Notes under the pieces: generated by a model | Databases searched by the model: none | Seen by the model: only the letters and a program-made list of their open reading frames with translations | Told to the model about the DNA's origin: nothing | Translations under genes and position numbers: made by a program | NCBI GenBank assembly: GCA_030832645.1 | Contig: JAURIR010000014.1 | Span: 1-34,599, forward strand | DNA length: 34,599 nucleotides | DNA from: Chitinophagales bacterium | Lineage (GTDB): Bacteria > Bacteroidota > Bacteroidia > Chitinophagales > Chitinophagaceae | Direction of reading: 5' to 3' | Shown: piece by piece, positions 1-34,599 of the stretch | Layout of the letters: each line of letters opens with the position of its first letter | Numbering within the stretch: position 1 is the stretch's first letter

Positions 1-1143
1 ATGACTGCCTTTCAGGAAAAATTTCCTTTGGTAGGTTCTACATTTAATTTTGCGCAGCACGGAAAATCCGGTGCATGGGTTTCTGAATTGTTCCCACACA
101 TGGCCTCGGTTGTAGACGATTTATGTTTTATAAAAACCATGAATACCGAAGCCATCAATCACGACCCTGCATTGACCTTCTTTCAAACCGGTGCACAACA
201 AGGCAATCGTCCTAGTATGGGTGCTTGGATGAGCTATGGACTTGGAAGCGAGAATTCGAATCTACCTTCCTACACAGTGTTATTATCCAGGGGAAGAGGA
301 AACGGTCAGGGAGTGTATTCAAAACTATGGACAAATGGATTTTTAGACAGCGTGCATCAAGGCGTTGTATTCAGCAGTGGAGAAGATCCCGTATTGTATT
401 TGAATAATCCAGAAGGACAGGACAAGCAAAGCAGAAGAGACATGTTGGATCAATTGGCGAAGTTCAATGCTGAATCCTTCGATAATGTTGGAGATCCTGA
501 GATTAAAACCAGGATCCAGCAATATGAAATGTCTTATCGCATGCAAAGTGCGGTTCCAGAATTAACAGACCTCAGCAAAGAATCAACCAGTACAATTAAA
601 TTATACGGACCAGATTGTCTTGTTCCAGGAACCTATGCTGCCAATTGCCTGTTGGCAAGAAAATTATCAGAATCGGGTGTTCGTTTTGTACAGCTTTACC
701 ACCAGGGCTGGGATACACATGGAAATCTGGAGGGTGATATGAGGATGCAGGCAGAAGACGTGGATCGTGCCAGTGCAGGTTTGATAAAGGATCTCAAGCA
801 AAGAGGATTGCTCGATGAAACCCTTGTAATTTGGGGTGGGGAATTTGGAAGAACGAATTATTGCCAGGGAAAACTGACCAAGGAAAACTACGGTAGAGAT
901 CATCATCCAAAATGTTTTACACTTTGGATGGCGGGGGGCGGTACAAAGCCCGGAACTGTATACGGAGAAACAGATGAATTCGGATATAATATTATAAAGG
1001 ATCCGGTAAGTGTACATGATTTTCATGCAACGGTGTTGCACTTGATGGGAATCAATCACGAACAATTGACCTTCAGACATCTTGGAAGAAGGTATCGACT
1101 CACCGACATTGCAGGAGAGGTTGTTAAAGGAGTTATTGCATAA
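1..1143 (+). CDS. DUF1501 family protein, 5'-truncated by the window edge
   Basis: The 380 visible residues match the C-terminal four fifths of DUF1501 proteins, which belong to the alkaline-phosphatase/sulfatase-like fold. Recognisable stretches include AINHDPALTFFQTG (about residues 52-65), RPSMGAWMSYGLGSEN, RFVQLYHQGWDTHG, WGGEFGRT, GRDHHPKCF and a C-terminal FGYN...VHDFHATVLHLMGI. Family members normally carry about 100 more N-terminal residues with a Tat-type signal, so the ATG at base 1 is almost certainly an internal methionine and the real start lies upstream. The family is exported and usually encoded beside a DUF1549/DUF1553 cytochrome protein. Its biochemical activity is unestablished. 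It ends 7 bp before the next cytochrome gene, so the two are probably co-transcribed. Confidence 0.9.
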   Translation: MTAFQEKFPLVGSTFNFAQHGKSGAWVSELFPHMASVVDDLCFIKTMNTEAINHDPALTFFQTGAQQGNRPSMGAWMSYGLGSENSNLPSYTVLLSRGRGNGQGVYSKLWTNGFLDSVHQGVVFSSGEDPVLYLNNPEGQDKQSRRDMLDQLAKFNAESFDNVGDPEIKTRIQQYEMSYRMQSAVPELTDLSKESTSTIKLYGPDCLVPGTYAANCLLARKLSESGVRFVQLYHQGWDTHGNLEGDMRMQAEDVDRASAGLIKDLKQRGLLDETLVIWGGEFGRTNYCQGKLTKENYGRDHHPKCFTLWMAGGGTKPGTVYGETDEFGYNIIKDPVSVHDFHATVLHLMGINHEQLTFRHLGRRYRLTDIAGEVVKGVIA

Positions 1144-1150
1144 AATAGGA

Positions 1151-3307
1151 ATGAGAAAACACAATCAACTTATTGGATACTTGTTAATGGCATTGCAGGC
1201 GTTGATGTTGGTGATGGCCTATACTGGAACATCGTCTGCACCTCAGCTCTTTAAGCAGGCAGGACATTTTCATCCCTTGTTCTTGCACCTTCCCATTGCA
1301 TTCATTGTACTTCTCCTTCCCATTGCACTCTTTTCAAAGAAAGAAAATCATAGTATCAACTTCCTCCTTCCAATATTTCTGCACTATACTGCTATCCTTG
1401 CAACGTTAACTGCTATTTTGGGACTTCTGGCTGCATCTTCCAATGAGTATGATGCTTCAACGATATTCAACCACAAATGGTTGAGTATTGGAACAGCCCT
1501 TTTTTGCCATGGATTGATCTATGTTCATCAATACTTTGCATCAAACAGAAAAATTTGGATTTCCTCTGTTGCATGTACTACCCTTTTCATGATCACGGGA
1601 AGTCATTTTGGAGGGAGTCTCACGCATGGAGAAAATTATTTGAGTTTTGAAAACAATCAGAAAGAACAAAGCTCGTTCAAACCTCTTACTGATTCCACAC
1701 ATGTTTACAACGATGTGATCAATACCGTATTGATAAATAAATGCCTCGAGTGCCACAACGACAAAAAATCAAAAGGCGGATTGAATCTTGTGAGTTATGC
1801 ATCGTTTCAAAAAGGCGGAAAATCTGGTGTTGCATGGGTTTCTGGAGATCCAGACAAAAGTTTATTCATCCAACGTATGCTGTTGGCAATGGACGACAAT
1901 AAACACATGCCTCCAAAAGGAAAAGCACAATTGAGTGGAGACGAGATTTTCTTGTTCAAACAGTGGGTCATTCGAAAAGCAGATCGCACTTTAACCTATC
2001 ATTCCTTGGAGATCAATGATACTCTGAGAACAATTTTAGAAAGAATTGTATCGTCTAATTCTGTTAAAAAAGAGATCAAGCTATATGATTTTGAAAAAGC
2101 ATCAGACAGCAAAATAAAAGAATTGAATTCGCCATTCAGGAGAATACTTCCCATTGATGTTAACTCCCCTGCCCTCTCTGTAAAATTTTATTTAAAAGAA
2201 AAATTTGATATCCAACTTCTGGAAGAATGTAAGTCGATTTCAAAACAGATAATTGAAATCAATCTTTCTAACATGCCTGTTGACGATAAAGTCTTTCCTC
2301 TTCTCACGTCGTTTGAACATCTTGAGAAATTAAATCTTAATGGAACATTGATTTCGGGAAAATCAATTGAGGTGTTGAAATCCATTAAAACATTGGAACA
2401 GATATCACTTGCCAATACCGCCATTGAAGGAATCAATACAGAAAAGCTTTCGGGCATACCCTCCTTGAAATATGTTTACTTGTGGAATAGTAAAACAACT
2501 GTCGGTGATATTCAAAATTTGCAAAAGAAATATCCCACCATCAAATGGGATAGCGGATACATACCAGACGATAAGGAATTATTGAAGCTAACTCCTCCGG
2601 CTCCCGTAAACATCGATAAAATGATTTTAGACCCTGGGGAAACCATTGCTCTTCGCCATCCATTACCAGGTGCACAAATACGATACACATTGGATGGAAC
2701 AAAACCTGATTCTGTAAACGGATCACTTTACACTAAGCCGTTCCCTATTACAGGACTTACTAAATTAAATGCAGTTGGAGCATCACCTGGATGGCTCACG
2801 AGTGAACCATCGGCGTACATGTATTTTTTAAAAGGTATAAAAATAGATTCAGTCAGTTTGATCAATCAACCTGCAGATAAGTACAGAGCGAAAGGAGCTC
2901 TTGCCCTGATGGATTTAAACAAAGGAACTGTTGGCAACCTGAATTTGAATTGGATTGGATTTAGAGAGAATACCATGAAGGCTGCTTTCCACTTCAGTGA
3001 GGATAAACCAATTTCAAAAATTATTTTAAGTCTTGCAGACAATACAGGGGCCTACGTCTTTCCGCCAGAGAAAATTATCATAAAAGCAGGACCCGATAAA
3101 GACCACACCAAGATCATTGGGTCGTTGCAACCGCAGCAGCCCACAGAACAAAGGAATGCCAGCCTCATACCCTACACAATCGATTTTCAGCCAGCTGCTT
3201 ACCGCTATATCGAAGTAGAGGCCATCAATGTTCAACGCTTGCCTAAATGGCATCCCGGCAAGAAGGAAAAAGGCTGGGTGTTTGCAGATGAGATCTTTTT
3301 CTACTAA
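1151..3307 (+). CDS. Membrane-anchored cytochrome c with DUF2231-like, leucine-rich and chitobiase-C-like domains
   Basis: This 718-residue protein has several modules. Residues 1 to about 165 hold several hydrophobic helices of DUF2231 type, ending in the GSHFGGSLTHGENYL motif. A planctomycete-type cytochrome c domain follows, with heme motif CLECH at 198-202 and a likely axial Met in HMPP (252-255). Next are leucine-rich-like repeats at roughly 350-470, a chitobiase/FN3-like segment (IRYTLDGTKPDS, about 510-540), and a C-terminal discoidin-like beta domain. I chose the ATG at 1151 because it directly follows the upstream gene and precedes a hydrophobic segment. The in-frame ATG at 1082 would overlap that gene. 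The role is inferred to be electron transfer or carbohydrate recognition at the periplasmic face. The substrate is unknown. Confidence 0.85.
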   Translation: MRKHNQLIGYLLMALQALMLVMAYTGTSSAPQLFKQAGHFHPLFLHLPIAFIVLLLPIALFSKKENHSINFLLPIFLHYTAILATLTAILGLLAASSNEYDASTIFNHKWLSIGTALFCHGLIYVHQYFASNRKIWISSVACTTLFMITGSHFGGSLTHGENYLSFENNQKEQSSFKPLTDSTHVYNDVINTVLINKCLECHNDKKSKGGLNLVSYASFQKGGKSGVAWVSGDPDKSLFIQRMLLAMDDNKHMPPKGKAQLSGDEIFLFKQWVIRKADRTLTYHSLEINDTLRTILERIVSSNSVKKEIKLYDFEKASDSKIKELNSPFRRILPIDVNSPALSVKFYLKEKFDIQLLEECKSISKQIIEINLSNMPVDDKVFPLLTSFEHLEKLNLNGTLISGKSIEVLKSIKTLEQISLANTAIEGINTEKLSGIPSLKYVYLWNSKTTVGDIQNLQKKYPTIKWDSGYIPDDKELLKLTPPAPVNIDKMILDPGETIALRHPLPGAQIRYTLDGTKPDSVNGSLYTKPFPITGLTKLNAVGASPGWLTSEPSAYMYFLKGIKIDSVSLINQPADKYRAKGALALMDLNKGTVGNLNLNWIGFRENTMKAAFHFSEDKPISKIILSLADNTGAYVFPPEKIIIKAGPDKDHTKIIGSLQPQQPTEQRNASLIPYTIDFQPAAYRYIEVEAINVQRLPKWHPGKKEKGWVFADEIFFY

Positions 3308-3329
3308 TTTCACCAGTTAATACAACCAC

Positions 3330-5264
3330 TTGATCTCCCAGCAAACTATACAGGAAATCCAAAGCAGGATTGACATGTTGGATGTCGTCGGCAACTTCGT
3401 TAAACTCAAACGAAGAGGCACTAATTATTTGGGGCTTTGTCCATTTCACAACGAAAAAACTCCCTCTTTTACAGTTTCACCATCCAAAGAAATTTATAAA
3501 TGTTTTGGTTGCGGGAAAAGCGGCAATGCCATTGGCTTTGTCATGGAACACGAAAAATTTACCTATCCCGAAGCCTTGAAGTGGTTGGCAAACAGATACA
3601 ATATTGAAATTGAAGAAACAGAATCGAGTCCAGAATACAAAGAACAACAACAAGTATCCGATAGCCTTCATATCCTTAATCAATTTGCAGTAAAATATTT
3701 TGCTGCACAATTAAAAGATACAGAAGAGGGACAAACAAATGCACTGAGCTATTTAAAGGAAAGAGGTTTCAACGATGACATCATCGAAAAATTTCAAATT
3801 GGATATTGCCCTGAAAGCGGTGAAGCATTTACCCGCGAAGCCCTGAAACAACAATACAGCGGCGATCTTCTGAAAAAAAGTGGATTATCTGTTGAGCGAA
3901 ATGGTCAGTTGTACGACAATTACAGAGGCAGAATCATCTTCCCCATTCATAATCAGAGCGGAAAAATTATTGGGTTTGGAGCAAGGGTTATTGGCAGCAG
4001 TGATCGTGGCCCGAAATATATCAATACGCCTGAGAACGAGCTGTATGTAAAAAGTAAAATTTTATATGGCTCCTACTTTGCAAGACATCCCATAGACAAA
4101 TTGGATGAATGCTTTTTGGTAGAAGGATACACCGATGTAACTGCCATGCACCAAGCTGGCATTGAAAATGTTGTGGCTTCAGGAGGAACTTCCCTCACGA
4201 TCGACCAATTGCGATTGATAAGGAAGTATACAAACAACCTCACTATTATTTATGATGGAGACAGTGCAGGTATTAAAGCAGCATTGAGAGGTTTGGACCT
4301 TGCAATGGAAGAGGGTTTGAATGTGCAACTGGTATTAATCCCGGATAACGAAGATCCCGACAGTTACGTGAAGAAAGTTGGCGCAGATGAATTTCGATCC
4401 TTTGTAAAAGATCATAAGAAAGACTTTATTCTATTTCAACTGGATATTGCATTGAGCGATGCTGGTAATGATAGCACAAAAAAAGCCGCTGTAGTAAATC
4501 AAATGGCCGAGTCCATCTCAAAACTTAGCAGAGCAGAAGATTTCACCAGGCAGCAAGACTATATCAAAAGATGTTCTCATCTGTTGAAAATTGACGAACA
4601 GGGACTTACAGCACTGGTTCAAAAATTCACTAGAGAGAAACTGGGTAAAGAAGAAAAAAAACTGCAAAGAGAGAATATTGTTGATCAGAACAGTGCTGCT
4701 GTTGAACAACAAGAAGCCGTCATTGATTTACTCTTCAAAGACGAAATGAATGAACAGGCTGTACTTCGTTCATTGATTGAATTTGGATCTAAACCCTGGG
4801 AAAATGATAAAACAGTAGCTGATTATATTTTTGAAGAAATTGAAAAAGACGGACTGGAAGAATTATTTGATAACAAGGGACTTATTCAACTTCTACAGTC
4901 GTACAAAGCTATTACACAAGGCGGCAGCCACCCCAGCGAAAAACATTTTCTTTACCATACCGATCCGGCTATCAATCAGACAGCTGTCTCTCTTCTATCC
5001 GAAAAGCACGCTATTAGTCCAAATTGGGAAAAATATTACAAAGGAGAAATCTTTGGCAGAGAAGAACTCTATAAAGAAGAAGTAATTTCAAGCATGACCT
5101 ATTTGAAATTGAAGAAAATAAAGCGTCTCATTGTTGAAAACCAGCGCGACTTAGAAAACAATCCATCCAATGACGATATGATTATCTTACTTCAAACGCA
5201 CAAACATTTGAAGGAGCTGGAAATGGATTTGATGAAAAATATCGGAACGGTTATTTTCAAATAA
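3330..5264 (+). CDS. dnaG: DNA primase
   Basis: The 644-residue primase synthesises RNA primers for replication together with DnaB. The N-terminal CHC2 zinc finger is intact (C37, H40, C58, C61, around LCPFHNEKTPSF and CFGCG). The RNA polymerase core contains the TOPRIM motifs EGYTD (265-269) and DGDSAG (309-314). A helical C-terminal helicase-binding region follows, less conserved as is usual. The start is TTG at 3330. The product then begins MISQQTIQEIQ, which aligns with the normal DnaG N terminus, and the next in-frame Met (residue 16) would remove the first helix. It lies 22 bp after the cytochrome gene and converges on priA with a 2-bp gap. Confidence 0.97.
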   Translation: MISQQTIQEIQSRIDMLDVVGNFVKLKRRGTNYLGLCPFHNEKTPSFTVSPSKEIYKCFGCGKSGNAIGFVMEHEKFTYPEALKWLANRYNIEIEETESSPEYKEQQQVSDSLHILNQFAVKYFAAQLKDTEEGQTNALSYLKERGFNDDIIEKFQIGYCPESGEAFTREALKQQYSGDLLKKSGLSVERNGQLYDNYRGRIIFPIHNQSGKIIGFGARVIGSSDRGPKYINTPENELYVKSKILYGSYFARHPIDKLDECFLVEGYTDVTAMHQAGIENVVASGGTSLTIDQLRLIRKYTNNLTIIYDGDSAGIKAALRGLDLAMEEGLNVQLVLIPDNEDPDSYVKKVGADEFRSFVKDHKKDFILFQLDIALSDAGNDSTKKAAVVNQMAESISKLSRAEDFTRQQDYIKRCSHLLKIDEQGLTALVQKFTREKLGKEEKKLQRENIVDQNSAAVEQQEAVIDLLFKDEMNEQAVLRSLIEFGSKPWENDKTVADYIFEEIEKDGLEELFDNKGLIQLLQSYKAITQGGSHPSEKHFLYHTDPAINQTAVSLLSEKHAISPNWEKYYKGEIFGREELYKEEVISSMTYLKLKKIKRLIVENQRDLENNPSNDDMIILLQTHKHLKELEMDLMKNIGTVIFK

Positions 5265-5266
5265 TA

Positions 5267-7711
5267 TTACTGAGGATCCACATTGATCTGAACATGAACT
5301 GATTTTAATGTGGCTTCGCTTTGCATCATCAATAAAGCCTGTTGAATCAAAATGCGAGCACGTGTGTTCTTTTCGCTATCGCGCGGCAGCTTGAGAAGAA
5401 TTTCATAAATGTACTTATTACGAATTCGATTAATGACTGGTTCTGCTGGTCCAATCAAATAATCAGCAAAAACGGTAGAAAGGCGGTTGGCCACAAAAGA
5501 GGCGGCGTCCAGTGTTCTACCCTTATCAGCATGTCTAAAAAATAATTGAATGATGCGTGTATAGGGAGGATAGTGGAATATTTGTCGGGATGCTATTTCC
5601 TTTTCATACATTGATTTGTAATCATGGGAGACCACCCATTCGATTACAGGATGTTTTAAATTGGTTCCCTGAATAATCACTCTTCCTCTATCCCCTCTTC
5701 TTCCTGCCCGTCCACTCACCTGCTCCATCAATTGAAAGGCTCGTTCATTCACCCTAAAATCTGTAAAAGAGAGCAGCCCATCCGCATCCAGAATCCCGAC
5801 CAAGGCTACATGTTCAAAATCAAGTCCTTTTACTACCATTTGAGTTCCCACCAAAATATCCATTCGCTGTTGCTCAAAATTTCTAATCAGCTCGTCGTGC
5901 GCCGTCTTTCCTTTAACAGTATCTACATCCATACGGGCTATTGTAAAATCTGGAAACATCTCTTCTAATAATTCTTCAACTTTTTCGGTTCCAAAATTTT
6001 TCTCAACCCAGTTTGCACTACCACACGCAATACATGTTTGAAAGACAGGGTAATTAGTACCGCAATAGTGACATTGTAATTTATGCTGAAGCTTATGATA
6101 CGTTAAGGTAACATCGCACTGCTCACAATGAGGTATATGTCCACAGGTGCCACAAATTTTATAAGGTGCGTATCCTCTACGGTTTTGAAATAATATGACT
6201 TGCTTTTTTTGTTGTACTGTTTGTTCGATGGCCTCCTTTAAATGATCGGTGATAATTTTTCGAACTGTCTTATTACCCTCGATTGCACGTAAATCAGCCA
6301 ACTCAATAGAAGGAAGTTCGACACCTCCGTATCGCTCAAAAAGCTCTACGAGTCCGTATTTTCCATTCATTGCCTGGGCATATGATTCAACACTTGGTGT
6401 TGCACTGCCAAGAATAACTTTTGCTTTACATTGTTGTGCATAGTACAATGCAGCATCTCTTGCATTGTATTTTGGGGATGGCTCTTGCTGCTTGAAAGAA
6501 GCATCCTGTTCTTCGTCAATGATGATAAGAGAAAGGTTGGAAAATGGTAAAAAAAGCGAAGACCTTGCCCCAAGTACAATTCGTATTTCACCCTTTTTTA
6601 CTTTGTTCCATAATTCTACACGCTCATTGGGATTGAATTTTGAGTGATAAATAGCAATATATCCTCCAAAATGTTTTTCCAAACGACGAATAATTTGGGC
6701 AGTCAATGCAATTTCCGGAAGTAAATACAACACCTGTTTCCCCTGCCGAATCTGCTCCTCGATCAATTTTATATAGAGCAATGTTTTACCACTGGAAGTT
6801 ACTCCATGCAGCAAGCAAATATTTTTTTCGTTGAGGGCAGATTTAATCTGTTGCATAGCAGTCTCTTGTGTAGCACTCAATTGAAAATCGATATGAACGT
6901 CCTTTGACTTCAACTGCACCCTGTCTACTTCCTCTTTAGATGCAACCAGTATTCCCTTTTCAATCAATCCCTTCAATTGTGCACTGGTAGCACCTGATTT
7001 TTTTAAAAGTTCGGATTGCTTTACAGCATTTGAGGTTTTTTGAAGATGTAGATAAGCAAGTAATAACTCCAATTGCTTGGGAGCTTTGTTGTTCCATTGG
7101 TTGAGAAGTTCGGCCAAAGCATCTTCGTTTTGAAAACTAGGATGCAGGCGAATAAAAATCTCTTTTTTAACAGTGTATCGTTCCTTGAGTGATTCCCACG
7201 CAAAACACAATTTCTTATCGAGTAAACTTTTTACAACGGGATATACATGTGTTGCGTCGAGTATATCTTGTACCTCTTCTAGTTTTAATTCCTTTTTTAA
7301 CAATAGGCCCTCTGCTACCAGATACTCTTTGTCGTCTAGATTACTGAAGTCCTCCCCGTACTCTTCGTTCCAAATCAAGATTGTTTCGCTGCTCAATTTC
7401 AAATGGGTAGGCAAGGCTGCAGCCATAACCTCTCCTTCTGAACACATATAATAATTAGCGATCCAGTTCCACAGTAATAATTGCTCTTGATAAATAATAG
7501 GCTCAGGATCCAGAATTTGAATGATTGATTTCGGTTCAAATCCTTTGGGAGGGTCGTTTGAAATAGATTTAATAACTCCTGCATAGCGCTTTTTTTTGCC
7601 AAAGCTCACTTCCACTCTCACCCCAGGCATAGCGGCAGATTCCATCGAAGGTGGAATAAGGTAAGTATACGTTTTAGGTATAGGGATGGGTATGATGACT
7701 TCAGCGAACAA
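5267..7711 (-). CDS. priA: Primosomal protein N' (replication restart helicase PriA)
   Basis: PriA reloads the replisome at collapsed forks. This 814-residue protein has the N-terminal DNA-binding domain (MFAEVIIPIPIPKTYTY), the superfamily 2 helicase motifs GVTSSGKT (303-310) and DEEQ (398-401), and a zinc-binding block with paired cysteines (CGTCG, CEQC, CHYC, CIACG). The VSGRAGRRGDRG motif VI and a normal C-terminal domain follow. The start is TTG at 7709-7711, which gives the canonical N terminus; no ATG is available nearby. The upstream acyltransferase stop is 9 bp away, so the two are probably one transcription unit. It converges on dnaG, another replication gene. Confidence 0.97.
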   Translation of the reverse strand: MFAEVIIPIPIPKTYTYLIPPSMESAAMPGVRVEVSFGKKKRYAGVIKSISNDPPKGFEPKSIIQILDPEPIIYQEQLLLWNWIANYYMCSEGEVMAAALPTHLKLSSETILIWNEEYGEDFSNLDDKEYLVAEGLLLKKELKLEEVQDILDATHVYPVVKSLLDKKLCFAWESLKERYTVKKEIFIRLHPSFQNEDALAELLNQWNNKAPKQLELLLAYLHLQKTSNAVKQSELLKKSGATSAQLKGLIEKGILVASKEEVDRVQLKSKDVHIDFQLSATQETAMQQIKSALNEKNICLLHGVTSSGKTLLYIKLIEEQIRQGKQVLYLLPEIALTAQIIRRLEKHFGGYIAIYHSKFNPNERVELWNKVKKGEIRIVLGARSSLFLPFSNLSLIIIDEEQDASFKQQEPSPKYNARDAALYYAQQCKAKVILGSATPSVESYAQAMNGKYGLVELFERYGGVELPSIELADLRAIEGNKTVRKIITDHLKEAIEQTVQQKKQVILFQNRRGYAPYKICGTCGHIPHCEQCDVTLTYHKLQHKLQCHYCGTNYPVFQTCIACGSANWVEKNFGTEKVEELLEEMFPDFTIARMDVDTVKGKTAHDELIRNFEQQRMDILVGTQMVVKGLDFEHVALVGILDADGLLSFTDFRVNERAFQLMEQVSGRAGRRGDRGRVIIQGTNLKHPVIEWVVSHDYKSMYEKEIASRQIFHYPPYTRIIQLFFRHADKGRTLDAASFVANRLSTVFADYLIGPAEPVINRIRNKYIYEILLKLPRDSEKNTRARILIQQALLMMQSEATLKSVHVQINVDPQ

Positions 7712-7720
7712 AAGAATGTA

Positions 7721-8521
7721 TTAAGATGGTTGAAAATATTTTGAATGGATCCAGGAGGCCTTGTATTCAATTAGTCTATCGGCCATTTTTCTTGCTGCGA
7801 TTTGTTTCAGCTCTTTGAAATCGGCATTTGGATAATCCGCAGGGTTGATGGGATCAAGATAAATCGCTCTTGATTTACCTGGAGTAAGAGTGAAAAAATG
7901 TCTGTAATGCATACGATCGAATGCATCTAAAAACAAAATGGGTTGAATCCACTTGCCCGTCTCAACCGCAAGTTTGAATGCACCATCGTAAAACTCCTTG
8001 AGAGGTGCATCTGTCATATTGAAGGTGCCTTCTGGAAAAACAAAAACAGATATACCCCTGGCCAATACTTTTCTTAAGTCGTCTAAACTACGTGCACGAT
8101 CATCGGCACTTGAACGATTTACTGTAACCACACAAAACTTATAAATAAATCCAAAAATTGGAACCTTTAAGAGTTCAGCCTTCCCAATTGGTCGAAAATG
8201 ATGTTTTACAGAAAGGATTGTAATAACAGCATCTATATAAGCGATATGATTAGCAATAAAAATATATTGTTTATCCTTATCAGGCCTTGATTCAAAATCA
8301 GTCCGATGATCAATACCAATTAATAGTAGCCACGTTCGACCAAACAATTTAAATAGATCATACATGATATTCCCACCTCGAATGCGCCCTAGAGGAAAGC
8401 ACAATAAAACACATGGAAACAATAGCAATACTACAACAACAAATAGTGCAAATGCATAAATGGAATACAGTATTTGAAAGGGCAATACAAGGTACTTCAC
8501 AAGCCAATAGATTATTATCAA
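7721..8521 (-). CDS. 1-acyl-sn-glycerol-3-phosphate acyltransferase family protein (PlsC-like)
   Basis: This 266-residue acyltransferase would act at the inner membrane, transferring a fatty acyl chain to lysophosphatidate or a related acceptor. It has an N-terminal hydrophobic segment (about 5-45), the catalytic HX4D motif in NHIAYID (H92, D97) and the substrate-binding motif VFPEGTFN (FPEGT at 162-166). The start is TTG at 8521 with AAGGTG about 5 nt upstream on the minus strand, an unusually good ribosome site for this window. A GTG slightly inside is possible. The acceptor is not certain from sequence: related proteins acylate other lysolipids or aminolipids. It is divergent from mtaB with only about 34 bp between the starts. 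Confidence 0.9.
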   Translation of the reverse strand: MIIIYWLVKYLVLPFQILYSIYAFALFVVVVLLLFPCVLLCFPLGRIRGGNIMYDLFKLFGRTWLLLIGIDHRTDFESRPDKDKQYIFIANHIAYIDAVITILSVKHHFRPIGKAELLKVPIFGFIYKFCVVTVNRSSADDRARSLDDLRKVLARGISVFVFPEGTFNMTDAPLKEFYDGAFKLAVETGKWIQPILFLDAFDRMHYRHFFTLTPGKSRAIYLDPINPADYPNADFKELKQIAARKMADRLIEYKASWIHSKYFQPS

Positions 8522-8555
8522 ATATACACCTTAGGCGTTGTATCTTTACCACCTT

Positions 8556-9821
8556 GTGGAAAGCACAAAAACCATAGCACTGCATACATTGGGATGCAAA
8601 CTGAATTTCTCTGAAACCTCCACGCTGGGAAGGTTAATGGAGAAAGAAGGCTTTGTCAAAAAGGAATTTGATGAGGTGGCGGACATTTATGTTATCAACA
8701 CGTGTTCTGTAACCGAAAATGCAGACAAAGAATGCAGGCAATTGGTAAGAAAAATTCAGCGAAAAAATGAAAAAGCAGTTGTTGTAATTACAGGTTGTTA
8801 CGCACAACTAAAACCTGACGAGATTGCAGACATTCCTGGAGTTGATCTTGTATTGGGTGCAGGTGAAAAATTTAATCTTCCCAAACATTTGAAAGACTTC
8901 ACCAAAGGGGATGATACTAAAATTTGCAGCTGCGACATTGAGGAGGTAAACAGCTTTACTTCATCTTTTTCATTGACAGATAGAACGAGAACATTTTTAA
9001 AAGTGCAGGACGGCTGCGATTACAATTGTTCTTTCTGTACCATTCCTCTTGCAAGGGGTAAAAGCAGGAGCAATACGATTGAAAACACCATAAAGGATGC
9101 AAAAAATCTAGCGATACAGGGTGTAAAAGAAATTGTATTAACAGGAGTAAACCTGGGAGATTTTGGCATCATCAATGGAGAAAGGGTAACTGATTTTTAC
9201 AGCTTATGCAAAGAATTGGATAAAATTGAAGGTATTCATCGCTATCGGATTTCTTCTATTGAGCCAAACCTGCTTACAAATGAATTGATTGAATGGGTTT
9301 CAAAGAGCAAAAAGTTCATGCCCCACTTTCATATTCCATTGCAGAGCGGAAGCAATACTATTTTGGGGAAGATGAGAAGAAGATATAAACGAGAATTATA
9401 CGAAGAAAAAGTATCTATCATCAAATCGTTGATGCCTGATTGTGCAATCGGAGTAGATGTTATTGTTGGATTTCCGTCTGAATCAGATGCAGCGTTTCAG
9501 GAGACCTTTGATTTTCTTCATTCGTTGGATGTATCCTATTTGCATGTGTTCACTTACTCGGAAAGGCCCAATACAAAAGCATTGGAGATCCAGGAAATAG
9601 TTCCCGTCCATATCAGAAATCAACGCAACAAAATATTACGTAATCTTTCGTTTCAAAAATTACAGTACTTCACAGCCTCGCAGGAAGGAAAGAAAAGAAA
9701 TGTACTTTTTGAACAAGAGAACAAAAACGGCATGATGGAAGGTTATACCGACAATTACATTCGCATCACCACACCTTTTAGAAGCGAGTGGGTGAATCAG
9801 GAAATTGAATGGCAGTTATAA
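8556..9821 (+). CDS. mtaB: tRNA N6-threonylcarbamoyladenosine (t6A37) methylthiotransferase MtaB
   Basis: The 421-residue radical SAM enzyme converts t6A37 to ms2t6A37 in ANN-decoding tRNAs. The N-terminal UPF0004 domain starts with ALHTLGCKLNFSETST and has the three cluster cysteines C14, C50 and C81. The radical SAM motif CDYNCSFC supplies C154, C158 and C161. The HTLGCKLN...SET signature fits MtaB better than MiaB or RimO. The C-terminal part resembles a TRAM domain. I chose GTG at 8556. A TTG at 8538 adds six residues (MYLYHL) but overlaps a TATCTTTA element resembling the -7 box. It ends flush against the stop codon of the convergent amidohydrolase gene. Confidence 0.93.
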   Translation: MESTKTIALHTLGCKLNFSETSTLGRLMEKEGFVKKEFDEVADIYVINTCSVTENADKECRQLVRKIQRKNEKAVVVITGCYAQLKPDEIADIPGVDLVLGAGEKFNLPKHLKDFTKGDDTKICSCDIEEVNSFTSSFSLTDRTRTFLKVQDGCDYNCSFCTIPLARGKSRSNTIENTIKDAKNLAIQGVKEIVLTGVNLGDFGIINGERVTDFYSLCKELDKIEGIHRYRISSIEPNLLTNELIEWVSKSKKFMPHFHIPLQSGSNTILGKMRRRYKRELYEEKVSIIKSLMPDCAIGVDVIVGFPSESDAAFQETFDFLHSLDVSYLHVFTYSERPNTKALEIQEIVPVHIRNQRNKILRNLSFQKLQYFTASQEGKKRNVLFEQENKNGMMEGYTDNYIRITTPFRSEWVNQEIEWQL

Positions 9822-11261
9822 CTATTGTTTCCTGTAATCCAAAGGAGCTTTACGATCTCCGGCAAGTGATTCATATTTAAACGCATCACCCCCTCTTGCT
9901 TTTTTCAATTCCTCGGTTGCCATTCCAATCATTTCTGGTTTAGAAAAAATATCTGTAGCAGTCAACGCAATTGTTTTTGCAGCAACCATCATTCCTTTGA
10001 ATCCAATTGACATCCCATCGCATGCAACCGCTTGCCAACTATGTGCTGGAATCCCAGGCACCCAGGTTGCTGTAGAAAGCCCTGCAGTTGGAACAACCCA
10101 ACTTACATCCCCTACATCTGTAGAAGCTGAAGCCAATCCATTCAATGCATAAGGATACACCTTTGCAGCACTGGCAGTTGGGGGAAGATCACTGGATGCT
10201 AGAGTAGCACGAATTTTCTCGGCAAAACTCAATTCGGCGGCATCGTAATTCACGCCTCCCACCTTTTCTAAATTTTTTTGCATGAGTTTAGCAAGCGTCT
10301 CGTTTGGAAGTGTATTGTACAATCCCGTCATCACTTCGTGGGAGACTGTTGTTCCTGTTCCCATTCCCGCAGCATCAGCTACTTTCAATAACCTCGACCA
10401 CAAATCTTTTAATCCGGTAAGTGTAGGAGTTCGAATAGTATATTCTACCTCCGCAAAATCCGGAACTATATTTGAAGTGACTCCCCCTTTCTTTATTACA
10501 TAGTGGATTCGTGTTTCCTGGGGTACGTGCTCACGCATCATGTTAACCATGTAGTTCATGGCTTCAACACCATCCAGAGCCGATTTACCCTTATCAGGTG
10601 CTGCAGCAGCATGGGCTGCTAGTCCATTGAATCTAAACAATGCTACTTTGTAAGCAAGTGTGGAAGAGGGACTAGCACTGTTGTTATCCCCTGGGTGCCA
10701 GTGCAACACTGCATCCACGTCATTAAAAACCCCTGCACGAACCAGATACGTCTTACCTCCACCTGCACCCTCTTCTGCTGGAGTTCCGTACAAGCGAATC
10801 GTTCCTTTGATATTATTTGCAGTCATCCAATTCTTAACGGCAATGGCTGCTGCAATAGAACCTGTTCCAAAAAGGTTATGACCACATGCATGTCCATATC
10901 CGCCAGTTTGTAAAGGATTTTTTTCAGGAATTGCTTGTTGAGAAAGTCCCGGCAATGCATCCATCTCAGCAAGTATTCCAATCACTGGCTTTCCACTACC
11001 GAAAGATGCTACAAATGCCGTAGGAATATCCGCAATACCTTTTTGTATTTCAAAACCTGCATTTCTCAATTCTTGCTGCATCAATGCAGTTGTTTTTTCC
11101 TCCAGATAACCAGGCTCTGCCCATTTCCAAATAGTAGATGCCATCTCACTGTATTTTGCATAGTTATTGTCGAGGTAGGTAAGAATATTTTTTGAAGCGT
11201 CTTGGGCAAAGCCACTGATCACGAAGAACATCGATATGATAGAAATAAAAAAAGGTCTCAT
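9822..11261 (-). CDS. Exported M20-family amidohydrolase, AbgB-like
   Basis: This 479-residue metal-dependent amidohydrolase resembles the AbgB subunit of p-aminobenzoyl-glutamate hydrolase and related M20D peptidases. A cleavable signal peptide is likely (MRPFFISIISMFFVISGFAQ), so it should act in the periplasm. Metal-site motifs are visible: EMDALPG (D101), HACGHN (124-129), PAEEGAGGG (161-169) and HWHPGD (about 187-192). A dimerisation domain follows. Whether the substrate is an aminobenzoyl conjugate, an N-acyl amino acid or a dipeptide cannot be told, and no AbgA partner is nearby. valS ends 50 bp upstream of its start, in the same direction. Confidence 0.88.
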   Translation of the reverse strand: MRPFFISIISMFFVISGFAQDASKNILTYLDNNYAKYSEMASTIWKWAEPGYLEEKTTALMQQELRNAGFEIQKGIADIPTAFVASFGSGKPVIGILAEMDALPGLSQQAIPEKNPLQTGGYGHACGHNLFGTGSIAAAIAVKNWMTANNIKGTIRLYGTPAEEGAGGGKTYLVRAGVFNDVDAVLHWHPGDNNSASPSSTLAYKVALFRFNGLAAHAAAAPDKGKSALDGVEAMNYMVNMMREHVPQETRIHYVIKKGGVTSNIVPDFAEVEYTIRTPTLTGLKDLWSRLLKVADAAGMGTGTTVSHEVMTGLYNTLPNETLAKLMQKNLEKVGGVNYDAAELSFAEKIRATLASSDLPPTASAAKVYPYALNGLASASTDVGDVSWVVPTAGLSTATWVPGIPAHSWQAVACDGMSIGFKGMMVAAKTIALTATDIFSKPEMIGMATEELKKARGGDAFKYESLAGDRKAPLDYRKQ

Positions 11262-11311
11262 GTTGGATAAATTGAGACCTAATTTAAAATATTTTATTGA
11301 GTCACAGGCAA

Positions 11312-13972
11312 TCAGCCAAGATTCTTCAAACTCTCCTCAAGCAAAGCTATTTTCTCCAATGCATCGGATTGCTTTTTCTTTTCCATTTCAACCACTTCAG
11401 GTTTTGCATTTTGAACAAATTTTTCATTGGAGAGCTTCTTCTCTACTGAAGCAAGAAATCCTTTGTAATAATTAACTTCCTCTTCCAATTGTTTACGTTG
11501 AGAGGAGGTATCAATGGCCTGATCAGAAGTAATGAAAAACTTATCTCCGCCTATTACCATTTGAATTGAGTCTGAAATAACCTCTTTGGTGAATTCAAAA
11601 CGCTCGGCATTTACCTGTTTGCAAAGCAACTCACTGATAGAATTCCATTGCATTGGATCTTTTGCATTACAGTAAATGTTGATGGCTTCTTTGTTTTTAA
11701 TTTGCGACTTTATACGGGCATCACGAATAGCAGTAATGGCCTCTTTTAGTACTTCGCCATCTGCAAGCTTTTTACTATCGAGTGTTTGAGACGTATAAGC
11801 AAGGTCGATTTGCTTTATGCAAATATCAATTTGTTGATCCCGCATCAAATGAAACATCTCCTCTGTTACAAAAGGCATGAACGGATGTAGCCTTTCCAAT
11901 AGGATTTCAAAATAGGATATGGCTTTTTCAATATGACGTTGATCCATCGGCTTTTCGAAGCCTGGCTTGATCCATTCGAGGTACCAACTGCAGAAGTCAT
12001 CCCATATCAATGTATAAAGTGTCTTCAATGCCTCGCTCAATTTGAACTGATCCATCAACTGATCGACCTCCGTTAAAGTTTTGTGCAAACGTGCCTCAAA
12101 CCATTCGTGCGGCCAATCATTCGACAGGGAAATTTCGTCTGGAGAGAGATTGGATTTTGATCGTTCCTTCCAGAGCTGAATCAATTTTTGTGCGTTCCAG
12201 ATTTTATTTATAAAATTTCTTCCCTGTTCATTGGAAGCTTTATCCCACAACAAATCATTTCCTGCAGGGGAAGAGATTAGGATACCAAATCGTACAGCAT
12301 CTGCACCAATCTCGTCAATCATTTCCAATAAATCGGGCGAATTTCCTAATTGCTTCGACATTTTTCTACCGAGATTGTCTCGTACAATTCCAGTAAAGTA
12401 AACATCCTTGAATGGCTTCTCTCCCATGAATTCAAAACCTGCCATGATCATTCTTGCCACCCAGAAAAAGATGATTTCAGGTGCAGTTACCAGAGTTTGT
12501 GTCGGATAATAATATTTGACATCCTTGTTTCCTGGATTAGACAATCCTTTGAATACTTCAAAAGGCCATAACCAGGACGAAAACCAGGTATCAAGGCAAT
12601 CCTCGTCTTGTTTCAAAACTGGATTTTCTACATTGTATGCTGCAGTAAATTTATTCTTTGCATCTGCTTCGTCCATCGCCACCACAAACCTGCCTTTGTC
12701 GTCGTACCATGCAGGAATTTGATGTCCCCACCAAAGCTGACGAGAAATACACCAGTCTTTGATGTTCTCCATCCAATGCCTGTATAAATTTTTGAATTTG
12801 GCTGGATGAAAATCAATTTCACCATCGTTGACTGCATTCAATGCGGGTGCGGATATCTTTTTCATATCAACCCACCATTGGAGAGAGAGCCTTGGCTCTA
12901 CTACAACATCTGTTCGTTCTGAAAAACCAACCTGATGTACATAGTCCTCGATCTTATGAACATGCCCCTTCTGTTGCAGGAGCTCGACAATTTCTTTTCT
13001 TGCTTCGAAACGATCTTTCCCAATCAAAAGCTGAGCAGACTCACTCAACGTACCGTCCTCGTTCAATATTTCATGTACTTCCAAACCGTGTTTTAATCCG
13101 ATTTGGTAGTCGTTCATATCGTGTGCAGGAGTAATCTTCAAAGCACCTGTTCCAAAATCCATAGCAACGTACTCATCCCCTATGATGGGAATCATACGAT
13201 TGATCAGTGGTACAAATGCAAAAGTTCCAATCAAATGTTTATATCGTTCATCGTTGGGGTGTACTGCAATGGCAGCATCACCAAGAATTGTTTCTGGTCG
13301 AACAGTAGCGATGGTGATGGATTTTTCTGATAGCGGAATTTCTTTACCATTCGCATCCATCAACTGATAGCTGAGGTGATAGAGTTTACCCTGCACTTCT
13401 TTGAAGATCACTTCTTCATCGCTCAATGCAGTTTTTGCACGAGGATCCCAGTTGATCATTCTTTTACCACGATAGATATATCCTTTATTGTATAAATCAT
13501 TAAAAACATGAATAACCGAACGATAATATTCGGGATCCATGGTGAAAGAAGTTCTATTCCAATCCAGCGAGCATCCAAGCTTCTTCAATTGCTGAAGAAT
13601 GATGCCTCCGTATTTTTCTTTCCATTCCCAAGCATAGTTCAAAAATTCTTCCCTGCTCAAACTTGCTTTTTGAATACCGCGCTCTCTCAACATCTGTACA
13701 ACTTTGGCTTCGGTAGCGATGGAAGCATGATCGGTTCCGGGAACCCAGCAAGCATTTTTGCCCATCATTCTCGCACGACGAACCAAGATATCCTGAATAG
13801 TATTATTAAGGCAATGCCCCATGTGCAGAATGCCGGTTACATTCGGAGGAGGGATGACGACAGTATAAGGCTCCCGTTCATCGGGCGTGCTCTCAAAATA
13901 CTTTTTATCCAGCCAATGCTTGTACCACTTTGCCTCGGCTGATTTGAAGTCAAAATTTTTAGACATCTCCAT
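11312..13972 (-). CDS. valS: Valine--tRNA ligase
   Basis: The 886-residue class I synthetase charges tRNA-Val. The HIGH signature appears as HMGH (50-53, after PPPNVTGIL) and the KMSKS loop as KMSKQLGNSP (537-546). The editing domain has TVRPETILGD (223-232). The C-terminal end is a coiled-coil arm rich in Lys/Glu (last 70 or so residues), as expected for ValRS. The start is ATG at 13972, with a second ATG two codons in that is equally possible. Both valine tRNA genes of this window lie within 4 kb upstream on the map. A TACCTTTA element just upstream resembles a -7 box. Confidence 0.98.
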   Translation of the reverse strand: MEMSKNFDFKSAEAKWYKHWLDKKYFESTPDEREPYTVVIPPPNVTGILHMGHCLNNTIQDILVRRARMMGKNACWVPGTDHASIATEAKVVQMLRERGIQKASLSREEFLNYAWEWKEKYGGIILQQLKKLGCSLDWNRTSFTMDPEYYRSVIHVFNDLYNKGYIYRGKRMINWDPRAKTALSDEEVIFKEVQGKLYHLSYQLMDANGKEIPLSEKSITIATVRPETILGDAAIAVHPNDERYKHLIGTFAFVPLINRMIPIIGDEYVAMDFGTGALKITPAHDMNDYQIGLKHGLEVHEILNEDGTLSESAQLLIGKDRFEARKEIVELLQQKGHVHKIEDYVHQVGFSERTDVVVEPRLSLQWWVDMKKISAPALNAVNDGEIDFHPAKFKNLYRHWMENIKDWCISRQLWWGHQIPAWYDDKGRFVVAMDEADAKNKFTAAYNVENPVLKQDEDCLDTWFSSWLWPFEVFKGLSNPGNKDVKYYYPTQTLVTAPEIIFFWVARMIMAGFEFMGEKPFKDVYFTGIVRDNLGRKMSKQLGNSPDLLEMIDEIGADAVRFGILISSPAGNDLLWDKASNEQGRNFINKIWNAQKLIQLWKERSKSNLSPDEISLSNDWPHEWFEARLHKTLTEVDQLMDQFKLSEALKTLYTLIWDDFCSWYLEWIKPGFEKPMDQRHIEKAISYFEILLERLHPFMPFVTEEMFHLMRDQQIDICIKQIDLAYTSQTLDSKKLADGEVLKEAITAIRDARIKSQIKNKEAINIYCNAKDPMQWNSISELLCKQVNAERFEFTKEVISDSIQMVIGGDKFFITSDQAIDTSSQRKQLEEEVNYYKGFLASVEKKLSNEKFVQNAKPEVVEMEKKKQSDALEKIALLEESLKNLG

Positions 13973-14123
13973 GATCGGTCATCCATTTTGGAGCGTAAAG
14001 GTAACAATAAAATCTTGGCTCTCAGTTGATTATCATCAGCTGTACTGAGTTCAATCATATGATAAAATATCCTGCTTGAATAAATTAGAAGATTCTTTAA
14101 AATAATGAAAATCAGGAATTTAT

Positions 14124-14558
14124 ATGAAGAAGTCACAAAATCAAATGAGGTACGGTATTTGGATTGACAAAAAACATGCAACCATCATCAAGGTTTCTCC
14201 CGATGGAAACAAGGAGTACATTAAAGTTAAATCGCATGCCCCCTTTCAAGAAAGATTCAAGGGCGAAACTACTTCTAAAACAGGTTTGTTTGGCGCAACC
14301 ATTTCCAGAGAGAAGCATCTCCAAGGGCGTGAAAACAATTCAATTCAACACTACATCAAAGAAGTTGTTTCCAACCTGGATCATGCAAATGCCATCTTGA
14401 TTTTAGGTTCGGGAGATACGCGGTTTGAATTGCAGAATGCCATTCACAAGAGCAAGACGATGAATGGAGTTTGGGTAGAAAACAAACCGAGTCCGAAGAT
14501 TTCCATTCGTGCAATGGAAACAGAAATGGAAAAACATTTCAATCTCCACTTACAATAA
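14124..14558 (+). CDS. Hypothetical protein, eRF1/host-attachment-like fold suspected
   Basis: This 144-residue soluble protein has no signal peptide or membrane segment. It opens with RYGIWIDKKHATIIKV, followed by a basic, weakly conserved loop and then a helix and strand ending in AILILGSGDTRFELQNAI. The pattern of an N-terminal 'GIWID...A' strand and a later 'ILILGSGD...L' strand recalls small bacterial proteins related to eRF1 domains and host-attachment proteins. That is my recognition by pattern only; no catalytic residue can be named. ATG at 14124 is preceded by AGGA about 10 nt upstream, giving a credible start. It stands 151 bp from valS, divergently, and precedes the exonuclease gene by 62 bp. 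Confidence 0.7.
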   Translation: MKKSQNQMRYGIWIDKKHATIIKVSPDGNKEYIKVKSHAPFQERFKGETTSKTGLFGATISREKHLQGRENNSIQHYIKEVVSNLDHANAILILGSGDTRFELQNAIHKSKTMNGVWVENKPSPKISIRAMETEMEKHFNLHLQ

Positions 14559-14620
14559 TTTCTCTACAATGCATTGCCATGAGATATTAGTCATTAGTTT
14601 TGACTTTTATTTCAAAGGGG

Positions 14621-15991
14621 ATGTACGCGATTGTTGATATTGAGACTACTGGAGGTAATGCAAGTACAGGGAGCATTACAGAAATTGCAATCGTTGTTAC
14701 CGATGGTAAGGAAATAATACATACCTATAGTAGCCTCGTTAATCCGCTGCAACCTATTCCATTCTTTATCGAAAAGCTTACGGGTATTTCCGATGCCATG
14801 GTAAGCAAAGCGCCCCTGTTTGGGCAAATCGCACAAGAAGTATATGAATTACTGCAAAACAAAATTTTTGTTGCGCACAATGTAAATTTCGACTACTCAT
14901 TTGTTGCACATCAGCTCTCGCAACACGGATTAAAATTGCAAAGCAGAAAGTTATGTACTGTACGACTGAGTAGAAAAATATTTAAAAAACTTCCCAGTTA
15001 TAGTTTAGGAAATCTGTGCAGATCACTTCAGATAAAGATCGAGCAACGTCACCGTGCCATGGGCGATGCATACGCTACTGCAATTCTTTTTCATCAATTG
15101 TTAGAAAACGACAAGCAGAAACATATTCAGCAAATGCTGAAGAAAGGGAGTAAAGACGCCTATTTGCCCATTCATTTGGCGAACGAAAATTTGGATAAGA
15201 TGCCGAATACTCCTGGAGTCTATTATTTTCATAATGCGAAGGGCAAAGTAATTTATGTAGGGAAGGCCAAGCGATTGCAAAAAAGAGTGATCAGTCATTT
15301 TTCAAATAACTCAACAAGCAAACGAAAACAAGAATTGATCAGATTGATTCATACAATCAGTTACAAAGAGTGTGGAAACGAGTTCATGATGAGCATCATG
15401 GAAAGTATCGAAATCAAGAGAATATGGCCCTTGTTCAACCGTTCGCAAAAAAAATTCGAAAATAGATTTGGCATCTGCAGCTATACTGACCAAAAGGGAA
15501 TAGTGCGGTTAGGCATTGTAAAAAAGAAGAAAAATATTATTACACATAGCAATTTCCCGTTACAGATTGATGGCATGAGGATATTGAATAAAGTTGCAAG
15601 AGAACATGGACTTTGTCCGAAAATGTGCTTTTTACAGGATGAAAAAATTCCATGTGTGGGTAGAGATGAAAATTTTTGTGAGGGAATCTGTGAAGAGAAA
15701 GAAGAAGTCGTCGTATATAATCAGAAAGTTCAAGACGCCATTTCATATTTGATCAATGAAGCACCTACGCTTGCCTATTTTGGAAGAGGTAGAAACGAGA
15801 AGGAATATTCGTGTGTGCTGATTGGGAAAAACGATTATCTGGCAGTTGGATTTGTTCCAGTGATTGCCATGAAATGGAAAAAGGATAAATTGATGCGGAA
15901 TTTGGAACCTGCAGCTTCCAACGAATTCATCCACTCCTTAGTTCTTTCAGCGGCTGAATCCGACCCAGATATGACAGTGGAGTTTGACTAG
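14621..15991 (+). CDS. DnaQ-like 3'-5' exonuclease fused to a GIY-YIG nuclease domain
   Basis: The 456-residue protein joins two nuclease modules. The N-terminal DEDDh exonuclease has VDIETTGG (D6, E8), HNVNFD (86-91) and HRAMGD (144-149). The UvrC/Cho-like GIY-YIG domain follows at about 196-285, with GVYYFHN and VIYVGKAKRL. Beyond it is a cysteine-containing tail (MCFLQD...CVGRDENFCEG...) of unknown role. UvrC's C-terminal RNase H-like nuclease and helix-hairpin-helix repeats are absent, so it is not UvrC. A role in DNA repair, with incision followed by trimming, is inferred. I chose ATG at 14621 because MYAIVDIETTG is the usual start; the TTG at 14600 would add seven unconserved residues. 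Its stop overlaps that of clpS in CTAG. Confidence 0.9.
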   Translation: MYAIVDIETTGGNASTGSITEIAIVVTDGKEIIHTYSSLVNPLQPIPFFIEKLTGISDAMVSKAPLFGQIAQEVYELLQNKIFVAHNVNFDYSFVAHQLSQHGLKLQSRKLCTVRLSRKIFKKLPSYSLGNLCRSLQIKIEQRHRAMGDAYATAILFHQLLENDKQKHIQQMLKKGSKDAYLPIHLANENLDKMPNTPGVYYFHNAKGKVIYVGKAKRLQKRVISHFSNNSTSKRKQELIRLIHTISYKECGNEFMMSIMESIEIKRIWPLFNRSQKKFENRFGICSYTDQKGIVRLGIVKKKKNIITHSNFPLQIDGMRILNKVAREHGLCPKMCFLQDEKIPCVGRDENFCEGICEEKEEVVVYNQKVQDAISYLINEAPTLAYFGRGRNEKEYSCVLIGKNDYLAVGFVPVIAMKWKKDKLMRNLEPAASNEFIHSLVLSAAESDPDMTVEFD

Positions 15992-16278
15992 GATTTTATC
16001 TCTTCGACAGTAGCTCCTATCCCCCTTTCTACAATCGCTTCACACATGGTTTTGAGTTCTTCGTAGGAGCCTCTTTTCACATCTGTTTTTCCTTTGTAAT
16101 GAATAAGAATAGCGCACTGTTCTGCCTGTTCAGGTTCATGTTTACAGACTTCAATCAGGGTTTTAATTACCCAGTCGAATGTGTTGACATCATCGTTCCA
16201 AACAATGAGTGCATAGCGAGCACTGTCGAGCACTTCTACTTCTAACTCTTCTTGGTATTGTGGATTGTTGAATGTCAT
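15988..16278 (-). CDS. clpS: ATP-dependent Clp protease adaptor ClpS
   Basis: ClpS delivers N-degron substrates to the ClpAP/ClpCP protease. The 96-residue product has the family core ALIVWNDDVNTFDWVIKTL, including the NDD region that contacts N-end residues, and the helix CKHEPEQAEQCAILIHYKG. The first in-frame ATG (16299) lies inside the acceptor stem of tRNA-Val, so I chose the next one, at 16278. That leaves 13 nt between the tRNA 3' end and the start. With no other visible promoter, the mRNA is probably the 3' part of the tRNA transcript released by tRNA 3' processing. Its TAG stop shares bases with the stop of the convergent nuclease gene. Confidence 0.93.
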   Translation of the reverse strand: MTFNNPQYQEELEVEVLDSARYALIVWNDDVNTFDWVIKTLIEVCKHEPEQAEQCAILIHYKGKTDVKRGSYEELKTMCEAIVERGIGATVEEIKS

Positions 16279-16291
16279 TTTATGATTGGTG

Positions 16292-16366
16292 TGGAACATA
16301 CTGGGCTCGAACCAGTGACCCCTACTCTGTCAAAGTAATGCTCTAAACCAACTGAGCTAATGTTCC
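16292..16366 (-). tRNA. tRNA-Val (anticodon GAC)
   Basis: Read on the minus strand, all arms fold. The acceptor is GGAACAT/ATGTTCC, and the D arm is GCTC...GAGC. The anticodon stem TTACT/AGTAG encloses the loop TTGACAG, so the anticodon is GAC. The T arm is ACTGG-TTCGAGC-CCAGT and the discriminator is A. It reads GUC and GUU codons. CCA is not encoded directly after the discriminator. A TACCTTTG box lies 10 nt upstream, and clpS follows after 13 nt. Confidence 0.96.
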
Positions 16367-16375
16367 GAGGCAGTG

Positions 16376-16409
16376 CAAAGGTAATCAAACAGAAAAGGAA
16401 TTAAAACAA
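16376..16409 (-). promoter_or_regulatory. Putative promoter of tRNA-Val(GAC)-clpS
   Basis: On the minus strand, TACCTTTG (16376-16383) matches the Bacteroidota -7 consensus TAnnTTTG exactly. It ends 9 nt before the first tRNA base. A TTG (16407-16409) stands 23 nt upstream of it as a candidate -33 element, slightly farther than usual. The site overlaps the last codons of the oxidoreductase gene. Confidence 0.55.
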
Positions 16410-17570
16410 TGGCCATTTGAAAGAAGATGTTAAATTGATTTTTCTTCCCTCGGCTGAGGACTTTCTAGCAGACTCAATAATTTCTAGTACATGCAATGCA
16501 TGTTCAACATTGATTTTAGGATGAGTGTTATTAACTATTGACTCAGCAACTTTTGTTGCACCTTCTTGCCATTGGTATCCGCCTGTTTCAGGCTCGTATA
16601 ATTTGGCTGCATGATCCCATGAATCGTCCAAATACACCCCATAGGTTTCCCAATCATACCCGATCAGTCGCATGTTTGCTTTGTCGCCATAGATTTGAAT
16701 AGAATGCAATTCTTGTCCCTTTGCTTCGTGTCCGTGTGGATCAAAATAATTAAATCCGCACATTACATGGCTGATGATTCCTTTTCCATGATCCAATAGA
16801 AGATGGGCATTATCTTCGGCTTCTACTTTTACAGTTCCTTTATCATCCACTACTCTGGTTGGATTTACAATGCTGGTCATTGCCATGATAGATTTTGCTG
16901 GTCCCAACAGAGCGGTTAAGGTTGCAATATTGTATACACCAAGATCAGGCATACTGCCGCCTCCTTTTTCATAGAAAAAGGCTGACCAGGTGGGACCTGT
17001 ATGACCGTATTGACCATGTGCACTGGCGATTCTTCCCAACTTACCCTCCTGAATGATTTTATTCATGAAGGCAAATTGTGGTGAGTTAACTACCGCGGGT
17101 GCTCCCCAAAGTTTTACGTTTTTTGATTTTGCCAAATCGAGCAATGCCTTTCCTTCGGCATATGTATTTGCCATTGGTTTTTCGCTCCATACATGTTTTC
17201 CGGCAAGCAATGCTTTCTTGTTGAGTTCACCGTGCACTTGCATATCGGTTGTGGTAACCATCATGTCGAAAGGAACCCCTTTCAACATTTCATCGATATT
17301 TTTATAAGTAGATGATTGAAGGTTGTACTGTTTTTTTTGTTCCAGGGCACGTTCGTATTTGATATCGCAGAGTGCAACAATTTCAATTAAAGGAGAAGAT
17401 TGAAGATGCGGGATGTATCGATTGCTTACACTTCCACATCCAATAAGGGCAACTTTTATTTTGGATGTACCCAAATCACTTGCAAATAGTTCCAATGAGC
17501 TTAGCAGCATAGCTGCTCCGGAAGCTGCAGTATATTTCATGAAATCTGTTCTCGACATTGGGTTACCCAT
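16401..17570 (-). CDS. Gfo/Idh/MocA family oxidoreductase
   Basis: This 389-residue NAD(P)-dependent dehydrogenase has an N-terminal Rossmann fold, IKVALIGCGSVSNRYIP at about residues 37-53, and the catalytic-region motif WSEKPMA. A C-terminal alpha/beta domain follows. The first 30 residues (SRTDFMKYTAASGAAMLLSS) look like an export signal of Tat style but with only one arginine, so periplasmic location is uncertain. Members act on sugars, sugar alcohols or their derivatives; the substrate cannot be read from the sequence. The start could be Met 1 or Met 5. It lies between the two valine tRNA genes with no obvious operon partner. Confidence 0.9.
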   Translation of the reverse strand: MGNPMSRTDFMKYTAASGAAMLLSSLELFASDLGTSKIKVALIGCGSVSNRYIPHLQSSPLIEIVALCDIKYERALEQKKQYNLQSSTYKNIDEMLKGVPFDMMVTTTDMQVHGELNKKALLAGKHVWSEKPMANTYAEGKALLDLAKSKNVKLWGAPAVVNSPQFAFMNKIIQEGKLGRIASAHGQYGHTGPTWSAFFYEKGGGSMPDLGVYNIATLTALLGPAKSIMAMTSIVNPTRVVDDKGTVKVEAEDNAHLLLDHGKGIISHVMCGFNYFDPHGHEAKGQELHSIQIYGDKANMRLIGYDWETYGVYLDDSWDHAAKLYEPETGGYQWQEGATKVAESIVNNTHPKINVEHALHVLEIIESARKSSAEGRKINLTSSFKWPLF

Positions 17571-17611
17571 AAACTAGTTTTTCGGTCAATTTACAAAACT
17601 GTTTCTACGGC

Positions 17612-17641
17612 TTGGAATTATTCTGAAAAAACTTATATTTG
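17612..17641 (+). promoter_or_regulatory. Putative promoter of tRNA-Val(UAC)
   Basis: TATATTTG at 17634-17641 matches the Bacteroidota -7 consensus TAnnTTTG exactly. TTG at 17612-17614 lies 19 nt upstream as a -33 element. The tRNA begins 11 nt after the -7 box. Confidence 0.7.
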
Positions 17642-17651
17642 CAGCCCCAAA

Positions 17652-17726
17652 GGGAGTTTAGCTCAGCTGGTTTAGAGCATCTGCCTTACAAGCAGAGGGT
17701 CGGCGGTTCGATCCCGTCAACTCCCA
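17652..17726 (+). tRNA. tRNA-Val (anticodon TAC)
   Basis: The acceptor GGGAGTT/AACTCCC, D arm GCTC...GAGC and anticodon stem TCTGC/GCAGA around CTTACAA all pair, giving anticodon TAC (UAC). The T arm is GGCGG-TTCGATC-CCGTC and the discriminator is A. It reads GUA and GUG. CCA is not encoded. Its sequence from the first T-loop base onward is repeated at 18074. Confidence 0.97.
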
Positions 17727-17755
17727 CAAAAGGTCACTTAATAGTGGCCTTTTTC
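17707..17755 (+). repeat. Direct repeat copy 1: tRNA-Val 3' end plus terminator
   Basis: These 49 bases run from the first T of the T-loop (TTCGATCCCGTC) through the acceptor 3' strand and the terminator hairpin to TTTTTC. They recur without mismatch at 18074-18122, with a period of 367 bp. This copy belongs to the intact tRNA. Confidence 0.97.
17728..17754 (+). terminator. Rho-independent terminator after tRNA-Val(UAC)
   Basis: The stem AAAAGGTCAC/GTGGCCTTTT (10 bp with one G-T pair) has the loop TTAATA and ends in T residues. It starts two bases after the tRNA discriminator. The next gene starts 8 nt beyond it, so that gene depends on read-through or an unseen promoter. Confidence 0.8.
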
Positions 17756-17761
17756 ATTAAT

Positions 17762-18013
17762 ATGTTCACTGTTTACATCCTTTATTCTATAAAGTTTGAC
17801 AGATTTTATAAAGGTCAAACATCGGATTTAAACAGGAGATTAAAAGAACACAATAATCAAGAAGAAAAGTCCACTGCCAATTTTGTCCCATGGATACTAG
17901 TTTGGCATAAGCTTGTGTCAACCAGATCTGAGGCAGTGATTTTGGAAAAGAAATTGAAAAATATCACCAGTAAAAAACGAATTAGAGATTTTATAAAAAG
18001 AAATACCAATTGA
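17762..18013 (+). CDS. Small GIY-YIG nuclease domain protein within a tRNA-flanked element
   Basis: This 83-residue protein is a single minimal GIY-YIG domain, like YhbQ and UPF0213 proteins. The GIY equivalent is VYIL (4-7) and the YIG equivalent is YKG (16-18). The catalytic Arg lies in RRLKEHN (R25 or R26), and E62 in AVILEKKLK is the expected metal-binding Glu. All key residues are present, so it may be active on DNA. The ATG is 6 nt after the repeated tRNA 3' end. The open frame extends back through the tRNA, but that part is not coding. It is flanked by direct repeats and followed by two hairpins, which suggests mobility. No integrase or transposase is present. Its natural substrate is unknown. 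Confidence 0.88.
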   Translation: MFTVYILYSIKFDRFYKGQTSDLNRRLKEHNNQEEKSTANFVPWILVWHKLVSTRSEAVILEKKLKNITSKKRIRDFIKRNTN

Positions 18014-18021
18014 TTTGGCGG

Positions 18022-18053
18022 CCCAGACAATCCGCCGCGGGCGGATGTCTGGG
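18022..18053. repeat. GC-rich hairpin 1 downstream of the GIY-YIG gene
   Basis: The arm CCCAGACAATCCGCC pairs with GGCGGATGTCTGGG, with one bulged A and a very short loop, to give about 14 bp. It begins 9 nt after the GIY-YIG stop codon. Its GC content is far above that of its surroundings. Confidence 0.85.
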
Positions 18054-18073
18054 TGCAGACCGAAGTGTCTGCA
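18054..18073. repeat. Hairpin 2, abutting the second tRNA-end copy
   Basis: TGCAGAC/GTCTGCA is a perfect 7-bp stem around the loop CGAAGT. It starts at the base after hairpin 1 and ends at the base before the second 49-bp repeat. Both hairpins share the CAGAC...GTCTG core. Confidence 0.85.
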
Positions 18074-18122
18074 TTCGATCCCGTCAACTCCCACAAAAGG
18101 TCACTTAATAGTGGCCTTTTTC
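18074..18122 (+). repeat. Direct repeat copy 2: orphan tRNA-Val 3' end plus terminator
   Basis: This copy is identical over 49 bp to 17707-17755 but has no tRNA 5' half. The upstream bases are hairpin 2, and nothing resembling the D or anticodon arm is visible. Its last base overlaps the stop codon of the convergent T9SS gene. Confidence 0.97.
18095..18121. terminator. Second copy of the tRNA terminator, probably bidirectional
   Basis: This is the same 10-bp stem and TTAATA loop as at 17728. On the minus strand it directly follows the stop codon of the 1414-residue protein and also ends in a T run, so it can terminate transcription from both sides. Confidence 0.75.
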
Positions 18123-21100
18123 TATCTAATCAGCGTTACATACCCTGCAATTTCTTTCCTGCCGGATTTGGGATACACCACATAGTAATATGTTCCTGAT
18201 GGAAGATCCGAGCCGTTCTTCTTTCCATCCCATGAAAACTTATAACCTGTACTCTTGAATACCAACTGCCCATTTGATGCATAAACTTCAACTACACAAT
18301 CAGGATAAACTTCCAGGTTCTTGATTGTCCATGTTTCATTCACCCCGTCACCATTGGGTGTAAATGTGTTCGGTATGAGGGGCTTTCGAAGTACATGCAT
18401 CTTCACCTGATCTGTGCTGGTACAATTTCCACTACCAGTTACACTAAGCTGATATAATATATCTGATTGTGGACTTTTAATAAAAGGCTGCAATAAATCC
18501 GAATAATTCAAATACGTTGCGGGAGTCCATTGATAACGCAAACGATTGCCAATTGCTGTGGCATTGATTTTTGTATCCGCATCATCCAAAGCAAAAATCT
18601 CTGGACCAGCAGAAATTTTTGGATATGCATGAACTACAATCGATTTATAAATAGTGTCGGAATAACAACCAACAGTAGTCCTTGCAAAAAATCTTGTCCG
18701 GAAAGTATCAGCTACTTTATATAGATGGGTTGGATTTTGAGAGCTACTCGAAATACTATCACCAAAATTCCAAAACCAAGCATCAACAGGTTTTACTATT
18801 CCATCTGTTCGATCAAAAAACTGAATGGGTACCCCTATGCACACTGAGTCTACGCTTTGAAAAGAAGCTTTGGGCTGAGGAAAAACGTCCATTAATTTTT
18901 GCGTTAGAGAATCCTTGCACTGATCTTTGCTGATTGCAATCAATGTTACGTTGTAATTACCTAACTGCTTGTAGTAATGAATAGGATCCTTTGAATTACT
19001 TGAAAGAGTATCTTTTGCATCTCCAAAATTCCATCTGTATTGAAGTGAGCCTGCAGATCCATCTGGAATGAGTGTTTTGTTGGAAAACAAAGCTTTCCCC
19101 TCAGGTAAACAAACAACAGGTAAGCCGAAATTCACAATTGGGAGAGGGTGAATTTTTACAGGCAATACTTTTTCTAAACTATTACATCCATTATTGGTTT
19201 GGACTTTCAATCCAACATTATATACGATACTTGTATCAAATCGGTATTTGAAAGGTGATTCATCGAGTTTATTGACAACGCCTTTCCTATCATCAAAATT
19301 CCATTCCCATTTTGTTAATTTACCCACCAAAGCAGTTGAAACGGATGTAAATTGAATATCATTTTTCTCACAAACAATATCACTGTATTTAAAATCAGCA
19401 ACAGGACGAGGCCATACAATTTGAAATCGTGTTGCGGAATCTCTGCAACCTGTTGCGGCGACCAGAAGATATTTTATGGCAACAGTATCGACCCCAGTGA
19501 TGGAAGGATCAAAAACTCCTTTGGAAGAGGTACCGTCTCCACTAAATATAAAATCACCTTTCACGTTGTCATCAAAACTTGCTTGAGAAATTTGTCGTGG
19601 CAAAGCATCTAAACAAATGCCAGGCAAACTGTCAAAAAACACTTTTGGACTCGACAGTACGTTGATAGTTGCAGAGAGTGCATTACTGCAGGAGAATGCA
19701 CTTCCTGAGTAAGCCCTCAAAGTAATTTTATACTGCTTCGTAGATGGAGATTGAAAATCATTGTATCTAAAAGTATATTGCTTTCCCATAAAGGGGTTTT
19801 CATCGACAGTTTTCTTGGTCAAATCAGTACTGTCCCAAAATATTTCCAATCGAGTAACATTTCCAAAATCAACGATCGATTGATTGCTAATACGAACCGA
19901 ATCATTACTGCACAATTGATTTGATTTCAGAATATCAAATTTTGGAATTGGATTCGCACCGTTCACGGTGAAGGTCTGTGAAAGTGAATCGATACAACCC
20001 TTTGATGTAACAACCAACTTCACCCGGTAATACCCAGTATCATTGTACTTGATCAACGGATTTTTTTTGGTGATATCTTCTGCTGTATAAGTTGGCCCCT
20101 TTAGTACAGGAACTTCCCCATCATTAAAAAACCACTTGTACGAAAAAGTCTTGTTTGCATCCGGAGAGGAAGTGGTATCCTGGAATTGAGCAAAGGCATC
20201 GTTTAAACAAACTTCGGGGACTATAAATCCGGGTACTGGATTTGGATTCACCACAAACGATGATATACTAAACGTATCACTTACGCATCCAGTACTTGAT
20301 TCTGCAATGAGTTTGATTTTACGAGGACCGAACTCTTTGTAAATAATTTTGTGAGAGGTTGATACAGTGTCTTCAATAGAGGCTGCGCTGGTATCAAAAT
20401 TCCATCTCCATTTTTTGATGACTCCTGTATCACTAGAAGATACATCCTTGAATTCAATCTCCTTGCTCACACAACTTATTTCAGGAACAACATACCGTGG
20501 TTTAGGTTTTGAGCTGAGTCGCAAAACTTTTATAGAATCGGCTGAAAAGCAACCCCTGACAGAAGCTACTTTTAATCGCACGTTGTAATCAATTGCCTTT
20601 GAGAATTTAATTTTTGGAAGCAGCGCTTTGGATGTGTCGATTTTGACACCGTTATCAAAATCCCAGCTCCATCTTACTGCTTTTTTGGGATCGGTAGAAA
20701 ATAGAATACTGTCTCCGCTGCATCCGTTGGTGGTAAAATTAAAATCTGCAACAGGTTGATCGATGATCAATCGTATACTGTCTTTCGCCGTTCCACAAGT
20801 GGCGGTCGTAGCAGTAACAATGTAAGTACCAGTATCTTTTGCTGAAAAATTCTTAAACGAAATCGTTGAATCAGTCCCTGTATAATTCCCAGGCCCTGTC
20901 CAGATGAATTCTTTTGCCTCTTCTACCTGTGCTTTGATTTTAGCATTCAAATTGTAGCAGAGAGTATCTTTTTCCAGCAAGTAAACCCCTGGCTTGGATT
21001 CGTCGGTGAATAAAACAGTATTGGAACTAAAATCAGAAAAGAAACCAAAACGAGTAGTTGTTGACGGACTACCCTGAATGACACCCACATGAAATTTACC

Positions 21101-22366
21101 AATGTTGTTTTCAATCAGCACTCGGTCTCCACCAGCAATCAATCCCGGAGGTACTTGCAACCGAGCGTAATACCAATTCCCTCCAGTTCCAGCTACAACT
21201 GAAAAATTTGAAGAGTCGATATAGGTTCTGGATCCATTGAATGAGAAATTATTTATGCTATTTTTTGGTGCAATTATGTTGATGAAAAAACTCTCACTGG
21301 ACGATGCACGGGTAACACTCACCTGTTTGGAACCTGTGCACTTAATAGAGGGAATCACCGCACCGCCAATTTCACAACCGAATCCGGATATTTGAAACAA
21401 ATGAACAGGTCTGTCGGTTTCTACGAAGTCGGTATTGTTTCCATTCGAACCCAATTTTCCAGTATAATAATCACCTGCCTTTGCCAAGACGTCGACTTGC
21501 ACACCGTTTACTCGAACGATGGTATTGTCCTCAATGGCGAAAACATAATAGTAATCTGGATTACTTCCAGTGAAATAGCCTTTGATGACAATGAATTCAG
21601 TCCCGGCCAATCGATCAGGAATCAATTGATCTCCAGCAGTATCACCGCAAAATTGACCAGGATACCCCAAGGTATCGTCTTTTGTTGTGATGCATATGGG
21701 TTTGTTGGATTTCACCAAGGTACCTCCTGGTCTGCCAACTGCAACTGTTGTGAGAACAGAAAAAACATAGGTTTCACCTTTGTTCAACTTGATGGTGAAA
21801 TTTCTATTCCCTGAATTATTTAAAACAACGGGGGAATTGACATCAATGATGGTGCTATCCTCTGTTGCAAGTACAATAAAATCGGAAGTATAAGATGCAG
21901 TAGGGGTAGATGGGCGATTTACAAAAGCCATTTGAAATGGTACTGTGAACTTGGTTCCGAGTGCGTTCCTCCCTTTTAAAGGAAACATATCGGCGTTGAA
22001 ACCATTTGCAATATCGTAGTAACAAGTTATTCGATTGGTTGATTGAATTCGCAAGCCTTTTTTTTGTGGAGTGCTAATTGCAGTATTCTCGATAAGGTCA
22101 ATGTAATTGGACAAGTTCACCGAAATCGCAGTATCAGCAGGGATATTTAATACGATAGGTTGAAAAGATGGATTTGCAGGAATACTAATCGTTACTTCCG
22201 CAGAAGTTTTAGAGGTTGCGATTCTTACATAAATTGGACGATCGCCATGCGCTTGTTGAAGATCGGGTGCAGCAAACCAAAAATCAATATCCGATTGAGC
22301 ATGAGCTTCATGAAAAGAAATGAAAAGTAAAAAAAATGATATTAAATACTTACTGAAACCTCTCAT
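18122..22366 (-). CDS. T9SS type B-sorted surface protein with IgGFc-binding-like and PKD domains
   Basis: This 1414-residue protein should be secreted to the cell surface by the type IX secretion system. The signal peptide is at 1-23 (ending HEAHAQ). An IgGFc-binding-like N-terminal region follows to about residue 470 (DRPIYVRIATSKTSAEVTI). Then come an Ig-like segment and about six PKD-like repeats marked by WSWDFDNG, WRWNFDTS, YKWFFNDG, WEWNFDDR, YRWNFGDA and WFWNFGDS. The CHU_C/type B sorting domain spans 1328-1414, with PNTFTPNGDGVNETW and a final GTYYYVVYP...GYVTLIR. No catalytic domain is visible, so adhesion or matrix binding is the likeliest role. It is a single-gene unit starting at an ATG, divergent from the nitroreductase gene. 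Confidence 0.92.
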   Translation of the reverse strand: MRGFSKYLISFFLLFISFHEAHAQSDIDFWFAAPDLQQAHGDRPIYVRIATSKTSAEVTISIPANPSFQPIVLNIPADTAISVNLSNYIDLIENTAISTPQKKGLRIQSTNRITCYYDIANGFNADMFPLKGRNALGTKFTVPFQMAFVNRPSTPTASYTSDFIVLATEDSTIIDVNSPVVLNNSGNRNFTIKLNKGETYVFSVLTTVAVGRPGGTLVKSNKPICITTKDDTLGYPGQFCGDTAGDQLIPDRLAGTEFIVIKGYFTGSNPDYYYVFAIEDNTIVRVNGVQVDVLAKAGDYYTGKLGSNGNNTDFVETDRPVHLFQISGFGCEIGGAVIPSIKCTGSKQVSVTRASSSESFFINIIAPKNSINNFSFNGSRTYIDSSNFSVVAGTGGNWYYARLQVPPGLIAGGDRVLIENNIGKFHVGVIQGSPSTTTRFGFFSDFSSNTVLFTDESKPGVYLLEKDTLCYNLNAKIKAQVEEAKEFIWTGPGNYTGTDSTISFKNFSAKDTGTYIVTATTATCGTAKDSIRLIIDQPVADFNFTTNGCSGDSILFSTDPKKAVRWSWDFDNGVKIDTSKALLPKIKFSKAIDYNVRLKVASVRGCFSADSIKVLRLSSKPKPRYVVPEISCVSKEIEFKDVSSSDTGVIKKWRWNFDTSAASIEDTVSTSHKIIYKEFGPRKIKLIAESSTGCVSDTFSISSFVVNPNPVPGFIVPEVCLNDAFAQFQDTTSSPDANKTFSYKWFFNDGEVPVLKGPTYTAEDITKKNPLIKYNDTGYYRVKLVVTSKGCIDSLSQTFTVNGANPIPKFDILKSNQLCSNDSVRISNQSIVDFGNVTRLEIFWDSTDLTKKTVDENPFMGKQYTFRYNDFQSPSTKQYKITLRAYSGSAFSCSNALSATINVLSSPKVFFDSLPGICLDALPRQISQASFDDNVKGDFIFSGDGTSSKGVFDPSITGVDTVAIKYLLVAATGCRDSATRFQIVWPRPVADFKYSDIVCEKNDIQFTSVSTALVGKLTKWEWNFDDRKGVVNKLDESPFKYRFDTSIVYNVGLKVQTNNGCNSLEKVLPVKIHPLPIVNFGLPVVCLPEGKALFSNKTLIPDGSAGSLQYRWNFGDAKDTLSSNSKDPIHYYKQLGNYNVTLIAISKDQCKDSLTQKLMDVFPQPKASFQSVDSVCIGVPIQFFDRTDGIVKPVDAWFWNFGDSISSSSQNPTHLYKVADTFRTRFFARTTVGCYSDTIYKSIVVHAYPKISAGPEIFALDDADTKINATAIGNRLRYQWTPATYLNYSDLLQPFIKSPQSDILYQLSVTGSGNCTSTDQVKMHVLRKPLIPNTFTPNGDGVNETWTIKNLEVYPDCVVEVYASNGQLVFKSTGYKFSWDGKKNGSDLPSGTYYYVVYPKSGRKEIAGYVTLIR

Positions 22367-22474
22367 AATGAAGCTACATTATACACCTATCTGACAACCA
22401 AAGAGTTAAGTTAGATCAAAAATCAATTAAACTGTTTTGCCTCCATTCATTCTTTCGAACTATCTGCTTCAAAT

Positions 22475-22505
22475 TTTGTTTGTAAATAAAAGATACCTAA
22501 TTTCG
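22475..22505 (+). promoter_or_regulatory. Possible promoter of the nitroreductase gene
   Basis: TTTG at 22475-22478 is followed after 19 nt by TAATTTCG (22498-22505), one base off the TAnnTTTG consensus. It ends 17 nt before the ATG. It lies in the 156-bp divergent region between the T9SS gene and the nitroreductase gene. Confidence 0.45.
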
Positions 22506-22522
22506 ATGTTTAAACATTATTT

Positions 22523-23161
22523 ATGAATAACACAAATTTGATTGAAGCGCTGGAGTGGAGATATGCCACTAAAAAGATGAACGGGAATGAAATACCGAAA
22601 GAAAAACTAGACACTATACTGGAAGCTATCCGATTGGCCCCTAGCTCATTTGGATTTACACCCTATTCGGTGGTAGTGGTACAGGATAAAGAATTGCAAG
22701 CAAAACTTCTTCCTCTTTGTTACAACCAATCGCAGATTGTAGACGCATCTGCCCTACTCATTTTTGCTCCCTGGAAAAATATAACAGAAGAGCAAGTAGA
22801 TGTGTACATGAAAGAAATTGCTGAAACTAGAAATATTCCTGTAGAATCACTCAACGATTTTGCGAATGCTATTAAAGGTAAAATCAACCACAGCAGCAAC
22901 GAAGACCTTCATACCTGGGCCAGCAAGCAAGCATACATTGCATTGGGATTTGGATTAGCCGCAGCTGCATTGGAAAAAATTGATTCAACTCCCATGGAAG
23001 GTTTCAACCCGGCTGGAGTTAACGAACTACTTGGTTTCAATGAAAAAGGTTTACAAGCAGCTTGCATTCTTGCACTTGGATACAGAGATGTTGAAAAGGA
23101 TTATTTGGCAAATGCCACTAAAGTGAGGAGAAAAAAAGAAGCACTTTTCATTGAGGCTTGA
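22523..23161 (+). CDS. Nitroreductase family NAD(P)H-dependent oxidoreductase
   Basis: This 212-residue flavoprotein of the nitroreductase fold would use FMN and NAD(P)H to reduce nitro compounds, quinones or similar acceptors. Family features are the N-terminal WRYATKKMNG, the FMN phosphate-contact segment RLAPSSFGFTPYSVVVV, and the C-terminal half WASKQAYIALGFGLAAAA...LGFNEKGLQAACILALGYRD. It matches the NfsB-like branch in length. No signal peptide is visible, so it is cytoplasmic. The physiological substrate is unknown. A terminator-like hairpin separates it from the TonB receptor gene. Confidence 0.92.
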   Translation: MNNTNLIEALEWRYATKKMNGNEIPKEKLDTILEAIRLAPSSFGFTPYSVVVVQDKELQAKLLPLCYNQSQIVDASALLIFAPWKNITEEQVDVYMKEIAETRNIPVESLNDFANAIKGKINHSSNEDLHTWASKQAYIALGFGLAAAALEKIDSTPMEGFNPAGVNELLGFNEKGLQAACILALGYRDVEKDYLANATKVRRKKEALFIEA

Positions 23162-23196
23162 TCGAAATTTTTCTTGAATTCCTTAAACAATTACTG

Positions 23197-23222
23197 AACC
23201 ATCTTGCAAAAAGATGGTTTTG
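23197..23222 (+). terminator. Probable terminator after the nitroreductase gene
   Basis: The stem AACCATCTT/AAGATGGTT (9 bp) has the loop GCAAA and is followed by a short T-rich tail. It sits 35 nt after the nitroreductase stop and 23 nt before the TonB receptor start. Confidence 0.65.
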
Positions 23223-23244
23223 TAATTATATCATCTCCCTACGC

Positions 23245-25686
23245 ATGAAAAAAACACTCTTTTTTGCACTGCTATCTGTCAGCTTTCTAATTTCACAAGC
23301 CCAAGTTTCTCCTGTTGCTAAACTAAGCGGTTATATTCTTGATAAGAATAACCAGCGTCCTTTAGCAGGAGTAAGTATACAATTGCAAACCGGAAAAGGA
23401 ACCACCACCGACAGCAGTGGTTTTTTCAGAATCACTACTGCACCAGGAACCTATAATGTTAGTGTTTCAAGTTTGAATTATATAACAAGAACTATTAACA
23501 ACATTGTGCTAACCTCCGGAAATGAATCCACTATCAGCATCGAATTGGAACCACTTTCAAAAAAACTAGATGAAATCGTTATTGTAAACAAAAGAAGTTC
23601 TGCCCGTGCCACTAGCCTAGAATCCCCCCTCAGTATTCAACGAATGACAACGGAAGAAATCAAAAGAAATCCGGGTGGCAACTTCGACATCAGCAAAGTT
23701 ATCCAATCACTCCCAGGAGTAGGAGGTGGTGTAGGTGGCGGTGGCTATAGAAATGATATCGTTATCAGAGGAGGCGCTCCCAGTGAAAACGTGTATTACC
23801 TTGACGGGATAGAGATTCCTATTCTTAATCACTTCGGTACACAAGGAAGTGGCGGCGGACCTCAAGGAATTTTAAATGCAAACTTTATCGAAGAAGTAAA
23901 GGTAAGTACCAGTGCCTTCGATGCTAAGTACGATAATGCATTGAGCAGTGTACTGCAATTCAAACAAAAATCTGGAAATAACAATGCCACACAAGGAAAT
24001 GCAATATTAAGTGCCACCGACCTTGCGTTAACGCTGGATGGACCGATTTCTAAAAAAACAACCTATCTCGCATCAGCAAGAAGAAGTTACTTGCAGTTTC
24101 TGTTTCAAGCATTGGATTTGCCCATACGTCCGAATTATTGGGATTTCCAATTCAAAACAAATACCAAGATCGATGACAAAACTACATTGAGCTTCATAGG
24201 GCTAGGCGCCATCGATGAATTCAGGTTTGCAGCCCCAAAGGAGGCAAGCCTTGAAAAATTATATGTACTCAATTCCAACCCACTCATCAACCAATGGAAT
24301 TACACTTTTGGAACTAGCTTAAAAAGACTTACAAAAAATGGCTTTTGGAACCTTGCACTGAGCAGAAATATGTTGGACAACCAATTAGACAAATACGAGA
24401 ATAACAATGCTCCATCGGAAACCACCCGCACATTGTTAACAGATAGCAGAGAGGCAGAAAATAAACTACGATTCGATGTTAGTGCTGTAAAAAATGGATG
24501 GAAAATAAATTACGGAGCATCTACACAATACGTTGACTTCAAAAATGAATTTTTTGCGTTAGTCAGAAAACAAATAAAAGACGCTAATGGAAATGTGATT
24601 CAAAATCCACTTACCATCAACAGTTTAAATTCAATCTACTTTTTAAAATACGGTGCATTTGTTCAAGTAAGTAAAAAAGTATTCAACGAAAGAATGTCGA
24701 TGAGTCTTGGTACTAGAATAGACGGCAACTCACTTTCTTCCAGCGAAAGCAATCCATTCAAACAATTTTCTCCTCGCCTTTCTTTGAGCTTTGCAGCAAC
24801 GGAAAAATTGAACCTAAATGCAAGCGTAGGAAGGTATTTCAAACTCCCCTCTTATACCCAACTGGGATACGGAAATATTCAATCCTCCTTCTTTGTTAAA
24901 AATCCCGGTGAATACATTTCAAGCAATCATTATGTAACAGGCATAGAATATATTCCTAACAATGCTTTCAGATTAACAGTGGAAGGATTTTATAAATATT
25001 ACAGCAACTACCCAGTGAGCATTATTGATGGCGTGAGTCTTGCGAACAAAGGAGCTGAAATAGGGAGCGTTGGAAACGAGCCCGTCAGTCAAGTTGGAAA
25101 TGGCAAAGCATATGGTATGGAATTACTGATGCAAAAGAAATTAACCAAGCGATTTTTCGGTATCCTGAGTTATACATATTATCATTCTACCTTCACAGAC
25201 AAAACTGGAAAATATATTCCGGCCAGTTGGGACAATCGCCATTTACTCAGTATTACCTGGGGCTATAAATTCAGAAAAAACTGGGAATTGGGGATGAAGT
25301 TTCGTTATCAAGGTGCTGCGCCTTATACACCTTTTGATATGGTAGCATCCAGAATCAATTACCTCACACAAGGTGTAGGGATTTTCAACAATGGCCAATA
25401 CAATACCCTGCGATTGAAGCCTTTCAACTCTGGAGATGTGAGAATCGATAAGAAATGGAATTTCAATAAATTCACATTCGATCTTTTCATGGATGTATCC
25501 AACTGGTATGCTTCAAAAATTTCTGGCGTGCCGGAATATACCTTTAGCAGAACTGCAGATGGAAGCGGCTTCACCACAACAGATGGAAAGCCAATTAAAT
25601 TGGATGGCTCCAATGCAATTCCAGTGATACTTCCAAACGTATCCTCTATTACGACACCCAGCTTTGGATTCATTATTGAATTCTAG
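23245..25686 (+). CDS. TonB-dependent outer-membrane receptor
   Basis: This 813-residue receptor would import a ligand using TonB energy. A signal peptide (MKKTLFFALLSVSFLISQAQ) is followed by a carboxypeptidase-regulatory-like domain (about 28-110: LSGYILDKNNQRPLAGVSIQ). The plug domain comes next (about 135-245: VIQSLPGVGGG, NDIVIRGGAPSENVYYLDGI, FIEEVKVSTSAFDAKYDNA). The beta barrel fills the remainder and ends in an aromatic terminus (FGFIIEF). I chose ATG at 23245 because it opens the signal peptide. An in-frame ATG at 23158 would read through the terminator. No SusD partner is adjacent, so a SusCD glycan role is not supported; the ligand is unknown. Its TAG stop shares CTAG with the convergent gene. 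Confidence 0.93.
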   Translation: MKKTLFFALLSVSFLISQAQVSPVAKLSGYILDKNNQRPLAGVSIQLQTGKGTTTDSSGFFRITTAPGTYNVSVSSLNYITRTINNIVLTSGNESTISIELEPLSKKLDEIVIVNKRSSARATSLESPLSIQRMTTEEIKRNPGGNFDISKVIQSLPGVGGGVGGGGYRNDIVIRGGAPSENVYYLDGIEIPILNHFGTQGSGGGPQGILNANFIEEVKVSTSAFDAKYDNALSSVLQFKQKSGNNNATQGNAILSATDLALTLDGPISKKTTYLASARRSYLQFLFQALDLPIRPNYWDFQFKTNTKIDDKTTLSFIGLGAIDEFRFAAPKEASLEKLYVLNSNPLINQWNYTFGTSLKRLTKNGFWNLALSRNMLDNQLDKYENNNAPSETTRTLLTDSREAENKLRFDVSAVKNGWKINYGASTQYVDFKNEFFALVRKQIKDANGNVIQNPLTINSLNSIYFLKYGAFVQVSKKVFNERMSMSLGTRIDGNSLSSSESNPFKQFSPRLSLSFAATEKLNLNASVGRYFKLPSYTQLGYGNIQSSFFVKNPGEYISSNHYVTGIEYIPNNAFRLTVEGFYKYYSNYPVSIIDGVSLANKGAEIGSVGNEPVSQVGNGKAYGMELLMQKKLTKRFFGILSYTYYHSTFTDKTGKYIPASWDNRHLLSITWGYKFRKNWELGMKFRYQGAAPYTPFDMVASRINYLTQGVGIFNNGQYNTLRLKPFNSGDVRIDKKWNFNKFTFDLFMDVSNWYASKISGVPEYTFSRTADGSGFTTTDGKPIKLDGSNAIPVILPNVSSITTPSFGFIIEF

Positions 25687-28493
25687 TTGGGAATCAAATT
25701 CACGGGCATGATGAATTCCCATTGATTCACATTGGGAGGATTGATAAACTTCTTTGTATCCAGTAATCGACTGTATCGTATACCAAATGATACTGGCTGT
25801 TGATTCCACCATTTTGTATCAAAGTGCAGTTCAACACCAGTGCTCCTCAATTCGAGTGTTTTTCCTGTTCTTAAACTTTTTAAGAACATATCATCATAAA
25901 ATAAGTTGGTTCTAATTCGTCTGAAATAAACGATGTTCCCAATCCCGAGATCTGGATACATCAACGGTAAGTGATAATTGAACGAAAACCTCCACATGCG
26001 AGGATAGTTCAATCCAGAATATCCTCTAGCCATTGCGAAATTATTGGAATAAACATATTGTCTTAATGTATCTCTTGCTTGATAGGCTCCGCTTATATTG
26101 AATGAATGCGTGCGCATCAATCCTGGCAGATAAATCCTTGCCCCACCATAAGACTGGGTTGCCTCGGTTTTTCCAACAGAAGTTCGGTGCTGTAAATTAA
26201 TTACCCAACCAAATCGAGGATTGATCTGCTGGGTTGCCTGCTGCGAAAGCATGGAAGCAACCAACTGCAAATGCAAATAAGAAATGAACTTATCCTTGGT
26301 AGCTGGCTTTGAAGCTGCATCGTAATTGTACACCACGTTGTTGAGCGTGGAAGAAAGATCAAGACTTCTGAAAAATCTTCCACCGTTATTGCTCAGAGGT
26401 ATTCTCAGTCCTAAGTTTCCATTCCATTCATTCCACTTGATATCTCTTGTACTGTCTTTAAAATTCCTGTTGAAGGTATAATTCGTTCCTCCCACTACCC
26501 AAGGATACAATGCACCATATGTTCCATAGGCACCGAATTGATGCGAATGCTCGTTTTGATTGAATTGGTATTGATAACTGGATTGAAAAGTATTCAATAC
26601 ATTTTGACCATACAATGTAAAACTCCAATTGGGATTTTCATAATACGGTCTCCAGCTGTGGATATTGATCAATTTAGTAGATGCCGAATAGCTTGATACT
26701 TCGTATAAACTGTCGCTAACTTTTTCTATGCCGTATTCACTTTCAGGTTGAACCGGATACACAAGTGATAAGGGCTTGAGTGCATTGAGAGTAGTTTTTT
26801 CACTTGGAATTCTACCCGTGAAAAGCTGATCGCCCTCTGCAGTAGGTCGGCTATAAATAATTTTTCCATTAACCTCGTCTATATCTCCTGCATAACTGCC
26901 CGTATTGGAGCTAGACAACAAGCTGAATGATTTTTCGCTGAGATGATACCTCCACATCTCGTTCTTACCCGATTGGGTTACAGTAAACAATAGTTGATTC
27001 TTCGCAATGCGTAAAAAAGCGATTGGCGCTTGAACGAATGGAAACAATTCAGTGAAACTTTCAGTCATCCGATTAAATGCCAGTACGGTACTCTCTCCAT
27101 TTGGTTTTCGTGCAATCAAATAGACCAGTTGATCTTTTTCATCAAAAACAGGATGACTCAATAAATAATTAGTGGGGTGAGCAATAGTCTTTATAGATTT
27201 TTTTGCTGTTGCATCCCAGAATTGAAGTGCAGACCCTCCCTCAACAGGCATTTTGATTGCAACAATAGTTGAACCATCGTGAGATAAATCCGGTGAAAAC
27301 AATCGCTGCTGTATGGTAACACGCGAAGTTGATCTGTCTGCAAGATTAAAAACATATACATCGTTGAACTCTTTCCAATCCCACCTTGCATCGGTAGAAT
27401 AGGCTGTATAGATGATTTTACCGTTTTTAAAATTGAAGTAATCGTCGATTCCAATAAATTTTAAACCAAGCCTTTTAGAATGTTGTGAATCGATCAACAC
27501 CCAATGTGGCAGTTGATTGTATGGTTTTCGAAGCGCCAGAACTGAATCTTTTCCAATCCAAACTGGAAATGAATAATTGACTACTCGCTGCTTATTTTGT
27601 TTAGTGAGTGCCAACTCTGAATCAATATTTGTTGCAGGCGGCAATTGTTCTTTAAATGCTGTGATAGCATCTTTTACAAACTGACTGTAACGAAGACCGG
27701 TGTAACGTTTGATCGCTTTTTGAAAAGGATAAACAATACCTTTAAATTTTGCCGCATCCTGTGTTATTTTTCCCCAAAAAGTATCACCGTATTTTCGATT
27801 TCCGTAAGCTACCAACATATACCCCAATTGGTAGTGATCAGGAACTACGTCCTTCATTGAACCACTTCGTAATTTCTGGTAGCTGTATTTCTTGTTCGCC
27901 GTCCAAATTGAATTGAACGCATCAAAGAAATACGGGATGCGGCCTCTACCCTGAGACAGATATTCTGTTTCGGTATAGACAGCATCGCCCTCAAAAAACC
28001 AGTCTGGGATCGTCATTGCATTGGCAAGTGACTGACCTTCTTGGCCGGCTAACAGGTAGAGAAATTTTGAAATCCCTCTACGGAAATTGCTGTATTGCTG
28101 AACATGGCGGTATTCATGGGTCGACAGATTATCGATCCAGGAGGTAGACCCCAAGTACAAGGAATTTTGGAGGGGATTTAGAAAAAACTCACTCCTCCAG
28201 GGTCCGAGTGACACATAAGCATTTGAAACAAGTGGAAGTGCATGCAATACGATCGGTATTTTATTGTGTATGTTTCCTAAACTGCCCTTGGGATAGCGCT
28301 CCATGGTTGAAACGACATTTGCCAACCGCTGCGCTTCTGCTACTCTTGCTGGCGGAAAGATGACTTTTACTTGTTCGGTTTCCAATTGCTTCCATTTCAG
28401 GGAAGGTGGATTTCCTCCAAAACGCTGAGCATGAGAAGTTGCTGTTTGAAAAAGCAAAAAGAAAGGCAGAAATACGAAGATTATTTGCTTCAC
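25683..28493 (-). CDS. Exported metallopeptidase-like protein with beta-propeller and barrel-like C terminus
   Basis: This 936-residue protein begins with a signal peptide (MKQIIFVFLPFFLLFQTATSHAQ). A gluzincin-like domain follows, with HEYRH (H126, E127, H130) and a downstream WFFEGDAVYTETE whose E168 could be the third zinc ligand. The middle (about 310-620) has repeats of TolB/WD40-like propeller type (LFSPDLSHDGSTIVAIKM). The C-terminal third is rich in alternating aromatic strands typical of an outer-membrane barrel. The start is GTG at 28493, which overlaps the TGA of the upstream PQQ gene and suggests translational coupling. A surface or periplasmic peptidase is inferred; the substrate is unknown. 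Confidence 0.8.
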   Translation of the reverse strand: MKQIIFVFLPFFLLFQTATSHAQRFGGNPPSLKWKQLETEQVKVIFPPARVAEAQRLANVVSTMERYPKGSLGNIHNKIPIVLHALPLVSNAYVSLGPWRSEFFLNPLQNSLYLGSTSWIDNLSTHEYRHVQQYSNFRRGISKFLYLLAGQEGQSLANAMTIPDWFFEGDAVYTETEYLSQGRGRIPYFFDAFNSIWTANKKYSYQKLRSGSMKDVVPDHYQLGYMLVAYGNRKYGDTFWGKITQDAAKFKGIVYPFQKAIKRYTGLRYSQFVKDAITAFKEQLPPATNIDSELALTKQNKQRVVNYSFPVWIGKDSVLALRKPYNQLPHWVLIDSQHSKRLGLKFIGIDDYFNFKNGKIIYTAYSTDARWDWKEFNDVYVFNLADRSTSRVTIQQRLFSPDLSHDGSTIVAIKMPVEGGSALQFWDATAKKSIKTIAHPTNYLLSHPVFDEKDQLVYLIARKPNGESTVLAFNRMTESFTELFPFVQAPIAFLRIAKNQLLFTVTQSGKNEMWRYHLSEKSFSLLSSSNTGSYAGDIDEVNGKIIYSRPTAEGDQLFTGRIPSEKTTLNALKPLSLVYPVQPESEYGIEKVSDSLYEVSSYSASTKLINIHSWRPYYENPNWSFTLYGQNVLNTFQSSYQYQFNQNEHSHQFGAYGTYGALYPWVVGGTNYTFNRNFKDSTRDIKWNEWNGNLGLRIPLSNNGGRFFRSLDLSSTLNNVVYNYDAASKPATKDKFISYLHLQLVASMLSQQATQQINPRFGWVINLQHRTSVGKTEATQSYGGARIYLPGLMRTHSFNISGAYQARDTLRQYVYSNNFAMARGYSGLNYPRMWRFSFNYHLPLMYPDLGIGNIVYFRRIRTNLFYDDMFLKSLRTGKTLELRSTGVELHFDTKWWNQQPVSFGIRYSRLLDTKKFINPPNVNQWEFIMPVNLIPN

Positions 28494-30586
28494 GGCTTTT
28501 GAGATTTCAATCGATAAGCAATAAAACTGTCTCCTTTTTTCATTCCAAGTTTAGCACCTCCTACTGATAATACAATATATTGAATACCGTTTACTTCATA
28601 GGTGCTTGATGAAGCAAAACTTGATGTTGGTAGTACGGTTTCCCAGATCAGTTTCCCAGTCTTTTTATCAAAGGCCCTGAACATGCTATCCTTGGTAGCT
28701 GCAATAAAAAACAAACCACCTTTTGTAACGATTCCGCCCCCATAATTTTCGGTTCCAGTAACAGACATCCCTTTCGCGGACAACTCTTTAAACTCACCCA
28801 AAGGTCGTTGCCAAACATGCTCACCGGTATTCAAATCAATGGCTGTAAGTGTTCCCCAGGGAGGGGTAATAGCAGGATACCCATTTTTGTCAAGGAATTT
28901 ATTGTACCCATCAAACGTATAAGGGATGGAAGAGTATTCAACTTCTTTGTTACCCACTGCCTCCTTGGGCTCAGTCTTCAAAAGAAAGTCAACCAAGGCC
29001 TTTTTATCTGCAGAAGTTATCTGCGGGAAGCCGGGCATCATCCCCTTACCTCCACCAATTATCTTTTCTACATATAAACGACTCCTTCGGCTTGCTATCC
29101 CCACCAAGGAGGGGTATCCACTCTTTTCATTCCCCTGTAAATCACTTCGATGACAGCTTATACAATACTTTATATATATTTTGTTACCATATGATAATGA
29201 ACGATTTGTATTATTTTTTACAGCGTCGTTTAGCTTTAGAATCCAAGGCATTTCATTTGCATTGACGTAGAGATATCCCGTCTCTGGGTCAAAGGCTGCA
29301 CCACCCCATTCCCCACCCCCGTCAAAACCAGGGAAGATGATTGTTCCTTCCTTGGAAGGGGGATCATACAGATTCTTCCGGTATCCCCTAAACCGCTGCA
29401 TCAATTCATCATAATTTTCTGCCGAGGGATTTATATCTCTTTCCGAAAGCAAATTGCGTGCGAAAGGCTTTGGTATTCGGGGAATGGGTTGCGTTGGCGA
29501 AAGAACCTCACCCTCTACTCCATCCGTGGTAACAGGAAGTTCATCGATGGGAAAAACCGGCTTACCTGTTTCTCTTTCAAAAACGAATACAAAACCTTGC
29601 TTAGTGATCTGAGCCACCGCATCAATCATCCTTCCGTTTCGCTTGATTCTGATCAAGTTAGGTGGTGCTGGAAGGTCCCTGTCCCATACATCATGGTGTG
29701 TAAATTGATAATGCCATATCCGCTTACCGGTATTGGCATCCAATGCCAGAAGGCAATTGGCAAACAAGTTATCTCCTTTGCGATTTCCTCCATAAAAGTC
29801 GAATGCAGCTGAGCCTGTAGGCACAAATAGCATCTCGCGCTCTCTGTCAATGCTCATCCCTGCCCATGTATTGGCCCCACCCACCTCTTCGTTGGTGTAA
29901 TTATCTTTCTCCCAGGTTTCGTAGCCGAATTCACCCGGACCAGGAATCGTCTTGAAGACCCATTGAAGAGAACCGGTTTTTATATCAAAGCACTGAATGT
30001 ATCCAGGGGCAGCACCAGCAGATTCAGACAAATGAAGTGGTATGATGATTGAATGCTTGAAGACGGTACCCGGTGTTGGAGCGGCAACAAATCGGTCCTT
30101 GGCCTTTTCTCCCAGTCCCGTTTTTAAATCCACCCGCCCGCTGTCTCCAAAAGAATGAATCAGCTTTCCATCCATCGCGTTCAAGGCATACAAATAATGG
30201 CCTGCACTGAATAAAATTCGCTGATCGCTTCCCTCTCTCCAATACACCACTCCTCTGCTTTTGCTGAACCACTCTTTGCTGCTGGCATTGTTGTACCGCC
30301 ATTTTTCCTGTCCAGTAGCAGCATCCAGTGCAATCACCTCTACAGAAGCGGTGGCAACATACATGACTCCGTCCACAATGATAGGATTGCATTGCATTTG
30401 TCCACTGGTATCCCCCGTATGAAACTCCCATGCTTTCTCCAATTGGTTGACGTTGTTGGTATTGATTTGATCCAGAGTGGAATAATGGTTTCGTTCTGGT
30501 CCACCTAAATACTCTCTCCACTCAACTGCCGATTTGCAAGAACAAAAGAGCATTGCAGTGGCAATTAAAAAAGCAATAGTTTTCAT
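28490..30586 (-). CDS. PQQ-dependent dehydrogenase lipoprotein with inserted cytochrome c domain
   Basis: The 698-residue quinoprotein likely oxidises an alcohol or sugar in the periplasm and passes electrons to its own heme. It has a lipoprotein signal (MKTIAFLIATAMLFCSC). An eight-bladed PQQ propeller is split: blades occupy about 25-455 and 555-698, with characteristic TGQEKW and TGKLIWE blade ends. A cytochrome c domain is inserted at about 461-545, with CISCH (475-479) and a likely Met ligand in GMMPGF. THHDVWDRD (296-304) matches the quinoprotein glucose dehydrogenase family. I chose ATG at 30586 because it opens the lipoprotein signal; the upstream in-frame extension lacks family similarity. 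No PQQ biosynthesis genes are in the window. Confidence 0.9.
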   Translation of the reverse strand: MKTIAFLIATAMLFCSCKSAVEWREYLGGPERNHYSTLDQINTNNVNQLEKAWEFHTGDTSGQMQCNPIIVDGVMYVATASVEVIALDAATGQEKWRYNNASSKEWFSKSRGVVYWREGSDQRILFSAGHYLYALNAMDGKLIHSFGDSGRVDLKTGLGEKAKDRFVAAPTPGTVFKHSIIIPLHLSESAGAAPGYIQCFDIKTGSLQWVFKTIPGPGEFGYETWEKDNYTNEEVGGANTWAGMSIDREREMLFVPTGSAAFDFYGGNRKGDNLFANCLLALDANTGKRIWHYQFTHHDVWDRDLPAPPNLIRIKRNGRMIDAVAQITKQGFVFVFERETGKPVFPIDELPVTTDGVEGEVLSPTQPIPRIPKPFARNLLSERDINPSAENYDELMQRFRGYRKNLYDPPSKEGTIIFPGFDGGGEWGGAAFDPETGYLYVNANEMPWILKLNDAVKNNTNRSLSYGNKIYIKYCISCHRSDLQGNEKSGYPSLVGIASRRSRLYVEKIIGGGKGMMPGFPQITSADKKALVDFLLKTEPKEAVGNKEVEYSSIPYTFDGYNKFLDKNGYPAITPPWGTLTAIDLNTGEHVWQRPLGEFKELSAKGMSVTGTENYGGGIVTKGGLFFIAATKDSMFRAFDKKTGKLIWETVLPTSSFASSSTYEVNGIQYIVLSVGGAKLGMKKGDSFIAYRLKSQKP

Positions 30587-30657
30587 GACATGCGTATTGA
30601 TTCTAAATTTAATCACTAAACCACACTTGAAATAAGATTTGCTGTAATTTGTTGCCC

Positions 30658-31182
30658 ATGAATGAAAAGATTGAAATACGTCCGCTGAACCCCGGAGAAT
30701 TAGCAATTATTCAACAGCTTAGCAATGATATTTGGAAAAAGGTATATACCAGCATCATCTCACTCGATCAGATTGAATACATGCTCGATCTCATATACAG
30801 TGAAGAGGCATTGTTAAAGCAAATTCACGAGCAGCAGCATTCTTTTTTATTGGTTCTCATCGATAACAAACCTGTTGGCTATGCCTCCTTTTCATTGAAG
30901 GCTCCCTCTTTGCCTGGCCTCTATCGGTTACATAAACTATACCTCGAACCTGCCTACCATGGCAAAGGAATCGGCAAATCAATGATGGATTATATCATCC
31001 GCTCTATTGTTCCATTGGGTGCCAGTGAATTAGAGTTGAATGTAAACAAGTACAATCCGACTTTATCGTTCTACAAAAAGCTTGGATTCAGCATAGATAG
31101 TGAGACCATCATTGACATTGGGAACGGATATGTAATGGATGATTATATCATGAAGCTGGAACTGGTAAAATATCCAATATAA
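30658..31182 (+). CDS. GNAT family N-acetyltransferase
   Basis: This 174-residue protein has the GNAT fold: IEIRPLNPGEL at the start, then the acetyl-CoA-binding segment LYLEPAYHGKGIGKSMMDYI and ELNVNKYNPTLSFYKKLGF. The last of these is the usual C-terminal Asn/Tyr motif. It would transfer an acetyl group from acetyl-CoA to an amine; the substrate cannot be named. The ATG at 30658 is preferred over TTG at 30649. It is divergent from the PQQ gene with 71 bp between the starts, and is probably cytoplasmic. Confidence 0.92.
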   Translation: MNEKIEIRPLNPGELAIIQQLSNDIWKKVYTSIISLDQIEYMLDLIYSEEALLKQIHEQQHSFLLVLIDNKPVGYASFSLKAPSLPGLYRLHKLYLEPAYHGKGIGKSMMDYIIRSIVPLGASELELNVNKYNPTLSFYKKLGFSIDSETIIDIGNGYVMDDYIMKLELVKYPI

Positions 31183-31214
31183 TTGGGCATTTAATTCATT
31201 TAATTATAGCTTTG
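31183..31214 (+). promoter_or_regulatory. Putative promoter of ahcY
   Basis: TAGCTTTG at 31207-31214 matches the -7 consensus TAnnTTTG exactly. TTG at 31183-31185 stands 21 nt upstream of it. The leader to the ahcY ATG is then only about 12-18 nt, too short for a riboswitch. Confidence 0.7.
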
Positions 31215-31232
31215 CCAAAATTTTAAAAGTTT

Positions 31233-32561
31233 ATGGCAACGACCGCACAACACCAACTCGACTTTACTCTCAAGAACAAAGTAAAAGATATAACACTTGC
31301 TGAATGGGGAAGAAAAGAAATCCGTTTGGCAGAAGCAGAAATGCCGGGATTGATGGCCATCCGTAAAGAGTACGGACCTTCTCAACCATTGAAAGGAGCA
31401 AGAGTTGCAGGATGTTTGCACATGACCATTCAAACAGCCGTGTTGATTGAAACATTGGTAGCATTGGGCGCTGAAGTAAAATGGAGTTCTTGTAATATAT
31501 TCTCTACGCAAGATCATGCCGCTGCTGCCATTGCAGCTGCAGGTATTGGAGTATTTGCATGGAAAGGTCAAACCATTGAAGAAGCTGATTGGTGTATTGA
31601 ACAAACATTGTTCTTTGGTGGTGCAGATCGCCCGTTGAACATGATTTTGGACGACGGTGGCGATTTAACAAATATTGTATTGGACAAATACCCAGAATTG
31701 GTACAACATGTTAAAGGTATTTCTGAAGAAACCACTACGGGTGTTCACAGATTGTATGAGCGTGTTGCAAAAGGTACTTTGCCTATGCCTGCTATCAACG
31801 TGAACGACTCCGTTACCAAATCTAAATTCGATAATAAATACGGTTGTAAAGAATCATTGGTAGATGCTATCAGAAGAGCTACCGATGTAATGCTCGCTGG
31901 TAAAGTTGCAGTTGTTGGTGGATACGGTGACGTTGGGAAAGGATCTGCAGCATCTCTTGCTGGTGCTGGATGCCGTGTAATAGTTACAGAAATCGATCCA
32001 ATCTGTGCGTTGCAAGCAGCCATGGATGGATTCGAAGTAAAGAAGATGGCGGATGCTGTTAAAGAAGCAGACATCGTTGTTACAGCTTCTGGTTGCCGTG
32101 ATTTGATTACTGGCGAACACTTCAAATTGATGAAGGACAAAACCATCGTTTGTAATATTGGTCACTTTGATATTGAAATCGACGTTGCTTGGTTGAATAC
32201 CAACTATGGTCATACAAAAGATACCATCAAACCTCAAGTAGACATTTACAACGTGGATGGAAACGATATCATCCTTCTTGCAGAAGGTCGCTTGGTAAAC
32301 CTTGGTTGTGCAACAGGACACCCTAGCTTTGTAATGAGTAACTCGTTTACGAACCAAACACTTGCTCAGATTGAGTTGTGGACCAACCACAAAAACTACG
32401 ACAAAAACGTTTACGTACTACCTAAACACCTCGATGAGAAGGTAGCAAGATTGCACTTGTCGAAGATTGGAGTGGAATTGGATGTACTCAGCAAAGATCA
32501 AGCCGACTATTTGGGTATTCCTCAAAACGGCCCATTCAAGTCTGAACACTATCGTTATTAA
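31233..32561 (+). CDS. ahcY: Adenosylhomocysteinase
   Basis: The 442-residue enzyme hydrolyses S-adenosylhomocysteine to homocysteine and adenosine, relieving inhibition of methyltransferases. Family landmarks are CLHMTIQTA (His 63), [13 protein letters not shown] (Glu 166), and the NAD-binding motif [13 protein letters not shown] (GGYGDVGKG at 229-237). Also present are [10 protein letters not shown] (about 363-372) and the conserved C-terminal KSEHYRY. Length and ends are normal for the family. It has its own promoter, and pdxJ follows after 6 bp, so the two are probably co-transcribed. The pathway is the cytoplasmic activated methyl cycle. Confidence 0.99.
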
Positions 32562-32567
32562 TCGCTT

Positions 32568-33287
32568 ATGACTCGTCTCTCAGTAAATATCAATAAGATT
32601 GCAACACTGAGAAATAGCAGAGGCGGCAACAATCCTGATCTCATAAAGACTGCATTGGATGCAGAAAGATTTGGTGCCGAGGGCATCACTGTGCATCCCC
32701 GCCCGGATGAACGTCACATTCGCTATGAAGATGTAAGAGGATTAAAAAAAGTACTTACTACCGAGTTTAACATTGAGGGAAATTGCAGAGAACAGAAATT
32801 CGTAGACCTGGTGCTGGAGGTAAAACCCGCTCAAGTAACACTTGTTCCTGATGCCGACAATCAATTAACCTCTGATCATGGATGGGATACCGTGGTACAC
32901 AAAAATTACCTCGCTGAAATGGTCACCCTTTTCAAAAATGCTGGCATCAGAACAAGTATCTTTTGCAATCCGGATGTTCGCATGGTGGAAGGCGCTAAAG
33001 CAACTGGAACCGACAGAATTGAGTTGTATACAGAGGCCTACGCCAAAGGTTACAAAAAAGATCCCTCCATGGCAATAGCTCCTTATTTAGAGGCCTCAAA
33101 AAAGGCACATGAACTCGGAATTGGAATCAATGCAGGACATGACCTGGATTTGCATAATCTTAACTTTCTGGTTAAAAATATTCCCTACCTTGATGAAGTG
33201 AGTATAGGGCATGCACTGATATGTGATGCACTTTACTTTGGTTTAGAAAACACTATTCAATTGTATAAAAGAAAACTTCAACAATAA
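32568..33287 (+). CDS. pdxJ: Pyridoxine 5'-phosphate synthase
   Basis: The 239-residue TIM-barrel enzyme condenses 1-deoxyxylulose 5-phosphate with 3-amino-2-oxopropyl phosphate to form pyridoxine 5'-phosphate. Landmarks are [18 protein letters not shown] at the N terminus, [13 protein letters not shown] (catalytic-site His and Arg), FNIEGNC, the VTLVPD strand, and the [12 protein letters not shown] phosphate-binding loop near residue 190. It indicates the DXP-dependent vitamin B6 route. ATG at 32568 is 6 bp after ahcY. PLP synthesis next to the methyl cycle gene is a plausible functional pairing, though the pairing is inference. Confidence 0.98.
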
Positions 33288-33312
33288 TCATCTCATAAAA
33301 AAAAGCACGTAT

Positions 33313-33819
33313 ATGAAAAGGATTTTATTAGGTCTATTCGCACTTGTAGCCATCGCAACCACTACAAATGTTTTCGCACAACAACCTCCTGCTAGTCCCG
33401 CTTCCTCTGCATCAGGCAAAATCGGAAACGCAACCATCACCATCAACTACGGATCACCTTCTGTGAAAGGAAGAGCAATTTGGGGAGAATTGGTTCCCTA
33501 TGGCAAAGTATGGAGAACAGGTGCCAACAAAGCAACCACATTTGAAACAGATGCCGATATTACTGTAGAAGGTCACCCATTGAAAAAAGGGAAATACGGT
33601 TTGTTCACAATTCCTGAGCAAAACGAATGGACCATCGTATTCAATAAAACCGCTGATCAATGGGGATCGTTCAACTACAAGCAAGAAGACGATGTACTTC
33701 GAGTGAAAGTTAAACCAAGTGCAGGTAAAGAGTTGGTAGAATCATTGAAATTCGAAGTTGGCAAGAACAATGTTACCATGAAATGGGAAAAACTCTCCGT
33801 TTCGTTTGGAGTAAAATAA
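33313..33819 (+). CDS. DUF2911 family exported protein
   Basis: The 168-residue protein has a signal peptide (MKRILLGLFALVAIATTTNVFA) and then the DUF2911 core, from about residue 38 (GKIGNATITINYGSPSVKG) through GKVWRTGANKATTF and GKYGLFTIP to the end. The family is common in Bacteroidota and of unknown function; its compact beta-rich shape suggests a periplasmic ligand-binding role, but that is only inference. No lipobox is seen. It lies 25 bp after pdxJ and may be the last gene of that operon. A strong terminator follows. Confidence 0.93.
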   Translation: MKRILLGLFALVAIATTTNVFAQQPPASPASSASGKIGNATITINYGSPSVKGRAIWGELVPYGKVWRTGANKATTFETDADITVEGHPLKKGKYGLFTIPEQNEWTIVFNKTADQWGSFNYKQEDDVLRVKVKPSAGKELVESLKFEVGKNNVTMKWEKLSVSFGVK

Positions 33820-33836
33820 TATATCTCACAAATTAT

Positions 33837-33865
33837 AAAAAGAGCATCCATTGGATGCTCTTTTT
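33837..33865. terminator. Strong bidirectional terminator
   Basis: The perfect 13-bp inverted repeat AAAAAGAGCATCC/GGATGCTCTTTTT, with loop ATT and T runs on both strands, sits between the convergent DUF2911 and esterase genes. The right arm's last two bases overlap the esterase stop codon. Confidence 0.9.
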
Positions 33866-34599
33866 ATTTTGTCAACAGCCATTGAAGAAATTCAGGAATG
33901 GCTACTTTCCAAGTGGCGATATCGTGTTTACCCTCTGGTAGCTCTACGTATTCGATCTGTTTCCCTTTTTGGAATCCGAGTTTTTCAAGTTCCTTGATAA
34001 TATCCAATGCATCGTCAATGGAATCGATGATTCCATTCTTGTTTCGATCGGCCTTTTCATCCAGCGCACCAGTTTGAAAATAAAATCGCTGATGAGGTTG
34101 AACACACTTGGTTCTAATTTTTGCGTGCATGATTCGATCTCTTTCTTCTACATATCCCTCGTTCAAATCTTTTGATCTCCACCAAAAGGACCCGCTGAAA
34201 ACGCCTGCTGCGCTGAATTCCATTGGATAATCCATCGCCATATCAAATGCCATCAATCCACCAAGCGAAAATCCTGCAATGTATTTGTTTCTGAAACGAA
34301 TTGGAGAATAAGAAGTATGGATATGAGGAAGCAACTCTTCCAAAACGAATTTTGAGTAAAGAAATGCTTTAGCACCCCTATTCATGTAATCAGGAATTCC
34401 AGCAACCCCGTACTCCTGCTTTCTTTCAATCCCAGCATGAAGACCAAGAACAATCATCGAATGAGTTGGACCGATAGACCTCTTTAAAATGGAATGAAAA
34501 TTCATTTTTAACAAGTCCTGTCCATCGTTGAACAACAAGAGATCCGTCTGTTTGTCTTTTAAAGATTCTATATCCCCGTACACATCTATCAATACGGGT
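33864..34599 (-). CDS. Esterase of the alpha/beta-hydrolase fold, 5'-truncated by the window edge
   Basis: The visible 245 or so residues form an esterase D/enterochelin-esterase-like alpha/beta hydrolase. The nucleophile elbow is GFSLGG and a final ELPEGKHD supplies the likely catalytic His. TDLLLFNDGQDL near the visible start is typical of the first core strands, so little is missing. The frame is open to the window edge; upstream of the TTG at 34592 it reads Pro-Val, so the true start is probably outside. No signal peptide can be judged. The substrate is unknown; the family hydrolyses carboxylic esters or peptide-like siderophores. It is convergent with the DUF2911 gene. Confidence 0.85.
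   Translation of the reverse strand, partial: PVLIDVYGDIESLKDKQTDLLLFNDGQDLLKMNFHSILKRSIGPTHSMIVLGLHAGIERKQEYGVAGIPDYMNRGAKAFLYSKFVLEELLPHIHTSYSPIRFRNKYIAGFSLGGLMAFDMAMDYPMEFSAAGVFSGSFWWRSKDLNEGYVEERDRIMHAKIRTKCVQPHQRFYFQTGALDEKADRNKNGIIDSIDDALDIIKELEKLGFQKGKQIEYVELPEGKHDIATWKVAIPEFLQWLLTK

Follow-up and report, generated by a model that had tools for sequence, protein, structure and literature searches.

The DNA directly behind the tRNA-Val(tac) gene of the window, by which we mean the whole stretch of 34,599 nucleotides analysed here (contig JAURIR010000014.1 of a Chitinophagales bacterium), probably represents a widespread family of integrase-free, tRNA-specific selfish mini-elements that would spread by nuclease cutting and homologous recombination. 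The typical unit is a single-domain GIY-YIG gene accompanied by a partial copy of the host tRNA at its site. Comparison of genome sequences documents the adjacency to tRNA genes, the duplication of the local tRNA end and terminator, empty sites, tandem arrays and solo remnants. It also shows that tRNA identities group together on the protein tree and that the partial copy bears a palindrome at an arm typical of its clade; in the clade of the window this palindrome is conserved. The cut site and the route of movement are what we infer.

The window is part of a 2.2-Mb draft genome. The order at the locus is tRNA-Val(tac), terminator, 6 bp, GIY-YIG gene, two hairpins and a second tRNA 3' part with its terminator, and the unit measures 367 bp with one GIY-YIG gene. 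The individual features are as follows.

17652–17727 (+), tRNA-Val(tac), the intact host gene at the site of the element (ARAGORN on the window; the same 76 nt in empty genomes)
17707–17755 (+), direct repeat copy 1, which covers the 3' part of the tRNA, beginning with the first base of the T-loop, and the terminator (exact repeat)
17728–17755 (+), intrinsic terminator of the tRNA, copy 1, with the GIY-YIG start codon 6 bp beyond (sequence; single in empty sites)
17762–18013 (+), GIY-YIG nuclease gene, 83 residues, single domain (open reading frame, Pfam, alignment of 23 sequences)
18017–18021 (+), GGCGG, what is left of the T-stem 5' strand in the partial second copy of the tRNA (sequence comparison)
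18022–18053 (+), hairpin 1, a nested palindrome whose inner stem varies between species with pairing kept (comparison, fold)
18054–18073 (+), hairpin 2, TGCAGAC-CGAAGT-GTCTGCA, directly before the T-loop of copy 2 (covariation, fold)
18074–18122 (+), direct repeat copy 2, which contains the T-loop, the 3' end of the tRNA and the terminator and leads without a break into the downstream flank (exact repeat; flank match to empty sites)

The two copies of the 49-bp direct repeat match exactly and the tRNA 3' end is restored by them; the repeat scores 49, and 100 shuffles of the downstream DNA never exceed 12. Copy 1 starts at base 56 of the tRNA, the first base of the T-loop, and extends through the terminator. 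The initial annotation had described this perfect repeat, with the same starting point for copy 1, around an integrase-free segment with an 83-residue GIY-YIG protein, its key residues and two hairpins, and all of this is reproduced: no integrase lies between the repeats, where the GIY-YIG reading frame is the only one on its own strand. It had also stated that copy 2 lacks any tRNA 5' half. The copy is indeed partial, but the five T-stem bases GGCGG stand before it, and copy 2 is a T-arm with the hairpins between T-stem and T-loop rather than a bare 3' end. We consider an assembly artefact unlikely because a similar layout recurs in other assemblies, the single-contig genomes G055, G226 and G125 among them. 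A same-genus genome (G072, contig C115) has the element at a place matching that of the window. We note that the other tRNA-Val of the window (16291–16366) is followed by a gene that is not GIY-YIG and which we take to be ClpS.

The protein matches the Pfam GIY-YIG domain (PF01541) over residues 2–72 of 83 with an E value of 1.5e-14, and no separate DNA-binding region is present beyond this catalytic domain. Residues Y5, Y16, G18, R26, H30 and E62 are invariant in the alignment of 23 sequences; the catalytic residues of GIY-YIG enzymes (Tyr, Arg and Glu) are included among these positions, and the domain with invariant Y5, Y16, R26 and E62 places the protein in the GIY-YIG superfamily. The NCBIfam model for group I intron endonucleases covers residues 3–38 only and scores below its cut-off. 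In a profile search the nearest solved relatives are UPF0213 1zg2 (E 4.3e-15) and 1ywl, followed by SLX1 entries, relatives that are named as structure-specific. Among the matches listed from named records the closest homologue is JAJTFY010000163.1 from a Chitinophagaceae bacterium (84% identity). The dN/dS ratios are 0.09–0.33 in nine of 15 homologue pairs, which shows the gene to be under purifying selection wherever this can be measured; in the other six, the pair of the window included, synonymous sites are saturated. The start codon directly follows the T-run of the terminator at many loci, and for this reason the nuclease gene is likely to be expressed by read-through of the tRNA terminator. 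In searches for a vehicle, phage records gave two weak hits (36% identity) and plasmids none, and PHROGs gave none for two proteins, so that no vehicle emerged from them.

A search of 41 genomes of the genus with the gene beside the tRNA-Val (16401–17570) gave best matches that led to 22 places, which were inspected. Three of these (L078, L079 and L080) are empty, the same tRNA being followed by one terminator that runs straight into the downstream flank, and L091 is filled like the window. L086 has tRNA-Val(tac) beside the homologue of gene 16401–17570 and no element, but its orientation is reversed and its flank differs; the remaining places have no tRNA-Val(tac) in the stretch inspected. 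A sharper pair occurs at tRNA-Met, where an empty locus (L205) and a filled one (L197) are nearly identical in both flanks. Across 30 tRNA-Met contexts of the genus, seven have the gene and three a partial tRNA copy only, while 18 have no element in the stretch available (short in L200); the contig of L217 ends inside an apparent gene start and L220 has no downstream DNA. In our view, repeated gain or loss of the element is well supported.

L078, L079, L080 and L205 are empty sites with a single tRNA and terminator, as the initial annotation had anticipated. Its proposal of a homing-like insertion is borne out in part: close relatives do carry empty and filled alleles, but strict homing finds no support in them. 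The 76-nt tRNA-Val is identical in filled and empty genomes, as is the 75-nt tRNA-Met in four filled loci and 13 others, and insertion therefore leaves the tRNA target undestroyed. Provided that the cut site lies in the tRNA, the filled allele has no removed or split cut site, only the partial second copy being interrupted. In classical homing, moreover, there is no target duplication.

Homologues were present in 39 of 60 genomes of the family and in 26 of 41 genomes of the genus, and named contigs supplied 38 loci, these counts being among the matches listed and the loci examined being part of all matches. The 97 loci examined, less one without a hit (L129), gave 96, and merging of five duplicate pairs (L039/L107, L054/L113, L058/L059, L111/L134 and L112/L133) reduced these to 91. 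A tRNA gene on the same strand lies within 150 bp in 72 of the 96 loci and in 67 of the 91 distinct loci. In the larger set the tRNA ends upstream within this distance in 62 loci and starts downstream in ten, and the loci without a tRNA comprise 13 that start no more than 250 bp from a contig end and 11 others; the corresponding numbers for the distinct loci are 57, 10, 13 and 11. The identities involved are Val, Met, Arg, Asp, Pro, Lys, Leu, Ser, Ala, His, Asn and Thr. When the 17 loci then without an assigned tRNA were compared with Rfam, four tRNAs and no other RNA were found. Of the 11 loci without a near tRNA, two (L050 and L052, at about 2500–2840) are Met-clade elements that keep a partial tRNA-Met with palindrome; there is no working tRNA in the stretch, and these elements have apparently become detached from their target. 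On a contig titled Candidatus Terrybacteria (L060, 2433–2805), a partial tRNA-Met with palindrome precedes the gene and an intact tRNA-Met.

Because the first loci had been found with the window's own protein, the count was redone on a phylum-wide profile sample. Its 29 loci include 21 with a tRNA (16 upstream and five downstream), three at contig ends and five without, and three of these five have a tRNA 150–250 bp upstream. The family profile matches 94 of the 148 genomes of the sample, although a few of these matches could be other GIY-YIG proteins, and occurs at up to 22 places in one genome.

Downstream of the gene, 43 of 51 upstream-type loci (42 of 50 without duplicates) repeat part of the tRNA and its terminator with a score of at least 16. 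The set of 51 leaves out L107, L112, L134, L059, hits below 60 bits and three loci with short downstream DNA; the other eight of the 51 have no repeat. As the initial annotation had foreseen, the family is found at other tRNAs with matching repeats, and many tRNA identities are involved. A repeat unrelated to the gene was considered as an explanation and is countered by control tRNAs in loci without the gene, only one of 33 of which has a repeat; this one (L199) is itself a solo remnant with a hairpin. Within a locus, the 30 nt that follow the tRNA agree between the two copies with a mean of 0.88 (37 loci, 24 of them at 0.9 or above); between different loci the agreement is 0.60. It follows that the local terminator has been duplicated or kept alike and that none has been imported, so that the end of the target itself appears to be duplicated, or kept alike by recombination. 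The earlier idea that the element carries a replacement terminator is thereby contradicted.

The partial copies range from five T-stem bases with the 3' end up to whole tRNAs, and whole or nearly whole second copies occur in L020, L034 and L040. In ten loci the gene is on the 5' side and an intact tRNA lies behind it. This downstream type is a mirror image in L002, L014 and L277, where a partial 5' tRNA is followed by the gene and the intact tRNA. L002 (1365–1799 on contig C235) is a second, distant GIY-YIG element in the window's own genome, at tRNA-Arg(cct); a palindrome-ridden tRNA-Arg(cct) 5' part precedes the gene, the end of which the intact tRNA overlaps. The element also forms a tandem array in L276 (G148, contig C34, 6400–10200), in which eight units of 359–368 bp, adjacent units being 0.89–0.97 identical, stand behind a tRNA-Met-like 3' part with an unrecognisable 5' half; ARAGORN finds no tRNA in this 3.8-kb stretch. 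A hairpin-only unit occurs at tRNA-Ala (L235, 1341–1580), with the duplicated 3' part and terminator and a double hairpin in the T-loop but no nuclease gene. We also observe tandem tRNA 5' parts upstream of a working tRNA in L019 (1–340, reverse strand), L054 (2232–2472), L069 (1600–1950) and L221 (from −364 to the tRNA). These units have no nuclease gene, and those of L019, L054 and L069 carry palindromes.

With 83 proteins in the tree, the tRNA label requires 38 changes (minimum 22), compared with a mean of 60 when labels are shuffled, and none of 200 shuffles was as low. The labels allow a tRNA up to 600 bp upstream; the tree leaves out L107, L133, L134, L059 and proteins below 70 bits and keeps both L054 and L113. 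In one clade Met is found in all 14 labelled rows, two of which are the same place, with five further rows unlabelled. The clade of the window (14 rows, 11 labelled) has six identities, namely Val, His, Asp, Arg, Lys and Leu. The breakpoint varies by clade between T-loop and anticodon arm. Where a partial copy was found, the palindrome lies in the T-loop in the clade of the window; in most of the Met clade its place is the anticodon arm, on the 3' side, and in several others it also lies in that arm. The T-loop is near-universal and the anticodon arm variable, which would explain an easier change of tRNA in the T-loop clade. We note that plain inheritance in place could also produce the clustering of tRNA labels.

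A palindromic stem of at least 6 is present in 31 of 36 partial copies of regular geometry, compared with 17.6% of 3600 control windows. This count leaves out L107, L112, L134, L059, L054 and loci without a repeat, and for their unusual geometry L020, L031, L034, L040, L119, L120, L121 and L133. The hairpin module is 85–95% identical among four genomes of the window's clade, third codon positions being 31–49% identical, and the window and L039 differ in the inner palindrome, which pairs in both. The initial annotation had named the hairpins but gave no explanation of this conserved component. Six distinct sequences of hairpin 2 contain no non-standard pair, and two of its eight pairs have compensatory changes. 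One of 500 shuffles reaches the covariation score, and 71 of 500 attain the number of pairs in which both sides changed. The eight sequences of this set were picked by a pattern requiring pairing and a T-loop-like sequence after it, and we therefore regard the covariation as support rather than proof; three candidates outside the set (L044, L199 and L243) also pair on inspection. Together with the T-stem, the module is predicted to fold as a three-way junction in three sequences (z of −4.7 to −5.8).

A reading of these palindromes as genome-wide REP repeats was rejected, the inner palindrome pattern of hairpin 1 having one place in the window's own genome and the other cores being enriched at elements. 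The second core occurs 0–12 times per genome in the genus and 0–4 times in controls. Sixty of its sites were examined, among the matches listed and leaving out three in G065, four in G066 and one in G053 that belongs to the known element L010; nine are at tRNA-like sequence, a tRNA or the gene and 51 are away from tRNAs. The third core has 21 places, five in tRNA elements and 16 elsewhere. As the cores also lie away from tRNAs, the palindromes are enriched at the elements yet not exclusive to them, and the hairpins may have been drawn from a wider pool. Dispersed palindromes TCCCGACCGAAGCGTCGGGA with the hairpin 2 core are seen on contigs C24, C214, C263 and C918 of G065, a genome in which the window protein has no match.

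In our view, the most consistent interpretation is that the nuclease, made by read-through of the tRNA terminator, would cut the tRNA gene at the clade-typical arm, the T-loop at the window. Homologous recombination via the common tRNA and terminator would then copy the unit into empty alleles, and the same process would expand it into arrays and keep the two repeats alike. Most likely, the palindrome either protects the partial copy from being cut or provides a structured site for recognition. Several points stand against this interpretation. The unchanged tRNA in filled genomes is a puzzle, as the enzyme would cut its own host; tolerance of such cutting by the host cell has to be assumed, although SegB cuts tRNA genes in its phage; and an 83-residue protein with no DNA-binding domain, whose closest solved relatives are UPF0213 proteins and SLX1, is an unlikely sequence-specific cutter. 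Further points against it are the loci with no repeat or no near tRNA, the palindrome cores found away from tRNAs, the limits of the covariation test and the chance that tRNA labels cluster through inheritance in place. We nevertheless rank a SegB-like cut first because SegB of phage T6 is documented to cut tRNA genes and to amplify the tRNA-nuclease segment. According to the available text of PMC13096335, SegB is a free-standing GIY-YIG homing endonuclease of T-even phages that cuts inside tRNA genes, and in T6 this cutting amplifies the segment in tandem through recombination.

We rank second, as possible and clearly less probable, that the cut falls on the donor. An SLX1-like, structure-specific nuclease would cut the element's own hairpin module, extruded as a three-way junction. 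The break would abut tRNA homology, and recombination with copy 1 or with another tRNA would excise, amplify or insert the unit, the intact tRNA serving as homology only and never as a substrate. Arrays, repeats that stay alike, solo remnants (L199 and L235) and empty sites are predicted by this route and the SegB-like one alike. A cut on the donor would also account for the unchanged tRNA in filled genomes, and it fits the conserved module with its compensatory changes and its predicted folding with the T-stem as a junction, the UPF0213/SLX1 relatives of the protein and the hairpin-only remnants. Against it, the palindromes vary between clades, the covariation comes from the T-loop clade only and from sequences picked for pairing, extrusion in chromosomal DNA is putative, and the first arrival at a new tRNA is left unexplained by this model alone. 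Tentatively, this route could define a new class of mobile element, wide in the phylum, in which a structure-specific GIY-YIG nuclease cuts its own palindromic junction in a partial tRNA copy, the tRNA gene is a landing pad of homology and hairpin-only derivatives are mobilised in trans. If this is true, the mobile unit would consist of one nuclease gene, one hairpin site and a borrowed host tRNA.

The same features have been weighed as an RNA-level module, in which the protein would cleave or bind the matching tRNA and the palindromic partial tRNA would act as an RNA decoy or antitoxin, the two forming a selfish toxin–antitoxin pair. The position of the gene directly after the terminator, the structured partial tRNAs in tandem at some loci, the conserved RNA-like fold and the clustering of tRNA identity by clade all agree with this, and the layout resembles that of type III toxin–antitoxin systems at some loci, although in the window there are no tandem repeats upstream. 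We consider it improbable, as the repeats include the terminator and are alike as DNA, the partial copies extend from five T-stem bases with the 3' end to whole tRNAs, and the GIY-YIG enzymes known to us act on DNA. Still less credible is a cassette moved in trans by a tyrosine recombinase with the tRNA end as attachment site. Many integrative elements restore a tRNA 3' end by a direct repeat, as this one does with a repeat starting in the T-loop, but no recombinase lies between the repeats, the breakpoint varies by clade and ten loci have the gene on the 5' side. The last reading, in which a tandem tRNA duplication has decayed next to a nuclease gene unrelated to it, might draw on the whole or nearly whole second tRNAs of L020, L034 and L040. 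We regard it as refuted already: the association holds across the family, in 67 of the 91 distinct loci and for many tRNA identities, empty sites exist and the gene is under purifying selection.

The presence of relatives at many different tRNA genes across a large bacterial group points to an overlooked family of very small self-spreading elements. A unit of less than 400 bp with one gene would be, to our knowledge, among the smallest autonomous mobile elements. Such a family would account for numerous additional partial tRNAs and small GIY-YIG genes seen in these genomes. It would also offer a simple system for asking how a nuclease with no DNA-binding domain reaches one tRNA gene, how the host tolerates this and whether tRNA genes attract elements via recombination alone. 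Among the matches listed in the open-access literature, subscription papers and preprints lying outside this scope, we find no description of GIY-YIG genes at bacterial tRNA genes, the phage study PMC13096335 aside. In the accessible portion of the 2006 survey of the GIY-YIG superfamily (PMC1564403), the word Bacteroides is absent and the tRNA passages concern other matters.

Comparison with known systems indicates several partial likenesses. The UPF0213/YhbQ-type proteins share with the window protein a single GIY-YIG domain and about the same chain size; they and SLX1 are known as housekeeping or repair proteins and are not known to have flanking repeats. Integrative elements with a tRNA attB site are similar in that the tRNA 3' end is restored by a direct repeat, whereas the present family has no integrase, a unit of about 370 bp, a variable breakpoint, 5'-side forms, tandem arrays and palindromes. 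REP/RAYT systems likewise tie short palindromes to a small nuclease gene, but here the gene is of the GIY-YIG type, the palindromes are located within tRNA copies and each genome has few of the cores that were tested.

SegB is likewise a GIY-YIG enzyme encoded beside tRNA genes, and the genes of the present family do adjoin tRNAs. The motif reported for SegB is RAWTSGAAC (PMC13096335, available text). Its reverse complement, GTTCSAWTY, is the T-loop consensus, and the tRNA of the window fits it at eight of nine positions; the match is only suggestive, as nearly any T-loop would fit. SegB differs in being a phage gene for which the available text of PMC13096335 describes no target-derived tRNA duplication, palindrome module or unit structure, whereas the present genes are chromosomal, encode about 80 residues and lie beside a duplicated tRNA part. 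Because the filled allele has no split target and the protein no separate DNA-binding region, the element is classed apart from a homing element proper, and we file it as a variant of the free-standing GIY-YIG selfish gene.
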